This document shows, one piece after another, positions 1 to 63,556 of a DNA stretch of 63,556 nt (position 1 is the first letter of the stretch; each line of letters starts with the position of its first letter). Source of the DNA: Oceanibaculum indicum P24. Its GTDB lineage: Bacteria > Pseudomonadota > Alphaproteobacteria > Oceanibaculales > Oceanibaculaceae. The notes below the pieces were generated by a model, which was not told the DNA's origin, made no database searches, and worked only from the letters and a program-made list of their open reading frames with translations. The stretch covers positions 1-63,556 of the forward strand of contig NZ_AMRL01000022.1 of assembly GCF_000299935.1 (NCBI RefSeq), written 5' to 3'. Made by a program: the position numbers and the translations under genes.

Positions 1-1674
1 GGCGCGCTGCGCCCCGTGCTGCTGCCCCCCGCATTGCCGCCGGAACAGCCCGACCCGGACCGCAAGCGGGCCGACCTCGCCCCCGATCAGGCGACTGTGG
101 CAGAAGCGCTGGCCAGCGGCATCGGGCAGGGCTACCGCGCGACGCTGCTGGACGGGGTCACCGGCTCCGGCAAGACGGAGGTCTATTTCGAAGCCATCGC
201 CGCCGCGCTGAAGCAAGGCCATCAGGTGATGGTACTGCTGCCGGAAATCGCGCTGACGCCGCACTGGCTGGAACGGTTCGAGGCGCGCTTCGGCTGTCGC
301 CCGACCGAATGGCATTCGGAACTGACGCAGGCGCAGCGCCGCGACAATTGGCGCGCCATCGCCGAAGGCAAGGCCAGCATCGTGGTCGGCGCGCGGTCCG
401 CCCTGTTCCTGCCCTTCCCGGCGCTAGGGCTGATCGTGGTGGATGAGGAACACGAAAGCGCCTTCAAGCAGGAGGAAGGCGTCACCTACCACGCCCGTGA
501 CATGGCGGTGGTGCGCGCCTATCTGGCGAAGATCCCCATCGTGCTGGTCTCCGCCACGCCCTCGCTGGAAACCATGGCGAATGTGGAGAGCGGCCGCTAT
601 CAGCGGGTCAGCCTGCCCGACCGCTTCGCCGGTGCCGCCCTGCCAATGATCCAGGCCATCGACATGCGGGCCAGCAAGCCGCCGCCGGGCCGCTGGCTGT
701 CGCCGCCGCTGGTCGAGGCGCTGCGCGGCACGCTGGAGGCCGGTGAGCAGGCACTCTTGTTCCTGAATCGACGCGGCTATGCCCCGCTGACGCTATGCGG
801 TGCCTGTGGCCATCGCCTGGCCTGCCCGAACTGTACCGCCTGGCTGGTCGAGCACCGGCTGGCCGGGCGGCTGCAATGCCACCAGTGCGGCCATACCGAA
901 AAGCTGCCGGACCATTGCCCGGCCTGCGACAGCGAGGAAGGCTTCAAGGCGGTCGGCCCTGGTGTAGAGCGTATCGCCGAGGAAGTGCTGCACCTGTTCC
1001 CCGAGGCGCGCTTCGCGCTGATCGCCAGCGACACGCTGGGCGGGCCGGCGGCGGTCGCGGAGATGCTGCGCAGCGTGCGCGACCGAGAGGTCGATATCCT
1101 GATCGGCACGCAGATGGTCGCCAAGGGTCATCACTTCCCGATGCTGACGCTGGTCGGCGTGGTCGATGCCGATCTCGGCCTGGTCGGCGGCGATCTGCGC
1201 GCGGCGGAGCGCACCTACCAGCTGCTGCATCAGGTCGCCGGGCGCGCCGGCCGTGCCGAGCATCCGGGCCGTGTGCTGCTGCAGACCTACGAACCGGGTC
1301 ACAAGGTCATCCAGGCGCTGGTCGAGGGCGACCGCGACCGTTTCCTGGAAGCCGAGGCGGATGACCGGCGGCGCGCCGGCATGCCGCCCTATGGCCGGCT
1401 GGCCGCCCTCATCGTCTCCGGTGCCGACCGCAATCAGGTGGAGGCCACGGCCCTGCGGCTTGGTCGCGCGGCACCCCGGCAGGAGAGTATCCGCGTGCTG
1501 GGCCCGGCCCCCGCCCCCTTTTCCGTGCTGCGCGGGCGGCATCGCTTCCGGCTGCTGCTGCAGGCCCCGCGCGGGGTGAATGTGCAGGCGGTACTGCGGT
1601 ACTGGCTGGCGCAGGTGCAGATACCGCATGCTGTGCGTGTTTCGGTGGATATCGACCCTTACAATTTCCTCTGA
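1..1674 (+). CDS. priA: PriA primosomal helicase, 3' part
   Basis: Replication-restart helicase PriA, cut at its 5' end by the window edge; the frame is open from base 1. Visible are the Walker A stretch [12 protein letters not shown], the DEEH box, the helicase motif VSATPS, and eight cysteines in four CxxC-like pairs that form the two zinc sites of PriA between the helicase lobes. [13 protein letters not shown] and the QVAGRAGRA motif follow. The C-terminal part is full length and the stop is a TGA. The protein reloads the DnaB helicase at stalled forks in the cytoplasm. It lies just upstream of the F1 ATP synthase operon, a neighbourhood often seen in alphaproteobacteria, but about 260 bases separate them, so co-transcription is uncertain. 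Confidence 0.97.
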
Positions 1675-1937
1675 TCCGGGCTTATGCCAAGGGCGCGCGC
1701 GCCCCGCCTCCCAATAGGCCTTCCAACGGGCTTTCCGGCTGCCCGAAAATGATTGTCGAAATGCGCGTGATTAGTGCCCCGCTACGGCTTGCACACCCCA
1801 TACGACTATGTTAGACAACGCCCGGCCTTGGGGGGAGGGTTGCCTTCCAACAGGGTTAGGTATTGCTTCCGCCCCTTGACTTTCCTTGACATTGGGCGGT
1901 GCGCGACACTCAGAGACTTAGGTCATCCTCATCAGAA
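1675..1937. promoter_or_regulatory. priA-atpH intergenic region with candidate F1 operon promoter
   Basis: Non-coding gap of about 260 bases. A perfect 14-bp self-complementary GGGCGCGCGCGCCC sits at 1691-1704. A TTGACA hexamer stands at 1886-1891, preceded by another CTTGAC at 1875-1880, the usual alphaproteobacterial -35 form, but no good -10 hexamer follows at 16-18 bases. A second weak possibility is TTGCAC (1789-1794) with TTAGAC 16 bases later. The promoter of the atp operon is expected here; which box is used cannot be told from sequence. Confidence 0.3.
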
Positions 1938-2512
1938 GTGGGAGCTTCCCAGTTGGCGAAAGGGATGCAAGGCCTGTCAGCGATCGCCCAGCGTTATGCA
2001 ACGGCGCTCTACGAGCTGGCGGAAACCGAAAAGACGCTCGACGACGTTGCCGCCGATCTGCGCGATCTGCGGCAAATGCTGGTCGACTCCGAGGATCTGG
2101 CGCGGCTCACCCGCTCGCCGATCCTGTCGCGCGACGAGCAGTCGAAGGCCATCGCGGCCATTCTCGACAAGGCCGGCGCGAAGCCGCTGACCAAGAAATT
2201 CGTGGGCACGCTGGCGATGAACCGCCGGCTGTTCGCCCTCCCCGGCATCATCGATGCCTTCCTGAGCGAGCTTGCCCGGCGGCGCGGTGAAGTCACGGCG
2301 GAGATTTCCTCCGCCAAGGCGCTCACCAAGACCCAGGAAAAGGCGCTCACGGACGCATTGAAAAAGGCGATCGGTTCCACCGTCGCCATCGAAACGAAGG
2401 TCGAGCCTGCCCTGATCGGCGGGCTGATCGTCAAGGTTGGATCACGCATGATCGATAGTTCGCTGCGCACCAAGCTGCAGCGGCTGCAGCTCGCGATGAA
2501 AGGGACTGCTTG

Positions 2513-2513
<1 letters not shown>
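1938..2513 (+). CDS. atpH: F1 ATP synthase subunit delta
   Basis: Delta (OSCP) subunit of the F1 sector, which joins the top of F1 to the peripheral stalk. The hallmark [11 protein letters not shown] stretch is near the N-terminus and the C-terminal [20 protein letters not shown] box is present. The start is uncertain. GTG at 1938 gives the usual ten or so residues before the RYA motif and is used here; ATG at 1965 would start only seven residues before RYAT and has its purines directly against the start codon; TTG at 1953 is also in frame. The TGA stop (2511-2513) shares its last base with the ATG of atpA, so the two are translationally coupled. First gene of atpHAGDC. Confidence 0.93.
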
Positions 2514-4042
<1,529 letters not shown>

Positions 4043-4080
4043 TCGCCTAGCGGACCCGGCAGCAACCAAGGCGAAAGCGG

Positions 4081-4968
4081 ATGCCCAGCCTCAAAGACCT
4101 AAGAAATCGGATCAAGAGCGTCCAATCGACGCGCAAGATCACCTCGGCGATGAAGATGGTCGCCGCCGCGAAGCTGCGTCGCGCGCAGGAGCAGGCCGAA
4201 GCCGCCCGCCCCTACGCCGAGCGCATGGAGCGGATGCTGGCCTCGGTCGCCGGCCGGCTGCAGGGCGCCACCGGCGCCCCCAAGCTGGTTTCCGGCACCG
4301 GTAAGGACGATGTACACCTGGTCGTCGTCGCCACCGCGGATCGCGGCCTGTGCGGCGGCTTCAACACCAACATCGTGCGCGCCGCGCGGAACCATATCCG
4401 CAAACTGCTTGCCGACGGCAAGACGGTGAAGATCCTGTGCGTCGGCCGCAAGGGCCGCGACGTGCTGCGCCGCGAGTACCGCGACAAGATCGTCGATATG
4501 ATCAGCTTCGCGGGCCAGAAGCGTCTCTCCTTCGCGGACGCCAACGGCATCGCCGTGCGCCTGCTGGAGATGTTCGAGGCCGGCGAGTTCGACGTGGCGA
4601 CGATCTTCTACGCGCGCTTCAGGTCGGCGATTGCGCAGATTCCGACCGGTCAGCAGATCATCCCGGTGGCGCTGCCCGCCAAGGAAGAGACGCAGGAAGC
4701 CTCCGGCTCCCAGGCGCTCTATGAATATGAGCCCGACGAGGAGCAGATTCTGGCGGCGCTGCTGCCGCGCAACCTCGCGGTGCAGATCTACAAGACGCTG
4801 CTTGAGAACGCCGCCGGCGAACAGGGTGCCCGCATGTCCGCGATGGACAGCGCCACCCGCAATGCCGGCGACATGATCAACAAGCTGTCCTTGACGTATA
4901 ACCGCCAGCGCCAGGCGAACATCACCAAGGAGCTGATCGAGATCATCTCCGGCGCGGAAGCGCTGTAA
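4081..4968 (+). CDS. atpG: F1 ATP synthase subunit gamma
   Basis: Central rotor shaft of F1, 295 residues. The N-terminal coiled coil starts with the family signature [20 protein letters not shown], the middle holds the DRGLCGGFN loop, and the C-terminal helix contains the conserved [12 protein letters not shown] motif followed by [28 protein letters not shown] stretch precedes the ATG. It lies 38 bases after atpA and 42 bases before atpD in the same operon. An insertion of about ten residues between the two helices ([13 protein letters not shown]) is of the length common in alphaproteobacterial gamma subunits. Confidence 0.98.
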
Positions 4969-5007
4969 CGTACCGGCGCGACAAAACGGATCGAAAGAGT
5001 GGAGTAG

Positions 5008-6438
<1,431 letters not shown>

Positions 6439-6491
6439 CGGCCACCCCCCGCTTTCCTGAATCGCACCCGCTGACGGGAGAAGGCTGACAA

Positions 6492-6902
6492 ATGGCCGAA
6501 ACCACGAACTTCGAGCTGGTCTCGCCGGAAAAGCTGCTGGTTTCGCAGCCGGTGGAGATGGTTGTGGTGCCGGGCGCCGAGGGGTATTTCGGTGTCCTGC
6601 CGCGCCATGCCCCCTTCATCTCGACCCTGATTCCCGGCGTCATCCAGATTTATGAGGGTGGCCAGGTGAAGGAACGCATCTTCGTCGCCGGCGGCTTCGC
6701 CGAGGTGACGGAGGATCGCTGCACGGTTCTGGCCGAGGTGGCGATGCCGATGGGCGAGATCGACCGTGCCGCCGTCGAGCAGACCCTGAAGAACCTCGCC
6801 GAGGACCTTCAGGAGGCCAAGAGCGACGCCGAGAAGGCCGCCGTGCAGGACAAGATCGCGGTGGAACAGGCCAAGCTGCGTGCCCTGGATACCGGGAGCT
6901 GA
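6492..6902 (+). CDS. atpC: F1 ATP synthase subunit epsilon
   Basis: Epsilon subunit, 136 residues, last gene of the F1 operon. The N-terminal beta sandwich carries the family pattern FELVSPEKLLVSQPVEMVVVPG and FGVLPRHAPFI, and the C-terminal helical hairpin, which can inhibit ATP hydrolysis, follows. A good GGAGAAGG precedes the ATG by several bases. A strong hairpin terminator begins 32 bases after the stop, so the operon most likely ends here. Confidence 0.97.
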   Translation: MAETTNFELVSPEKLLVSQPVEMVVVPGAEGYFGVLPRHAPFISTLIPGVIQIYEGGQVKERIFVAGGFAEVTEDRCTVLAEVAMPMGEIDRAAVEQTLKNLAEDLQEAKSDAEKAAVQDKIAVEQAKLRALDTGS

Positions 6903-6934
6903 TCCAGCTTCGGCCTGCGCCGGAAGACAATCAG

Positions 6935-6965
6935 GCGGGACCCTTTCGGGTCCCGCTTTTTTTTG
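6935..6965 (+). terminator. Rho-independent terminator of atpHAGDC
   Basis: Perfect 9-bp stem GCGGGACCC / GGGTCCCGC with a TTTC loop, then eight T residues. It is the clearest intrinsic terminator in the window and stands directly behind atpC. Confidence 0.93.
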
Positions 6966-6992
6966 TCCCCTGCGGCAGGCTGTCACGGAACA

Positions 6993-7022
6993 TTGCCAGC
7001 CCCTGCAACATTTACGTAATAT
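6993..7022 (+). promoter_or_regulatory. Candidate promoter of the ferritin-like gene
   Basis: TTGCCA at 6993-6998 and TAATAT at 7017-7022 are separated by 18 bases, in the gap after the atp terminator. It would give a leader of about 130 bases before the ATG at 7159. Seen by eye only. Confidence 0.4.
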
Positions 7023-7158
7023 GGCGGTAATTTCGCGCTACCCCTTTGATCTTGTTCCCAGCTTCCTTAAATAGGAGGCACCGATACGGTGGGATGCACG
7101 CCACGAAGAAGGGGGAGCGTCTGATTTCGTCTCGAACGGGAAAGGACGCGGCAAGCCG

Positions 7159-7983
7159 ATGAAGCATTGGAGCCTGGACGATATCGACTGGGGCCGTTTC
7201 GAGCCCGGCAAGATCGATTCGGAAATCGTGCCGGTCGTGAAGGCGGCCAGCATGGTCGAGTTCAATGGCGGGGTTTACGCCGACTATCTGTGCAACGTGT
7301 TCCACGATGACCCGGCCTTCCAGGAAGCCGCACGCAACTGGGCGGTCGAGGAGGTCCAGCATGGCGAAGCCCTGCGCCGCTGGGCGGAGATGGCTGACCC
7401 TTCCTTCGATTTCGATGCCGCCTTCAAGCGCTTCGCCGACACCATCACCCTGCCGATGGATATCGACCGCTCGGTGCGCGGCTCGCTGTCGGGTGAGCTA
7501 GTGGCCCGTTGCGTGGTCGAGATCGGGACCAGCTCCTATTACAGCGCGCTGGCCGAATCGACCGACGAGCCGGTGCTGAAGGAAATCTGCCAGCGCATCG
7601 CCGCCGACGAGCTGCGCCATTACAAGCTGTTCTACCAGCATCTGAAGCGCTACCAGGACATCGAAAAGCTGGGTGTGCTGAAGCGGCTGCGGGTGGCGCT
7701 GGGCCGCGTCGCCGAGAGCGAGGATGACGAGCTGGCCTTCGCCTATTACGCCGCCAACGACAATGGCCAGGGCGGTCCCTATGACCGCGATTTTTGCTGC
7801 CAGGCCTATCAGCAGCGTGCGCTGCGCTTCTACCGGCCGCAGCATGTGGAGCGCGGCATGGCGATGCTGTTCAAGGCCATCGGGCTGAAGCCGCATGGCA
7901 TGCTGAACCGCGTGGTGAACCGCATCGCCTGGTGGCTGCTGACCCGCAAGGCCGGCCGCATGGAAGCCGCCCGCGCAGCCTGA
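7159..7983 (+). CDS. Ferritin-like diiron protein
   Basis: Four-helix ferritin-like protein, 274 residues. The likely dimetal ligands can be placed: Glu34 on helix 1, the ExxH of EEVQHGE (Glu65, His68), Glu121 (or Glu113) on helix 3, and the ExxH of DELRHYKLF (Glu151, His154). This is the rubrerythrin / acyl-ACP desaturase pattern. No rubredoxin cysteines follow; the only extension is a basic C-terminal segment (residues about 240-270) with a hydrophobic WWLL stretch that might touch the membrane. A function in iron or peroxide handling or in a diiron oxidation is possible, but the substrate cannot be read from sequence. GGGAAAGGA precedes the ATG. Confidence 0.75.
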   Translation: MKHWSLDDIDWGRFEPGKIDSEIVPVVKAASMVEFNGGVYADYLCNVFHDDPAFQEAARNWAVEEVQHGEALRRWAEMADPSFDFDAAFKRFADTITLPMDIDRSVRGSLSGELVARCVVEIGTSSYYSALAESTDEPVLKEICQRIAADELRHYKLFYQHLKRYQDIEKLGVLKRLRVALGRVAESEDDELAFAYYAANDNGQGGPYDRDFCCQAYQQRALRFYRPQHVERGMAMLFKAIGLKPHGMLNRVVNRIAWWLLTRKAGRMEAARAA

Positions 7984-8111
7984 TCACCCCGGCCTGAATA
8001 TCCCCGGCATATCAGCCCCGCCGCATACGCCTCTGGAGCATTCGCCGTTCAGGCGGCATGCTGATCCCTCAAGCGGCATCCAGCCGCCGGATAACAGGAA
8101 CGGGGATAAAG

Positions 8112-8576
8112 ATGCCGGAGATCAAGACGCAGTTCCTCATGGACATGCACCTGCAGGTCGAAATGCCGATGACGCTGCTGGGCGACACGCAATATGGCGA
8201 GCGCCGCATCGCCAAGGTGCTAGGCGGCACCTTCGAGGGGCCGCGCCTCAAGGGCAAAGTGCATCCGGGTGGGGGCGACTGGATTCTGAACCGCATCGAC
8301 GGGGTGACCCAGCTCGACGTCCGCCTGACCATGGAAACCCATGACGGCGCGCTGATCTACATGATCTATCGCGGCCTGCGGCACGGCCCAGCCGACGTGA
8401 TGGCGAAGCTGAATGCCGGCCAGCCGGTCGATCCCAGCCTGATCTATTTCCGCACCACGCCCTATTTCGAGACCGCCAAGGACGGCCCCTATGCCTGGCT
8501 GAACAAGTCCTGCTTCGTCTCGCTCGGCCGCCGCGAGCCGACCGGCCCGATCTACCAGGTCTTCGAGGTGCTGTAG
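8112..8576 (+). CDS. DUF3237 family protein
   Basis: Small cytoplasmic protein of 154 residues that matches the DUF3237 (UPF0311) family. Typical are the GDTQYGERRIAKVLGGTFEG start, the GGGDWILNRIDGVTQLDVR middle and the YFRTTPYFETA / YAWLNK end. The family folds as a small beta barrel and has no settled function. ATG 8112 is chosen because AGGAACGGGG lies just upstream; an in-frame ATG at 8058 lacks a ribosome site and adds 18 unconserved residues. No signal peptide or membrane segment is visible. Confidence 0.85.
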   Translation: MPEIKTQFLMDMHLQVEMPMTLLGDTQYGERRIAKVLGGTFEGPRLKGKVHPGGGDWILNRIDGVTQLDVRLTMETHDGALIYMIYRGLRHGPADVMAKLNAGQPVDPSLIYFRTTPYFETAKDGPYAWLNKSCFVSLGRREPTGPIYQVFEVL

Positions 8577-8588
8577 GTTTCTTCTCTT

Positions 8589-8686
8589 GTCACCCCCGGG
8601 CTTGACCCGGGGGTCCAGGGGCCACCTACTGAAACGGTCCAGGCAGGGCACCGCCCCTGGATTGCCGGGTCAAGCCCGGCAATGAC
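8589..8686. repeat. Intergenic palindromic repeat, family 1, copy A
   Basis: Two facing hairpins. The left one is CCCCCGGG-CTTGA-CCCGGGGG and the right one TTGCCGGG-TCAAG-CCCGGCAA. Outer arms CCAGGGG / CCCCTGG and the ends GTCA / TGAC are mutually complementary. A close copy lies at 24661-24758 and diverged copies at 24430-24534 and 28596-28712. It stands between two convergent genes and may also act as a transcription barrier. Confidence 0.85.
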
Positions 8687-8698
8687 AATCAAAAGCCC

Positions 8699-9877
8699 CT
8701 ACCGCCGGGGCAGGCCGAGCACCTGCTGGGCGATGATCGTGCGCTGGATTTCGTTGGTACCGCCATAGATCGTCGGCGGGCGCGCCTTGTAGAAACTGGC
8801 CAGCACGTCGATTTCGCTGTTGCCGATGCCGACCTCGCCATTGATCGCGGCGAACGGACCGGCGGTCTCCACCACCAGGTCGGCGATGCGCTGGAAGGTC
8901 TCGCTGGCCCAGATTTTCAGGTAGGAGACGTCCTGCCCCAGCTGCTCACCGCGCACGACGATGCCGGTGAAGTGGTTATAGGCGTCGGTCAGGTGCGCGA
9001 CATCCAGCTTCAGGGCGACATATTTCTCGCGGAACACCGGATCGTCCCATACGCCCTGCGCCTGCGCCACGCGCTCCAGCACGGTCAGGCCGTATTCCGG
9101 CATCTTCGGGCTGCCGATATGGATGCGCTCGAAGCCCAGCAGCGACTTGGCGACGGTCCAGCCCTTGTTCAGCTCGCCCACCAGATTGCTGACCGGCGTG
9201 TGCGCCTCGTCGAGGAAAACCTCGCAGAATTCCTCATGCCCGGCGATGTCGCGGATCGGCCGCACGGTCACGCCTTTCTGCGCCATGTCCAGCAGCATGA
9301 AGCTGATGCCTTCCTGCTTCTTGGCGTCCGGGTCGGTGCGCACCAGCACGAACATGTGCGTGGCGTCCTGTGCCAGCGTGGTCCAGATCTTCTGGCCGGT
9401 GATGACGTACTCGTCGCCATCACGCACCGCCTTCGTCTTCAGGCTGGCAAGGTCGGAACCGCTGCCCGGCTCGGAATAGCCCTGACACCAGATCGCCTTG
9501 CAGGCCAGCACATCGGGCAGGTACTTCCGGCGCTGCTCCTCGGTGCCCCATTTCATCAGCACCGGGCCCAGCATAAGCGTGCCGTGATCCTGATAGCGCG
9601 CGATGCCCCAGCGCTCCGCCTCCTCCTGGAAGATCAGCAGCTTCTGCACCGACAGGCCCATGCCGCCATAGTCAGCCGGCCAGTTCGGCGCGATCCAGCC
9701 CTTCTCCGCCATGCGCAGGTACCAGCTGCCATTCTCCGACCAGCGCAGCCGGCGTGGCGGATAGCGCAGATGCGCGGGGTAATGGGTCTCGAATTCGGTG
9801 CGCACGATGCTGCGGAAGTCCTCGTCGGACAGCGCGTTCCAGTCCTGCTGCTGCGGGACGCCATACCGGAAGCTCAT
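8699..9877 (-). CDS. Acyl-CoA dehydrogenase, catalytic-type subunit
   Basis: FAD-dependent acyl-CoA dehydrogenase, 392 residues. The FAD/substrate loop SEPGSGSDLASL starts at 135, GQKIWTT is at 161-167, and the C-terminal FAD-binding motif IYGGTNEIQRTI is intact. The medium-chain-type catalytic Glu position after Tyr is Gly (YGGT), but Glu250 in GFERIHIG aligns with the helix-G catalytic Glu of isovaleryl- and long-chain-type enzymes. AAGGAG stands seven bases upstream of ATG 9877. Last gene of the minus-strand operon, two bases behind the stop of a second, degenerate dehydrogenase, which suggests the two form one enzyme. Dehydrogenates an acyl-CoA at C2-C3 and passes electrons to ETF. Confidence 0.93.
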   Translation of the reverse strand: MSFRYGVPQQQDWNALSDEDFRSIVRTEFETHYPAHLRYPPRRLRWSENGSWYLRMAEKGWIAPNWPADYGGMGLSVQKLLIFQEEAERWGIARYQDHGTLMLGPVLMKWGTEEQRRKYLPDVLACKAIWCQGYSEPGSGSDLASLKTKAVRDGDEYVITGQKIWTTLAQDATHMFVLVRTDPDAKKQEGISFMLLDMAQKGVTVRPIRDIAGHEEFCEVFLDEAHTPVSNLVGELNKGWTVAKSLLGFERIHIGSPKMPEYGLTVLERVAQAQGVWDDPVFREKYVALKLDVAHLTDAYNHFTGIVVRGEQLGQDVSYLKIWASETFQRIADLVVETAGPFAAINGEVGIGNSEIDVLASFYKARPPTIYGGTNEIQRTIIAQQVLGLPRR

Positions 9878-9879
9878 GG

Positions 9880-11016
9880 TCAGGCTCCTTCGCTTAAGTA
9901 GCCGAAGCGGTTGCGGTGCCAAGCGGCATTGCCCAGCGTGGCCGCCAGCCGCACCGTGCGGTTCATATAGAGGCCGAGGTCATATTCGTCGGTGAAGCCG
10001 ATGGCGCCATGCAGCTGGATCGCCTGGGTGCCGATCAGCATGGCCGCCTGCGCCGCCCGCGCCTTGGCGCTGGAGGCGGCCAGCGACAGTGCCTTGCCGG
10101 TAGCACCCTGCTCCGCCTTCTGCACGGCGGCGTCGGTGGCGTGGCGCGCCAGCTCCTGCTGGATGAACAGATCAACGGATCGATGCTGCAACGCCTGGAA
10201 GCTGCCGATGGCGGCGCCGAACTGCTGGCGGGTCTTCAGATACTCCAGTGTCATCTCCAGCGAGCGCTGCATCAGGCCACACAGCTCCGCGCACTGCGCG
10301 ATGACGGCAAGGTCCAGCGCCTGCCGCAGCGCCGTGCGCGCGGCTTCGCCGGACAGCAGCACCGCATCCGCCGGCACCTTCACCTCCGACAGGCTGAGCC
10401 TGGCACTGGCCACGCCATCCGGCCCCGGCTCCAGCGTGCGGCCGGCGGCGGCCTTCGCAGCCTCGACCAGCACCAGCATGGGGCCGCTCTCCGCCTTCGC
10501 CAGCACCAGATAGGCATCCGCGAGCGCCGGCGTGACGAAGCGGCACTGGCCGGACAGCACGACATCCCCGCCCTGCATCCGGGCGGTGACGTCCGCCTGT
10601 TCCGGATCGAGGGAGCCGCCGGCCGGCTGCCAGGCCAGGGAGACCAGATGGTCACCTGACAGCACGGCCGGCATCAGACCCTGCTTCTGGGCCTGATTGG
10701 AGGATTGCGAGAGCAGATACGGCGTCAGCAACCCGGCCATCACATAGGGCTCCGGCGCGCAGGCCGCGCCCAGCCGTTCCGCCACGGCGGCAGCAGCCGC
10801 CATGCCGAGGCCGAGGCCGCCCTGCTCCTCCGGCACCAGGATGGAGAGCCAGCCCTGCTCGCCCATGGCACGCCAGAGGGTACGGTCGAAATCCGGCTCC
10901 GCACCTCGAAGGCTGCGGATGCGCTTGCCGTCGAACGGCACTGTTCCGCTGACGGAATCGCGCAGCAGGCTGATCGTCTCGCTGTTGTCGCTGGTCATCT
11001 GGGTCACCGCATTCAT
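9880..11016 (-). CDS. Acyl-CoA dehydrogenase homologue, non-catalytic-type subunit
   Basis: Acyl-CoA dehydrogenase fold, 378 residues, but with key motifs eroded. The FAD loop SEPGSGSD of its neighbour is here SLAWQPAGGS (126-135). The helix-G segment reads QALDLAVIAQCAE (232-244) with no Glu at the catalytic place. The C-terminus has LHGAIGFTDEYDLGLY instead of YGGTNEIQ. Such partners are known from steroid-degrading actinobacteria, where two unlike ACAD chains form an alpha2beta2 enzyme with half the active sites. ATG 11016 overlaps the upstream stop by four bases (ATGA), and its stop lies two bases from the next start, so all three ACAD genes are tightly coupled. Confidence 0.9.
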   Translation of the reverse strand: MNAVTQMTSDNSETISLLRDSVSGTVPFDGKRIRSLRGAEPDFDRTLWRAMGEQGWLSILVPEEQGGLGLGMAAAAAVAERLGAACAPEPYVMAGLLTPYLLSQSSNQAQKQGLMPAVLSGDHLVSLAWQPAGGSLDPEQADVTARMQGGDVVLSGQCRFVTPALADAYLVLAKAESGPMLVLVEAAKAAAGRTLEPGPDGVASARLSLSEVKVPADAVLLSGEAARTALRQALDLAVIAQCAELCGLMQRSLEMTLEYLKTRQQFGAAIGSFQALQHRSVDLFIQQELARHATDAAVQKAEQGATGKALSLAASSAKARAAQAAMLIGTQAIQLHGAIGFTDEYDLGLYMNRTVRLAATLGNAAWHRNRFGYLSEGA

Positions 11017-12776
11017 GTGTTTGCCCCGGCGATTGCCGCCGCCTCCTTCATCGCAACCGGCTTGTCGGACAGCAGCAGGCCGGCAATGCGTTCCTCCGCC
11101 GCCCCGGCCTGTAGCGCAAACGGGTCGCCCGCCCCCAGCTTGTGATCCAGTACCAGCCGGGAGAGCAGCAGCCGGCGCGCATCGCCGCGCCGCGCATGCA
11201 CGCGCGATGCCTCCCACGCCAGGGTCACGGCACTGGCAACGTGATAGAGCGTGCTGGTCGCGCGCCGGGAATCGCCCTCGTACTCGTCGCGGGAGGCGAC
11301 CTCGCGGGCGAAGGCAATCGCCTTGTCCACCAGCCCCTTCAGCCGGTCGCGATAGGCGTCGGGCACGCCCTCCATCTCGCCGATGCGGTGGTGCAGATCG
11401 TCCGCCATGGCGCTTTCCGCTCCGTGGCGTCCGACGGCGCGGCGCAGCGCATCCAGCGCGATGATGTTGCCCGTGCCCTCCCAGATCGACCCCAGATGGG
11501 CGTCGCGCAGCAGGCGCGGGGTAACGAATTCCTCGACATAGCCGATGCCGCCGCGCATCTCCATCGCATCGCCGCACAGCTTGCGGGCATCGCGGGTGGA
11601 GCGGTATTTAAGTACCGGCGTCAAGATGCGCAGCAGAGCCGCCGCTTCCTGGCTGCCGCCCTGTTCCGCGCGGTCCAGCGCATCTGCGGTGACGAAGCAC
11701 AGCGACAGCGCCTGCTCCAGCGGCAGCATCAGCTTCAGCAGCTGCCGGCGCGCCAGCGGATGCTCCGCGATCAGCTTGCCGAACACCACGCGGTTATGCG
11801 CGACGGTCATCGAATCGTGCAGCGCGCGGCGCATCAGCGCGGTGGATTTCACGCCGTTGGACAGGCGCGACCAGTTCACCATCTCCGCCATCTGCACGAA
11901 GCCGCGGTCGAGCTGCCCGACATGATAGGCGACAGCACCTTCCAGCTTGATCTCACCGGACGCCATGGAGCGGGTGCCCAGCTTGTCCTTCAGCCGCACG
12001 ATCCGGTACTGGTTCGGGCTGCCATCGTCGAGAAAACGCGGCATCAGGAACAGGCCGACGCCGCGCGTGCCCTCGCCCGCCCCTTCCGGTCGGGCCAGCA
12101 GCATCGCCACCCTGGCGTCGGCGTTGGAGCAGAACCATTTGTCGCCATAGAGCCGCCAGTGATCCCCCTCTGGCACGGCACGGGTGGTCAGCTTGCCGAC
12201 GTCGGAGCCACCCTCCTTCTCCGTCATGAACTGCGAGCCCTGGGTCAGCCGAGCCATGTCGGTGGTGGTCAGCCCGTCCAGATAGCGCGCCTTCAGATCG
12301 TCGCTGCCATAACGGTCGAGCAGCATGGCGGCACCGTCGGTCACGTTGATCGGGCAGCCCATGCCGAATTCGGACTGGTTGAACAGATAGGTAAAGGCGT
12401 GCTTCGCCGCCGCTGGATAGCGGCCCTTCCAGCCGAGAATGCCGTCACGGTGCGACATCGCATGGATGCCGTAGCGGCCGAAGGCGGCCTCCTCCAGTTC
12501 CCGGTAGGCTGGATGATATTCGATACTCTGCACGTCGCGGCCGAAGCGGTCGCGCTGATGCAGGATCGGCGTGTGCCGGTCGGCCAGCCGCCCGCATTCA
12601 TCCAGCCTGCCGCCAACCTCCGCCCCCAGCGCCGTCAGATGCGGCTCGATATGGGCGCGGATATCGGCGGGCAGATGAATGTCCAGCAGGTCGGACAGCG
12701 ACGGATCGGCCGCATAGAAGTTCATGCCCGTCGTGTCCGGCGCGATGGCGCCGGTGGAAGCGGTCTTGCCGTTCAT
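11013..12776 (-). CDS. Large acyl-CoA dehydrogenase, AidB/ACAD11-like
   Basis: Acyl-CoA dehydrogenase of 587 residues. It shares the AidB-like layout: FMTEKEGGSDV, the LYGDKWFCSN strand, LMPRFLDDGSPNQYRI, RLKDKLGTRSMASGEI, and AMEMRGGIGYVEEF followed by GSIWEGTGNI. An N-terminal domain of about 160 residues precedes the core and a helical domain follows it. AidB of E. coli is an alkylation-response flavoprotein, but this gene sits inside a transporter and CoA-enzyme operon, so a metabolic role is more likely. ATG 12776 overlaps the TRAP permease stop by four bases. Confidence 0.9.
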   Translation of the reverse strand: MNGKTASTGAIAPDTTGMNFYAADPSLSDLLDIHLPADIRAHIEPHLTALGAEVGGRLDECGRLADRHTPILHQRDRFGRDVQSIEYHPAYRELEEAAFGRYGIHAMSHRDGILGWKGRYPAAAKHAFTYLFNQSEFGMGCPINVTDGAAMLLDRYGSDDLKARYLDGLTTTDMARLTQGSQFMTEKEGGSDVGKLTTRAVPEGDHWRLYGDKWFCSNADARVAMLLARPEGAGEGTRGVGLFLMPRFLDDGSPNQYRIVRLKDKLGTRSMASGEIKLEGAVAYHVGQLDRGFVQMAEMVNWSRLSNGVKSTALMRRALHDSMTVAHNRVVFGKLIAEHPLARRQLLKLMLPLEQALSLCFVTADALDRAEQGGSQEAAALLRILTPVLKYRSTRDARKLCGDAMEMRGGIGYVEEFVTPRLLRDAHLGSIWEGTGNIIALDALRRAVGRHGAESAMADDLHHRIGEMEGVPDAYRDRLKGLVDKAIAFAREVASRDEYEGDSRRATSTLYHVASAVTLAWEASRVHARRGDARRLLLSRLVLDHKLGAGDPFALQAGAAEERIAGLLLSDKPVAMKEAAAIAGANT

Positions 12777-14710
12777 CGGATCACCTTCCCTTCGGTCAGC
12801 TTCTTGCCCAGCAGTGCGGCGATGATGGTGGCCCCCGCGAGCAGCAGGCCCATCAGGTCGGTCATCAGCTCCGGCACGAACAGCATCAGCCCGCCGGCGC
12901 CGATACCGACACGGGCCCAGACCGGCAGCCGTCCCAGCCGCCACAGATAGCCCTCGAAGGCAGCCGAGAGCAGGATCACCGCCATGGTCGCGGTCGCCGC
13001 CGACTGGATCACCAGCGACATCTCCCCCTTCAGGATCAGCGCCGGTTGCAGCACGAACAGCACCGGCAGCAACAGCAGCAGGCAACCGATCCGCAACGCC
13101 TTGAAGCCGACCTTCATCGCATCGGCCTTGGCGATGGAGGCTGCGGCAATAGCGGCCAGCGCCACCGGCGGGGTGATGAAGGACACCATGCCCCAGTAGA
13201 AGATGTAGAGATGCGCGGCCATCGGATCGATGCCGACCTGCACCAGCGCCGGCGCCAGCACGATGGCGAGGAAAATGTAGCAGGCCGAGGCTGTCATCCC
13301 CATGCCGAGGATGAAGCTTGTTACGGCGCCCGCCGCCAGCAGCAGGGCCAGGTTGCCGCCGGCATACTGCACCAGCTCACGCGAGAAGGAATTGGCGACA
13401 CCGGTGATCGACATGGCGCCGATGATCAGGCCGATGCCGGCGATCAGGCAGACCAGCTGCGATACCGCCTGCCCGGTATCGACGACCAGCCGGCAGAAGG
13501 CATGCAGGTCGAAGCCGATGGCCTTGCGGCGCAGAATCGCGACAGCCAGCAGGAACAGAGAGATCCAGAACGGCGCCTCGCCTTCCATGCGCCACAGCAG
13601 CAGCAGCAGGGTCAGGCCAACCAGCGCCAGGATATAGTACCAGCCCTCCTTCAGCGTCCCCAGCAGGCGCGGCACCTGGTCCCCGGTCAGGCCGACCAGC
13701 CCCTTGCGCGCGGCATAGAGGTCGGTCTGCAGCATCAGCGCCAGATAGAACAGGATGGCCGGCAGGAAGGCTGCCGTCACGACCTCGGCATAGGGCACGT
13801 TCAGGAAGCTGGCCATGATGAAGGCGGCCGCCCCCATCACCGGCGGCATCAGGCAGCCGCCGGTGGAGGCGCAGGCCTCGACAGCGCCGGCATAGGCCGG
13901 GTCATAACCGCTGCGCTTCATCGTCGGGATGGTCAGCGTGCCGGTGGTCAGCACATTCGAGGTCGGGCTGCCCGACAGCATGCCGAACAGGCCGGACGAG
14001 ACGATGGCAACCTTGGCCGGACCGCCGCGCGTGCGGCCCATCAGGGCGGACGCGAAATCCATGAAGAAGCTGCTGCCGCCGGTATTGGCCAGCACCACGC
14101 CGAACACGATGAAGCCGATCAGCGTATCGGAGACCACCTGCATCGGAATACCGATGATGCTCTCCAGCCCATAGACATGCTCGGTCACGGTCTGCGCGAG
14201 GTCGAGCTGCACGCCCCACAGGAAGCCCGGCATGGAGCCGGCATAGAGCGGGTAGGCCGCGAAGATCAGGCAGAACACGAACAGGATGAACTCGCCGGTG
14301 CGGCGCAGCGCCTCCAGCGCCAGCAGCACGTAGAGGCCGGCGATCAAAGTCGCCTCCAGCGGTGCCTCCAGGTTCCAGCCGCGGTCGATGATGTGCTGCG
14401 CCCGGCTGGCGAGCCAGACCGAGCTGCCGAGCCAGGCCGCCGTCAGCAGCCAGTCGTACCAGCGCACCCGCAGCTCGCCCTTGCGCGCCGGGAAGGCCAG
14501 GAAGCCCAGCCCGCCGAACAGGCCGATAATGAGGTAGTAATAGCCCGTGCTGACCGGGCGGAACCCGCCCAGCCCCAGATTGAACATCTGGTTGACGGTG
14601 ATGAACAGCGCCACCGCCGTCATCGCGAAGGCCACCCAGAAGGCAGCACCCGTCAGCCGTTTGGAGCGGGCCTCCGGGTCGGCGGGGAGAGCATCGGTCT
14701 CGGTACTCAT
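12773..14710 (-). CDS. TRAP transporter, fused small and large permease (TAXI type)
   Basis: Membrane protein of 645 residues with many hydrophobic helices. An N-terminal four-helix part corresponds to the DctQ-like small subunit. It is joined to a DctM-like large permease, recognisable by GFIVFGVVLANTGGSSFF, SGLFGMLSGSPTSNVLTTG and GMGMTASACYIFLA. This 4TM/12TM fusion is the usual partner of TAXI-family binding proteins, and one is encoded just upstream. Ion-driven uptake of an organic acid across the inner membrane is expected. The substrate is not known, but the flanking CoA enzymes point to a carboxylic acid. Confidence 0.95.
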   Translation of the reverse strand: MSTETDALPADPEARSKRLTGAAFWVAFAMTAVALFITVNQMFNLGLGGFRPVSTGYYYLIIGLFGGLGFLAFPARKGELRVRWYDWLLTAAWLGSSVWLASRAQHIIDRGWNLEAPLEATLIAGLYVLLALEALRRTGEFILFVFCLIFAAYPLYAGSMPGFLWGVQLDLAQTVTEHVYGLESIIGIPMQVVSDTLIGFIVFGVVLANTGGSSFFMDFASALMGRTRGGPAKVAIVSSGLFGMLSGSPTSNVLTTGTLTIPTMKRSGYDPAYAGAVEACASTGGCLMPPVMGAAAFIMASFLNVPYAEVVTAAFLPAILFYLALMLQTDLYAARKGLVGLTGDQVPRLLGTLKEGWYYILALVGLTLLLLLWRMEGEAPFWISLFLLAVAILRRKAIGFDLHAFCRLVVDTGQAVSQLVCLIAGIGLIIGAMSITGVANSFSRELVQYAGGNLALLLAAGAVTSFILGMGMTASACYIFLAIVLAPALVQVGIDPMAAHLYIFYWGMVSFITPPVALAAIAAASIAKADAMKVGFKALRIGCLLLLLPVLFVLQPALILKGEMSLVIQSAATATMAVILLSAAFEGYLWRLGRLPVWARVGIGAGGLMLFVPELMTDLMGLLLAGATIIAALLGKKLTEGKVIR

Positions 14711-14737
14711 ACTGGCAGCCCTGGAAAAGAGGGAAAG

Positions 14738-14767
14738 CCTGCCGGGAACCGTCAGATTCCCGGCAGG
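14738..14767 (-). promoter_or_regulatory. Stem-loop between TAXI binding protein and permease genes
   Basis: Perfect 11-bp inverted repeat CCTGCCGGGAA / TTCCCGGCAGG with an 8-base loop in the 67-base gap. No T tract follows on the minus strand. This is the usual place for a 3' mRNA-stabilising or partially terminating hairpin that keeps binding-protein mRNA above permease mRNA. Confidence 0.65.
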
Positions 14768-14777
14768 TCTCAGCGCG

Positions 14778-15950
14778 TCAGAGCGACTTCAGGACATCCG
14801 CCCGGATCGGGTACCAGATCTTCTGCAGTGCCTCCGGATCGGCGGACTTGGCGGCGGAATCCTTCGCCATCATGTCGGCCCAGGCAGCCTGCAGCTTGGC
14901 ATGCCGGTTCAGCGACGCGTCCTGCCAGGTCTGATGCTCCGGCTTCCAGATGCCAGCTTCCTTCAGATATTTGATGGCGCCGTCATGGAAGGCGGCGTCC
15001 ATCGGCGGCGTGCCGGCCTTGGCGGCCTCCCAGCGCGCCATGACGGGGCTGGCATCCTTGTAGCCATCGAAGGTCTCAGCGACCGCCCTGGTCATGGCAT
15101 AGACCTCGTCCACGCTGGCGTCGGCGGAAACGGTGATCATCGGATAGCGGTAGCCCATCATCCATACTGGATTGTCCTTCGACAGGCCGGCGCCGATGGT
15201 CTCCTGGAACGGCTCGACGAAGGGCACTGCCTTCTGCGCGCGTGCCCAGCCTTCCTTGTTCGAGGGGTCGAGCGCCACCCAGCCGATACCGTTCGGGCTG
15301 GCCTCCAGCTCGCGCAGCGTGGCCGCCGCCGGGGCGACGCCGGCGCAATCCGCCTTGCCCTCGATCAGCCCCTTCATGGTCGCGCCATAGCTGGGGAACT
15401 CCACCAGCTCGACATCGTCCCAGGTCAAGCCGGCGAAGGCCAGGATCGGCTCTACCTTGATATTGACCGAGCTGTTGGCGCGCGCGATGGCGAATCGCTT
15501 GCCCTTCAGATCCTTCGGTTCCTTGATGCCGCTGACCTTGGTGGCGACGACCGAGAAGGCGTTGGTGCGGCCCATCAGGGTACGCAGATTCTGCGGCCCC
15601 CAGTCGGCTGCGCAATATTCGTGCAGCCCCTCGACCGAGAAGAACAGCTCGTTGGCCAGCCAGGCATGTGACACGCGGCCGTCGGTCAGCGGCTTCACCC
15701 GGCCGATGGCGCTGCCCGAAGGCTGCAACCGGACGCGGGAACCGAACTTCTTGCCGAAGGCATCGGCAATCGCCGACGCCTCGACATAGCCGGTGGAGCC
15801 AACATCATAGGTGCTCCAGATCATCGTCGATGCCAGGTTCGGCAGGGCGGTCTGGGCGCTGGCGGCGCGGATGATGGCGGGGGTGCCCAGCATGCCGGCG
15901 GCGGCAAGGCCGGCGGTGCCTTTCAGGTAGGTACGGCGGGTAATACGCAT
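14778..15950 (-). CDS. TAXI-family TRAP solute-binding protein
   Basis: Periplasmic binding protein of 390 residues. The N-terminus MRITRRTYLKGTAGLAAAGM is a Tat-type signal (RRTYLK) followed by a hydrophobic stretch and an ASAQ cleavage region near residue 33. The body matches the TAXI family (SGSAIGRVKPLTDGRVS, FAIARANSSVN, GKADCAGVAPAAAT). It hands its ligand to the fused permease encoded next. AGAGGAGGAAACC lies before the ATG. A 70-base gap with a small ACCGCG/CGCGGT hairpin (15977-15993) separates it from the upstream SDR gene; all are on the same strand, so one transcript is likely. Confidence 0.93.
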   Translation of the reverse strand: MRITRRTYLKGTAGLAAAGMLGTPAIIRAASAQTALPNLASTMIWSTYDVGSTGYVEASAIADAFGKKFGSRVRLQPSGSAIGRVKPLTDGRVSHAWLANELFFSVEGLHEYCAADWGPQNLRTLMGRTNAFSVVATKVSGIKEPKDLKGKRFAIARANSSVNIKVEPILAFAGLTWDDVELVEFPSYGATMKGLIEGKADCAGVAPAAATLRELEASPNGIGWVALDPSNKEGWARAQKAVPFVEPFQETIGAGLSKDNPVWMMGYRYPMITVSADASVDEVYAMTRAVAETFDGYKDASPVMARWEAAKAGTPPMDAAFHDGAIKYLKEAGIWKPEHQTWQDASLNRHAKLQAAWADMMAKDSAAKSADPEALQKIWYPIRADVLKSL

Positions 15951-16020
15951 CTCGGTTTCCTCCTCTTTTGATGACGACCGCGTTGGTCGCGGTTTCTCGT
16001 CGGTGGTTGGCGTTACGGGG

Positions 16021-16941
16021 TCATACGGGGTCCCAGGAAAACACGTCGGGGCTGCGGTCGAGCGGCAGCAGCGAAGCCTTCAGCGCCGGCATGCCATGCT
16101 CGGCGATCAGGTCCGGCGTCCAGCCCTCGGAGCGGTGGACGGAGCGGATCGGCCGGCTCTGGCTCATCAGGAAAATCTCGTTCATGCGGGCGGCGAAGAC
16201 CTGCCCCGAGACATGCGACGCCGCGTCGGAGGCGAGATAGACCGCCAGCGGCGCGTTCTTGTCCGGCGTCATCTGCTGCAGCTTGGCGACGCGGGCCTTC
16301 TGCTCCGGCGTGTCGGCCGGGATGGAGCTGGTCATGCGGCTCCAGGCGAAGGGCGCGATGCAGTTGGAGCGGACGTTGTAGCGCGCCATGTCCAGCGCGA
16401 TGGACTTGGACAGGGCGGTGATGCCCAGCTTCGCCGCCGAATAGTTCGCCTGGCCGAAATTGCCGACAAGGCCCGACGTGCTGGTCATGTGGACGTAGGC
16501 GCCGCTCTCCTGCTTGCGGAAATGCTCGGCGGCCGCGCGGCTGATGAAGAAGCTGCCGTTCAGATGCACGTTGATGACCGCCAGCCAGTCCTCCGGCGAC
16601 ATCTTGTGAAAGATCACGTCGCGCAGGATGCCGGCATTGTTCACCACGATGTCGATGCGCCCGAAGGCGTCCAGCGCGGCCTCGACACTGCGCTTGGCCG
16701 AGGCCCATTCGGAGACGCTCTCGGTACTGATGGCGGCGCGGCCGCCGCGCTGCTCGATGATCTGCTTGGTCTGCTCGGCCGGCGAGCCGGAGCCGCCCTC
16801 GCCGGTCAGCGAGACGCCGATATCATTGATCAGGATGTCGGCCCCGGCAGTCGCCATGGCGACGGCGATCTCGCGGCCGATGCCGCCGCCCGCCCCGGTC
16901 ACCAGCGCCACCTTGCCGGCCAGCATGTTGGAAGTCTGCAT
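16021..16941 (-). CDS. SDR, MFE-2-like 3-hydroxyacyl-CoA dehydrogenase
   Basis: Short-chain dehydrogenase of 306 residues. The cofactor motif TGAGGGIG is at 15-22, NNAG follows, and the catalytic Ser/Tyr/Lys set lies in STSGLVGNFGQANYSAAK. The pattern GADILINDIG with a long loop after it, plus GQANYSAAKLGITALSKSIA, is that of the (3R)-hydroxyacyl-CoA dehydrogenase domain of peroxisomal MFE-2. A MaoC hydratase of the (R)-specific type is encoded two genes upstream, which supports that reaction. Start ATG 16941 is taken because GAGGAAAAG stands before it; 28 extra codons upstream look non-coding. Confidence 0.88.
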   Translation of the reverse strand: MQTSNMLAGKVALVTGAGGGIGREIAVAMATAGADILINDIGVSLTGEGGSGSPAEQTKQIIEQRGGRAAISTESVSEWASAKRSVEAALDAFGRIDIVVNNAGILRDVIFHKMSPEDWLAVINVHLNGSFFISRAAAEHFRKQESGAYVHMTSTSGLVGNFGQANYSAAKLGITALSKSIALDMARYNVRSNCIAPFAWSRMTSSIPADTPEQKARVAKLQQMTPDKNAPLAVYLASDAASHVSGQVFAARMNEIFLMSQSRPIRSVHRSEGWTPDLIAEHGMPALKASLLPLDRSPDVFSWDPV

Positions 16942-16966
16942 GGTCTTTTCCTCGTTCTCTCTTCGC

Positions 16967-17743
16967 TCAGCGGCCGGCAAAGCGCGGCGCGCGTTTCTCC
17001 AGGAAGGCATTGCGGCCTTCCGCATGATCCTCGGTGGTCATCAGGGCGGCCTGGGCCTCGCGCTCCCAGTCGAGCGCCTCGTCCAGCCCACGCCAGAGAT
17101 ATTGCCGGGTCAGCTGCTGCGGCAGCGGTGCCGCGGCGGCCAGCAGCCGGGCGCGTTCCAGCGCTGTTTCCAGCACACTGCCATCGGGGGCGAGCCGGTC
17201 CACCAGGCCAGCGGCCAGCGCTTCCCTGGCCTCCATCGCCTCGCCATAGAGAAGCATCTGCCGCGCCCTTCCCTCGCCGATGCGGCGCGGCAGGGTGTGC
17301 AGCAGACCCAGATCGGCAATCAGTCCGACCTTGCCGAACGGGGCCGAGAATTTGGCACCCTCGCCCGCCACCACGCTATCGCACAGCAGCGCCAGCGACA
17401 GGCCGGCCCCGGCGGCCCAGCCCTCCACGGCGGCGATGCTGGGCTTGGAACAGCGCACGAGCAGCCGCACCATCTCATGCGTCATGCGGAAGCGTTCACG
17501 GCCGTCCGCCAGGCTGCCGCTGCCCTGCCCGGCAATGTCGCCACCGGCGCAGAAATGCCCGCCCGTGCCGGTCAGCACCAGCGCGCGGACATCCTTGTCA
17601 CCATCCAGCCGGCGCAGCGCCTCGGTCAGCTTCAGCCGCATCTCCAGCGACAGCGCATTGCGCCGGGCCGGATTGTCGAGCGTCAGGATGGCGATGTCGC
17701 CGTCGCGGCTCTCGCGCAGCACCTGTGCTGTTTCCTCAGCCAT
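16967..17743 (-). CDS. Enoyl-CoA hydratase/isomerase family protein
   Basis: Crotonase-fold protein of 258 residues. The oxyanion-hole segment FCAGGDIAGQGSG, the second loop AAVEGWAAGAGLSLAL and the C-terminal trimerisation helices are present. The residue positions that hold the two catalytic acids in classical enoyl-CoA hydratase are not clearly conserved (the second loop reads AKFSAPFGKVGLI), so an isomerase, hydrolase or C-C lyase activity is also possible. It overlaps the upstream MaoC gene by eight bases and lies 25 bases before the SDR gene. Confidence 0.92.
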   Translation of the reverse strand: MAEETAQVLRESRDGDIAILTLDNPARRNALSLEMRLKLTEALRRLDGDKDVRALVLTGTGGHFCAGGDIAGQGSGSLADGRERFRMTHEMVRLLVRCSKPSIAAVEGWAAGAGLSLALLCDSVVAGEGAKFSAPFGKVGLIADLGLLHTLPRRIGEGRARQMLLYGEAMEAREALAAGLVDRLAPDGSVLETALERARLLAAAAPLPQQLTRQYLWRGLDEALDWEREAQAALMTTEDHAEGRNAFLEKRAPRFAGR

Positions 17744-18587
17744 GAATCACCGCCTTGCCGTTATTCACCACCACCACGTCGCGTTCCAGCAGGCGGGCGC
17801 GGAAGGCGCCATCGCGCCAGATTTCCGTGCGGATGGTCTCGCCCGGATAGACCGGCGAGGAGAAGCGCAGGTCGAGTGACTTCAGCGCAGCTGCGTCGTA
17901 GTTCGCAAGCGCGCGGATCAGCGCGTGGGTGACCAAGCCCAGCGTACACAGCCCGTGCAGGATCGGCCGGGGAAAGCCCGCCTTCGCCGCGATGGACGGG
18001 CTGGCATGCAGCGGATTGTCATCGCCATTCAGCCGGTAATAGAGCGCCTGTTCCGGCCTTGTCGGCAGATCGACCACCATATCCGGCTCGCCCTCCGGCA
18101 CCGGGTGCGGCGGCTTTACCGGCCCGGACGGGCCGCCGAAGCCGCCATCGCCGCGCAGGAAGGTGGTGGAGCGGGTGGTGGCGTACAGCGTGCCATCGGC
18201 GCCGCGCACCTGCTTCTCGGAATAGAGCAGCGCGCCCTTGCCCTCGCCCTTGTCCACGATGCCGGTGACGCGGGTGGTGCCGATGATCGCGCCCTCGACC
18301 GGCAGTGGCTTGTGGATCTCGATGCCCTGTTCGCCATGCACGACGCGCACGGCATCAACGCCGGTTTCCGGATTGCGCAGCCAGAAGCCCGGATGGCCCA
18401 GCACCACCGCCATCGACGGCATGGCCTTCATCTCCCGGTGATGGTCCACGAAGTCGAGCTGGCGCTCGTCCATCGGGTCCATGCCGAGGCCGACGGACAG
18501 CGCATAGAACACGCTGTCCCGCTTCGTCAGATGCTGGCGGACTTCCGGGATCGGGAAGTTCAGCAGCTTCTCGTACTCAATGGCCAT
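17736..18587 (-). CDS. MaoC-type (R)-specific enoyl-CoA hydratase 2
   Basis: Double-hotdog protein of 283 residues. The C-terminal hotdog carries the complete hydratase-2 motif, YRLNGDDNPLHASP followed by GFPRPILHGLCT, with the catalytic Asp and His of GDxNPLH. The N-terminal hotdog (from VFYALSVGLGMDP) is the structural half, as in eukaryotic MFE-2 hydratase domains. It hydrates a trans-2-enoyl-CoA to the (3R)-hydroxyacyl-CoA. The start ATG 18587 lies eleven bases inside the end of the upstream synthetase gene. Confidence 0.94.
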   Translation of the reverse strand: MAIEYEKLLNFPIPEVRQHLTKRDSVFYALSVGLGMDPMDERQLDFVDHHREMKAMPSMAVVLGHPGFWLRNPETGVDAVRVVHGEQGIEIHKPLPVEGAIIGTTRVTGIVDKGEGKGALLYSEKQVRGADGTLYATTRSTTFLRGDGGFGGPSGPVKPPHPVPEGEPDMVVDLPTRPEQALYYRLNGDDNPLHASPSIAAKAGFPRPILHGLCTLGLVTHALIRALANYDAAALKSLDLRFSSPVYPGETIRTEIWRDGAFRARLLERDVVVVNNGKAVIHG

Positions 18588-20679
18588 CGCCGCCCCCTAT
18601 CTCGATGACGGCATCGACCGCGTAGGCACCCTCGCCCTCCGGCAGCACGATCACCGGGTTGAGGTCCACCGATTGCAGCGTGTCACCCGCCTGATGGGCC
18701 ATGACCGACAGGCGCGACAGCATCTCCGCCAGTGCCGTCACATCGGCCTTGGGCCGGCCACGCGCACCCTGCAGCAGGGACACGCCCTTCAGCGAGCCGA
18801 TCATCTCCGCCGCCACATCGATGCCGAACGGGCAGCGGCGGAAGACGACATCCTTCACGATCTCGACGAACACGCCGCCGAGGCCGACCATCGCCACCGG
18901 CCCGAACACCGGGTCGCGATGGATGCCGAGGATGCATTCGACGCCGCCCTTCAGCTGCTTGGCCACCAGCACGCCCTCGACACGGGCCTTCGGCGCATGC
19001 TGCTTCGCGCGCTCGATCAACGTGGCGTAGCCGGCCTTCACGGCGGCCTCGTCACCCACGTCCAGCAGCACGCCGCCGATCTCCGTTTTGTGCAGAATGT
19101 CCGGCGAGACGATCTTCATGACCACTGGATAGCCGAAGCCGGCGGCGGCCTTCGCGGCCTCCTCCGGCGAGGTGCAGACCTGCTCCGGCGCTGCCTTGAT
19201 GCCGGCCTGGCCCAGCAGGCGCTTGGCCTCCGCCTCAGTCGGTGTGGCATCGGGAAGGGAGATGGCCGGCACGGAAGGGGGCTTCTGCCCCGGCTTGCGG
19301 GCGAAACCCTTGCCGAACCTGCCCATCGCATCGATGGCGACGACGGCGCGGGTCGGGTCCTCGAACACGCTGAAGCCGTCGCCCTCATATTCCGCGATGC
19401 GGTCGCGCCCGGCCACGACGGACAGCACATAGAGCCGGTCCGGGTGCTTGTCCTTCAGCAGGCGCAGCTGCTCCCGAAGGCGCGGCGACAGCGTCGGCGA
19501 GCCCGCCGTATAGGTCAGGAACCCCAGGATCGAGGTGTAGCCGCCCTCGGCCACCACCGCCTCGGAGAACTGGCCCATCAGCGACAGGTCGTTCAGCACC
19601 TGCGCGGTGCAGTCCACCGGATTGCGCGGGGCGGCATAGGGCAGGATCGCTTTCAGCCGCTTCTGCGCGTCTTCCGGCATTTCCGGCATGGCGAGGCCCA
19701 GCTCCTCCGCCGCGTCGGAGACGACGACGCCGGCCCCGCCGCTGACGGTGATGACGCCCAGCGTGTTGTTCACCGGATAGATGCGCCGCGTCGCCAGCTG
19801 CGCGATATCCAGCATCTGGTCGGTGGTGTGCGCCTGTACCGCGCCGAATTCCGCCAGCACGGCGCTGGTCACCGTATCGTCGCCAGCGATGGAGGCGGTG
19901 TGCGACTTGGCCGCCGCGCCGCCCAGCGCGCTGCGCCCGACCTTCATGACGACCACCGGCTTGCGCGCCTGCCGGGCGGCCTCCAGAGCCGCCACGAAGC
20001 TGTCGCCGCGGTTGATGCCCTCGGCATAGACGGCGATCACGTCGATGCCGTCATCGGTGACCATATGGCCGATGGCATCGCCCAGCGTCACATCGCCCTC
20101 ATTGCCGGTCATCACACCGGCGGCGATACCAAGGCCGCGCGCCCGCATGACGCTGACCAGATGGCCGCAATAGGCGCCCGACTGGCTGGCGATGCCGATG
20201 CGCCCGACCGACGGCATGCCACCCTCGAACACCGAGGTGAAGCTGCCGTAGAAGCCGCTGCGCAAATCGAACAGGCCCAGCGTGTTCGGCCCCAGCACGC
20301 GCATGCCATGCGCGTTGGCGGCAGCGATCATGCGGTCCTGCTCGGCCGCTCCATCCTCGTCCATTTCGGCAAAGCCGGAGCTGAAGACGATGGCGCCCGC
20401 CGTGCCGCGCGCGGCCAGCTGCTGCACCGTCTCCGTCACCAGCTTCGCCGGCACGGCGACAATGGCGACATCCGGCGTCTCCGGCAGGTCGCCGACCGAG
20501 GCATAGGCGGTCAGCCCCTGCACTTCCGGCCGGTTCGGATTGACCGGCAGGATGGTGCCCTTGTAGCCGCCGGCCAGCATGGAGGCGATGGGTCGCCCGC
20601 CGATCCGGCTGGGATCGCCGGACGCCCCGATGATGGCGACCGAGCGCGGCGCGAACAGGCGCGACAGCCGGTCGCTCAC
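18577..20679 (-). CDS. NDP-forming acyl-CoA synthetase (acetate-CoA ligase family)
   Basis: Single-chain ADP-forming acyl-CoA synthetase, 700 residues. A CoA-binding Rossmann domain (RSVAIIGASGDPSRIGGRPI) is followed by two succinyl-CoA-ligase-like domains with the phospho-histidine loop AAAKSHTASIAGDD, and a C-terminal ATP-grasp domain (GYPVVMKIVSPDILHKTEIG). GTG 20679 is the start: it overlaps the thiolase stop as GTGA and gives the family N-terminus. Activates a carboxylate with CoA at the cost of a single nucleoside triphosphate. Probably provides the entry step for the acid imported by the TRAP system. Confidence 0.93.
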   Translation of the reverse strand: MSDRLSRLFAPRSVAIIGASGDPSRIGGRPIASMLAGGYKGTILPVNPNRPEVQGLTAYASVGDLPETPDVAIVAVPAKLVTETVQQLAARGTAGAIVFSSGFAEMDEDGAAEQDRMIAAANAHGMRVLGPNTLGLFDLRSGFYGSFTSVFEGGMPSVGRIGIASQSGAYCGHLVSVMRARGLGIAAGVMTGNEGDVTLGDAIGHMVTDDGIDVIAVYAEGINRGDSFVAALEAARQARKPVVVMKVGRSALGGAAAKSHTASIAGDDTVTSAVLAEFGAVQAHTTDQMLDIAQLATRRIYPVNNTLGVITVSGGAGVVVSDAAEELGLAMPEMPEDAQKRLKAILPYAAPRNPVDCTAQVLNDLSLMGQFSEAVVAEGGYTSILGFLTYTAGSPTLSPRLREQLRLLKDKHPDRLYVLSVVAGRDRIAEYEGDGFSVFEDPTRAVVAIDAMGRFGKGFARKPGQKPPSVPAISLPDATPTEAEAKRLLGQAGIKAAPEQVCTSPEEAAKAAAGFGYPVVMKIVSPDILHKTEIGGVLLDVGDEAAVKAGYATLIERAKQHAPKARVEGVLVAKQLKGGVECILGIHRDPVFGPVAMVGLGGVFVEIVKDVVFRRCPFGIDVAAEMIGSLKGVSLLQGARGRPKADVTALAEMLSRLSVMAHQAGDTLQSVDLNPVIVLPEGEGAYAVDAVIEIGGGDGH

Positions 20680-21830
20680 AGCGCCGCCTCCGAGCCCAGC
20701 AGCGCCGTCACCTGGCTGGACAGCACGCCGCCATTGCCGTGGCAGATCGCGACATCGCACTTGTCGAGCTGGCGCTCACCGGCCTGGCCACGGATTTGCG
20801 TCACCGCCTCCAGGATCAGGAACAGCCCGTACATGCCGGGATGAACGCAGGACAGGCCGCCGCCGCTGGTGTTCACCGCCAGCGAACCGCCGGGGGCGAT
20901 GTTGCCATCCTGCACGAAGCGGCCGCCCTCACCCTTCGGACAGAAGCCGAGATCTTCCAGGAACAGCAGGGTGGTGATGGTGAAGGCGTCATAGAGCATG
21001 ACGAGATCGCAGTCGGACGGCTTCAGCCCCGCCATCTCGAAGGCACGCGGGCCGCTTTCCGCCGCCACCGTGCGCGTCAGGTCGGCCATCTGGGTGATCG
21101 AGCGGTGCGAATGCGCGCCGCCGACGCCCAGCACATAGGCCGGCTTGTGCTTCAGATCCTTCGCCCGGTCGGCGCGGACCATGACGCAGGCCGCCCCGCC
21201 ATCGGTGACAAGGCAGCAGTCACGGGTGGTCAGCGGGTCGCTGATCATGCGGGCGTTCAGCACATCCTCGCGGGTCAGCGGGCCGCGCGCGAAGGCGTTG
21301 GGGTTCTTGTTCGCCCACTGCCGCGCGGAGACGGCGATATCGGCCAGCATCTCCCGCGTGGTGCCGTATTCATGCATGTGGCGGTGCGCCGCCAGCGCAT
21401 AGGCGGTCACCGGATGGCGCGGCTTGAAGGGGGCTTCGTGCCATTGCGGCTCGCTCATCGAGACGAGACGACCGCCGGCGGTGCGCTGGTTGGAGCCGTA
21501 GCAGATCAGCACCGCGTTGCAGATGCCAGCTTCCAGCGCCAGCGCCGCCTGCAGCAGATGCATCTCGAAGGAGGAGCCGCCAATGTTGGTGCCGTCGAAG
21601 AAGGCCGGCCGGATGCCCAGATATTCCGCGACCGACAGGGTCGGGAAAGCATGCGTGCTGGTCGCCGCGCACAGCCCGTCGATATCCTTCAGTTCCAGCC
21701 CGGCATCCTTCACGGCGGCGATGGCCGCCTCGCCCAGCAGCTCGATGGCGCTGCGGCCGGGCGCCTCGCCCCAGCCGACCCCGCCGACACCGACGATGGC
21801 CGTGCGGCCACGCACATTCATGTTGCTCAT
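20676..21830 (-). CDS. Thiolase-fold protein without N-terminal Cys (lipid-transfer/aldolase type)
   Basis: Thiolase superfamily member, 384 residues, of the SCP2/lipid-transfer type. The nucleophilic Cys of thiolases is replaced: the loop reads TNIGGSSFEMHL (81-92). The second half keeps NTSGGGLSCVHPGMYG and the C-terminal CHGNGG. Members lacking the first Cys include the Ltp2-type enzymes, which cleave beta-hydroxyacyl-CoA by retro-aldol reaction with a DUF35 partner. A DUF35-like gene lies directly upstream. Claisen thiolysis is therefore doubtful. Start 21830 follows a GGGAGGTGCGGC ribosome site; a start at MNVRG three codons on is also possible. Confidence 0.88.
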   Translation of the reverse strand: MSNMNVRGRTAIVGVGGVGWGEAPGRSAIELLGEAAIAAVKDAGLELKDIDGLCAATSTHAFPTLSVAEYLGIRPAFFDGTNIGGSSFEMHLLQAALALEAGICNAVLICYGSNQRTAGGRLVSMSEPQWHEAPFKPRHPVTAYALAAHRHMHEYGTTREMLADIAVSARQWANKNPNAFARGPLTREDVLNARMISDPLTTRDCCLVTDGGAACVMVRADRAKDLKHKPAYVLGVGGAHSHRSITQMADLTRTVAAESGPRAFEMAGLKPSDCDLVMLYDAFTITTLLFLEDLGFCPKGEGGRFVQDGNIAPGGSLAVNTSGGGLSCVHPGMYGLFLILEAVTQIRGQAGERQLDKCDVAICHGNGGVLSSQVTALLGSEAAL

Positions 21831-22213
21831 GCCGCACCTCCCTTTTCCGCGAGGTCGAATACGACAACCTTCTCGCCTTCCAGCTCCGCGATACGCGCCT
21901 TCACCCGCGTGCCAATCGGGGCGGTCTCCACCCCCTCAATGCGGGTCATCAGGCGCGGCCCCTCATCGAGCTGCACCAGCGCGATGTTGAAGCTGCTGTC
22001 GCGCCCGCGGTTCACGGTGATGGAATAGATTGTGCCGAGGCCCGACGCCTCGACCCATTCCAGGTCCATCGTGCCGCTGCCGGGGGCGGCAACGCGCGGA
22101 TAGAACACATGCTCCCCGGTGGAGGTGCTGCGCTGGATCATGAAGCGGCCCTCATCCAGGAAGGCGCGGTACTGCGCTTCGGGGCCGGGGCCTTGGCTCT
22201 GTGTGGGGATCAT
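21827..22213 (-). CDS. DUF35-type OB-fold protein lacking zinc-ribbon cysteines
   Basis: First gene of the minus-strand operon, 128 residues. The C-terminal OB fold of the DUF35 family is clear (EWVEASGLGTIYSITVNRG, NIALVQLDEGPRLMTRI, IGTRVKARI). The N-terminal part (AQYRAFLDEGRFMIQRS onward) keeps the family helix, but the CxxC pairs of the rubredoxin-like zinc ribbon are absent; there is no Cys in the protein. Such proteins bind and complete the active site of thiolase-like partners; the partner gene overlaps it by four bases. Start ATG 22213 with GAGGAAACGC before it is preferred over an upstream in-frame ATG. Confidence 0.88.
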   Translation of the reverse strand: MIPTQSQGPGPEAQYRAFLDEGRFMIQRSTSTGEHVFYPRVAAPGSGTMDLEWVEASGLGTIYSITVNRGRDSSFNIALVQLDEGPRLMTRIEGVETAPIGTRVKARIAELEGEKVVVFDLAEKGGAA

Positions 22214-22493
22214 GCGTTTCCTCTGTCTCGCTTGGCGTCGCAATACACGGGACGGCGCCGGCAGCGCGGAGCGGGAAACGGCGGGATTTCAAAATTCGAA
22301 AGACATTCACATTTCTGCAAAAGAGAATGCCCGTTCCGTCATCCGCCATCTGGACGGCAAAGCCGCCAGAGGTCTGACAAAACATATTCAAATTACTGAA
22401 ATACCTTTATTTTGTCCTCCCGCATCGCGCCTGTGGCGTCTCGTTGGGAAGCCATGGTACATTCTGTATTCAGAATTGCAATCGGAGTGTTGA
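22214..22493. promoter_or_regulatory. Divergent operator region of the acyl-CoA operon and iclR gene
   Basis: 280 bases, AT-richer than the flanking genes. A perfect palindrome ATTCTG-TATT-CAGAAT stands at 22461-22476, 17 bases before the ATG of the IclR-type regulator. A second, weaker TTC-N8-GAA site is at 22387-22400, with the same 14-base spacing pattern, 75 bases away. A TTC-N7-GAA occurs at 22288-22300. These are plausible IclR-type binding sites controlling both directions. Promoter boxes cannot be assigned with confidence. Confidence 0.45.
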
Positions 22494-23291
22494 ATGGCTG
22501 ATGCAACAGAAAAGCATAAGGATGTCGGCGCGGTCGTGCATGCGCTGCGCATCCTGCAGCATCTGGCGGATGCGCCGGGCCCGCTGGGCGTCGCCGCCGT
22601 GGCGCGCGAGACCGGTATCAGCCCCAGCACCTGCTTCAGCATCCTGCGGACCATGGCGCGGGCGCGCTTCGTCAGCTTCCACGAGACCGACAAGACCTAC
22701 ACGCTGGGCCTCGCCGTGGCGGAGCTGGCGACCGGGCTGATCGGCACCAGCTATCTGGACCTGATCCGGCCGGAGATCGAGCGGCTGGCCCTGAACCACA
22801 ATATGCTGATCGCGCTGTGGCGGGTGACCGAGGACGGCCATATCGTCGTCATCGACCGGGCCTATGGCGAGCATGTGGTGCGTGTGGACATGCGGGTGGG
22901 CTCGCGCCTGCCCTTCCTGATCGGCGCGGTCGGGCGCTGCGTCGCGGCGCATCTGGACCTGCCCCCGGCGGAGCTGCGGCGCCGCTTCACCACCCTGCGC
23001 TGGCAGAACCCGCCCAGCTATGAGCAGTACGAGGCGGAGGTGGCGGAGGCCGGCAAGCGCGGCTGGACCAAGGATGTGGGCTATCTCTATCGCGGCATCA
23101 CCACGGTGGCGAGCGCGGTGGTGGACCAGGCCGGCACGCCGCGCTTCGGCATCAGCGGCATCGCCATCCAGGGCCAGCAGACGCCGGAGCAGATCGACCG
23201 GCTGGGCGAGGAGCTGCGCGATGTGGCGCGCTATCTGAGCCGTGCCTTGTTCCCGCAGCGCCAGCCGGCGCTGTCCGCTATCGCGTCCTAA
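22494..23291 (+). CDS. IclR family transcriptional regulator
   Basis: Regulator of 265 residues. The N-terminal winged helix-turn-helix covers about residues 10-70 (ALRILQHLADAPGPLGVAAVARETGISPSTCFSILRT in pieces). The C-terminal IclR effector domain follows, with MRVGSRLPFLIGAVGRCVAAH and the terminal VASAVVDQAG stretch. It is divergent from the eleven-gene acyl-CoA operon and only 280 bases away, so it probably senses a CoA-pathway substrate and controls that operon and itself. It is convergent with, and ten bases from, the nitronate monooxygenase gene. Confidence 0.95.
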   Translation: MADATEKHKDVGAVVHALRILQHLADAPGPLGVAAVARETGISPSTCFSILRTMARARFVSFHETDKTYTLGLAVAELATGLIGTSYLDLIRPEIERLALNHNMLIALWRVTEDGHIVVIDRAYGEHVVRVDMRVGSRLPFLIGAVGRCVAAHLDLPPAELRRRFTTLRWQNPPSYEQYEAEVAEAGKRGWTKDVGYLYRGITTVASAVVDQAGTPRFGISGIAIQGQQTPEQIDRLGEELRDVARYLSRALFPQRQPALSAIAS

Positions 23292-23301
23292 GAGGGGCGT
23301 C

Positions 23302-24315
23302 CTAAGCCGGCTGTAGCCCTTCCAGCCGGGCGGCGGTGGCGCGCAGGCAGGCAAGCGCATCGGCCTCCAGCCGGTCCAGGATCGCGCCCGCCGGCTCCAG
23401 CTTATCGCACCAGGCCGCCGCCGGCCCCAGCGACAGCACGCCCTTGGTCCAGTCGCCGGTCTCGTAGGCCACCTTCTGGATCGGCCCGCCGACCAGCGGC
23501 CCCAGCACCGCATAATCGCTCTGCCCGCTGGATTCCAGCCGCGCGACCTCGGCGGCCGTCTCGTTGGCGAGGCAGCGATAGGTATTCTTCAGGCTGCGCA
23601 GCACGGTCGTCGAGCAGGTCTCGTCCAGCCCGACCAGATGCTGCTTGTAGAGCGGATGCGCCCAGATCTCGTCGGCCACCAGCATGCGGCTGCCCAGCAG
23701 CACGCCATCGGCGCCCATCGCCAGGGCTGCGGCGATCTGCCGGCCCGAACCGATGCCGCCGCCGACCACCACCGGCACGTCGAGCTGCTCCAGCGCGCGG
23801 GCGGCCAGCAGCATGGCGGGGATATCGCCCATGCCGGGATGGCCCCCGCATTCCGCCCCGATCAGCGCCACCGCATCGACGCCCGCCGAGACCGCCTTGG
23901 CGGCGTGACGCACCGTCGTCGCCTTGTGCAGCACGACGCAGCCAGCCTCCTTCAGGCGCGGCAGCAGCGCCTCCGGGCTGTAGCCCGCCGTCTCGATGCA
24001 GCGCACCCCCTCCTCGACCACCACATCGACATAGGCCTTCATCTTCTCATTCTCCGCCGGCCGGGCGGAGATATAGAGGTTCACGCCGAACGGCCTGCCG
24101 CCGGTCATCTCCCGGCAGCGCCGCACGGCATCGCGGAAGGCATCGGCATCGGGGTAGGAGCGCGGGGTGATGAAGCCCATGGCACCCGCATTCACCACGC
24201 CGGCGACATATTCCGCCGTCGCCAGCCACATCAGCCCGCCGCACAGGATCGGCTTCTCGATGCCGAACAGATCGGTCAGGCGCGTCGGCAGCTTCGGCGT
24301 GGACGAGGCAGGCAT
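23302..24315 (-). CDS. Nitronate monooxygenase-like FMN protein
   Basis: TIM-barrel flavoprotein of 337 residues in the 2-nitropropane dioxygenase / nitronate monooxygenase family. The N-terminus LFGIEKPILCGGLMWLATAEYVAGVVNAGAMGF (in pieces) and the phosphate-binding VVVGGGIGSGRQIAAALAMGADGVLLGSR region are typical, as is the GAECGGHPG loop. Many members oxidise nitronates such as propionate 3-nitronate. In CoA-gene neighbourhoods relatives are often annotated only as flavin oxidoreductases, so the substrate is open. ATG 24315 with GGAGGAACC before it is chosen over an upstream ATG lying in poorly conserved sequence. Confidence 0.9.
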   Translation of the reverse strand: MPASSTPKLPTRLTDLFGIEKPILCGGLMWLATAEYVAGVVNAGAMGFITPRSYPDADAFRDAVRRCREMTGGRPFGVNLYISARPAENEKMKAYVDVVVEEGVRCIETAGYSPEALLPRLKEAGCVVLHKATTVRHAAKAVSAGVDAVALIGAECGGHPGMGDIPAMLLAARALEQLDVPVVVGGGIGSGRQIAAALAMGADGVLLGSRMLVADEIWAHPLYKQHLVGLDETCSTTVLRSLKNTYRCLANETAAEVARLESSGQSDYAVLGPLVGGPIQKVAYETGDWTKGVLSLGPAAAWCDKLEPAGAILDRLEADALACLRATAARLEGLQPA

Positions 24316-24429
24316 GGGCGGTTCCTCCGGTTCATTTTGCGCCTCAGCAAAGGCGGGCCCGGCGAGGTTGTCAACTGGCGTGCCGCACACCACCCGCCGC
24401 CCATACTCCGACTGTCACCCCATCCTCAG

Positions 24430-24534
24430 ACCGTCACCCCCGCATTTATTGCGGGGGTCCAGGGTTCAGCCTACTCAGGCCGCGCCAAAGCAAGCCGAGG
24501 TCTGGATTCCCGGGACAAGCCCGGGAATGACGGT
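24430..24534. repeat. Intergenic palindromic repeat, family 1, diverged copy B
   Basis: Begins ACCGTCACCCCCGC and ends with TTCCCGGG-ACAAG-CCCGGGAA followed by TGACGGT. The left hairpin is CCCCCGCA-TTTA-TTGCGGGGG. Ends ACCGTCA / TGACGGT are complementary. Same two-hairpin plan as the copies at 8589 and 24661 but with other stem sequences. Confidence 0.75.
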
Positions 24535-24660
24535 CAGAGAGAACCGTGAGGCCCGCATGTCACCCCCAGCGCCATTCCAAGAAACAGCACCTGCTTGTCA
24601 AAGCACCGGAACCGGCAGTAGCGTCATGGTTGAAAAAGCGGGAGCGCATATACTCGCTTT

Positions 24661-24758
24661 GTCACCCCCGGGCTTGACCCGGGGGTCCAGGGGCGGTGCT
24701 CAGCTTGTAGCGATACAGAACGCGGCCCCTGGATTGCCGGGTCAAGCCCGGCAATGAC
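24661..24758. repeat. Intergenic palindromic repeat, family 1, copy C
   Basis: Nearly identical in both hairpins to the element at 8589-8686 (CCCCCGGG-CTTGA-CCCGGGGG and TTGCCGGG-TCAAG-CCCGGCAA), with a different central spacer. Between 24316 and 24809 these two repeats take up most of the non-coding stretch; the remainder holds no gene that can be supported. Confidence 0.85.
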
Positions 24759-24809
24759 AAGGAGCGGGCGGCGAATCCGAACAAAAACAAAAGGGAGAGG
24801 ACACGCGGC

Positions 24810-25871
24810 ATGAAGGGCATCGTCTTTCTGGGCGACCGCAAGCTGGAGCTGCGCGACTTCCCCGACCCCGCGCCCGGCCCCGGCGAGGTGGTGCTGGAGA
24901 TCAAGGCCTCGGGCATGTGCGGCAGCGACCTGAAATTCTACCGCACGCCGGGCGGCGCCAGGGCGCTGGGCTTCAAAATGCAGGACGGGCCGATCATCGG
25001 CGGGCACGAGCCCTGCGGCGTGGTGGTCGCGGTCGGCCCCGGTGTCCCGGAAAAGCAGGCCCGCATCGGCATGCGCGTCATGCAGCATCATTATCGTGGC
25101 TGCGGCGTGTGCCCGCACTGCTCCACCGGCTGGATGCAGCTCTGCGTCGAGGGCGTGGCGGAGGTCTACGGCGTCACCGGCCATGGCGCACACGCGACCT
25201 ACATGAAATGCCCGGCACGCACGCTGGTGGAGCTGCCGGACGAGCTGTCCTTCGCCACGGGCGCGGCGATCTCCTGCGGCACCGGCACCGCCTGGGGCGC
25301 GCTGCAACGGCTGGGGCTGCAGGGCGACCACAGTATCGCCATCTTCGGACAGGGGCCGGTGGGCCTGTCGGCGACGCAGCTGGCCAGCGCGCTGGGGGCG
25401 CGGGTCATTGCACTGGACACCAGCCCGGAGCGCCTCGCCCGCGCGCTGGAGTTCGGCGCCGATGCGGTGCTGAACCCCGCCGAACTGCCAAACGGTGCGG
25501 GCGATGTGGTGGGTGCCATCCGCGAGCTGACGCATGGGCTGGGCGCGCATCTCTCGCTCGATGCCTCGTCTTCGCCAGCCGCCCGCGCGCAGGCGGTGAA
25601 ATGCCTGCGCACCTGGGGCAAGGCCTGTTTTGTGGGGGAGGGCGGCGAGGTGACGCTGGATGTCAGCAACGACCTGCTGCGCCGGCAGGTGACGCTGATC
25701 GGCTCCTGGACCTTCTCGACCGTCGGCCAAGCCGACTGCGCCCGCTTCATCGCCGACCGAGGGATCGACGTGGACGCGCTGTTCACCCACCGCTGGCGCC
25801 TCGACGAGGCCGAACCCGCCTACCGCCTGTTCGACAGCCAGACCACCGGCAAGGGCGTGTTTTTGATGTGA
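24810..25871 (+). CDS. Zinc-dependent alcohol dehydrogenase (MDR family)
   Basis: Medium-chain dehydrogenase of 353 residues. Catalytic zinc ligands are the Cys of GMCGSD and the His of GGHEPCGVV. The structural-zinc lobe has four cysteines in GCGVCPHCSTGWMQLC. The Rossmann motif is IFGQGPVGLSATQLA. It matches the zinc-binding alcohol / L-threonine / sorbitol dehydrogenase group; the substrate is not readable. AAAGGGAGAGGAC lies upstream of the ATG. It is the last gene before the AT-rich island and is not obviously in an operon. Confidence 0.92.
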   Translation: MKGIVFLGDRKLELRDFPDPAPGPGEVVLEIKASGMCGSDLKFYRTPGGARALGFKMQDGPIIGGHEPCGVVVAVGPGVPEKQARIGMRVMQHHYRGCGVCPHCSTGWMQLCVEGVAEVYGVTGHGAHATYMKCPARTLVELPDELSFATGAAISCGTGTAWGALQRLGLQGDHSIAIFGQGPVGLSATQLASALGARVIALDTSPERLARALEFGADAVLNPAELPNGAGDVVGAIRELTHGLGAHLSLDASSSPAARAQAVKCLRTWGKACFVGEGGEVTLDVSNDLLRRQVTLIGSWTFSTVGQADCARFIADRGIDVDALFTHRWRLDEAEPAYRLFDSQTTGKGVFLM

Positions 25872-25974
25872 GGGGGAGGAAGTTAGTCAGCTTTGACAAA
25901 AGCGGATAACTCCACTTGCGTCTCCAAAAGAGAGAATTCGCAACACATCCACACATCAATTTAAACTTGCAACT
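25872..25974. other. Left junction of the AT-rich AbiE island
   Basis: Non-coding. Base composition changes visibly from the GC-rich adh gene to AT-rich sequence within about 40 bases after the adh stop. TTGCAAC occurs twice (25967 and 25977), the second copy running into the first palindrome. No att site, tRNA end or insertion-sequence end was recognised. Confidence 0.4.
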
Positions 25975-26019
25975 TATTGCAACATATATATGTCCTTAGG
26001 ACATATATATGTTGCAATA
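25975..26019. promoter_or_regulatory. 45-bp perfect palindrome 1 upstream of abiEi
   Basis: Perfect inverted repeat with two 22-base arms around a single central T at 25997. The core is GTCCTTAGGAC, flanked by alternating AT and then TTGCAA/TTGCAA ends. A further ACTTA / TAAGT pair (25972-25976, 26023-26027) could lengthen the stem past a bulge. The arm matches the arm of palindrome 2 at 17 of 22 positions. Likely an operator for the AbiEi antitoxin, whose relatives autoregulate by binding inverted repeats. Confidence 0.7.
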
Positions 26020-26056
26020 GAGTAAGTCAATAAAAATCACAAGCCCTCCTTTCGAA

Positions 26057-26083
26057 TTGACATCATATAGCACCTCATATACG
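26057..26083 (+). promoter_or_regulatory. Candidate abiE promoter overlapped by palindrome 2
   Basis: A perfect TTGACA at 26057-26062 is followed, 15 bases later, by TATACG (26078-26083), which lies inside the left arm of palindrome 2. The spacing is short by one or two bases, so the -10 assignment is tentative. If right, a protein bound to the palindrome would block RNA polymerase. Confidence 0.4.
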
Positions 26084-26110
26084 TCCTAAGGACGTATATG
26101 AGGTGCTATA
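26066..26110. promoter_or_regulatory. 45-bp perfect palindrome 2 at the abiEi start
   Basis: Perfect inverted repeat, 22-base arms around a central A at 26088; core GTCCTAAGGAC, the reverse complement of the core of palindrome 1. Its right arm holds the GAGGT that serves as ribosome site (26100-26104) for the ATG at 26113 and ends two bases before that ATG. Its left arm overlaps the candidate -10 box. Centres of the two palindromes are 91 bases apart. Confidence 0.75.
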
Positions 26111-26112
26111 GC

Positions 26113-26994
26113 ATGATATTCAGTGATGCCCTTGAAGCAGCGCTTATAGCGTCAGACGCGCCGGCAATTACCGACTATGAGTTTTATCAACTAGGTGCAA
26201 AGTTATTCGCAGCGGCCAGTTGGGAAGGCTCCCCCTTGTCACGCCTGCCCTCTAGTTGGGACCATACCCGAATGCGGAATGCCCAACGCCGCCTCCGAAA
26301 GCGCCAAGTCATTGCCCCTGACGCTGATTTTCTTATGGGGATGTGGCGCGTCGTTCAATCCAGCCGCTCGGGATCAGCTGAGGAAATTGCCTCAATTGCC
26401 GACCCCTTCTGTTACGTCTCGTATCTTTCCGCAATGGAGCGTTATGGACTCACTGATCGTAGTCCCGAGGCTCTACACCTTTCGACGCCTTCGCGACCAA
26501 TCTGGAACAAAATGCGCGACGAACGAATTATTACCGATGGGATGGACAAACTGCACGCTAGCGCTCCCAGTCTCGTGCGCTTCGGCTTTAAAGATAAAGT
26601 GCGGCGACGGCCAGTTATTATCCATGAGACCCGACACCCCGCAACTCCGACAGCCATAAGTGGTGAGCGAACGAGAATAACCGATATTGGGCGCACCTTC
26701 GCAGACATGCTCGATAAGCCAGCGCTGTGCGGCGGTATGCGCCATGTACTCGATATCTGGGAAAATCACGCGCTTAGTTGGACCGACGCAATCATTATGG
26801 GAATCAACAGTCTCAACAGCAAAATTGCAAAGGTACGCGCAGGCTATATCTTCACCGAACGACTGGGTTTTGAGGACGCGCGAATCGCTGCTTGGGAAAC
26901 TTACGCGCAGCGCGGCGGATCACGTAAGCTAGATCCCGACAGTAATTATGTGTCAGTTTTTTCGGAACGCTGGATGATTTCGATAAATGCTTGA
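26113..26994 (+). CDS. abiEi: AbiEi-type antitoxin / autorepressor
   Basis: Antitoxin of a type IV toxin-antitoxin (abortive-infection AbiE) pair, 293 residues. An N-terminal winged-helix region (about 1-75, with TRMRNAQRRLRKRQVI) is followed by the family's central segment (DPFCYVSYLSAMERYGLTDR) and the C-terminal segment TRITDIGRTFADMLDKPALCGGMRHV. Relatives repress their own promoter through the winged helix, while the C-terminal domain counteracts the toxin. ATG 26113 is preferred, with GAGG eight to ten bases upstream; an in-frame ATG at 26098 lies inside the palindrome. Codon use is AT-richer than in neighbouring genes, a sign of horizontal origin. The gene overlaps abiEii by eight bases. 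Confidence 0.88.
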   Translation: MIFSDALEAALIASDAPAITDYEFYQLGAKLFAAASWEGSPLSRLPSSWDHTRMRNAQRRLRKRQVIAPDADFLMGMWRVVQSSRSGSAEEIASIADPFCYVSYLSAMERYGLTDRSPEALHLSTPSRPIWNKMRDERIITDGMDKLHASAPSLVRFGFKDKVRRRPVIIHETRHPATPTAISGERTRITDIGRTFADMLDKPALCGGMRHVLDIWENHALSWTDAIIMGINSLNSKIAKVRAGYIFTERLGFEDARIAAWETYAQRGGSRKLDPDSNYVSVFSERWMISINA

Positions 26995-27889
26995 GGACTT
27001 ATTCCCCGAAGGACCCGCAGATATTGTCGAGGTTGATATTCGCGCTTGGGTCGAAGCCGCGCGCGCAAACCCTTCATTGTACCGCAATCGTCAAGTCACC
27101 GAGGTCGTACTGGCGACGATTGGCCTATCACCTAGTCTAGCCAAAACCCTTGTCCTAAAAGGTGGCGCACTAATGGCGCTTGCGTTCAGAAGCGATCGTG
27201 TTACAGGCGATGTCGATTTCAGCGCCTCGGTCGGTCCCGACGACTTCGACAAATTACTTGTCGATGAACTCAACGCTCAACTACCGAAAGTCGCAATTCA
27301 ACTCGGGTACATTGATCTTATATGCCGAGTCCAGAAAGTGGAAAAGCGGCCACGCCCGCAAAATTTTGAAAACATGAAATTTCCCGCCCTGCTAGTCCGA
27401 ATTGGATCAGCTATTCGTGGGACAAATGAGCAAACACGGCTCACGGCTGGTCAAGCGACACGAGTCGTAGATATTGAAATTAGCTTTCACGATCAAGTCT
27501 ATCACTTTCAAGAGCTTAATTTGACCAACGCTGGCGTCGCTGTGCGTGCCTTTACCATCCATGAGATCATCGCCGAGAAACTGCGGGCTCTTCTTCAGCA
27601 ACCCATACGCAACCGATATCGCCGTCAGGATGTTTATGACATAGCATTTCTTCTCGACGAACATCCATTAAAGAAAGCTGATTTGGCGCTGATTCATAAG
27701 ACATTGCTCGAAAAATGCGCCACGCGTGGGATTATACCCACCGCACAATCTCTAGCTGATCCAGAAGTGCGACAGCGCGCTGAGGCCGATTGGAACACCC
27801 TAAAATTAGAATTATCCGAACTTCCTTCATTTGACGCGCGATATGCTAGCATTGAGGCATTTTATGGGAAATTTCCTTGGGCATCATAA
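26987..27889 (+). CDS. abiEii: AbiEii-type nucleotidyltransferase toxin
   Basis: Toxin of the AbiE pair, 300 residues, of the nucleotidyltransferase AbiEii/AbiGii family. Motifs in order: LKGGALMALAF (KGG at 58-60), the metal-binding GDVDFS (Asp75, Asp77), a third acidic strand VDIEISF (162-166), HEIIAEKLRALL (193-198 region) and RRQDVYDIAFLL (212 onward). All expected catalytic residues are present, so it should be active. Relatives add nucleotides to tRNA or another RNA and stop growth, which blocks phage. It overlaps abiEi by eight bases. No terminator is visible behind it. Confidence 0.9.
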   Translation: MLEDLFPEGPADIVEVDIRAWVEAARANPSLYRNRQVTEVVLATIGLSPSLAKTLVLKGGALMALAFRSDRVTGDVDFSASVGPDDFDKLLVDELNAQLPKVAIQLGYIDLICRVQKVEKRPRPQNFENMKFPALLVRIGSAIRGTNEQTRLTAGQATRVVDIEISFHDQVYHFQELNLTNAGVAVRAFTIHEIIAEKLRALLQQPIRNRYRRQDVYDIAFLLDEHPLKKADLALIHKTLLEKCATRGIIPTAQSLADPEVRQRAEADWNTLKLELSELPSFDARYASIEAFYGKFPWAS

Positions 27890-28077
27890 CATTCTGTTCT
27901 GAAAACGTTAGGATTTGAAATATTCACTAAGCGCAGCTAGCGACTTAAATGAAGTATACTGCCGTAGTTCGAACGTAGACACTAAAGCCCCCCAGCACCC
28001 TCTCCCCTTGGCGGCGGGGCGAAAGCCTCCTAACCTATCCGGATCGCTGACCAAGAAACGCTCCGGAGGATGCCCCC
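27890..28077. other. Right junction of the AbiE island with truncated repeat
   Basis: AT-rich sequence continues to about 27985 and then turns abruptly GC-rich. At 27998-28020 stands CACCCTCTCCCCTTGGCGGC, which resembles one half of the family-2 repeat found whole at 28759 and 34308. A weak open frame here is not a gene. GGAGGATGCCCCC before 28078 belongs to the next gene. Confidence 0.45.
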
Positions 28078-28584
28078 ATGTCCTATACGCTGCATGAGTT
28101 CGCGGCCGATATCCGCGCGGCGCTGACCGCCGATCCCGGCCCGGCGGGCCAGGAGAAGGTGCGCCTTCTGACCGAGAAGGCCCTGCGCGATACGGATTTC
28201 ATGGCCGCCTGCTTCGGCGTGCCGGCACCGAAGGAACGGGAGGTGCTGTACGAGGATGCCGATCTTGGCTTCGCCATCTGCCGCCATGTCTATACGGGGG
28301 CCAAGGATTCCGGCCCGCACGATCACGGCCCCACCTGGGCGATCTACGGCCAGGCCGAGGGCGAGACCGACATGACCGACTGGCGCATCGTCACCCCGCC
28401 ATCGGGCGGCAAGCCGGGCCGGGTGGAAAAGACCCGCACCTACCGGCTGACGCCGGGCGTGGCGCATCTCTATCTCGCCGGCGACGTGCATGCGCCCTAC
28501 CGCGCCGGCCCCACCAAGCTGATCCGCATCGAGGGCAAGAACACCGACAAGATCAGCCGCACGCCCCTCGAAGCGGCGGCGTGA
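28078..28584 (+). CDS. Cupin-fold protein, cysteine-dioxygenase-like
   Basis: 168-residue cytoplasmic protein. A cupin metal motif is visible in SGPHDHGPTWAIYGQAEGET (two His, then Glu of the first cupin box, about residues 76-95), and a second His comes later in TPGVAHLYLAGDVHAPY. This pattern resembles cysteine dioxygenase and related thiol dioxygenases (HxH with a distant His), but the overall sequence is too diverged to name a substrate. CGGAGGATG stands before the ATG. The gene returns to the GC-rich codon use of the chromosome immediately after the AbiE island. Confidence 0.65.
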   Translation: MSYTLHEFAADIRAALTADPGPAGQEKVRLLTEKALRDTDFMAACFGVPAPKEREVLYEDADLGFAICRHVYTGAKDSGPHDHGPTWAIYGQAEGETDMTDWRIVTPPSGGKPGRVEKTRTYRLTPGVAHLYLAGDVHAPYRAGPTKLIRIEGKNTDKISRTPLEAAA

Positions 28585-28595
28585 GCAATACTCAG

Positions 28596-28712
28596 ACCGT
28601 CATTCCCGGCCTTGTGCCGGGAATCCAGGGCTCAGTTTACCCGACCGACGATCCAGCCAGCGGAAGCCTGGACCCCAAGACGCCCTTGGGCAACAAGTGC
28701 GGGGGTGACGGT
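28596..28712. repeat. Intergenic palindromic repeat, family 1, diverged copy D
   Basis: Starts ACCGTCATTCCCGGC with a hairpin TTCCCGGC-CTTGT-GCCGGGAA and ends GGGGGTGACGGT. End sequences are complementary as in copy B. The right half is decayed. Confidence 0.7.
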
Positions 28713-28758
28713 AGGTGTTTATGCGGGCAGCAAGCTCATAAGGCGGCCTGGTGCCAAT

Positions 28759-28907
28759 CTCCCCTCACCCAGCTGCGGCTAGGCTCGTTCCTCGCCAAGC
28801 CTCCGCAACCCTCTCCCGCCAGGGGAGAGGGAAAGAATGGGTGGTTTTGTAACCCTCTCCCCTCGCGGGAGAGGGTGGTGAGCGAGAGCGAACCGGGTGA
28901 GGGGGAA
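28759..28907. repeat. Intergenic palindromic repeat, family 2, copy A
   Basis: Contains CTCCCCTCACCCAGC, a GCTAGGCTC / CGCCAAGCC segment and hairpins CCCTCTCCC-GCCAGG-GGAGAGGG and CCCTCTCCC-CTCGC-GGGAGAGGG, and ends GGGTGAGGGGG. The same plan recurs at 34308-34450. With the family-1 copy at 28596 it fills the 498-base gap between the cupin and antiporter genes; no gene is supported there. Confidence 0.8.
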
Positions 28908-29082
28908 CAAGACTCCCCCCTGAAAAACCCCGCATAATCGCGGTGCCGGGGTTGCGATCCGGCGCGGCGGGCCAATATCAGGGGCTGCCGGGCGGCCCCG
29001 CCCGGCCCCGATGTTCCAAATGACCTCTGGCGACCTGTCGCCGGTTTTCGCGCGCCCGCCCACAACCCGGTCCTGATACCCC

Positions 29083-30048
29083 ATGCTTCTCGATTTCGGA
29101 ATGGTTGCCGCCGGCCTCCTCCTTCTGTTCCTGGGCGGCGAGGGGCTGGTGCGCGGCAGTGTCGCCATCGCCACGCGGCTCGGCATTTCCAAGCTGGTGG
29201 TCGGCATGGTGATCGTCGGCTTCGGCACCTCGGCACCGGAGCTGGTGGTGTCGCTGCAGGCAGCACTGGCCGGCTCCCCCGATATCGCGCTGGGCAATGT
29301 GGTCGGCTCCAACATCGCCAACATCCTGCTGATCCTGGGCATTGCCGCCCTGCTCTCGCCGCTCGGCAACAGCGATGGCGGCATCCGGCGCGAGGCGCTG
29401 GTGATGCTGCTGGCCGCGACCGCGCTGGTCGCCGCGCTGTGGTATGGCGAGATCACGCGCCTCATCGGCTTCGCCCTGCTGGCCGGGCTGGCGCTGCATC
29501 TGGCGCTGGCTTTTCTGAAGGAGCGCAAGTCGCGCGAAGATATCGCCGAAGGAACTGCCTACGAGCATGAGGCGGACGAGGTTTCCGACGTTCCGCTGAA
29601 GCTGCCGATTGCCATCATCGCCACGCTGGCCGGGCTGGGCCTGCTGGTGGCGGGAGCCGAGCTGATGGTCGAGGGCGCCACCGCGATTGCCCGCGATTTC
29701 GGCGTGTCGGAGGCGGTGATCGGCCTGACCATCGTTGCCGTCGGCACCTCCCTGCCGGAGCTGGCGACCGCCATCGTCGCCGCCATCCGCCGCCATTCCG
29801 ACGTGGTGCTGGCCAATATCGTCGGCTCCAACATCTTCAACGTGCTGGCGATCCTGGGCATCACCGCCACCATCGCGCCGATCGGCGTCAGCGAGCGCTT
29901 TCTGCTGATCGACGGGCCGATCATGCTGGCCATCACGCTGCTGGCCTTCCTGGTGCTGCTGCGCGCCCGCACCGTTGGCCGGGTGATCGGCAGCGGCTTC
30001 CTGATGCTCTATATCGGCTATATCGGCATGCTCGGCTATATGGGGTAA
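29083..30048 (+). CDS. Calcium/sodium antiporter, CaCA family (YrbG-like)
   Basis: Inner-membrane exchanger of 321 residues with about ten hydrophobic helices. Both alpha repeats are intact: GFGTSAPELVVSLQAAL with LGNVVGSNIANILLILG in the first half, and VGTSLPELATAIVAAI with LANIVGSNIFNVLAILG in the second. These carry the acidic and Asn/Ser residues that line the ion site. A charged loop (ERKSREDIAEG to SDVPLK) separates the halves. The ATG 29083 follows poor ribosome-site sequence. Likely exports Ca2+ in exchange for Na+ or H+. Confidence 0.94.
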   Translation: MLLDFGMVAAGLLLLFLGGEGLVRGSVAIATRLGISKLVVGMVIVGFGTSAPELVVSLQAALAGSPDIALGNVVGSNIANILLILGIAALLSPLGNSDGGIRREALVMLLAATALVAALWYGEITRLIGFALLAGLALHLALAFLKERKSREDIAEGTAYEHEADEVSDVPLKLPIAIIATLAGLGLLVAGAELMVEGATAIARDFGVSEAVIGLTIVAVGTSLPELATAIVAAIRRHSDVVLANIVGSNIFNVLAILGITATIAPIGVSERFLLIDGPIMLAITLLAFLVLLRARTVGRVIGSGFLMLYIGYIGMLGYMG

Positions 30049-30174
30049 GCTGGCCGGCGTTTTTGCGGCTCCACTTTTCCGGCGTGATCGTTACCATACG
30101 AACAATCCCTCAGAATGAGGGTTCAATGGGATGCCCGCCCGGCCCCCCCCGTCCAAGACAGGACATGACCGACG

Positions 30175-30849
30175 ATGAGCCTGCCGCCCGAACGTCCCTG
30201 GCCCGAACGCTCCTGGACCGAGCCGACGGACGATTCCATCGTCGCCGCCGCCGATGCCATCCTGGCCGCGCGGGAGGAAGTGCCGGCATCGGATGTCCAA
30301 GCGATCAGCGAGTGCGTCGTGCGCATCGCCTGGGTGCCCGGTTCGGCGTCGGTCAGCGACGAGAAGCTGGCCTTCCTGCTGGATTACTGGCGCGGCCTCG
30401 GTGAGGGACAGAAGGACGGGGTACCACTGGCCGCGCAGGTCGATGGCATCGACCTGGTGCCGGCGCTGGGCAACATCATGCTGCTGGATGTGGAGCGCGA
30501 CGGGTTCGACGCGCGCTACCGGCTCTACGGCACCAAGGTCGCCAGCAAGGCGGGGCGCGACTGGACCGGCTGGCTGGTCTCCGAGATGGGGCGCGTCACC
30601 CGCACGCCGGCGACCCTGCTCTACCGGGCCGGCTATCTGGCGGTCTATCGCCGGATGATGCCGCTGTTCACCGAACATAATTCCCCGCCCTGGACTTCTG
30701 CCGAGGCCTGGCGGCGGCTGATCCTGCCGCTCGCCGACGATCAGGGGCGCTGCACGCGGCTGCTGGTCGGCAATGTCGATATCGGCCACCGGCTGCTGAC
30801 CGCTGAGCAGATCGAGGAACAGCAGCGCCGGCTGCGGCCCGACGACTGA
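30175..30849 (+). CDS. PAS domain (PAS_5) protein
   Basis: 224 residues. After an N-terminal segment of about 60 residues comes LAFLLDYWRGLGEG...DLVPALGNIMLLDVERD, then RYRLYGTKVASKAGRDWTG, the signature of the PAS_5 (pfam07310) domain. It runs nearly to the end (LLVGNVDIGHRLLTAEQ). No output domain is attached, so it may be a stand-alone sensor; alphaproteobacterial genomes carry several of these. ATG 30175 is in frame, but a later start near LAFLLDYW is possible. A second PAS_5 protein lies 1 kb downstream. Confidence 0.82.
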   Translation: MSLPPERPWPERSWTEPTDDSIVAAADAILAAREEVPASDVQAISECVVRIAWVPGSASVSDEKLAFLLDYWRGLGEGQKDGVPLAAQVDGIDLVPALGNIMLLDVERDGFDARYRLYGTKVASKAGRDWTGWLVSEMGRVTRTPATLLYRAGYLAVYRRMMPLFTEHNSPPWTSAEAWRRLILPLADDQGRCTRLLVGNVDIGHRLLTAEQIEEQQRRLRPDD

Positions 30850-30876
30850 CAATCCAGAGAAACCAAGAGGACCATC

Positions 30877-31716
30877 ATGCCGGAAATCCCCACCATCGCC
30901 CTGCCGGGCGGCGAACCCATGCCGGTGCTGGGCTTGGGCACCTGGGGCATGGGCGACGATGACCGCCGCGCCGGGCAGGAGGCGGACGCGCTGCGCAACG
31001 GGCTCGACCTTGGCATCCGGCTGATCGACACGGCAGAGATGTATGCCAATGGCCGTGCCGAGCAGATCACCGGCGAGGCGATGAAGGGACGGCGTGACGA
31101 TGTGTTCCTGGTCAGCAAGGTACTGCCCGGCAATGCCAGCCGCGAGGGCACCATTGCCGCCTGCGAGCGCAGCCTGAAGCATCTGGGGACCGACCGGATC
31201 GACCTGTATCTGCTGCACTGGCGCGGCCCGCATCCGCTGGAGGAGACGCTGGCCGGCTTCGAGGCGCTGATGCAGGCCGGCAAGATCCGCCACTGGGGTG
31301 TCAGCAATTTCGACATGGATGATTGCCGGGAGCTTGAGAAGCTTGCCCCCGGAAAGGTCGCGACCAACCAGCTACTCTACAATCTGATGCGCCGCGGCAT
31401 CGAATATGACCTGCTGCCCTGGTCGCGCGAGCGCGGCGTGCCGGTCATGGCCTATTCGCCCATCGAGCAGGGAAGGCTGCTGAAATATCCGGCGCTGGGC
31501 AAGGTGGCCGAACGCTATGGCGCCACGCCGGCGCAGATTGCCCTGTCCTGGCTGCTGCGCCAGCCGGGCATCGTCGCCATCCCGAAGGCCGCGCGCACCG
31601 CGCATGTGGAGGAGAACCTGGCGGCGCTGGACATCCGGCTGGACAGCGAGGACCTGGCCATTCTCGACCGGGCCTTTCCGCCCCCCGCCAGCGCCCGGCC
31701 TCTAGAGATGCTCTGA
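30877..31716 (+). CDS. Aldo/keto reductase
   Basis: NADPH-dependent TIM-barrel reductase, 279 residues. The catalytic tetrad can be read: Asp in LIDTAEMYANG, Tyr in the same stretch, Lys in VSKVLPGN and His in LYLLHWRG. The C-terminal cofactor-binding loop AIPKAARTAHVEENLAALD is complete. It is 27 bases after the PAS gene and on the same strand, with AGAGGACC before the ATG. The substrate cannot be told. Confidence 0.94.
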   Translation: MPEIPTIALPGGEPMPVLGLGTWGMGDDDRRAGQEADALRNGLDLGIRLIDTAEMYANGRAEQITGEAMKGRRDDVFLVSKVLPGNASREGTIAACERSLKHLGTDRIDLYLLHWRGPHPLEETLAGFEALMQAGKIRHWGVSNFDMDDCRELEKLAPGKVATNQLLYNLMRRGIEYDLLPWSRERGVPVMAYSPIEQGRLLKYPALGKVAERYGATPAQIALSWLLRQPGIVAIPKAARTAHVEENLAALDIRLDSEDLAILDRAFPPPASARPLEML

Positions 31717-31818
31717 CACGCACAGATTGCACGGGATCGGGATTTTCCTATTGATTGGCGCGCCTAAAACATGGAAATTTAGGCAAATAATATAAATCAC
31801 CCCGAAGCGGGTACGGCC

Positions 31819-32364
31819 ATGAGCAACAATCCCGATATCATTCACCCGCGTGCGCGGGTGTTCGGTGCATACTGGATGTCCCTGCCGAAGCGGGATTTTC
31901 TGCCGGACCGCGACCAGATCGACCTGCTGCAACTGAAGGAGATCCTGCCCTCCTTCGTCATCCTGCAATATGAATCGCCGTCCATGGTCCGCTTCCGCCT
32001 GGCCGGCACGGACGAGGTCAGGCGCTACGGCTTCGAGATCACCGGCCGGAACTATCTGGATTTCGTGCCGGAAGAACGCCGGGCGCAGGCCGTTCAGACA
32101 TTCCAGACCATGCTGAACCACCCTTGTGGCACGCGGAACCTGATCGAGACCGTCACTTCCAGCGGCCGCATCGTGCTGAACGAGGCCATCGGCTATCCGG
32201 TGCGGGGCAGCGACGGGCGCGCCGACCAGATGATCTTCCAGAGCAACGACATCGAGGGCAGGCTGAAGCCCCATCAGCGCAAGGATGTGGTGGTCGAACA
32301 CCGCCGCCTGCGTGAGCGCCGCTTCATCGATATCGGCGCCGGCGTGCCAAGCCTCGCCGCCTGA
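31819..32364 (+). CDS. PAS domain (PAS_5) protein
   Basis: 181 residues, nearly all one PAS_5 domain: AYWMSLPKRDFLPDRDQIDL, LLQLKEILPSFVILQYE, MVRFRLAGTDEVRRYGFEITGRNYLDFV and the terminal EAIGYPVRGSDG. No output domain. The intergenic gap before it (31717-31818) is AT-rich and has room for its own promoter. Confidence 0.85.
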   Translation: MSNNPDIIHPRARVFGAYWMSLPKRDFLPDRDQIDLLQLKEILPSFVILQYESPSMVRFRLAGTDEVRRYGFEITGRNYLDFVPEERRAQAVQTFQTMLNHPCGTRNLIETVTSSGRIVLNEAIGYPVRGSDGRADQMIFQSNDIEGRLKPHQRKDVVVEHRRLRERRFIDIGAGVPSLAA

Positions 32365-32489
32365 CGCCAGCCTTTCACGGCACGCCGCTCAGCTTTGTTC
32401 CGGCGGCGTTTGATTTCCCAACAGCGAAGCCTCATACTGCGCGGCAAGGCTGAGAAAAATCAGCCATCGTAACCGCTTGGGAGGGTTTC

Positions 32490-34301
32490 ATGGGTTCTGG
32501 CAGCCAGCCTTCGGCCGGCGCGCGTCGGCTTCGCTCGCAGCTCTGGTTCGATAATCCCGACAATCCCGGTATGACGGCGCTCTATCTGGAGCGGTACCTG
32601 AATTTCGGCCTGACGCGGGCGGAGCTGCAATCTGGCAAGCCGATCATCGGCATCGCCCAGACCGGCTCCGACCTGTCGCCCTGCAACCGCCACCACCTCG
32701 ACCTCGCCAAGCGCGTCCGCGAGGGCATCAATGCCGCCGGCGGTGTGGCCTTCGAATTTCCGGTCCATCCGATTCAGGAGACCGGCAAGCGCCCGACCGC
32801 ATCGCTGGACCGCAACCTCGCCTATCTGGGTCTGGTCGAGCTGCTGTATGGCTACCCGCTGGATGGCGTGGTGCTGACCACAGGCTGCGACAAGACCACG
32901 CCGGCCTGCATCATGGCCGCCGCCACGGTGAACATTCCGGCCATCGTGCTGTCCGGCGGGCCGATGCTGAATGGCTGGTGGAAGGGCGAGCGAACCGGCA
33001 GCGGCACCATCGTCTGGAAGGCGCGCGAACGCCATGCGGCGGGCGAGATCGACTATGCGGAGTTCATGGATATCGTCTCCTCCTCCGCCCCGTCGGTCGG
33101 CCATTGCAACACGATGGGCACCGCCTCGACGATGAACGGGCTGGCCGAGGCGCTGGGCATGTCGCTGCCCGGCTGTGCCGCAATTCCCGCCCCCTACCGG
33201 GAACGCGGGCAGATCGCCTACGAGACCGGGCTGCGCGCCGTGGAGATGGTGTGGGAGGATCTGAAACCGTCGGACATTCTGACGCGCGAGGCGTTCGAGA
33301 ACGCCATCGTGGTGAACTCCGCCATCGGCGGTTCGACCAACGCGCCGATCCACATCAACGCGATTGCCCGGCATATCGGCATCGACCTCACCAACGACGA
33401 CTGGGAGAAGATCGGCTACGACATTCCGCTGATCGTGAATTTGCAGCCCGCCGGCAAGTATCTGGGCGAGGAGTTCCATCGTGCCGGCGGTATCCCCGCC
33501 GTGGTGAACGAACTGATGAAGCACGGCAAGATCCGCGAGAATGCCGTCACCGCCAACGGCAAACCCATCGGCGAGAACTGCCGGGGCCGCGAGCGCGAGG
33601 GGGAGGATGTCATCCTGTCCTATGACACGCCGATGGTGGACAAGGCTGGCTTCCTGCATCTGCGCGGCAATTTGTTCGATTCCGCGATCATGAAGACCAG
33701 CGTGATCTCCGATGATTTCCGCAAGCGCTACCTCTCCAACCCGAAGGACCCCAACGCCTTCGAGGGTCGCGCCATCGTGTTCGAAGGGCCGGAGGATTAT
33801 CACCACCGCATCGACGATGCATCGCTGAACATCGATGAGACCTGCCTGCTGTTCGTGCGCGGCACCGGCCCCATCGGCTATCCCGGCGGGGCGGAGGTGG
33901 TGAACATGCAGCCGCCGGCCGCCCTCATCAAAAAGGGCATCCTGGCGCTGCCCTGCATCGGCGATGGCCGGCAGTCCGGCACCTCGGGCTCGCCCTCGAT
34001 CCTGAACGCCGCACCGGAGGCCGCCCTGAATGGCGGGCTCGCCATCCTGCAGACCGGTGACCGGGTGCGCATCGACCTGAACAAGCGCACCGCCGATATC
34101 CTGATTTCCAGCGACGAGTATGAGAAACGCAGGGCCGACCTTGTGGCGAAGGGCGGCTTCCCGTTCCCCGACCACCAGACGCCCTGGCAGGAAATCCAGC
34201 GCTCCATGGTCGCCCAGTTCGACGAGGGCATGGTGCTGAAGCCGGCGGTGAAGTACCAGCGCGTCGCCCAGACCAAGGGCGTGGCCCGGGACAATCACTG
34301 A
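32490..34301 (+). CDS. IlvD/Edd family sugar-acid dehydratase, XylD-like
   Basis: Fe-S dehydratase of 603 residues. The cluster cysteines are present: Cys65 in [10 protein letters not shown], Cys133 in [11 protein letters not shown] and Cys206 in [12 protein letters not shown]. The sequence follows the D-xylonate dehydratase (XylD) subgroup closely at the N-terminus ([19 protein letters not shown]), in [11 protein letters not shown] and at [16 protein letters not shown]. The reaction would remove water from a sugar acid such as D-xylonate to give a 2-keto-3-deoxy acid. GGGAGGGTTTC lies before the ATG. A DenD-like gene and, further on, an importer and an aldehyde dehydrogenase follow. Confidence 0.9.
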
Positions 34302-34307
34302 TCCAAA

Positions 34308-34450
34308 CCCTCTCCCCTTGCGGGAGAGGGTGCGAGCGCGAGCGAGCGGGTGAGGGGTACAGCACGGTCTGAGCGGTCACCCCTCACCCAGCCGAGTCTA
34401 GGCTCCTACGTCGCCAAGCCTCGGCAACCCTCTCCCGCAAGGGGAGAGGG
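34308..34450. repeat. Intergenic palindromic repeat, family 2, copy B
   Basis: Two hairpins CCCTCTCCC-CTTGC-GGGAGAGGG and CCCTCTCCC-GCAAG-GGGAGAGGG enclose GGGTGAGGGG / CCCCTCACCC and the segment TAGGCTCCTACGTCGCCAAGCC, quoted here only in part elsewhere. It shares its modules with the element at 28759 and lies between the dehydratase gene and denD. Confidence 0.8.
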
Positions 34451-34481
34451 ACAAGAAAAACAAATCAGGGAGAGAGACTTC

Positions 34482-35459
34482 ATGCGGATTCTGATCATCG
34501 GGGCGGGCGGCATGATCGGCCGCAAACTGACACAACGGCTGATCGCGGACGGGAAGCTCGGCGGCAGTGCCATCAGCCATCTGCATCTGGTGGATGTGTC
34601 AGCCCCCGAAAAGCCCGCCGCCCCCTTCACGGTGGAGGTGGAGCCGGCGGACCTGTCGCAGCCGACCGCAGCCGCCCGCCTGATTGCCAGCCGGCCGGAC
34701 GTGATCTTCCATCTGGCCGCCATCGTCTCCGGCGAGGCCGAGGCGGATTTCGAGAAGGGCTACCGCATCAACCTAGATGGCACGCGCTATCTGCTGGAGT
34801 CGATCCGCCGCACCGGCGGCACCGAGTACCGGCCGCGTCTGGTCTTCACCTCCTCTATCGCCGTGTTCGGCGCCCCCTTCCCCGAGGCCATCGGCGACGA
34901 GTTCCTGACCGCGCCGCTGACCAGCTACGGCACGCAGAAGGCCATCGGCGAGCTGCTGCTGGCGGATTTCACCCGCAAGGGATTCGTGGACGGCATCGGC
35001 ATCCGCCTGCCCACCATCTGCGTGCGGCCGGGTACGCCGAACAAGGCGGCGTCGGGCTTCTTCTCCAACATCATCCGCGAGCCGCTGGCCGGCAAGGAGG
35101 CGGTGCTGCCGGTCTCCGAGGAGGTGCGCCACTGGCACGCCAGCCCGCGGGCGGCGGTCGGGTTCCTGATGCATGCCGCGACCATCGATGGCGACAAGGT
35201 CGGCCCGCGCCGCAACCTGACCATGCCCGGCCTCTCCGCCACGGTCGGCGAGCAGATATCGGCGTTGCGGGCGGTTGCCGGCGAGAAGGCGGTGAAGCTG
35301 ATCCGCCGCGAACCCGACCCGGTGATCCAGACCATCGTTGCCGGCTGGCCGCACAAGTTCGACGCGAAGCGCGCCCTGGCGCTGGGCTTCAAGGCCGAAA
35401 GCAGCTTCGAGGAGATCGTCCGCATCCATATCGAGGACGAACTGGGCGGAAAGGTTTGA
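34482..35459 (+). CDS. denD: D-erythronate dehydrogenase-like NAD-dependent epimerase-family protein
   Basis: Extended SDR of 325 residues. The Rossmann motif GAGGMIGRKL opens the protein, FHLAAIVSGEAEADFEKGYRIN is the typical DenD middle, and the catalytic YxxxK is in SYGTQKAIGE. RLPTICVRPGTPNKAASGFF and the C-terminal half match the D-erythronate dehydrogenase group, which oxidises D-erythronate at C2 in tetronate catabolism. The partners of that pathway (DenK kinase, OtnC aldolase) are not in view, so the substrate may differ. ATG 34482 with GGGAGAGAG upstream; the longer frame runs through the repeat and is not coding. Confidence 0.82.
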   Translation: MRILIIGAGGMIGRKLTQRLIADGKLGGSAISHLHLVDVSAPEKPAAPFTVEVEPADLSQPTAAARLIASRPDVIFHLAAIVSGEAEADFEKGYRINLDGTRYLLESIRRTGGTEYRPRLVFTSSIAVFGAPFPEAIGDEFLTAPLTSYGTQKAIGELLLADFTRKGFVDGIGIRLPTICVRPGTPNKAASGFFSNIIREPLAGKEAVLPVSEEVRHWHASPRAAVGFLMHAATIDGDKVGPRRNLTMPGLSATVGEQISALRAVAGEKAVKLIRREPDPVIQTIVAGWPHKFDAKRALALGFKAESSFEEIVRIHIEDELGGKV

Positions 35460-35503
35460 GGGGCAACCATCCCCTTTCAGCGACAGCGACGGAGACTCGT
35501 TCC

Positions 35504-36145
35504 GTGAAAGGAAAAGCAGAAAGCGTAGCCGCGCTTGATGAAATCGGGCGGATTCGCCTGTCGAAATCATTCATCCTGCGTGAATTTCTCTACAGTGAAG
35601 TTGCGAACTTCCACGGCATCCCGAACATTCCCGATGACCCGGATCTTGCAGCCATGGTGGGCAAGCGTCTTTGCGAAGACCTTCTGGAACCGCTTCAGGC
35701 AACCTTCGGGAAGATCATCATTCGTTCCGCATTCAGGTCATGTGACGTCAATGGCTTCTGCAATGAGCAGCAGAGAGCCGGAAAGAAGGGCTACACATGC
35801 TCATCGAACGAGTCGAACTTCGCGGGCCACATCTGGGATCGCCGTGATGCTGACGGGTTTTCGGGGGCAACGGCCTGCATCGTTATTCCATGGTTCGCGG
35901 AACGCTACGAAAAGGGGGAAAGCTGGCAGTCACTCGCCTGGTGGATACACGACCATCTACCCTATTCGCACCTGTGCTTTTTCCCGCGCATGGCGGCGTT
36001 CAACATCTCATGGCACGAAAAGCCGCAAAGGCGGATCGACAGCTATGCTGAGCCTAAGGGATGCCTGACGCGGCCCGGTTATCCAAACCACGACGGCAGC
36101 CACGAAGAATTTTACCCGGGCTTTCCCCAGCTTGCCACGTCATAG
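35504..36145 (+). CDS. Uncharacterised protein with M15-peptidase-like N-terminal segment
   Basis: 213 residues, not recognised with confidence. The segment LSKSFILREFLYSEVANFHG...LCEDLLEPLQATFGKIIIRSAFRS resembles the start of Peptidase_M15_3 domains (F..EF..S, LEPLR..FG.PI.I.SGYR). Downstream, GHIWDRRDADG and NISWHEKP could supply a His, an acid and a His, but the normal SxHxxGxAxD spacing is not met. Cysteines are frequent in the first half. GTG 35504 is chosen because GGAG stands nine bases before it; a TTG at 35456 is unlikely. Base use is less GC-rich than in neighbouring genes. It lies 44 bases after denD, and nothing links it to sugar metabolism. Confidence 0.6.
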   Translation: MKGKAESVAALDEIGRIRLSKSFILREFLYSEVANFHGIPNIPDDPDLAAMVGKRLCEDLLEPLQATFGKIIIRSAFRSCDVNGFCNEQQRAGKKGYTCSSNESNFAGHIWDRRDADGFSGATACIVIPWFAERYEKGESWQSLAWWIHDHLPYSHLCFFPRMAAFNISWHEKPQRRIDSYAEPKGCLTRPGYPNHDGSHEEFYPGFPQLATS

Positions 36146-36329
36146 CCTGGGACTGACCGCGGATAACGGGGCATGATGCGCGTCAATAAAATTAAGTCTG
36201 ACTTATTCAACCTGAAAAGGAATCAGCTCCGCACGCACACCTAATCCCCTTGCGCGAATTAGAAACGCCTTCTATGGTTTTCCCTAATAAAACAAAGCCT
36301 GCCTTGATGCAGGTGATGGGAGGGAAAGC
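36146..36329 (+). promoter_or_regulatory. Leader of the sugar-type ABC operon with candidate operator
   Basis: Intergenic gap of 184 bases, AT-richer than its surroundings. A 13-base palindrome TAAGTC-T-GACTTA stands at 36193-36205. No regulator gene lies nearby. GGGAGGGAAAGC precedes the ATG at 36330. A short CCTGC.. / ..GCAGG repeat sits just before it. Promoter boxes were not assigned. Confidence 0.4.
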
Positions 36330-37391
<1,062 letters not shown>

Positions 37392-37471
37392 CGGACGGTT
37401 CGCCACTGGCCCGGACAAGGGCCAAAACGGCCGGCGGAAAGCCGGACCGGCAAACAAGGGAGGAATGGGCA

Positions 37472-38791
37472 ATGAGTTTTACCAGACGCGATCTGTTGAA
37501 GAGCAGCGCCGGCGTTGCTGTTGGCGTGGCGGGTGCTGGGCTGGTCGGGCCCGGCGGTGCCGCCGCCCAGGATATGAGCTTCAAGCCGGAGGCCGGGGCG
37601 ACCCTGCGCGTGCTGCGCTGGCGCCGTTTCGTCGCCGGTGACGAGGAGCAGTGGGTCGCCAACACCAAGAAATTCACCGAGAAGACCGGTGTCGAGGTGC
37701 GCATCGACAATGAAAGCTGGGAAGATGTGCGCCCCAAGGCGGCGGTGGCGGCCAATGTCGGCTCCGGCCCGGACATCATCGTCGGCTGGTTCGACGACCC
37801 GCACCAGTATCCCGACAAGCTGGTCGATGTCAGCGACGTCGCCGAGTATCTCGGCAAGAAATATGGCGGCTGGTATCCGGTTGCCGAACGCTATGGCAAG
37901 AAGGACGGGCGCTGGATCGGCCTGCCGCTGGGCGCTGCGGGTGCGTGCATGGTGTACCGCAAGAGCTGGGTCCAGGAAGCCGGGTTCGAGAAGTTCCCGC
38001 AGGATTACCGCGAAGTGCTGAAATGCGCCAAGGCGCTGAAGGCCAAGGGCCACCCGATGGGCATGGCGCTGGGCAATGCGGTCGGTGACGGCAATGGATG
38101 GGTGCACACCATCCTGTGGGGCTTCGGCGGCAAGATGGTGAACGAGAACAACGAGGTCGTGCTGAACAGCGCGGAGACGGTCGCAGCCCTGGAATATGTG
38201 AAGGAGCTGTACGAGACCTTCATCCCCGGCACGCTGTCCTGGCTGGACTCGAACAACAACAAGGCCTTCCTGGCCGGCGAAATCGGTGCCACCAACAACG
38301 GCATCTCAGTCTATTACGCCGCCAAGACGTCCAAGGAAGACGCGATGAAGGCCGTGGCCGCCGACATCGAGCATGTGAACATGCCGATCGGCCCGGTGGG
38401 CAAGCCGACCGAGTTGCACCTGTTCACCCAGGCGATGCTGTTCAAGCACTCCAAATACCCGAATGCGGCGAAGGAATATCTGCGCTTCATGTGGGAGAAG
38501 GAGCAGTACGAGCCCTGGCAGCAGGCGGCCATCGGCTACATCACCCATCCGCTGGCGGCCTATGCGTCGAACCCGATCTGGACCTCCGATCCGAAGCACA
38601 CGCCCTACCGTGACTGCGTGAAGAACATGCAGTGGAACGGCTTTGCCGGCGATCTGGGCTATGCCTCGGCGGCGGCGATGGCGGACTACATCATCGTCAA
38701 CATGTTCGCCGAGGTCTGTGCGGGCGACCAGACGCCGAAGCAGGCGGCCGAACGCGCGGCCAAGCGCGCCGAACGCTACTACCGCGTCTGA
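37472..38791 (+). CDS. ABC extracellular sugar-type solute-binding protein
   Basis: Periplasmic binding protein (solute-binding family 1), 439 residues. A Tat-type signal MSFTRRDLLKSSAGVAVG with a cleavage region at AAAQD (about residue 34) leads into a two-lobed fold (SGPDIIVGWFDDPHQYPDKL, GLPLGAAGACMVYRKSW). Family 1 proteins bind sugars, polyols and sugar acids. The Tat signal, rather than Sec, suggests it folds before export. GGGAGGAATGGGC precedes the ATG; an 80-base gap separates it from the ATPase gene. Confidence 0.94.
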   Translation: MSFTRRDLLKSSAGVAVGVAGAGLVGPGGAAAQDMSFKPEAGATLRVLRWRRFVAGDEEQWVANTKKFTEKTGVEVRIDNESWEDVRPKAAVAANVGSGPDIIVGWFDDPHQYPDKLVDVSDVAEYLGKKYGGWYPVAERYGKKDGRWIGLPLGAAGACMVYRKSWVQEAGFEKFPQDYREVLKCAKALKAKGHPMGMALGNAVGDGNGWVHTILWGFGGKMVNENNEVVLNSAETVAALEYVKELYETFIPGTLSWLDSNNNKAFLAGEIGATNNGISVYYAAKTSKEDAMKAVAADIEHVNMPIGPVGKPTELHLFTQAMLFKHSKYPNAAKEYLRFMWEKEQYEPWQQAAIGYITHPLAAYASNPIWTSDPKHTPYRDCVKNMQWNGFAGDLGYASAAAMADYIIVNMFAEVCAGDQTPKQAAERAAKRAERYYRV

Positions 38792-38877
38792 TGCGTGACG
38801 GGGGCGGCGCTGTCCTTCGGGATGGCGCCGCTCCTGCCGCACGCTGCCTGCCCCGCTGACCCGAGAACGGAGCCCGC

Positions 38878-39846
38878 ATGGTCGCCGAGACACCCGCCGG
38901 AGCGCGCCACAACCGCTTCGCCAAGGCCGAGGACTTTCACGTGCCGCTGACCGCGCGGCTGATGAACAACCGCAACTTCCTGGCGATCTGGTTCATGCTG
39001 CCGGCCGCCGCGATCCTGCTGCTGTTCCTCGCCTGGCCGCTGATCCTGGGCATCTACCTGTCGATGACCGACACCACCATCGGGCGGCGCGGCTATTTCA
39101 TCGGGCTGGAGAATTTCGAGCTGCTGGCCGACGACCCGGTGTTCTGGCTGTCGGTGTACAACACCTTCCTCTACACGCTGGTCGCCAGCATCCTGAAATT
39201 CGTGCTGGGGCTGTGGCTGGCGCTGATCATCAACGAGCATCTGCCCTTCAAGGCCTTCCTGCGCGCCATCGTGCTGCTGCCCTGGATCGTGCCGACCGTG
39301 CTGTCGGCCATCGCCTTCTGGTGGATCTATGACGCGCAGTTCTCGGTGATTTCCTGGTCGCTGCAGCGCATGGGGCTGATCGACGAATACATCAATTTCC
39401 TGGGCGACCCGGACAATGCGCGGGCCAGCGTGATTGCCGCCAACACCTGGCGCGGCATCCCGTTCGTCGCCATCACCCTGCTGGCAGGCCTGCAGACCAT
39501 TCCGCAATCGCTGTACGAAGCGGCGACCATCGACGGCGCCAACAGCTGGCAGCGTTTCCGGTTCGTCACCTTCCCGATGCTGACGCCGATCATCGCGGTG
39601 GTGATGACCTTCTCCGTGCTGTTCACCTTCACCGATTTCCAGCTGATCTATGTGCTGACCCGCGGCGGGCCGTTGAACGCGACGCACCTGATGGCCACGC
39701 TGGGCTTCCAGCGCGCCATCCCCGGTGGCCAGCTTGGCGAGGGTGCAGCCATCGCGGTCGCCATGATCCCGTTCCTGCTGGCAGCCATCCTGTTCAGCTA
39801 TTTCGGCCTGCAGCGCCGGCGCTGGCAGCAGGGTGGCAAGGATTGA
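38878..39846 (+). CDS. ABC sugar-type permease, MalF/UgpA-like
   Basis: Inner-membrane permease of 322 residues with about six helices; the first follows a 40-residue cytoplasmic N-terminus. The coupling EAA loop reads EAATIDGANSWQRFRFVTFP. Its partner overlaps nothing but starts 28 bases after its stop. AGAACGGAGCCCGC is the region before the ATG. Confidence 0.94.
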   Translation: MVAETPAGARHNRFAKAEDFHVPLTARLMNNRNFLAIWFMLPAAAILLLFLAWPLILGIYLSMTDTTIGRRGYFIGLENFELLADDPVFWLSVYNTFLYTLVASILKFVLGLWLALIINEHLPFKAFLRAIVLLPWIVPTVLSAIAFWWIYDAQFSVISWSLQRMGLIDEYINFLGDPDNARASVIAANTWRGIPFVAITLLAGLQTIPQSLYEAATIDGANSWQRFRFVTFPMLTPIIAVVMTFSVLFTFTDFQLIYVLTRGGPLNATHLMATLGFQRAIPGGQLGEGAAIAVAMIPFLLAAILFSYFGLQRRRWQQGGKD

Positions 39847-39874
39847 GGGCGGCAAGGGGATTGAGGGCCATATC

Positions 39875-40816
39875 ATGAGCACCGTGACGAACCGCCAGGC
39901 CGACCATGCCGGCACCGACATCGAGGCCCGCGAGGGCGGCCGCTCCCATGGGCCGGCGCCCAATGAGGGGATGACCTATCTCTCCTCCATCCCGCGCCGG
40001 GTGGTGACGGTCTATATCCCGCTGCTGATCTTCCTGTTCGTGCTGCTGTTCCCGTTCTACTGGATGGCGATCACTACCTTCAAATCGAACGAGGAGCTGT
40101 ACAATTTCCACGATTTCAGTCCGTTCTGGGTGGTGAACGCCACACTGGCCAATGTCGAGAAGCTGTTCTTCGACACCAGCTATCCAGTCTGGCTGTGGAA
40201 CACCATGCTGGTCTCCACCGTGGCGACCTTCCTGTCACTGTTCTGCGCGGTCTGCGCCGCCTATGCCATCGAGCGGCTGCGCTTCTCCGGCGCGCGTGTC
40301 GTCGGGCTGGCGATCTTCCTCGCCTATCTGGTGCCGCCCTCGATCCTGTTCATCCCGCTGGCGACGATGGTGTTCTCCTACGGGCTGTTCGACACCAACT
40401 GGGCGCTGATCCTGACATACCCGACCTTCCTGATTCCGTTCTGCACCTGGCTGCTGATGGGCTATTTCCGCTCCATCCCCTACGAGCTGGAGGAATGCGC
40501 GCTGATCGACGGCGCCTCGCGCCTGCAGATCCTGGTCCGGATCATCCTGCCGCTGTCCGTGCCGGGGCTGATCTCGGCCGGCATCTTCGCCTTCACCCTG
40601 TCCTGGAACGAGTTCATCTACGCGCTGACCTTCATCTCCTCCTCGGAGAACAAGACGGTACCGGTCGGCGTGGTGACGGAACTGGTGGAAGGCGATGTCT
40701 ATCACTGGGGCTCGCTGATGGCGGGCGCCTTGCTCGGATCGCTTCCTGTCGCCATTCTGTATTCCTTCTTCGTGGAGCATTACGTCTCCTCGATGACAGG
40801 TGCCGTTAAGGAATAA
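39875..40816 (+). CDS. ABC sugar-type permease, MalG/UgpE-like
   Basis: Second permease, 313 residues, about six helices after a 55-residue N-terminal tail that is polar and repeated-charge. The EAA loop is ECALIDGASRLQILVRIILP. ATG 39875 is chosen because it begins an uninterrupted homologous-looking tail and follows AAGGGGATTGAGGG; an upstream in-frame start overlaps the end of the first permease gene and is less likely. The two permeases form the heterodimeric channel. Confidence 0.93.
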   Translation: MSTVTNRQADHAGTDIEAREGGRSHGPAPNEGMTYLSSIPRRVVTVYIPLLIFLFVLLFPFYWMAITTFKSNEELYNFHDFSPFWVVNATLANVEKLFFDTSYPVWLWNTMLVSTVATFLSLFCAVCAAYAIERLRFSGARVVGLAIFLAYLVPPSILFIPLATMVFSYGLFDTNWALILTYPTFLIPFCTWLLMGYFRSIPYELEECALIDGASRLQILVRIILPLSVPGLISAGIFAFTLSWNEFIYALTFISSSENKTVPVGVVTELVEGDVYHWGSLMAGALLGSLPVAILYSFFVEHYVSSMTGAVKE

Positions 40817-40844
40817 GAACAGCGACAGCGGAGGAAGCTTTCCC

Positions 40845-41591
40845 ATGAACCAGATCGATCTGAAGGGCCGCCGGGCCGTGGTCACCGGCGGCGCGCAGGG
40901 CATCGGCCTTGCGATCACGAAGCGCCTGCTGCTCTCAGGCGCCTCGGTGGCGGTCTGGGATGCTGATGCAGGCGTCACCAGGAAGGCGCTGGAAGAATTG
41001 TCAGGCCAGACCATCGGCGTGCCGGTGGACGTGACCGACTATAACGCGGTGGCGACAGCGGAAAAGAAGACCGTCGAAGCGCTGGGCGGCATCGACATTC
41101 TGGTCTGCAACGCCGGGATCGCCGGCATGAACACCACCGTCGCCGAATACCCGGTCGAGGAGTGGAAGCGGGTCATCGATATCGACCTGAACGGCGTGTT
41201 CCATTGTTGCAAGGCCGTGGTACCCGGCATGGTCGCCCGTGGCTACGGCCGCATCGTGAATACCGCCTCTATCGCCGGCAAGGAAGGCAACCCCAATGCC
41301 GGCGCCTATTCGGCGGCGAAGGCCGGCGTCATCGCGCTGACCAAGTCGCTGGGCAAGGAACTGGCCAGCCACGACATCGCCGTGAACTGCATCACGCCTG
41401 CCGCCGCGAAGACGCGCATCTTCGACCAGATGACGCAGACCCATATCGACTACATGTTGCAGAAGATCCCGCGCGGCCGCTTCGTGCAGGTGGAGGAGAT
41501 CGCCTCCATGGTCGCCTGGCTGGCCTCGGCCGAGAATTCCTTCACCACCGGCGCGGTGTTCGACCTGTCCGGCGGCCGCGCGACCTATTGA
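40845..41591 (+). CDS. SDR family oxidoreductase
   Basis: Classical short-chain dehydrogenase, 248 residues. Cofactor motif TGGAQGIG, NAG in LVCNAGIAG, and Ser/Tyr/Lys in TASIAGKEGNPNAGAYSAAK. Its best place is in the catabolism of the imported compound, for example oxidation of a hydroxyl of a sugar acid (relatives include 2-keto-3-deoxy-fuconate and threitol dehydrogenases), but this is inferred from context. GGAGGAAGC stands just before ATG 40845. Confidence 0.92.
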   Translation: MNQIDLKGRRAVVTGGAQGIGLAITKRLLLSGASVAVWDADAGVTRKALEELSGQTIGVPVDVTDYNAVATAEKKTVEALGGIDILVCNAGIAGMNTTVAEYPVEEWKRVIDIDLNGVFHCCKAVVPGMVARGYGRIVNTASIAGKEGNPNAGAYSAAKAGVIALTKSLGKELASHDIAVNCITPAAAKTRIFDQMTQTHIDYMLQKIPRGRFVQVEEIASMVAWLASAENSFTTGAVFDLSGGRATY

Positions 41592-41607
41592 GCCTTCCCC
41601 CCGATGC

Positions 41608-41730
41608 CCTTCGAGACGGCCCTTCGGGCCTCCTCAGGGCGAGGTTACGGTTGGAATACCGGCAGCCCCTTGGTGACCTCATGCTGAGGAGCGCTTGCCA
41701 AGGTCACTTGGGGAGCGCGTCTCGGAGCAT
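41608..41730. repeat. Intergenic palindromic repeat, family 3
   Basis: Begins CCTTCGAGACGGCCC and ends GCGTCTCGGAGCAT, giving an outer stem (CGAGACG / CGTCTCG). GGGCCTCCTCAGG and CCTCATGCTGAGGAGCGC inside it are further parts of a type widely seen in alphaproteobacterial gaps. It makes up about half of the 286-base gap before the aldehyde dehydrogenase gene; the other half shows no supported gene. Confidence 0.65.
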
Positions 41731-41877
41731 AGGGCGGCTGGGCTCCCTCTTTCGCCAGCCATGCGTCTGCCTTGACCCTTGGCTTCGCCTGTCAGGGCTA
41801 CTAACATCCGCCCGCAAGAGCGACATATCGGACCGGACATACCCGGTCCGACCGATCCGAAGCACAGGAGAGACGCC

Positions 41878-43311
41878 ATGTATCCCGAGGTTTCCCTTTA
41901 TATCGACGGCAAATGGTGCAAGGGCGCCACGGGCCGCAGCGAGCCCGTCCTGAACCCGGCGACCGAGGAGCAGATCGGCACCGTTCCGCATGCCGATAAG
42001 GCCGACCTCGACCGCGCGCTGGCCGCCGCCGAGAAGGGCTTCGAGCAGTGGAAGAAGGTGTCGGCCTATGACCGCTACAAGATCATGCGCAAGGCGGCCG
42101 ACATCCTGCGCAGCCGCGCCGACGAGATCGCCAAGGTGATGACCCTGGAACAGGGCAAGCCGGTCGCGCAGGCGAAGATGGAGACCCTGGCCGGCGGCGA
42201 TATCATCGACTGGTTCGCCGAGGAGGCGCGCCGCGCCTATGGCCGCGTCATCCCGGCCCGCGCCGACGGCATCTACCAGCTGGTGATCAAGGAGCCGGTC
42301 GGCCCCGTCGCCGCCTTCACGCCGTGGAACTTCCCGATCAACCAGGCGGTGCGCAAGATTTCCGGCGCCATCGCGGCGGGCTGCTCGATCATCATCAAGG
42401 GCCCGGAGGAGACCCCGGCCTCCTGCATGGAACTGATCCGCGCCTATATCGATGCCGGCGTGCCGGCGGGCGTCATCAACCTGGTCTATGGCGTGCCGTC
42501 CGAGGTGTCGGAATATCTGATCCCGCACCCGATCATCAAGAAGGTGACCTTCACCGGCTCCACCGCCGTCGGCAAGCAGCTGGCCGGTCTGGCGGGCCTG
42601 CACATGAAGCGCGTCACCATGGAGCTGGGCGGCCATGCGCCGGCCATCGTGTTCGAGGATGCCGACCTCGACACCGCGGTGAAAATCCTGGGCGTGAACA
42701 AGTTCCGCAATGGCGGGCAGGTCTGCGTCTCCCCCACCCGCTTCCTGGTGCATGAATCGCTGTACGGCAAGTTCGTCGATGCCTTCACCACCATCGCCAA
42801 GAACACCAAGGTCGGCAACGGCCTGGAGGATGGCGTGGAGATGGGCCCGCTGGCCAATGGCCGCCGCGTGACCGCCATGGAAGGCTTCGTCGCCGACGCC
42901 GTCTCCAAGGGTGCCACGGTGAAGACCGGCGGCAAGCGCATCGGCAACAAGGGCTATTTCTTCGAGCCGACAGTGCTGACCGACGTGCCGGACGATGCCC
43001 GCATCCTGCATGAGGAGCCGTTCGGCCCGGTCGCCCCGATCATGCCGTTCAGCAGCTTCGATGAGGTGGTGAAGGAAGCCAACCGCCTGCCCTACGGTCT
43101 GGCGGCCTATGCCTACACCAGGTCGGCCAAGACCGCGAACGCCATCGGCGCCGCCGTCGAGAGCGGCATGGTGTCGATCAACCATCACGGCCTGGCCCTG
43201 CCGGAAGTGCCGTTCGGCGGCATCAAGGACAGCGGCTATGGCAGCGAGGGCGGCTCGGAGGCCATCGAGGCGTACCTGAACACCAAGTTCGTCACGCAAG
43301 CTGGCCTGTAA
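41878..43311 (+). CDS. NAD-dependent aldehyde dehydrogenase (succinate-semialdehyde type)
   Basis: 477 residues, complete. The NAD site is FTGSTAVGK, the general base Glu249 lies in MELGGHAP and the nucleophile Cys283 in [12 protein letters not shown]. It belongs to the succinate / alpha-ketoglutarate semialdehyde dehydrogenase group. In a sugar-acid cluster a role in oxidising 2-oxoglutarate semialdehyde to 2-oxoglutarate, the last step of the Weimberg route, is attractive but not shown. ATG 41878 follows CAGGAGAGACGCC. Its last codons and stop lie in a sequence that recurs at 47034. Confidence 0.92.
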
Positions 43312-43375
43312 GCCAGTCCTGCCGTAACGGCAAGAAAGAAGGCCGTCACCCTCGCGTGTGGCGGCCTTTTTCGTT
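43301..43375. repeat. Terminator-containing direct repeat, left copy
   Basis: From CTGGCCTGTAAGCCAG through CCTGCCGT and AAGAAGGCC to TTTTTCGTT, this stretch lines up by eye with 47034-47104 apart from a few mismatches and a gap of about five bases. The two copies lie in the same orientation on either side of the phn operon. Confidence 0.6.
43341..43371 (+). terminator. Terminator behind the aldehyde dehydrogenase gene
   Basis: Stem GGCCGTCAC / GTGGCGGCC (one mismatch) with a short loop, then TTTTT. In the other direction the T run is weaker, but it may also stop the phn operon, whose last stop is at 43392. Confidence 0.75.
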
Positions 43376-43391
43376 CCGCTGCGGATCAGGG

Positions 43392-44207
43392 CTAGATGAT
43401 CGCGTGGCGCACCCTGGCGGAGACATATTCGCTCAACACCACCGTGCCGAGGATGACGATGAAGATCAGCGTCACCTGTGGCCAGGCCAGCACGTTCAGC
43501 GAGGATTGCAGCTGCAATCCGATGCCGCCGGCGCCGACCAGCCCCAGCACCGTCGATTCGCGGATGTTGATGTCCCAGCGGAACACCGAGATGCCGGCGA
43601 AGGCGGGCATGATCTGCGGCACCACGCCATAGGTCAGCACCTGCGCGCGGGATGCCCCGGTGGCGCGGATCGCCTCCACCTGCTTCTCGTCGATCTCCTC
43701 GATGGCTTCATAGAGCAGCTTGCCGACGAAGCCGATGGAGCGCAGCGCGATGGCGATGATGCCGGCCAGGATGCCCGGCCCGATGATGGAAACCAGCAGC
43801 AGTGCCCAGATCAGCGAGTTGATCGACCGCGACGACACGATGATCAGCAGCGCCAGCGGCCGCAGGAAGGTGGCGCTGGGCGTGGTGTTGCGCGCCGCCA
43901 TGAAAGCTACCGGCACGGCCATGACGATGCCCGCAAGCGTGCCCAGCGTGGCGATGTTCAGCGTGTCCCACAGCGGCCACCAGAGCTGCTCCATATAGCT
44001 CCAGCGTGGCGGCACCATGCGGCCAAACAGGTCACCGGCCTGGCGCGGCGCATCCCAGAAGAAGGCCCAGATGGTGGTCTGGGTCATCAGTTCCCAGCAA
44101 TAGACGAACAGCGCCACACCGGCCAGCCAGCCGGCCCAGATGGCCAGCTGTTGCGGCGTCGTGCGCAGCGCCCATTCCGGCTTGCCGTTCCGTTCCGTCA
44201 CCGGCAT
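43392..44207 (-). CDS. phnE: Phosphonate/phosphite-type ABC permease
   Basis: Inner-membrane permease of 271 residues with about six helices and the EAI-type coupling loop (EEIDEKQVEAIRATGASRAQVL). It pairs with the second permease, encoded one base upstream. PhnE-type proteins import phosphonates, phosphite or phosphate esters. Last gene of phnDCEE; its stop lies 20 bases from the terminator. Confidence 0.93.
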   Translation of the reverse strand: MPVTERNGKPEWALRTTPQQLAIWAGWLAGVALFVYCWELMTQTTIWAFFWDAPRQAGDLFGRMVPPRWSYMEQLWWPLWDTLNIATLGTLAGIVMAVPVAFMAARNTTPSATFLRPLALLIIVSSRSINSLIWALLLVSIIGPGILAGIIAIALRSIGFVGKLLYEAIEEIDEKQVEAIRATGASRAQVLTYGVVPQIMPAFAGISVFRWDINIRESTVLGLVGAGGIGLQLQSSLNVLAWPQVTLIFIVILGTVVLSEYVSARVRHAII

Positions 44208-44208
44208 G

Positions 44209-45030
44209 TCACTGAATCCACTTGCGGATATAGCTGGAGGAGTATTCGGCGGCCATGACGATCACGATGATGAGGATCAGCACGGCGGCAGCCGAATCGA
44301 ATTCGTAGCGATCAATGGCCGTGTTCAGCGTCGCACCGATACCGCCGGCGCCGACGATGCCGATCACTGCCGATTCCCGGAAATTGATGTCCAGCCGGTA
44401 CAGGCACAGGCCGATCAGCCGCGGCATGACCTGCGGCTGGATGCCGTAATTCAGCCACTGGAACCAGCTGCCGCCGGTGGCACGGATGGCCTCGGCCGGC
44501 GCCGGGTCGATATCCTCGATATCCTCGGCCAACAGCTTCGACAGGAAGCCGATGGTGGCGAAGGACAGGGTGATGAAGCCGGCCAGCGGTCCGAAGCCGA
44601 CCAGCGCCACCAGCACGATGGCGATGATGACTTCCTGGAAGCTGCGCGACACGGCGATGATCGACCGGCAGGCGTAATAGATCCAGCGCGGGGCGACATT
44701 GCGCGCCGCACCGATGCCGATGGGTACGGACAGCAGGATGCCGGCCGCCGTGGAGGTGACGGTCATCGTCAGGCTTTCCACCATGCCATCGACGATGTCA
44801 CCCCAGCGGCTGGTGAAATCGGGGGCCAGGAAGCCCTTGATGAAGGCCCAGCCGCGGTCCAGCCCTTCATAGATGCGCAGCCAGTTCACCTCGACACTGC
44901 CGACGGCCAGCACGAGATAGGCCAGCGACCCGATAATCAGGCTCCAGCGCAACAGCGGATTGGCGATCAGTGGCGGCCGGCGCCAGACCCGGCCGGTAGC
45001 GGCGGCGCCAGAGGGGGAGGCGAGGCTCAT
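44209..45030 (-). CDS. phnE: Phosphonate/phosphite-type ABC permease
   Basis: 273-residue permease, about six helices. The coupling loop is [22 protein letters not shown]. It is paralogous to the following gene, and both end in a stretch with a short polar C-terminus. The start overlaps the stop of phnC by four bases. Two permease genes are common in this transporter class. Confidence 0.93.
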
Positions 45031-45848
45031 ACCGCCCCCGCCAGGCGTTCTTCATCAAGGCGCTGCTCGCTGTCCTCATCCTCGGAGTCGCGCTGGTTGG
45101 CGAGTGTCCAGTCCTCCTCGCCATAGATTTCCGTCAGCACGGCATCGGTCAGCCCTTCCGGCGGGCCGTCATAGACGATTTCTCCGGCGCGCAGCCCCAC
45201 AATGCGCTGGGCGAACATCTGCGCCAGCGGCACATCGTGGATGTTGATGATGGCGGCGAGGTCGCGCTCCGCGCAGATTTCGCAGATCAGCCGCATGATC
45301 TGGCGCGATGTCTTGGGGTCCAGGCTGGCGGTCGGTTCGTCCACCAGCAGGATGTCGGGGTTCTGAAGCAACGCCCGGGCGATGCCGACGCGCTGGCGCT
45401 GGCCGCCGGACAGGGCGTCGGCGCGCTTGTCCACATGGTCGAGCAGCCCTACCCGCTCCAGCGTCTGGAAGGCCTGATCCACCGCTTCCTGCGGGAAGCG
45501 CCGGAAATAGCTGCGCCAGAATCCGACATAGCCCAACTGACCGGAGAGCACATTCTCCATCACCGTCAGCCGCTCCACGAGCGCATATTCCTGGAAGATC
45601 ATCCCCATGCGCCGGCGCAGGCGCCGCAAGGCCCCGCTGCCCTTGCCGGTAATTTCCTCGCCAGCCAGGAAGACGTGCCCGTCGGTCGGCTCGACCAGCC
45701 GGTTCACGCAGCGAATCAGGGTCGATTTACCGGCGCCGGACGGGCCGATCAGCGCCATCACCTGCCCGGCGGGCACCTCGATGGAGACGCCTTTCAGCGC
45801 GTGATCGCCGGTCTTGTAGCGCTTGCTCAGGCCCTGGATTTTCAGCAT
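45027..45848 (-). CDS. phnC: Phosphonate/phosphite-type ABC ATPase
   Basis: ATPase of 273 residues. Walker [10 protein letters not shown], signature [17 protein letters not shown], Walker [14 protein letters not shown], and the switch [13 protein letters not shown]. The layout and length are of PhnC. A C-terminal acidic tail ([14 protein letters not shown]) is an unusual addition. A 79-base gap precedes it after phnD. Confidence 0.95.
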
Positions 45849-45927
45849 GAGACGTCCCTTATGCCCGCAAAAATCGGAAAGGGAGGCGGCGCCAGGCCGC
45901 CTCCCTTATGTCAGCGATTGGATATGC

Positions 45928-46896
45928 TTACTTGCAGGCGTAGCTCACGCCCATCGCCTGGTCGATCTTGCGGACCACTTCCCAATGACCCTTGTAGGTG
46001 ATCGGGATAAACTTAGCCTCGCCGGACTTCTCGAACTCCTTCTTCAGGTCCGAGCCTTCCCAGTCGAAGGTGGCGAAGGCCTGCTTCACCTTTTCCGCCA
46101 GCTCCGGCTTCAGATTGTAGACATGGCCATAGCCGGTGGTCGGGAAGGTCTGCGACTTGTAGATCGTCTTCACCTGATCGGCCTTGATGACGCCGCGCTC
46201 GATCATGCGCTTCATCACCGAGTTGGCGATGGCGGCAGCGTCGTAATCCTTGTTGGCGACGCCCAGGATCGAATTGTCATGCTTGCCGGAGAAGGCGGTC
46301 TTGAACTCCTTGCCGGCCTCCATCTTGAATTCGGCGCGCAGCAGGGCGGACGGCGCCTTGAAACCGGAGTTCGAGGTCTCGGAGGTAAAGGCCATGGTGC
46401 GGCCCTTGATATCCTCGACCTTTTCGATGCCGCTGCCCGGATAGGTGATGATCTCCATCTCATAACCGAAGCTGTCATCGGCCTTCGCCATCATGGTGAA
46501 GGGCACGAAGCCGGCGCAGTTCACCGCCAGCGGGTTGGAGCCGGTGTTGAAGCCCGCCACATGCAGGCGGCCGGCGCGCATCGCCTCGATCTGGGCAGCG
46601 TTCGACTGCACCGGGAAGAACTGCACCTTCTTGCCGGTGGTCTTTTCCATATGCTTCAGGAAGCCGTCCCAAACCTTGGCATAGACTGCGGGGTCCTCAA
46701 CCGGGGTATAGGCGAAGATCAGTGTTGCCGGGTCGATCTGGTCCTTGGCTTCCGGCACATCGGCGACCATGTCGCCATTGCGATCGCAGAAGCGGGCATC
46801 CAGCGTGCCGCGCGGGCAGTCGGCAGCGGCAGCGCCGCCGGCGGAAAAGCCCATGAAAGCGGCAACGCCAAGAGCGATGAAAGTGGGAACACGCAT
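45928..46896 (-). CDS. phnD: Phosphonate/phosphite-type solute-binding protein
   Basis: Periplasmic protein of 322 residues, first gene of the operon. A Sec signal (MRVPTFIALGVAAFMGFSAG, cleaved near AAAA-DC) is followed by CPRGTLDARFCDRNGDMVADVP. That segment has two Cys and an acidic DxNxDxxxD loop reminiscent of a calcium loop. The body is PhnD-like (FAYTPVEDPAVYAKVWDGFL, TSETSNSGFKAPSALL). No C-P lyase or phosphonatase gene is nearby, so the ligand is unknown. GGGAGGTTTCC stands before the ATG. Confidence 0.93.
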   Translation of the reverse strand: MRVPTFIALGVAAFMGFSAGGAAAADCPRGTLDARFCDRNGDMVADVPEAKDQIDPATLIFAYTPVEDPAVYAKVWDGFLKHMEKTTGKKVQFFPVQSNAAQIEAMRAGRLHVAGFNTGSNPLAVNCAGFVPFTMMAKADDSFGYEMEIITYPGSGIEKVEDIKGRTMAFTSETSNSGFKAPSALLRAEFKMEAGKEFKTAFSGKHDNSILGVANKDYDAAAIANSVMKRMIERGVIKADQVKTIYKSQTFPTTGYGHVYNLKPELAEKVKQAFATFDWEGSDLKKEFEKSGEAKFIPITYKGHWEVVRKIDQAMGVSYACK

Positions 46897-47033
46897 GGAA
46901 ACCTCCCTGTCAAAATGTCCGTCGATGCTCTGCGCGGACAGTATCCGTCATTAATGACGCTTTTCTTACATACTGGTTACGTTGCCATGACAGCTTTGTC
47001 CATATCCGACTGGCTGATCGCCCATAACCAATG

Positions 47034-47104
47034 CCTGGCCCGGCAAGCCAGCCCTGCCGTCAGAAAAAAGGCCATCACCCTCACGGGTGACGGCCTTCTT
47101 CGTT
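47034..47104. repeat. Terminator-containing direct repeat, right copy
   Basis: Matches 43301-43375 by eye: CTGGCCCGGCAAGCCAG, CCCTGCCGT, AAAGGCC, TCACCCTC and GGCCTTCTTCGTT. The part aligned to the end of the aldehyde dehydrogenase gene is non-coding here. Confidence 0.6.
47062..47095 (-). terminator. Terminator of prfB
   Basis: On the minus strand GGCCGTCACCC-GTGA-GGGTGATGGCC (one mismatch) is followed by TTTTTT. It lies 28 bases behind the prfB stop. Confidence 0.85.
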
Positions 47105-47122
47105 ATTGCGTTACGAGCGCTG

Positions 47123-48245
47123 TCAGGCGGCGGTCTGGCCGCTGCCCTCACCCAGCTTGGAGGCCAGCGAGGCTTCCAGGAACCGGTCGATATCGCCATC
47201 CAGCACGGCGCCGGAATTGCCGGTCTCCACGCCGGTGCGCAGATCCTTCACCATCTGGTAGGGCTGCAGCACATAGGAGCGGATCTGGTGGCCCCAGCCG
47301 ATATCGGTCTTGGCGTCTTCCTGCGCCTGTGCTGCCTCTTCGCGCTTCTGCAGTTCCAGCTCATAGAGCCGCGCCTTCAGCATGGAGAAGGCGGTGGCGC
47401 GGTTCTTGTGCTGCGAGCGGTCGCTCTGGCACTGCACCACGATGCCGGTCGGGATGTGGGTGATGCGGATGGCACTGTCGGTCTTGTTCACGTGCTGGCC
47501 GCCGGCACCCGAGGCCCGGTAGGTATCGATGCGCAGGTCCTTTTCCTGGTATTCGACCTCGATCTCGTCATCGACCACCGGATAGACCCACACCGAGGAG
47601 AAGCTGGTATGGCGCCGGGCCTGCGAATCGAAGGGCGAGATACGCACCAGCCGGTGCACGCCGCTTTCATGCTTCAGCCAGCCATAGGCATTGGGGCCGG
47701 TGATCTTCAGCGTGGCCGATTTCAGCCCGGCCTCTTCACCCGCACTCTCTTCCAGCCATTCGACCTTGTAGTCGTGCTGTTCCGCCCAGCGCGTGTACAT
47801 GCGCGACAGCATCAGGGCCCAGTCCTGCGCCTCGGTGCCGCCAGCGCCGGCATGCACTTCGAGATAGCAGTCATTTCCGTCCGCCTCGCCTGACAGCAGG
47901 CTTTCCAGCTGCTTCTTGGCCGCCATCTCACGCAGGCGCTGCAGCGCCTTCTCGGCCTCGGCGACGACATCCTGATCGTCCTCCATCTCGCCGAGTTCGA
48001 TCAGCTCCAGCGTGTCGTTCAGCTCCCGCTCGATGGAGCGGTAGCCTTCGATGCCCTTTTCCAGCTGGGTGCGCTCGCGCAGCAGCTTCTGGGCCTTCTC
48101 GCTGTCGTTCCAGAGGTTGGGGTCGGCCGTAAGGGCATTCAGCTCGTCAAACCGGGAAACCGCACGATCCCAGTCAAAGATGCCTCCTCAGCAGCGCCAA
48201 CGAGTCTCTGATCTCGTCAGCGACCGCTTGAATTTCCGCGCGCAT
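47123..48245 (-). CDS. prfB: Peptide chain release factor 2 with programmed +1 frameshift
   Basis: RF2, 373 residues when the frameshift is used. Zero-frame translation starts at ATG 48245 and reads 23 codons to CTT (48179-48177), followed by an in-frame TGA (48176-48174). Reading resumes one base on with GAC (48175). The coding parts are 48245-48177 and 48175-47123. The stop-codon-recognition motif SPF is in [12 protein letters not shown] and the catalytic GGQ is in [12 protein letters not shown]2 reads UGA and UAA, so its level sets its own frameshifting. Next to PBP1A, amidase and rne, the usual alphaproteobacterial order. Confidence 0.96.
48173..48188 (-). promoter_or_regulatory. prfB: prfB frameshift site
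   Basis: On the minus strand AGGAGG (48188-48183), CAT, CTT, TGA, C. The Shine-Dalgarno-like AGGAGG stands three bases before the CTT-TGA-C slip site, the same spacing as in E. coli prfB, where the element reads AGGGGG. Confidence 0.93.
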
Positions 48246-48307
48246 CGCGTTCTCCAAGTCCAATCGGTTCAAATCATTGCGCCGGCGTCATGCCGGCGGG
48301 AGCGCCC

Positions 48308-50719
48308 TTAATACAGGCCGCCGAGGCCGGTCGCAACCGGGGCGGCACTGTCGCCGGGCGCTTCGCTGACGCCGGGCACCGGCGGCATGTCCACCTGTCC
48401 CGGTTCCGGTGCCGTGCCGGGGCGGAACGCTTCCAGGATCACAGCACCGCCATCGCCGGACCGCGCCAGCTGGCCCGACGAGGCATCAATGCGCACGAAC
48501 TGCACGCCGGGTGGCACGCGGAACGGGATCGAGGGCTCACCCTCCAGCGCTTCGGCCATGAAATCCTTGAAGATCGGCGCCGCGACCGTGGAGCCAGACT
48601 CGCGCCCGCCCAGCGTGCGCGGCTGGTCGAAACCAACGAATACACCCACCGCCAGGTCCGGCGAGAAGCCGACGAACCAGGTGTCGAAACTGTCGTTGGT
48701 GGTGCCGGTCTTGCCGGCCAGCGGGCGGTTGAGCTCGGCAATGCGCCGCCCGGTGCCGCGCAGCACGACCCCTTGCAGCATGGAGGTCATCTGATAGGCG
48801 GTAACCGGCGAGACCACCTCCTGGCGCTGGTCGGGAATCTGCGGCACGCTCTGCCCGTCCCAGCCTTCAACCAGACAGCCCTCGCAGGGCCGGGCATCGT
48901 GACGGTACAGCGTCTGGCCATTGCGATCCTGGATGCGGTCGATCACATGCGGCGTGATCCGCTTGCCGCCATTCACGATCATGGCGTAGCCAGCGGTCAT
49001 TCGCATCAGCGTCGTCTCCCCCGCGCCCAGTGACATGGAGAGCAGCGGCTGCAGATCGTCCATCACACCGAAGCGGCGGGCGTAATCCACCACTTTCGGC
49101 ATGCCGACCATGGCGGCAAGCCGCACCGTCATCAGATTGCGCGACTTCTCGATGCCGACGCGCATCGGCTGCGGGCCATAGAATTCGTTGGAATAGTTGG
49201 AGGGCTTCCATTTCGGCAGCCCCGGCCCCTGATCCAGCACGATGGGGCCGTCGATGATGACGGTGGCAGGCGTGAAGCCGCTGTCCAGCGCCGCCATATA
49301 GACGAAGGGCTTGAAGGAGGAGCCCGGCTGCCGGTTGGCCTGGGTGACCCGGTTGAACTGGCTTTCGTCGAAACTCCAGCCGCCGGTCATCGCCAGCACG
49401 CGGCCGGTATGCGGGTCCATCGCCACCAGCGCGCCCTCGACCTCGGGCACCTGGCGCAGGGCGAAATTCCCGTCCGAGACGGCCTCGACAGCGATTACAT
49501 CGCCGACCGCCAGTACGTCACCGGCGCGGCGCACCTCCGGCCCCAGCTTCTGGTCCTCCTGCCAGGGCCGCGCCCAGCGCAGCTCCGAGAACGGCACCGT
49601 GCCAGGCGCACCATCGGTCAGGCCGATCGTGGCCCGGTCATTGGCGACCTCCAGCACGACGGCCAGCCGCCAGGGCGCCAGGCCGGCCGGCGTCTTGATC
49701 CCCGCCAGGGCAATCTGCCAGTTGCCACGCACATCGATGCGGTCGATGGGACCGCGCCAGCCATGCCGGCGGTCATAGGCGACAAGACCGTCCCGCAGCA
49801 CGCGGTCAGCGATGCTCTGCAGCTTCGGCGAGATCGAGGTGCGGACCGACAGGCCGCCGCCATAGGCCCCCGCCTCACCGAAACGGTCCACCAGCTCGCG
49901 GCGCACTTCCTCGGCAAAATAATCCGCAACCGTGAACTGCTCCGCATCGCGCCGCCGCATCATCAGCGGCTCGGCTATCGCCGCCTCGGCTTCGGCGGCC
50001 GAGATATGGCCATTCTCCAGCATGCGCATGATGACCCAGTCGCGCCGGGCCTTCGCCGCCTCATGATGGCGGACCGGGTGATAATTGCTGGGCGCTTTCG
50101 GCAAGGCCGCCAGATAGGCTGCCTCGGCGACGGTCAGATCGTCCAGCGACTTGTTGAAATAGTTCAGCGCGGCCGCCGCGACGCCATAGGCGCGGTTGCC
50201 GAGGAAAATCTCGTTCAGATACAGCTCAAGAATGCGTTCCTTGCTGAAGGCCTTTTCCATCCGGAAGGCCAGCATCGCCTCCTTGATCTTGCGGTCGATG
50301 GAAACCTCGTTGGTCAGCAGGAAGTTCTTGGCGACCTGCTGCGTGATGGTGGAGGCCCCCACCGGACGCCGGTCGGAGCCGAACTGCTGGAGGTTCTGCA
50401 CCACGGCCCGCAGGATGCCCTGCACATCGATGCCGGGATGTTCGAAGAAATTCTTGTCCTCGGCCGACAGGAAGGCATTCACCAGCCGCTTGGGCATCGC
50501 CTCATAGGGCACGAAGACCCGGCGTTCCGTTGCATATTCGGCCAGCAGGCGCCCGTCGCCGGCATGCACGCGGGTCACCATCGGCGGCTGGTAATCCGCC
50601 AGCTGCTTATAGTCCGGCAGATCCTGGCTGTAATGATGCAGGACGAAAGCCACGCCCGCCGCGCCGACAATCGTCAGCAGCAGTGCCAGGCCCGCCAGAT
50701 ATCCAAGAAACCGTGTCAT
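48308..50719 (-). CDS. mrcA: Penicillin-binding protein 1A
   Basis: Bifunctional peptidoglycan synthase, 803 residues. An N-terminal membrane helix (about 5-27) anchors it to the inner membrane. The glycosyltransferase domain (GT51) has EDKNFFEHPGIDVQG and GASTITQQVAKNF. An OB-like insert follows. The transpeptidase domain has SSFK in QPGSSFKPF, SRN in EKSRNLMTV and KTGTTN. The C-terminus is Pro/Ala-rich. ATG 50719 with GGAGGAAA upstream is chosen over a longer frame. It is 62 bases after prfB in map order and is transcribed ahead of it, behind the amidase gene. Confidence 0.96.
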   Translation of the reverse strand: MTRFLGYLAGLALLLTIVGAAGVAFVLHHYSQDLPDYKQLADYQPPMVTRVHAGDGRLLAEYATERRVFVPYEAMPKRLVNAFLSAEDKNFFEHPGIDVQGILRAVVQNLQQFGSDRRPVGASTITQQVAKNFLLTNEVSIDRKIKEAMLAFRMEKAFSKERILELYLNEIFLGNRAYGVAAAALNYFNKSLDDLTVAEAAYLAALPKAPSNYHPVRHHEAAKARRDWVIMRMLENGHISAAEAEAAIAEPLMMRRRDAEQFTVADYFAEEVRRELVDRFGEAGAYGGGLSVRTSISPKLQSIADRVLRDGLVAYDRRHGWRGPIDRIDVRGNWQIALAGIKTPAGLAPWRLAVVLEVANDRATIGLTDGAPGTVPFSELRWARPWQEDQKLGPEVRRAGDVLAVGDVIAVEAVSDGNFALRQVPEVEGALVAMDPHTGRVLAMTGGWSFDESQFNRVTQANRQPGSSFKPFVYMAALDSGFTPATVIIDGPIVLDQGPGLPKWKPSNYSNEFYGPQPMRVGIEKSRNLMTVRLAAMVGMPKVVDYARRFGVMDDLQPLLSMSLGAGETTLMRMTAGYAMIVNGGKRITPHVIDRIQDRNGQTLYRHDARPCEGCLVEGWDGQSVPQIPDQRQEVVSPVTAYQMTSMLQGVVLRGTGRRIAELNRPLAGKTGTTNDSFDTWFVGFSPDLAVGVFVGFDQPRTLGGRESGSTVAAPIFKDFMAEALEGEPSIPFRVPPGVQFVRIDASSGQLARSGDGGAVILEAFRPGTAPEPGQVDMPPVPGVSEAPGDSAAPVATGLGGLY

Positions 50720-50860
50720 TTTCCTCCGAGGCCCGTCTTCCCGTGCCCGTTTTAGGCACCCGCTTTCCGGCACGGGCCGCCGCCATTATGTCACAACGTC
50801 CCGTCCCTGGCCGCCGTTCCCGCATAATCGGGCGCCTGCCAGGTATCCGCCCATCCCTTC

Positions 50861-52153
50861 TCAGGAACGGCTGACGCTGTCCTTGAAAGCGAAAAACGCG
50901 TCGATGCCGCCGGCGATGCCCCGGGCCAGCTTCTCGCGATAGCGCGCATCGCGCAGGTTGCGCTCATCCACCGCATTCGACAGGAATCCCAGCTCCACCA
51001 GTACCGAGGGTACATCCGGTGCTTTTAACACGGCGAATCCGGCGAAACGATGGCTGCGGCGCAGCAGCGGCGCCACCGGGTCCAGCTCCTTCAGCAGCAT
51101 GGCCGCGAACCGGGCGCTGTCATTCATCGTCTCGCGTTGCGCCAGGTTGATGAGGATGTTGGTCACCTCGGGGCTTTCGGTGGACAGGTCGATCCCGCCG
51201 ATCAGGTCGGCCTTGTTTTCCTTCTGCGCCAGCGCCTCGGCCTCGGCGTCGGACGCGGTTTCCGACAGCGAATAGACCGACAGGCCGCGCAGCCCCTTGT
51301 TCTTGATCGAATCGGCATGCAGCGAGATGAACAGTTCCGCCCCTTCGCGCCGCGCAATGGCGAAACGCTCGCGCAGGCGCACGAAGATGTCGCGCTCCCG
51401 GGTCAGCAGCACATGGTACTTGCCCGACCGCTCCAGGATCTGCTTCAGCTGCTTGGCCATCGCCAGCGTGATCTCTTTCTCATAGATGCCACTGACGCCG
51501 ATCGCGCCCGGATCGACACCGCCATGGCCGGGATCAATCGCCACCACCCGCTTGCCGTCGGCGCGGCGCGGAGTCTCGGCGAAGGGAATCGGCGGCGGCG
51601 CCTGGGGCGTTGCGGGCGCCAGGCTGCGCCGCGCCGCCATGCTGGCGCGCGAGGCAGCCATGAACTGATCCGGCGAACTGGGGGCCACATCGATCACCAG
51701 CCGGTGATGCGGCGTCTCGCCCGGCGGCAGCAGGAAGGCCTCCTGCACCGCAAAGGGGCGCGCCATGTCCATCACGACGCGCGACACGCCCGGCTGGAAC
51801 AGGCCGTAGCGCAGGCTCTGCACTTGCTGGCCGCTCTTGCCCGCAGGCATCTCCTCGCTCAGCTTCCAGTCGATCTCCGGCAGGTCGATAACCAGCCGGT
51901 AAGGATCGGGCAGCAGGATGATCTGGAACTCGACCGCCTGGGTCAGATCGAAGACGATCCGGGTCTTGTCCGGGTGCTGACCGACCCGCATGCCGGTGAC
52001 GGAAGGTGCCGCCACCGCCGCGCTCGTGACCGCTGCAGCAACCAGAAAAACCAGCAAGATCAGGAAGTTGGATATGAAAGACCGCGCCGCGCGGCTGAGC
52101 CCGGCAGCGGTGGAGATAAGCGTGCAATGGGTTCCGGCCAGCTTGGCGAACAT
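50861..52153 (-). CDS. N-acetylmuramoyl-L-alanine amidase, AMIN + Amidase_3
   Basis: Periplasmic cell-division amidase of 430 residues. A hydrophobic N-terminus (about 24-50) acts as signal. The AMIN domain (VTGMRVGQHPDKTRIVFDLT onward, 53-150) targets peptidoglycan. A linker rich in Ala, Pro and Arg leads to Amidase_3, with zinc ligands His in AIDPGHGGVDPGA, Glu in EKEITLAMAK and His in FISLHADS. The closing VLVELGFLSN box holds the catalytic Glu. It cuts the peptide from the glycan to separate daughter cells (AmiC-like). The start may be later, at the M before the hydrophobic stretch. Confidence 0.94.
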   Translation of the reverse strand: MFAKLAGTHCTLISTAAGLSRAARSFISNFLILLVFLVAAAVTSAAVAAPSVTGMRVGQHPDKTRIVFDLTQAVEFQIILLPDPYRLVIDLPEIDWKLSEEMPAGKSGQQVQSLRYGLFQPGVSRVVMDMARPFAVQEAFLLPPGETPHHRLVIDVAPSSPDQFMAASRASMAARRSLAPATPQAPPPIPFAETPRRADGKRVVAIDPGHGGVDPGAIGVSGIYEKEITLAMAKQLKQILERSGKYHVLLTRERDIFVRLRERFAIARREGAELFISLHADSIKNKGLRGLSVYSLSETASDAEAEALAQKENKADLIGGIDLSTESPEVTNILINLAQRETMNDSARFAAMLLKELDPVAPLLRRSHRFAGFAVLKAPDVPSVLVELGFLSNAVDERNLRDARYREKLARGIAGGIDAFFAFKDSVSRS

Positions 52154-52671
52154 CTAGCGCCTCAGCGTCAATTCGCCACAAAATCTACATCAACTTTATG
52201 AGAGAGATCAATTCAAAACGCCAAATTCCGTTATTTTTTCGTTGCTTGCGGGATTTTCTTACAGTGGTGACAATTCCGTTGTGGCAGACCGGCCCGCGGA
52301 TTATTGTGTACACGCAAATTCCCGCTGTCTGTCGCGCCCCCGCTTAATCATTGGACGTGACGGCGTCGCGATCGGTTGGTCAGGTAGAGTTCTTTTGCTC
52401 CATCGCCTCCGATGCGAGGCGCTCAGGACAATCAGGCGGAGAAAATGTGGAACCCTGGGGCCCCCGCCCTTGCCCTGCTTTACGCGAGGCTTGGCGGGTT
52501 GGCCGACCGGCTATCCTTCTACTGGCCGCTTCATCATAGCGCCGTTCGGGATAGGGATGGCCCAGGCTGGCCCCGCTGATTGACCCGCAAGGGTCAGATT
52601 TTAATTGCCGCGCCGGCGCCGCTGACCCTGAAAAGGTTACGGTTAGCCTAGGCGCGCCCGGAGAAAGATAT
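52154..52671 (+). promoter_or_regulatory. Amidase-rne divergent region and long rne leader
   Basis: 518 non-coding bases. Two candidate plus-strand promoters are TTGCGG-N17-GACAAT (52246-52274) and TTGTGG-N17-TATTGT (52279-52307). Either would give an rne leader of some 360-400 bases. In the leader, TGACCC-GCAA-GGGTCA (52581-52596) is a GNRA-loop hairpin, followed by a second TGACCC segment at 52621. The 52154-52260 part is AT-rich and should hold the amidase promoter on the other strand. Open frames here are not conserved-looking. Known enterobacterial rne leaders autoregulate; whether this one does is untested. Confidence 0.4.
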
Positions 52672-55359
52672 ATGACGAAGCGTATGCTTATCGACGCGAC
52701 CCATTCCGAAGAAACCCGGATGGTCGTGCTAAACGGCAATCGTCTTGAAGAGTTTGATTTCGAAACAGCTGCCAAGCGCCCCCTGAAGGGCAATATCTAC
52801 CTCGCCCGTGTTACCCGGGTCGAACCCTCGCTGCAGGCGGCGTTCGTGGAATATGGCGGCAACCGCCACGGCTTCCTGGCCTTCAATGAAATCCATCCCG
52901 ACTATTACCGCATCCCCATCGCCGACCGCGAAGCGCTGGTCAGCGAGATGGAAGCCGAGCGCGAGGAACACGCCAACGGCAATGGCGATTCGGTCGAGGT
53001 GCTGGGCGGCGACGATGTCGAGGAAGTGCAGCGCCGGCGGCCCAACCTGTCGCGCCAGTACAAGATCCAGGAGGTGGTGAAGCGCCGCCAGATCATGCTG
53101 GTCCAGGTCACCAAGGAGGAGCGCGGCACCAAGGGTGCGGCCCTGACCACCTTCCTGTCACTGCCCGGCCGCTATTGCGTGCTGATGCCGAACACCTCGC
53201 GCGGCGGCGGCGTCTCCCGCAAGATCACCAACGTCAACGACCGCAAGCGTCTGAAGAAGATCGTCGAGGAGCTGGAGCTTCCCGATGGCATGGCGGTGAT
53301 CGTGCGCACCGCCGGGTCGGAGCGCTCCAAGGCCGAGATCAAGCGCGACTTCGACTACCTCATCAAGCTGTGGGACGACATCCGCGAACTGACGCTGCAG
53401 TCCAACGCGCCGTCGCTGATCTATGAGGAGGGCAACCTCATCAAGCGTGCGCTGCGCGACATCTATGACAGCGAGATCGAGGAAGTGCTGCTGGAGGGCG
53501 AGGAAGGCTACAAGAGCGCCAAGGCCTTCATGAAGGACCTGATCCCCAGCCACGCCCGCAAGGTGCAGCAGTACAAGGACCCGGTCATCCCGCTGTTCCA
53601 GCGCTATCAGGTGGAAAGCCAGCTGGACGCGATCCACAGCCCGACCGTGCAGCTGAAGTCCGGCGGCTACATCGTGATGAACCAGACCGAGGCGCTGGTC
53701 GCCATCGACGTGAACTCCGGCCGGTCCACGCGCGAGCGCAATATCGAGGAAACCGCCTATCGCACCAATCTGGAGGCGGCGGAGGAAGTGGCGCGCCAGC
53801 TTCGCCTGCGCGACCTGTCCGGCCTGATCGTGATCGACTTCATCGATATGGAGGAGAACCGCAATCAGCAGGCGGTCGAACGCAAGCTGAAGGAGGCGAT
53901 GAAGAACGACAGGGCGCGGATCCAGATCGGCCGGATCAGCCATTTCGGCCTGTTGGAACTGTCGCGCCAGCGGTTGCGCCCCAGCGTGTTCGAGACCGCC
54001 AACCAGCCCTGCCCGCATTGCGGCGGCACCGGCTATATCCGCTCCACCGACACCACAGCGCTGCATGTGCTGCGCGCCATCGAGGAAGAAGGTATCCGCC
54101 AGCGCGCGTCGGAAATCGCCGTCTATGTGCCGACCCAGATCGCCTTGTACATCTTGAACCAGAAGCGTGCCGCCCTGGCCCAGATCGAGGCGCGCTACAG
54201 CTTCCAGGTCATGATCGGCAGCGACGACACGCTGATCCCGCCCGCCTTCCGCCTGGAACGGGTACGCCAGCGCAGCGCCGAGGAGCAGGCCGCCCTTGAG
54301 GCCGCCGCACCGGTCCGCATCGAGGCCCCGGCCGAAATTGACGAGGATGAGGACATCCTTGAGCAGGACGAGGCCGCCGAAACCCAGGACGAGAATCAGG
54401 ACGGCGCCCAGGAGGGTGAAGCCCGCGAGGGCCGGCGCCGTCGGCGCCGCCGGTCTGGCCGGGGTGGTGGCCGCGATGGCGAGCAGCGTCAGGTGGCGTC
54501 GGACGAGAGCGCCGAGACGGCTGACGGCGACGAGGATGCCGGCGAATCGGAAGATACCGGCACGCCTACTGGCGAAAAGCTGAGTGCGGAAGAGGAAGAG
54601 CGTCAGCGCAAGCGGCGCCGGCGGGGCCGGCGCGGCGGGCGGCGGCGGCGGCGCACGCAGGAGGAGCAGGATAATCTTGCGGCCTCCGGCGAGACTGCCG
54701 ACTCCGAGTCCGATGCGGGTTCTGCCGATGAATCCCAGCCCGATGCGGCTCCCGCTGCCGCTGAAGCGCCAGAAGAAGCCGCTCAGGCCGCTGACGGGGC
54801 GGAAAAGCCCAAACGCAGCCGCCGCAGCCGCAGCGCCAAGAAGCCTGCCGAGGTAACCGCCGAGGCACCGGCTGAAGCGGAAGCCGCCCCGGCGGCGGAA
54901 GAGCCGGAAGCGGAAGCGCCGGCCAAGCCGAAGCGCCCGAGCCGCCGCAAGCCCAAGGCCGAGGCCGCAGCCGCTGCAACGGATGAAACGGTGACGGCTG
55001 AAGCGGCGACAGAGCCTGCCGCAACGCCGGAGGCCGACGCGGAACAGCCAAAGCCGGCACCGCGCAAGCGCACGACCCGCAAGGCGGCGGCGAAGCCGGA
55101 AACCGCGGAGGCCGAGAAGCCGAAGCGCACCCGCGCCCCCCGCAAGCCGAAGGCAGCCATAGCGGATGCGCAAGAAGCCGCTGCCCCGAGCGAGGCCGCC
55201 GCTTTGACGGTGGAAGCAGCGGAAGCCGCCACACCTGCCGCCACACCGGCCGCTGGGACCGTCATCGTCGAGGTCGGTCAGGCGGAGACCAAGGAAAAGC
55301 CGGAGGAACCGGCAAAGCCGGCAAGGCGCGGCTGGTGGAGCCGTGCGGTCGGCCGCTGA
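52672..55359 (+). CDS. rne: Ribonuclease E
   Basis: RNase E, 895 residues, the endonuclease that starts mRNA decay and rRNA processing. The S1 domain lies in the first 160 residues with an acidic insert (GGDDVEEVQRRRP). The catalytic aspartates lie in VAIDVNSGRST and VIDFIDMEENRN, and the zinc-link CPHCGGTG follows. From about residue 545 the protein is a disordered scaffold rich in Ala, Glu, Pro and Arg, with two arginine-rich RNA-binding patches ([12 protein letters not shown] and KRRRRGRRGGRRRRR). It ends KPARRGWWSRAVGR; in Caulobacter a GWW tail binds PNPase. ATG 52672 follows GGAGAAAGATAT. Confidence 0.96.
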   Translation: MTKRMLIDATHSEETRMVVLNGNRLEEFDFETAAKRPLKGNIYLARVTRVEPSLQAAFVEYGGNRHGFLAFNEIHPDYYRIPIADREALVSEMEAEREEHANGNGDSVEVLGGDDVEEVQRRRPNLSRQYKIQEVVKRRQIMLVQVTKEERGTKGAALTTFLSLPGRYCVLMPNTSRGGGVSRKITNVNDRKRLKKIVEELELPDGMAVIVRTAGSERSKAEIKRDFDYLIKLWDDIRELTLQSNAPSLIYEEGNLIKRALRDIYDSEIEEVLLEGEEGYKSAKAFMKDLIPSHARKVQQYKDPVIPLFQRYQVESQLDAIHSPTVQLKSGGYIVMNQTEALVAIDVNSGRSTRERNIEETAYRTNLEAAEEVARQLRLRDLSGLIVIDFIDMEENRNQQAVERKLKEAMKNDRARIQIGRISHFGLLELSRQRLRPSVFETANQPCPHCGGTGYIRSTDTTALHVLRAIEEEGIRQRASEIAVYVPTQIALYILNQKRAALAQIEARYSFQVMIGSDDTLIPPAFRLERVRQRSAEEQAALEAAAPVRIEAPAEIDEDEDILEQDEAAETQDENQDGAQEGEAREGRRRRRRRSGRGGGRDGEQRQVASDESAETADGDEDAGESEDTGTPTGEKLSAEEEERQRKRRRRGRRGGRRRRRTQEEQDNLAASGETADSESDAGSADESQPDAAPAAAEAPEEAAQAADGAEKPKRSRRSRSAKKPAEVTAEAPAEAEAAPAAEEPEAEAPAKPKRPSRRKPKAEAAAAATDETVTAEAATEPAATPEADAEQPKPAPRKRTTRKAAAKPETAEAEKPKRTRAPRKPKAAIADAQEAAAPSEAAALTVEAAEAATPAATPAAGTVIVEVGQAETKEKPEEPAKPARRGWWSRAVGR

Positions 55360-55384
55360 TCTGAAATTCTCATAATTTTAAGAC

Positions 55385-55422
55385 AAAGACTCCCGGGATA
55401 ATATTCCGGGAGTCTTTTTTTG
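55385..55422 (+). terminator. Terminator of rne
   Basis: Perfect 12-bp stem AAAGACTCCCGG / CCGGGAGTCTTT with a 9-base loop, continuing into a T run. Confidence 0.93.
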
Positions 55423-55648
55423 TTTTGTTTAAAATTTTCAGAAAAACATTTGCCACGACAATGAAAAACTTATGAACTTTACTCTGAAATAATATCCCCA
55501 TTAATATTTCGTCAATCTTTTGGCCAAAGGATGAGAGCGCGTCAGATAGAAGGCGCGCCAAAGATAACCTGCCAAACAGCGACCTAATCAAAACGATCCC
55601 ACCGCCGGCGTCTCCCCCCTTGTCGCCATCGACCGAAGAGTCCGACCC
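55423..55648. other. AT-rich gap before the chemotaxis receptor gene
   Basis: 226 bases, visibly AT-richer than the coding DNA. It should hold the promoter of the receptor gene. No clear -35/-10 pair was assigned. The minus-strand frame across it runs into the rne terminator and is not a gene. Confidence 0.3.
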
Positions 55649-57658
55649 ATGAAAGCCCTCGACAACCTGAAGGTTTCGACCAAGATTTCCGCGAATTCCG
55701 GTCTGATCCTGCTACTGCTTCTTGCTTGCAGCGGCGTAACAATCTACGGGCTGATGACGGCCAAGGATTATTTCTCGGATTATCGCAACCTGACCGTCCA
55801 GACCGTCAGCGCCGCACAGGTGCAGACCTATATGCAAACCGCCCGCATCGGGGTTACCGGCTTTGTCCTGAACGGCAACAGGCAATCGGCAGGAATGGTT
55901 GCCGAAAACGTGGCGCAAGCCCAGGAGAGCATCCAGCAGATCCTCAACCGGATCGAGGACCCGGCCATCACCGCGCGGATGGAGGGTGCGGCCAGCCAGA
56001 TCCGCTCCTACGGGCAGACTTTCCAGACGCTGCTGCCGATGCAGGAACGCCGGGAACAGCTGACGCAGAAGATGCTGGAACTGGCGGAAAGCGCCAGTGC
56101 GGCGCTGAACGGCATGATGACCGGCCTGCAGCAGGAGTTCAACGCGGACGGCGTGTTCATGGCCAGCCAGGCGATGCGCCAGCTGATGCTGGCGCAAAAC
56201 CAGGCCAACCTGTTCCTGTCGGAGAATGGCAGCAAGCAGGTGGATGCGGTCGCCGAACATCTGGGCAAGCTGAAGGAATCCATGGTCGGGCTGGATGTCA
56301 TGGTGTCCAGCACCGAAGGCCGCCAGCATTTCGACGCGCTGAGCGCGGCCATCCCCCAATATGAGGCGGCCTTCAGCGAAGTCGTCGGCGTCACCTTGCG
56401 GCGCAACGCCACCATCGCCCACCGGCTGGATCGCATGGGCCCGCAGATCGCCAGCGATCTCGACCAGATCAAGGATGACAATGCCGCCCAGATGCGCACC
56501 ATCGGCGCGGCCGCCCTTGCCGCGATCGACAACTCCTTCATCGTCGGCGCGGGCGTTTCCGCCTTTGCCCTGCTCGTCGGCATCGCCCTGTCGCTGCTGA
56601 TCGGGCGCGGCATCGCCCGGCCCATCGTCGGCATGACGCAGGCCATGACAGCCCTGGCCGCCGGCGACAAGGAAAGCGAGATTCCCGCCCAGAACCGCAA
56701 GGACGAGGTCGGCCAGATGGCTGGCGCCGTCCAGGTGTTCAAGGAGAACATGATCCGCGCCGACGAGATGGCGGCCCAGCAGGCCGCCGAGCAGCAGGCA
56801 CGGGAGAGGCGCGCCAAGGCCATCGAGCAGATGACCCAGGATTTCGATGCCGCCGTCGCCGGGGTTCTGGCCCAGGTCGGTGCCGCCACGGCGGAATTGC
56901 AGTCCACCGCCTCCTCCATGTCAGCCACGGCGGAGCAGACCAACCATCAGGCCGGCGCTGTCGCCGCGGCCTCCGAACAGGCCGCCGCCAACGTCCAGAC
57001 CGTCGCCGCCGCCTCGGAGGAACTGTACAGCTCGATCCAGGAGATCGGCCGCCAGGTCAGCCAGTCCTCGACCATCGCCGACAAGGCGAGCAAGGATGCG
57101 CGCAAGACCAACGAGCAGGTTGAGGCCCTGGCCCACGCCGCGCAGAAGATCGGCGAGGTGGTCCGGCTGATCCAGGATATCGCCGAACAGACCAACCTGC
57201 TGGCGCTGAACGCGACCATCGAGGCGGCCCGCGCCGGCGAGGCCGGCAAGGGCTTCGCCGTGGTGGCGTCCGAGGTGAAGTCGCTGGCCACCCAGACCGC
57301 CCGCGCGACTGAGGAGATCGGCCAGCAGATCGGCAGCATCCAGACCGAGACGAGTTCGGCCGTCTCCGCCATCCGCGAGATCGGCCAGACCATCGCGGAG
57401 ATCAACGACATCGCCGCCAATATCGCGGCCGCCGTCGAGGAACAGGGCGCGGCGACGCAGGAAATCTCCCGCAATGTGCAGGAAGCGGCGAAGGGCACGC
57501 AGGAAGTGTCCACCAACATCGTCGGCGTCACCCAGGCCGCGGCCGAAACCGGCCAGGCCGCCGATCAGGTGACCCATTCCGCCGGCAATGTCGCCAGCCA
57601 GTCGGAAGAGCTGCGCCTGGCCGTGGAAAACTTCCTGAAGGGGGTCAGGGCCGCCTGA
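55649..57658 (+). CDS. Methyl-accepting chemotaxis protein
   Basis: Transmembrane chemoreceptor, 669 residues. A first membrane helix (about 17-35) leads to a periplasmic all-helical sensor of about 255 residues (36-290, long amphipathic repeats, no Cache or PAS signature, so probably a helical-bundle type). A second membrane helix (about 295-315), a HAMP domain (about 316-370) and the signalling coiled coil follow. Its conserved tip is [24 protein letters not shown] (residues near 525). No C-terminal CheR-binding pentapeptide is visible. It relays a signal to CheA. Stand-alone gene; no che genes in view. Confidence 0.95.
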
Positions 57659-57679
57659 ACGGGCTGCCCCCGCAAACAG

Positions 57680-57707
57680 AAAAAGGCGCCGTCACCGGCG
57701 CCTTTTT
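57680..57707. terminator. Bidirectional terminator between receptor and aminotransferase genes
   Basis: Symmetric AAAAAGGCGCC / GGCGCCTTTTT with a 6-base loop. The A run and the T run let it work for the receptor gene on the plus strand and for the aminotransferase gene on the minus strand. Confidence 0.9.
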
Positions 57708-57711
57708 CATA

Positions 57712-58860
57712 TCAGCTCAGGAAATCGCCGATCCTCTCCGCCGCCTTCGCCACATCCTCCGTGGCGCCGGCATAGGACAGGCGGACAAAGCGGTTGCCCC
57801 GCGCCGGATCGAAATCCATGCCGGGTGTCAGCGCCACCCCGGTCTCGGCCAGTAGCCGGCGGCAGAATTCCGCGCTGTCATTGGTGAAGCGCCCGACATC
57901 GGCATAGATGTAGAAAGCACCGTCGGCCCGCGAGAACTCCGTGATGCCGGCCTTCGGCAGCGCCTCCAGCAGGATGTCCCGGTTGCGCCGGTAATTGGCA
58001 ACCAGCGCGTCCAGCTCCTCCGTGCAGTCGAACGCCGCCACCGCCGCATGCTGCGACAGGGCGGAGGCGGAGATGAACAGGTTCTGCCCCAGACACTCGA
58101 CCGGCCGGACCATATCCTCCGGCAGCACCAGCCAGCCCAGCCGCCAGCCGGTCATCGAGAAATATTTCGAGAAGCTGTTCACCACCACGGCACTGGCGGA
58201 GCTGGCCAGCGCGGTTGCCGCCCGCGCCTCGAACTCGATGCCGTGATAGATCTCGTCGGAGATCAGCCGGATGCCCTGCTCGTCGCAATAACGGGAAATC
58301 TCCGCCAGCCCCTCGGATGACACGATGCTGCCGGTCGGGTTGGCGGGGCTGGCCAGGATCAGCCCGTCGATGCGGCCCTTCTCCTGCATTTCTCGCAGCA
58401 GCGGCACTGTCGGCTGGTAGGCGCTGTCCGGCCCGGTCGGGATTTCCACCGGCTCCAGCCCCAGCGCCACCAGGATGTTGCGGTAGGCGGGATAGCCGGG
58501 GGCGGCCAGCGCCACCCGGTCGCCCGGCTCGAACGCTGCCAGGAAGGACAGGATGAAGCCGCCGGAGGAACCAGGCGTGACAACGATGCGCGCCGGATCG
58601 ACAGAGACGCCATAGCGCGCCCGGTAATGCTCGGCCAGCCTTTCGCGCAGGGGCAGGATACCGAAAGCATCGGTATAGCCCAGCAGCTCGCTGTCGATGG
58701 CGCGCTTGGCCGCTTCCAGCACTTTGGACGGTGCCCCGGTCGAGGGCTGACCGATTTCCAGATGCAGCACATCGGCGCCGGTGGCCGCGCGCTCATTGGC
58801 GGCGCGCATCACATCCATGACGATAAAGCCGGGAATCCGCCCCCGCTTGGCGATCTTCAT
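57712..58860 (-). CDS. PLP-dependent class I/II aminotransferase
   Basis: Fold-type I aminotransferase, 382 residues. The PLP lysine is in NSFSKYFSMTGWRLG. ASPANPTGS supplies the cofactor-contacting Asn, YHGIEF follows SDEI, and the C-terminal Arg is in GNRFVRLSYAG. It belongs to the aspartate-aminotransferase-like group; the substrate is uncertain. ATG 58860 follows AAGGAACAGCGT; the longer frame adds 32 codons with no conserved character. The gene reads toward the bidirectional terminator. Confidence 0.93.
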   Translation of the reverse strand: MKIAKRGRIPGFIVMDVMRAANERAATGADVLHLEIGQPSTGAPSKVLEAAKRAIDSELLGYTDAFGILPLRERLAEHYRARYGVSVDPARIVVTPGSSGGFILSFLAAFEPGDRVALAAPGYPAYRNILVALGLEPVEIPTGPDSAYQPTVPLLREMQEKGRIDGLILASPANPTGSIVSSEGLAEISRYCDEQGIRLISDEIYHGIEFEARAATALASSASAVVVNSFSKYFSMTGWRLGWLVLPEDMVRPVECLGQNLFISASALSQHAAVAAFDCTEELDALVANYRRNRDILLEALPKAGITEFSRADGAFYIYADVGRFTNDSAEFCRRLLAETGVALTPGMDFDPARGNRFVRLSYAGATEDVAKAAERIGDFLS

Positions 58861-58901
58861 ACGCTGTTCCTTGTTCTTACGATCGGTACGCTTCGAATCC
58901 G

Positions 58902-60494
58902 TCAGCCGCCGCTGGCGGCAAGCCCATAGCCACGCGGATCGGTGGCACGGATGCATTGCGGGTTACCCGGCAGGCCCTGCGGACAATGCGCCGCCTGCAC
59001 CCGGCCGAAATGCCGCCCCTCTTCCAGCCGGTAGCCGCGCGCGGCAAGGTCGGCACGCACCGCCTCCGGCAGGGTCTTCTCATACCAGAGCGTATGGGCG
59101 GTGCCGCCCAGATGCAGACGCGGTACGGCGACCGCCTGATCCAGCGGCATTTCCGCCTGGACCGCATCCAGCGTTACGCGGACCAGCGCGCTGGTGGCGG
59201 AGAAGCCGCCGCTGCCGGTGCCGGTGAAATAGACATTCTTGCTGTTCTCGTTGAACACGATCAGCGCATGGCCGACCGGCCCCAGCTGGCCGGCGGGGGC
59301 CGGCGGTGGCGCCACGATGAAGCCGAGGCCCGGCACCTTGCGCAGCGTGCCGAACGGCGTGTTCATGGTGAAGCTGCAGGCCACCATCTGGCCGGCACGG
59401 TCATAGGTGACGATGCCCGCCGCCCCCGGCCCGCCATGCGCCGGCGCGGAAAGCGGCAGCTCCGCCGTGTCCCCGTCAGCCTTGGACCGGTCGTGGCCGC
59501 GCATCGCTGCCTCAGCCTCTTCCTCGCCCAGCGGGCGGACCTTGCCATCGGCGCGAATCTGGTCGGCAACCGCCCGGTGCGCGCGCAGGCTGGCGTCGGC
59601 CAGCAGATGCGGGCGGTCGGCAGGGGCCGCAGCGGCATAGGAACGGCCATCGGTCAGCAGCCGCCACAGGCTGCCAGCAATCGCGCCATTCACCGAATCG
59701 GTGCTGGCCAGCACCACCTTGTGGACGCCGAGTTCCAGCCCGCCATGCGGGCGCCAGCGCGGCACATAGGCCTGCAGCGCCGCTGGCGGCAGGCTGCCGC
59801 CGCTCTGCTCGATGGCGACGGAAAGCTCGCGCGCCATCCGGCCGGTATAGAGGTCGCCGATGCCGGCCTGCCGCAGCCGGCCCAGCGTTGCGCCAAGGTC
59901 GAGCTGGGTCAGCGGGTCGCCTTCGCGAACCAGTCGACCTTGCGTCACGAAATTCTGCCGCATGTCGGGAATCTGTGCGATGGCGCGCCCGGCGAAGGCC
60001 ACATCCTCGGCCAGCGCGCGCGAGACCGGCTCACCGAAACGCGCCAGGCGCTCGGCCGGCAGGATCAGCTGATCGATCGGCAGGCGGCCATAGCGCGCAT
60101 GCAGGGCGAACACGCCGCGTGGCGCCGCCGGGATCGCCACGGCGTTCTGTTCGGTGCCGGAGGCCACAGCCGGAAATTCCAGCGCCTCGCCGACATTGGC
60201 GCGCCGGTCATAGACCGCGCACGCACCGCCGCCGCCAAGCCCGACCGAGGAGGGCAACGTCACCGACAGCGCGAAATAGCCGGCGACCGCCGCATCTGCG
60301 GCCGTGCCGCCCGCCGCCAGCACGTCGCGCGCGACCAGCGCCGCCCTCGGTTCCCCCGATACCGCGCCACCGACGAAGTCCGGCGCGATGAACTGCGTCG
60401 TTTCCTTGCCGCTGCAACCGGCCAGAACGCCCAGAGAGCATGCCAGGCCCATGGCCGCGGCTATCGGACGACGCCAGGCGGTCAGTGACAGCAT
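58902..60494 (-). CDS. Gamma-glutamyltransferase-fold lipoprotein lacking the catalytic Thr
   Basis: 530 residues. A lipobox LAGC (Cys27) marks an outer- or inner-membrane lipoprotein facing the periplasm. The rest follows the gamma-glutamyltransferase fold from VGGAVSGEPRAALVARDVL onward. The autocatalytic Thr at the start of the small subunit (TTH in active enzymes) is replaced: residues 353-365 read HGGPGAAGIVTYD, with Ala358-Ala359-Gly360. The Arg that holds the glutamate carboxylate (RE.AP motif) is also missing; the stretch reads EALEFPAVAS. It should neither self-cleave nor transfer gamma-glutamyl groups. It precedes the aminotransferase gene on the minus strand. Confidence 0.85.
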   Translation of the reverse strand: MLSLTAWRRPIAAAMGLACSLGVLAGCSGKETTQFIAPDFVGGAVSGEPRAALVARDVLAAGGTAADAAVAGYFALSVTLPSSVGLGGGGACAVYDRRANVGEALEFPAVASGTEQNAVAIPAAPRGVFALHARYGRLPIDQLILPAERLARFGEPVSRALAEDVAFAGRAIAQIPDMRQNFVTQGRLVREGDPLTQLDLGATLGRLRQAGIGDLYTGRMARELSVAIEQSGGSLPPAALQAYVPRWRPHGGLELGVHKVVLASTDSVNGAIAGSLWRLLTDGRSYAAAAPADRPHLLADASLRAHRAVADQIRADGKVRPLGEEEAEAAMRGHDRSKADGDTAELPLSAPAHGGPGAAGIVTYDRAGQMVACSFTMNTPFGTLRKVPGLGFIVAPPPAPAGQLGPVGHALIVFNENSKNVYFTGTGSGGFSATSALVRVTLDAVQAEMPLDQAVAVPRLHLGGTAHTLWYEKTLPEAVRADLAARGYRLEEGRHFGRVQAAHCPQGLPGNPQCIRATDPRGYGLAASGG

Positions 60495-60569
60495 AATCTC
60501 GAAAACCTTTCATTGACGGGAGGGACTGCCCCGCTTACTTACCAAGGCGGGGCGAGGAGAGACGCTACA

Positions 60570-61919
60570 GTGCTTCACAAATTCCGCGTTCTGGTCGCCA
60601 TAATCCTGTCGGTCGTCATAGCGGGTTTGCCGCTGCCGGCGGCGGCAGCGGGCATGAGCCTGATTCGCGACACGGAAATCGAAAATACCATCCGCGACTA
60701 TGCGACGCCACTGTTCGCAGCAGCCGGGCTGCAGCCGGACAATATCCGCATCTTCATCGTCAACAGCGACGACATCAATGCCTTCGTTGCCGGTGGTCAG
60801 AACCTGTTCCTAAATACCGGCCTGCTGGTGCGCTCCGACAATCCCAACCAGATCATGGGGGTCATCGCGCACGAAACCGGCCACATTGCCGGCGGTCACC
60901 TGGCCCGGCTGCAGGACGAGTTGCGCCGCGCCAGCATCGCGCAGATCCTGTCGATGGTGCTGGGCGCCGTCGCCGTCGCCGCGTCCGGCCAGGGCGAGGC
61001 CGGCATGGGCGTCATGGTCGGCGGCTCGGAAATGGCGCGCCGTGTGCTGCTGCAATATAACCGCAACCAGGAACAGGCGGCCGATCAGGCCGGCGTGAAA
61101 TATCTGGATGCCATCGGCCAGTCCAGCCGCGGCATGGTGGAAATCCTGGAAAAGCTGAGCGGCCAGGAAATGCTGCTGGCCAGCCGCCAGTCGCCCTATG
61201 TGCGCAGCCATCCGCTGACCAGCGAACGCATGACCTTCGTGCGCAACCACATGGCCAATTCGCCCTACGCCGATGCGCCGCCGCCCGAGGGCTTCCCGAT
61301 GCGCCACAAGCGCATGGTGGCGAAGCTGCATGGTTTCATGCATCCGCCCGGCCGGACGCTGATGGAATATCCGGAAAGCGACACCAGCCTGCCGGCGCGC
61401 TATGCGCGGGCCATCGCCTATTACCGCATCCCGGACCTGAACCGCGCCGTGCCCGCCATCGACGCGCTGATCGCCGAGCATCCCGACGATCCCTATTTCC
61501 ATGAGCTGAAAGGCCAGATGCTCTATGAAAATGGCCGCGTCGCCGAGGCGCAGAAGGCCTATGCCGAGGCCATCGAGCGCCTGCCCGACGCGCCGCTGAT
61601 CCGCGCTTCCCATGCCGAGACGCTGCTGGCCCTGAATCAGGAGGAGCCCACCCGCCGGGCGCTGGCGGAACTGCAGCAATCAGTACGCCAGCAGCCGGAA
61701 AACAGCCGCGCCTGGCGTCAGCTCGCCATCGCCCATGGCCGGTTGGGCGATACCGGCCTTGCCGCCCTGGCGCTCGCCGAGGAGGCGCTGCTGACCGGCC
61801 AGCGCCAGACCGCGCGGCAGCAGGCGCGCCGCGCCCAGGCCCAGCTTCCCGCCGGCTCGCCGGGCTGGCTGCGCGCCGAGGATATCGAGACCACGACGCG
61901 GCGCGACGCCGAACGCTGA
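60570..61919 (+). CDS. M48 metalloprotease with TPR repeats, BepA-like
   Basis: Periplasmic zinc protease of 449 residues. A signal peptide (about 1-27, cleavage after AAAAG) is followed by the M48 domain with HETGH at 101-105 (zinc His101 and His105, catalytic Glu102) and the third ligand Glu168 in NRNQEQAADQAG. The C-terminal half (from about 285) has helical TPR-like repeats (NRAVPAIDALIAEHPDDPYF, AEAQKAYAEAIERLP). This is the BepA/YfgC plan, which checks outer-membrane protein assembly. GTG 60570 is used because GAGGAGAGA lies before it and the signal starts there; a longer frame begins with non-signal residues. Confidence 0.93.
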   Translation: MLHKFRVLVAIILSVVIAGLPLPAAAAGMSLIRDTEIENTIRDYATPLFAAAGLQPDNIRIFIVNSDDINAFVAGGQNLFLNTGLLVRSDNPNQIMGVIAHETGHIAGGHLARLQDELRRASIAQILSMVLGAVAVAASGQGEAGMGVMVGGSEMARRVLLQYNRNQEQAADQAGVKYLDAIGQSSRGMVEILEKLSGQEMLLASRQSPYVRSHPLTSERMTFVRNHMANSPYADAPPPEGFPMRHKRMVAKLHGFMHPPGRTLMEYPESDTSLPARYARAIAYYRIPDLNRAVPAIDALIAEHPDDPYFHELKGQMLYENGRVAEAQKAYAEAIERLPDAPLIRASHAETLLALNQEEPTRRALAELQQSVRQQPENSRAWRQLAIAHGRLGDTGLAALALAEEALLTGQRQTARQQARRAQAQLPAGSPGWLRAEDIETTTRRDAER

Positions 61920-62006
61920 GCGTACGCTATCCTGACCGTGGACAGGGCGCCCCCTGCCCCGCATAGTCGGCACGCCGCTTAGGGAAAACAAAAAGGAGAA
62001 AGCCCG

Positions 62007-62822
62007 GTGGGTCGATATACGGCGAACCCTCGTTCAGCCCTCGCTCTGGCCGTGCTGGCACTGGCCGGTGCATTTCTGATGCTGGCAGGCGCCCCCGTCC
62101 GGGCCGATACGCCAAAGGCGGACGCCGCCCCTGCGGCAACCCCGGCACCGGCTGGCTTCGACGCGACGCAGAAGCAGGCCATCGAGCAGATTGTCCGCGA
62201 TTATCTGCTGGCCAACCCGGAAGTGCTGCGCGACGCCCTGATCGAGCTGGGCAGCCGCGAGAAGGCCGCCGCCGAGGATCAGCGCAAGCAGCGCATCGCC
62301 GATCTGCGCGCCGAGTTGGAGCGCGAGCCAGACGATCCCGTGCTCGGCAATCCCGACGGGGCGATCACCATCGTCGAGTTCTTCGATTACCAGTGCGGCT
62401 ACTGCAAGGCGATGAAGCCGGTCATGCAGAACATCCTGGCCAGCGAGAAGGATGTCCGCGTGGTGATGAAGGAATTCCCGATCCTGAGCGCGGTCTCCGT
62501 CACGGCCGCGCGTGCCGCGCTGGCTGCCCGCGAACAGGGCAAGTACCAGGCGATGCACGACCGGCTGATGGGCTATCGCGGCCGGCTGAGCGACGAGGCG
62601 GTGTTCGCCATCGCCGGCGAGGCCGGGCTGGATATCGAGCGGCTGAAGGCAGACATGCAGGCGCCGGCGGTGGCGGCGGTGCTGGAACGCAACCAGCAGC
62701 TGGCCGAGCGTCTGGAGATCAGCGGCACGCCCAGCTTCATCGTCGGCGAGACGCTGGTTCCCGGCGCCGTGAACGAGGAAGGACTGCGCAAGCTGATCGC
62801 CGAAACCCGGGCAAAGCTGTAA
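62007..62822 (+). CDS. DsbA-family thiol oxidoreductase (Com1/ScsC-like)
   Basis: Periplasmic protein of 271 residues. The signal is about 1-33, then a helical N-terminal segment (50-110) of the kind that oligomerises ScsC-like proteins. The thioredoxin fold has the active site DYQCGYCK (Cys130, Cys133) and the cis-Pro loop SGTPSFIV. It may oxidise, reduce or isomerise disulphides, and the CGYC pair occurs in isomerase-type homologues. GTG 62007 follows AAGGAGAAAG. The 87-base gap from the M48 gene allows co-transcription. Confidence 0.93.
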   Translation: MGRYTANPRSALALAVLALAGAFLMLAGAPVRADTPKADAAPAATPAPAGFDATQKQAIEQIVRDYLLANPEVLRDALIELGSREKAAAEDQRKQRIADLRAELEREPDDPVLGNPDGAITIVEFFDYQCGYCKAMKPVMQNILASEKDVRVVMKEFPILSAVSVTAARAALAAREQGKYQAMHDRLMGYRGRLSDEAVFAIAGEAGLDIERLKADMQAPAVAAVLERNQQLAERLEISGTPSFIVGETLVPGAVNEEGLRKLIAETRAKL

Positions 62823-62906
62823 GGCAGTTAGTGCACCTCCGTTGCCTCTGGCGACGGGCATGCTATAAACGCGTCAATTCTGAAACAGCCGAGAGCAGCC
62901 GCGCGC

Positions 62907-63362
62907 GTGACCGACCGCCCCGAGATCATGATTCTGAACGGACCGAACCTCAACATGCTGGGGGTTCGCGAACCGGCGATCTATGGCCGCGAGACGTTGG
63001 GCGATATCGAGGATGCCTGCCGGGCCATGGCCGAGGATCTGGGCCTCGGCATCGATTTCCGGCAGTCCAACCACGAGGGCGAGCTGGTCTCCTGGATTCA
63101 CGAGGCGCGCGACAGTGCGGACGGCATCGTCATCAATGCCGGTGCCTATACCCACACCTCGGTTGCTATCCTGGATGCGCTGACCCTGGCCGAACTGCCG
63201 GTCATCGAGGTGCATCTGTCCAACATCTACAAGCGCGAGAGCTTTCGCCATCATTCCTACATTTCGCCGGTGGCGCAGGGTGTCCTGTGCGGCTTCGGCG
63301 GTCAGGGCTATGTCCTGGCGTTGCAGGCGATGGCGCGTATCATCGGCCAAACGGACGAGTAA
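62907..63362 (+). CDS. aroQ: Type II 3-dehydroquinate dehydratase
   Basis: Shikimate-pathway enzyme, 151 residues, the normal length. Family motifs [17 protein letters not shown] (catalytic Tyr in the flexible lid), [16 protein letters not shown] and [17 protein letters not shown] (catalytic His) are complete. Forms a dodecamer in the cytoplasm. GTG 62907 is the start. One base separates its stop from accB, a gene order (aroQ-accB-accC) found in many alphaproteobacteria. Confidence 0.97.
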
Positions 63363-63556
63363 ATGTCTAAGGAAAACGAGAAGATCGACGCGGCGATGAT
63401 CCGCGAAATGGCCGCCCTGCTGAACGAGACCGGGCTGGGCGAGATCGAGTACGAAACCGGCGAGGTGCGCATCCGCGTGGCCAAGCCGGGGGCTGCGGCA
63501 ATGACCGCGATTGCCGCGCCCGCGCCGGTCGCCCCGACCGCTGCGGCGGCACCGGC
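63363..63556 (+). CDS. accB: Biotin carboxyl carrier protein of acetyl-CoA carboxylase, 5' part
   Basis: First 64 codons of accB, cut by the window edge. The N-terminal helix IDAAMIREMAALLNETGLGEIEYETGEVRIRV is followed by the Ala/Pro-rich linker. The biotinyl domain lies beyond the window. Its ATG begins directly after the aroQ TAA. Confidence 0.92.
   Translation, partial: MSKENEKIDAAMIREMAALLNETGLGEIEYETGEVRIRVAKPGAAAMTAIAAPAPVAPTAAAAP

Follow-up and report, generated by a model that had tools for sequence, protein, structure and literature searches.

Gamma-glutamyltransferases (GGTs) carry a self-cleaving, catalytic Thr that opens the small subunit and lies within a TTH motif, and the Arg of their RE.AP motif binds the alpha-carboxylate of glutamate. 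In E. coli GGT, the T391A substitution abolishes both self-processing and activity (PMC8062742). We found no description of an inactive bacterial GGT-like family in the open papers that we searched. The gene studied here lies in a stretch of Oceanibaculum indicum P24 DNA of 63,556 nucleotides that was analysed as a whole (the window; Table 1), and a sequence-only reading had singled it out as an intact gene for a GGT-fold lipoprotein that lacks its nucleophile. Its reading frame is indeed uninterrupted. The protein scores 206.9 bits against Pfam PF01019 (G_glu_transpept), above the gathering threshold of 27, and 138 bits against the NCBIfam GGT equivalog TIGR00066, below the cut-off of 358.

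Table 1. Features in the window. Residue counts are from family members or aligned canonical GGTs; locus counts refer to the 109 family loci whose upstream flank spans 3.5 kb or more (M48, DsbA) and the 109 whose downstream flank spans 1.8 kb or more (same-strand aminotransferase), with neighbours called by blastp at 1e-6, which could miss divergent genes.
Feature	Coordinates	Strand	Remark
Predicted GGT-fold lipoprotein gene, 530 aa	58902..60494	-	family member under study
A358-A359-G360 at catalytic TTH site	59415..59423	-	TTH in all 50 canonical GGTs; drifts within family
E106-G113 (EFPAVASG) at glutamate-binding RE.AP segment	60156..60179	-	Arg in 48/50 canonical, 7/118 family
Lipobox L24-A25-G26-C27, Ser28 at +2	60414..60425	-	Cys27 in 116/118 family members
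Cys92	60219..60221	-	117/117 family; canonical mostly Met
Cys373	59376..59378	-	117/117 family; canonical mostly N/V/L/I
Cys504	58983..58985	-	115/115 family
Cys514	58953..58955	-	115/115 family
Class I aminotransferase	57712..58861	-	downstream, about 40 bp past the GGT-like stop; 90/109 family loci
M48 metalloprotease with TPR domain, BepA-like	60513..61919	+	divergent; 100/109 family loci
DsbA-fold thiol:disulfide protein, ScsC N-terminal domain	62007..62822	+	88/109 family loci
Chemoreceptor-like gene	55649..57658	+	

We counted residues at each site in an alignment of 118 family members and 50 canonical GGTs. The sequence-only reading had proposed that AAG replaces TTH at residues 358-360 and that the RE.AP motif is lost, and both substitutions held up: every aligned canonical GGT carries TTH, and Pro108 of the window protein stands where nearly all of them keep the Arg. 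Two further losses were not on that reading's list. The LNNxMDDF stretch, a pocket motif of the small subunit, is deleted in the window protein and absent from all 118 family members, and the SSM motif is gone, its Ser being left in five of the 118. We saw no alternative alignment placing a Thr or Ser at the nucleophile of the window protein, as the earlier reading had considered; the nearest such residues are Ser349 and Thr363. Thr376 aligns with the second active-site Thr, a column that holds Thr or Ser in 102/117 family members. A protein from a genome of the same genus (G001) is 92% identical and also carries AAG, and homologues in two other genomes (G002 and G003) carry AAS, so the AAG in the window is not a sequencing error. 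At the level of sequence, loss of GGT catalysis in the window protein is well supported.

An AlphaFold2 model built with a 36-sequence alignment had a mean pLDDT of 91.4 and a pTM of 0.90, and its best match among solved structures was the unprocessed E. coli GGT T391A (Z 45.0, rmsd 2.6, 471 residues). Based on this model and its structural matches, the GGT fold is confidently predicted over the full length of the protein, in agreement with the earlier claim that the fold is well kept. Since T391A abolishes self-processing and activity in the E. coli enzyme, the window protein, as modelled, looks like a naturally occurring counterpart of that mutant.

We searched for relatives of the protein and then scanned 241 alphaproteobacterial genomes with a profile. 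The matches fell into two groups, one full-length and higher-scoring, the other made up of lower-scoring canonical GGTs that aligned mainly to profile positions 33-363. The family was carried by 94 of the 241 genomes, a count obtained with a profile built from family members, which could have missed divergent members without the cysteines. Named records with the family include Roseomonas, Roseococcus, Neoroseomonas, Elioraea, Reyranella, Acidocella and Rhodospirillales MAGs, and in one genome (G231) the gene sits on a 1.13-Mb plasmid. Across 299 genomes of the phylum, every full-length family-type match lay within Alphaproteobacteria, and no match outside the class exceeded about 231 bits, those matches having canonical coverage. 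In these searches, the family was thus seen only in alphaproteobacteria.

Besides the window protein, its genome encodes several GGT paralogues, at least three of them with TTH. We built a tree from 30 family members and 28 GGTs, these paralogues among them, in which a branch with support of 100/100 separated the family from the canonical GGTs. The window protein has this single origin together with the lipobox Cys and Cys92, Cys373, Cys504 and Cys514, the features that mark the pseudo-GGT lipoprotein family. Estimates of dN/dS were 0.12 between the window gene and its G001 counterpart and 0.07-0.27 in four other pairs, placing the family under purifying selection; it is old and has been kept intact by selection. 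Purifying selection on a family of one origin that stands apart from true GGTs is most naturally explained by a selected role that does not involve GGT chemistry. The suggestion of a selected, non-enzymatic or altered role was therefore upheld as to selection, but not as to a new hydrolase chemistry, of which there was no sign. Two members stand out in their gene structure. One genome (G244; L204 and L205) holds two family copies, each with its own M48 gene beside it, which suggests duplication of the entire locus, and in another (G061; L190, about 6138-7778) an in-frame stop interrupts the gene, so that the copy is either broken or wrongly sequenced.

Within the family, the old active site drifts. 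The nucleophile column, Thr in all canonical GGTs, contains 37 Ser, 27 Ala, 24 Gly, 11 Thr, 4 Gln, 4 Glu, 3 Phe and a few others, so that Thr is found in about 10% of members and Ser or Thr in 48/117. The third position of the motif is His in no member. On the family tree, column 358 changed at least 42 times, compared with no change at F107 and 5 at F381. AAG itself is found in only seven of the 118 members, scattered over the family; since the column drifts, we rejected AAG as a clade signature, a point that the sequence-only reading had proposed to check. The new hydrolase chemistry that it had also raised fared no better, as no conserved Ser, Thr or Cys takes the nucleophile's place at its site. 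Where column 358 does hold Thr or Ser, some residual self-processing may persist.

Also conserved are four family-specific cysteines that the earlier reading had not listed (Table 1). Apart from the lipid Cys, 110/116 members have four cysteines and no more; 23 of the 50 canonical GGTs have no Cys beyond residue 40. In the model, Cys504 lies within strand 498-508 and Cys514 just ahead of strand 515-518, a placement that makes a hairpin disulfide plausible. We infer that the four residues probably form two disulfides, C504-C514 being the probable first pair and C92-C373, by elimination, the probable second. The lipobox was found where the sequence-only reading had put it, but as a family-conserved feature and not as a unique gain, because 17/50 canonical GGTs also have Cys at that column. 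In E. coli, the residue at +2 after the lipid Cys directs membrane sorting. This residue is mostly Gly, Ser or Ala in the family, which by analogy with the E. coli rule suggests an outer-membrane location.

We then compared the surroundings of the gene. The arrangement with an aminotransferase on one side and M48 and DsbA-fold genes on the other is conserved across many families of Alphaproteobacteria, and among nine family loci without an M48 neighbour, DsbA is still close in eight. The M48 neighbour scores 157 bits against the BepA model NF052400, under its cut-off of 570. The aminotransferase reading frame as listed (57712-58956, minus strand) overlaps the GGT-like gene; its start is most likely the Met at 58861 (MKIAKRG), not 58956. 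Between rne and the aminotransferase, the window also holds a chemoreceptor-like gene, with a similar one in G001 and none at most other loci. In 13 of the 19 examined genomes that lack the family, the aminotransferase and M48 genes adjoin directly with the pseudo-GGT gene cleanly absent; in five more, rne and M48 adjoin, mostly with DsbA beyond. The locus is thus an old one that holds together without the gene, which is either present in it or was cleanly lost. As this locus exists without the pseudo-GGT gene, the neighbourhood is weak functional evidence, and co-location with M48 and DsbA is a lead, not a proof.

Taken together, we think it rather probable that the window protein is a pseudo-GGT: a non-catalytic, disulfide-stabilised envelope lipoprotein that acts by binding or scaffolding. 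The binding role suggested by the sequence-only reading is plausible. After export, the protein would receive its lipid at Cys27 and probably reside on the periplasmic side of the outer membrane. Because the self-cleaving, catalytic Thr is gone, it would remain one uncleaved chain; the two probable disulfides would give it rigidity, and the retained alpha-beta-beta-alpha body would be a scaffold, or a receptor for an envelope ligand or partner. The most plausible setting would be envelope protein biogenesis or quality control, beside the BepA-like M48 protease and DsbA. A bolder version, in which the family is a widespread and previously unrecognised alphaproteobacterial outer-membrane lipoprotein, derived from a self-cleaving amidase by loss of the active site and gain of two disulfides, that serves with M48 and DsbA as a structural or client-binding part of outer-membrane protein assembly or quality control, is speculative and unlikely to hold as a whole.

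A more specific form of the binding or scaffold explanation makes the protein a dedicated accessory lipoprotein that delivers outer-membrane protein clients to the BepA-like M48 protease or controls its activity, while DsbA introduces the disulfides of the lipoprotein. E. coli BepA takes part in the maturation of LptD at the BAM complex (PMC8423444), and the frequency of the divergent M48 and DsbA genes at family loci, over many families of the class, fits such a role. However, M48 keeps the aminotransferase, rne or DsbA as a near neighbour in every one of the 19 genomes examined that lack the family, so its linkage is independent of the pseudo-GGT gene, and it was found in 219/241 genomes, far more than the family. 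Three genomes (G029, G147 and G227) carry the lipoprotein with no M48 match genome-wide at E 1e-25, which weakens the idea of an obligate M48 partner. We regard the accessory role as tentative at best. At the three loci concerned (L173, L207 and L222), the pseudo-GGT and DsbA genes stay close neighbours. A link to the co-oriented aminotransferase, with the lipoprotein binding an amino acid, a peptide or a cell-wall fragment, would fit the same-strand aminotransferase gene about 40 bp downstream in the window and its retention at most family loci, and the GGT fold offers a natural pocket; but the residues for glutamate binding have been lost, the aminotransferase also occupies the locus where the lipoprotein is missing, and no transporter was seen nearby within the window, making this reading unlikely.

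We find it improbable that the protein is still a hydrolase of changed chemistry, in which Ser or Thr at 358/359 self-processes in some members, or an invariant Cys is the nucleophile, acting on another substrate. The Ser or Thr at column 358 in a sizeable minority of members, some of which read TTG or TTS, the retention of Thr376 as Thr or Ser, and the invariance of Cys92 and Cys373 would all agree with it. Yet the old nucleophile site has no conserved residue, the window protein has Ala at both 358 and 359, and the substrate-binding side (SSM, the Pro of GSPGG, the Arg and LNN..DDF) is lost throughout the family; four Cys, an even number in a lipoprotein that is exported, are more in keeping with disulfides than with catalysis. 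That the window gene is a decaying pseudogene or an annotation artefact is scarcely credible: the one member broken by a stop (L190) is set against intact frames nearly everywhere, invariant columns and dN/dS values that refute decay.

Because Pfam places the family in GGT, its members are likely to be annotated as gamma-glutamyltransferase, a function that is almost certainly absent. The pseudo-GGT family represents an ancient switch from enzyme to non-enzyme that was kept through the diversification of the class, and its fixed position next to DsbA and a BepA-like protease is a testable starting point for tracing an envelope component in a large group of bacteria. Among known systems, the likeness to the periplasmic M48-TPR protease BepA belongs to the divergent neighbour and not to the window protein. 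CapD of Bacillus anthracis, HpxW, the cephalosporin acylase 2NLZ and LmbA were structural matches in which the GGT fold has a non-glutathione role, although we saw no close sequence relation between them and the window protein; CapD is itself catalytically active, as a Thr enzyme. E. coli Ggt (PDB 2DBU; T391A precursor 2E0W) matches the modelled fold of the window protein along its entire length (Z 45, 471 residues, 23% identity), and the two have in common the Pfam family PF01019 and the C-terminal DPR..G motif. Compared with that enzyme, the window protein is without the nucleophile, TTH, the REXAP Arg, the LNN..DDF stretch and SSM, whereas the pseudo-GGT family has four extra invariant Cys and a family-wide lipobox.
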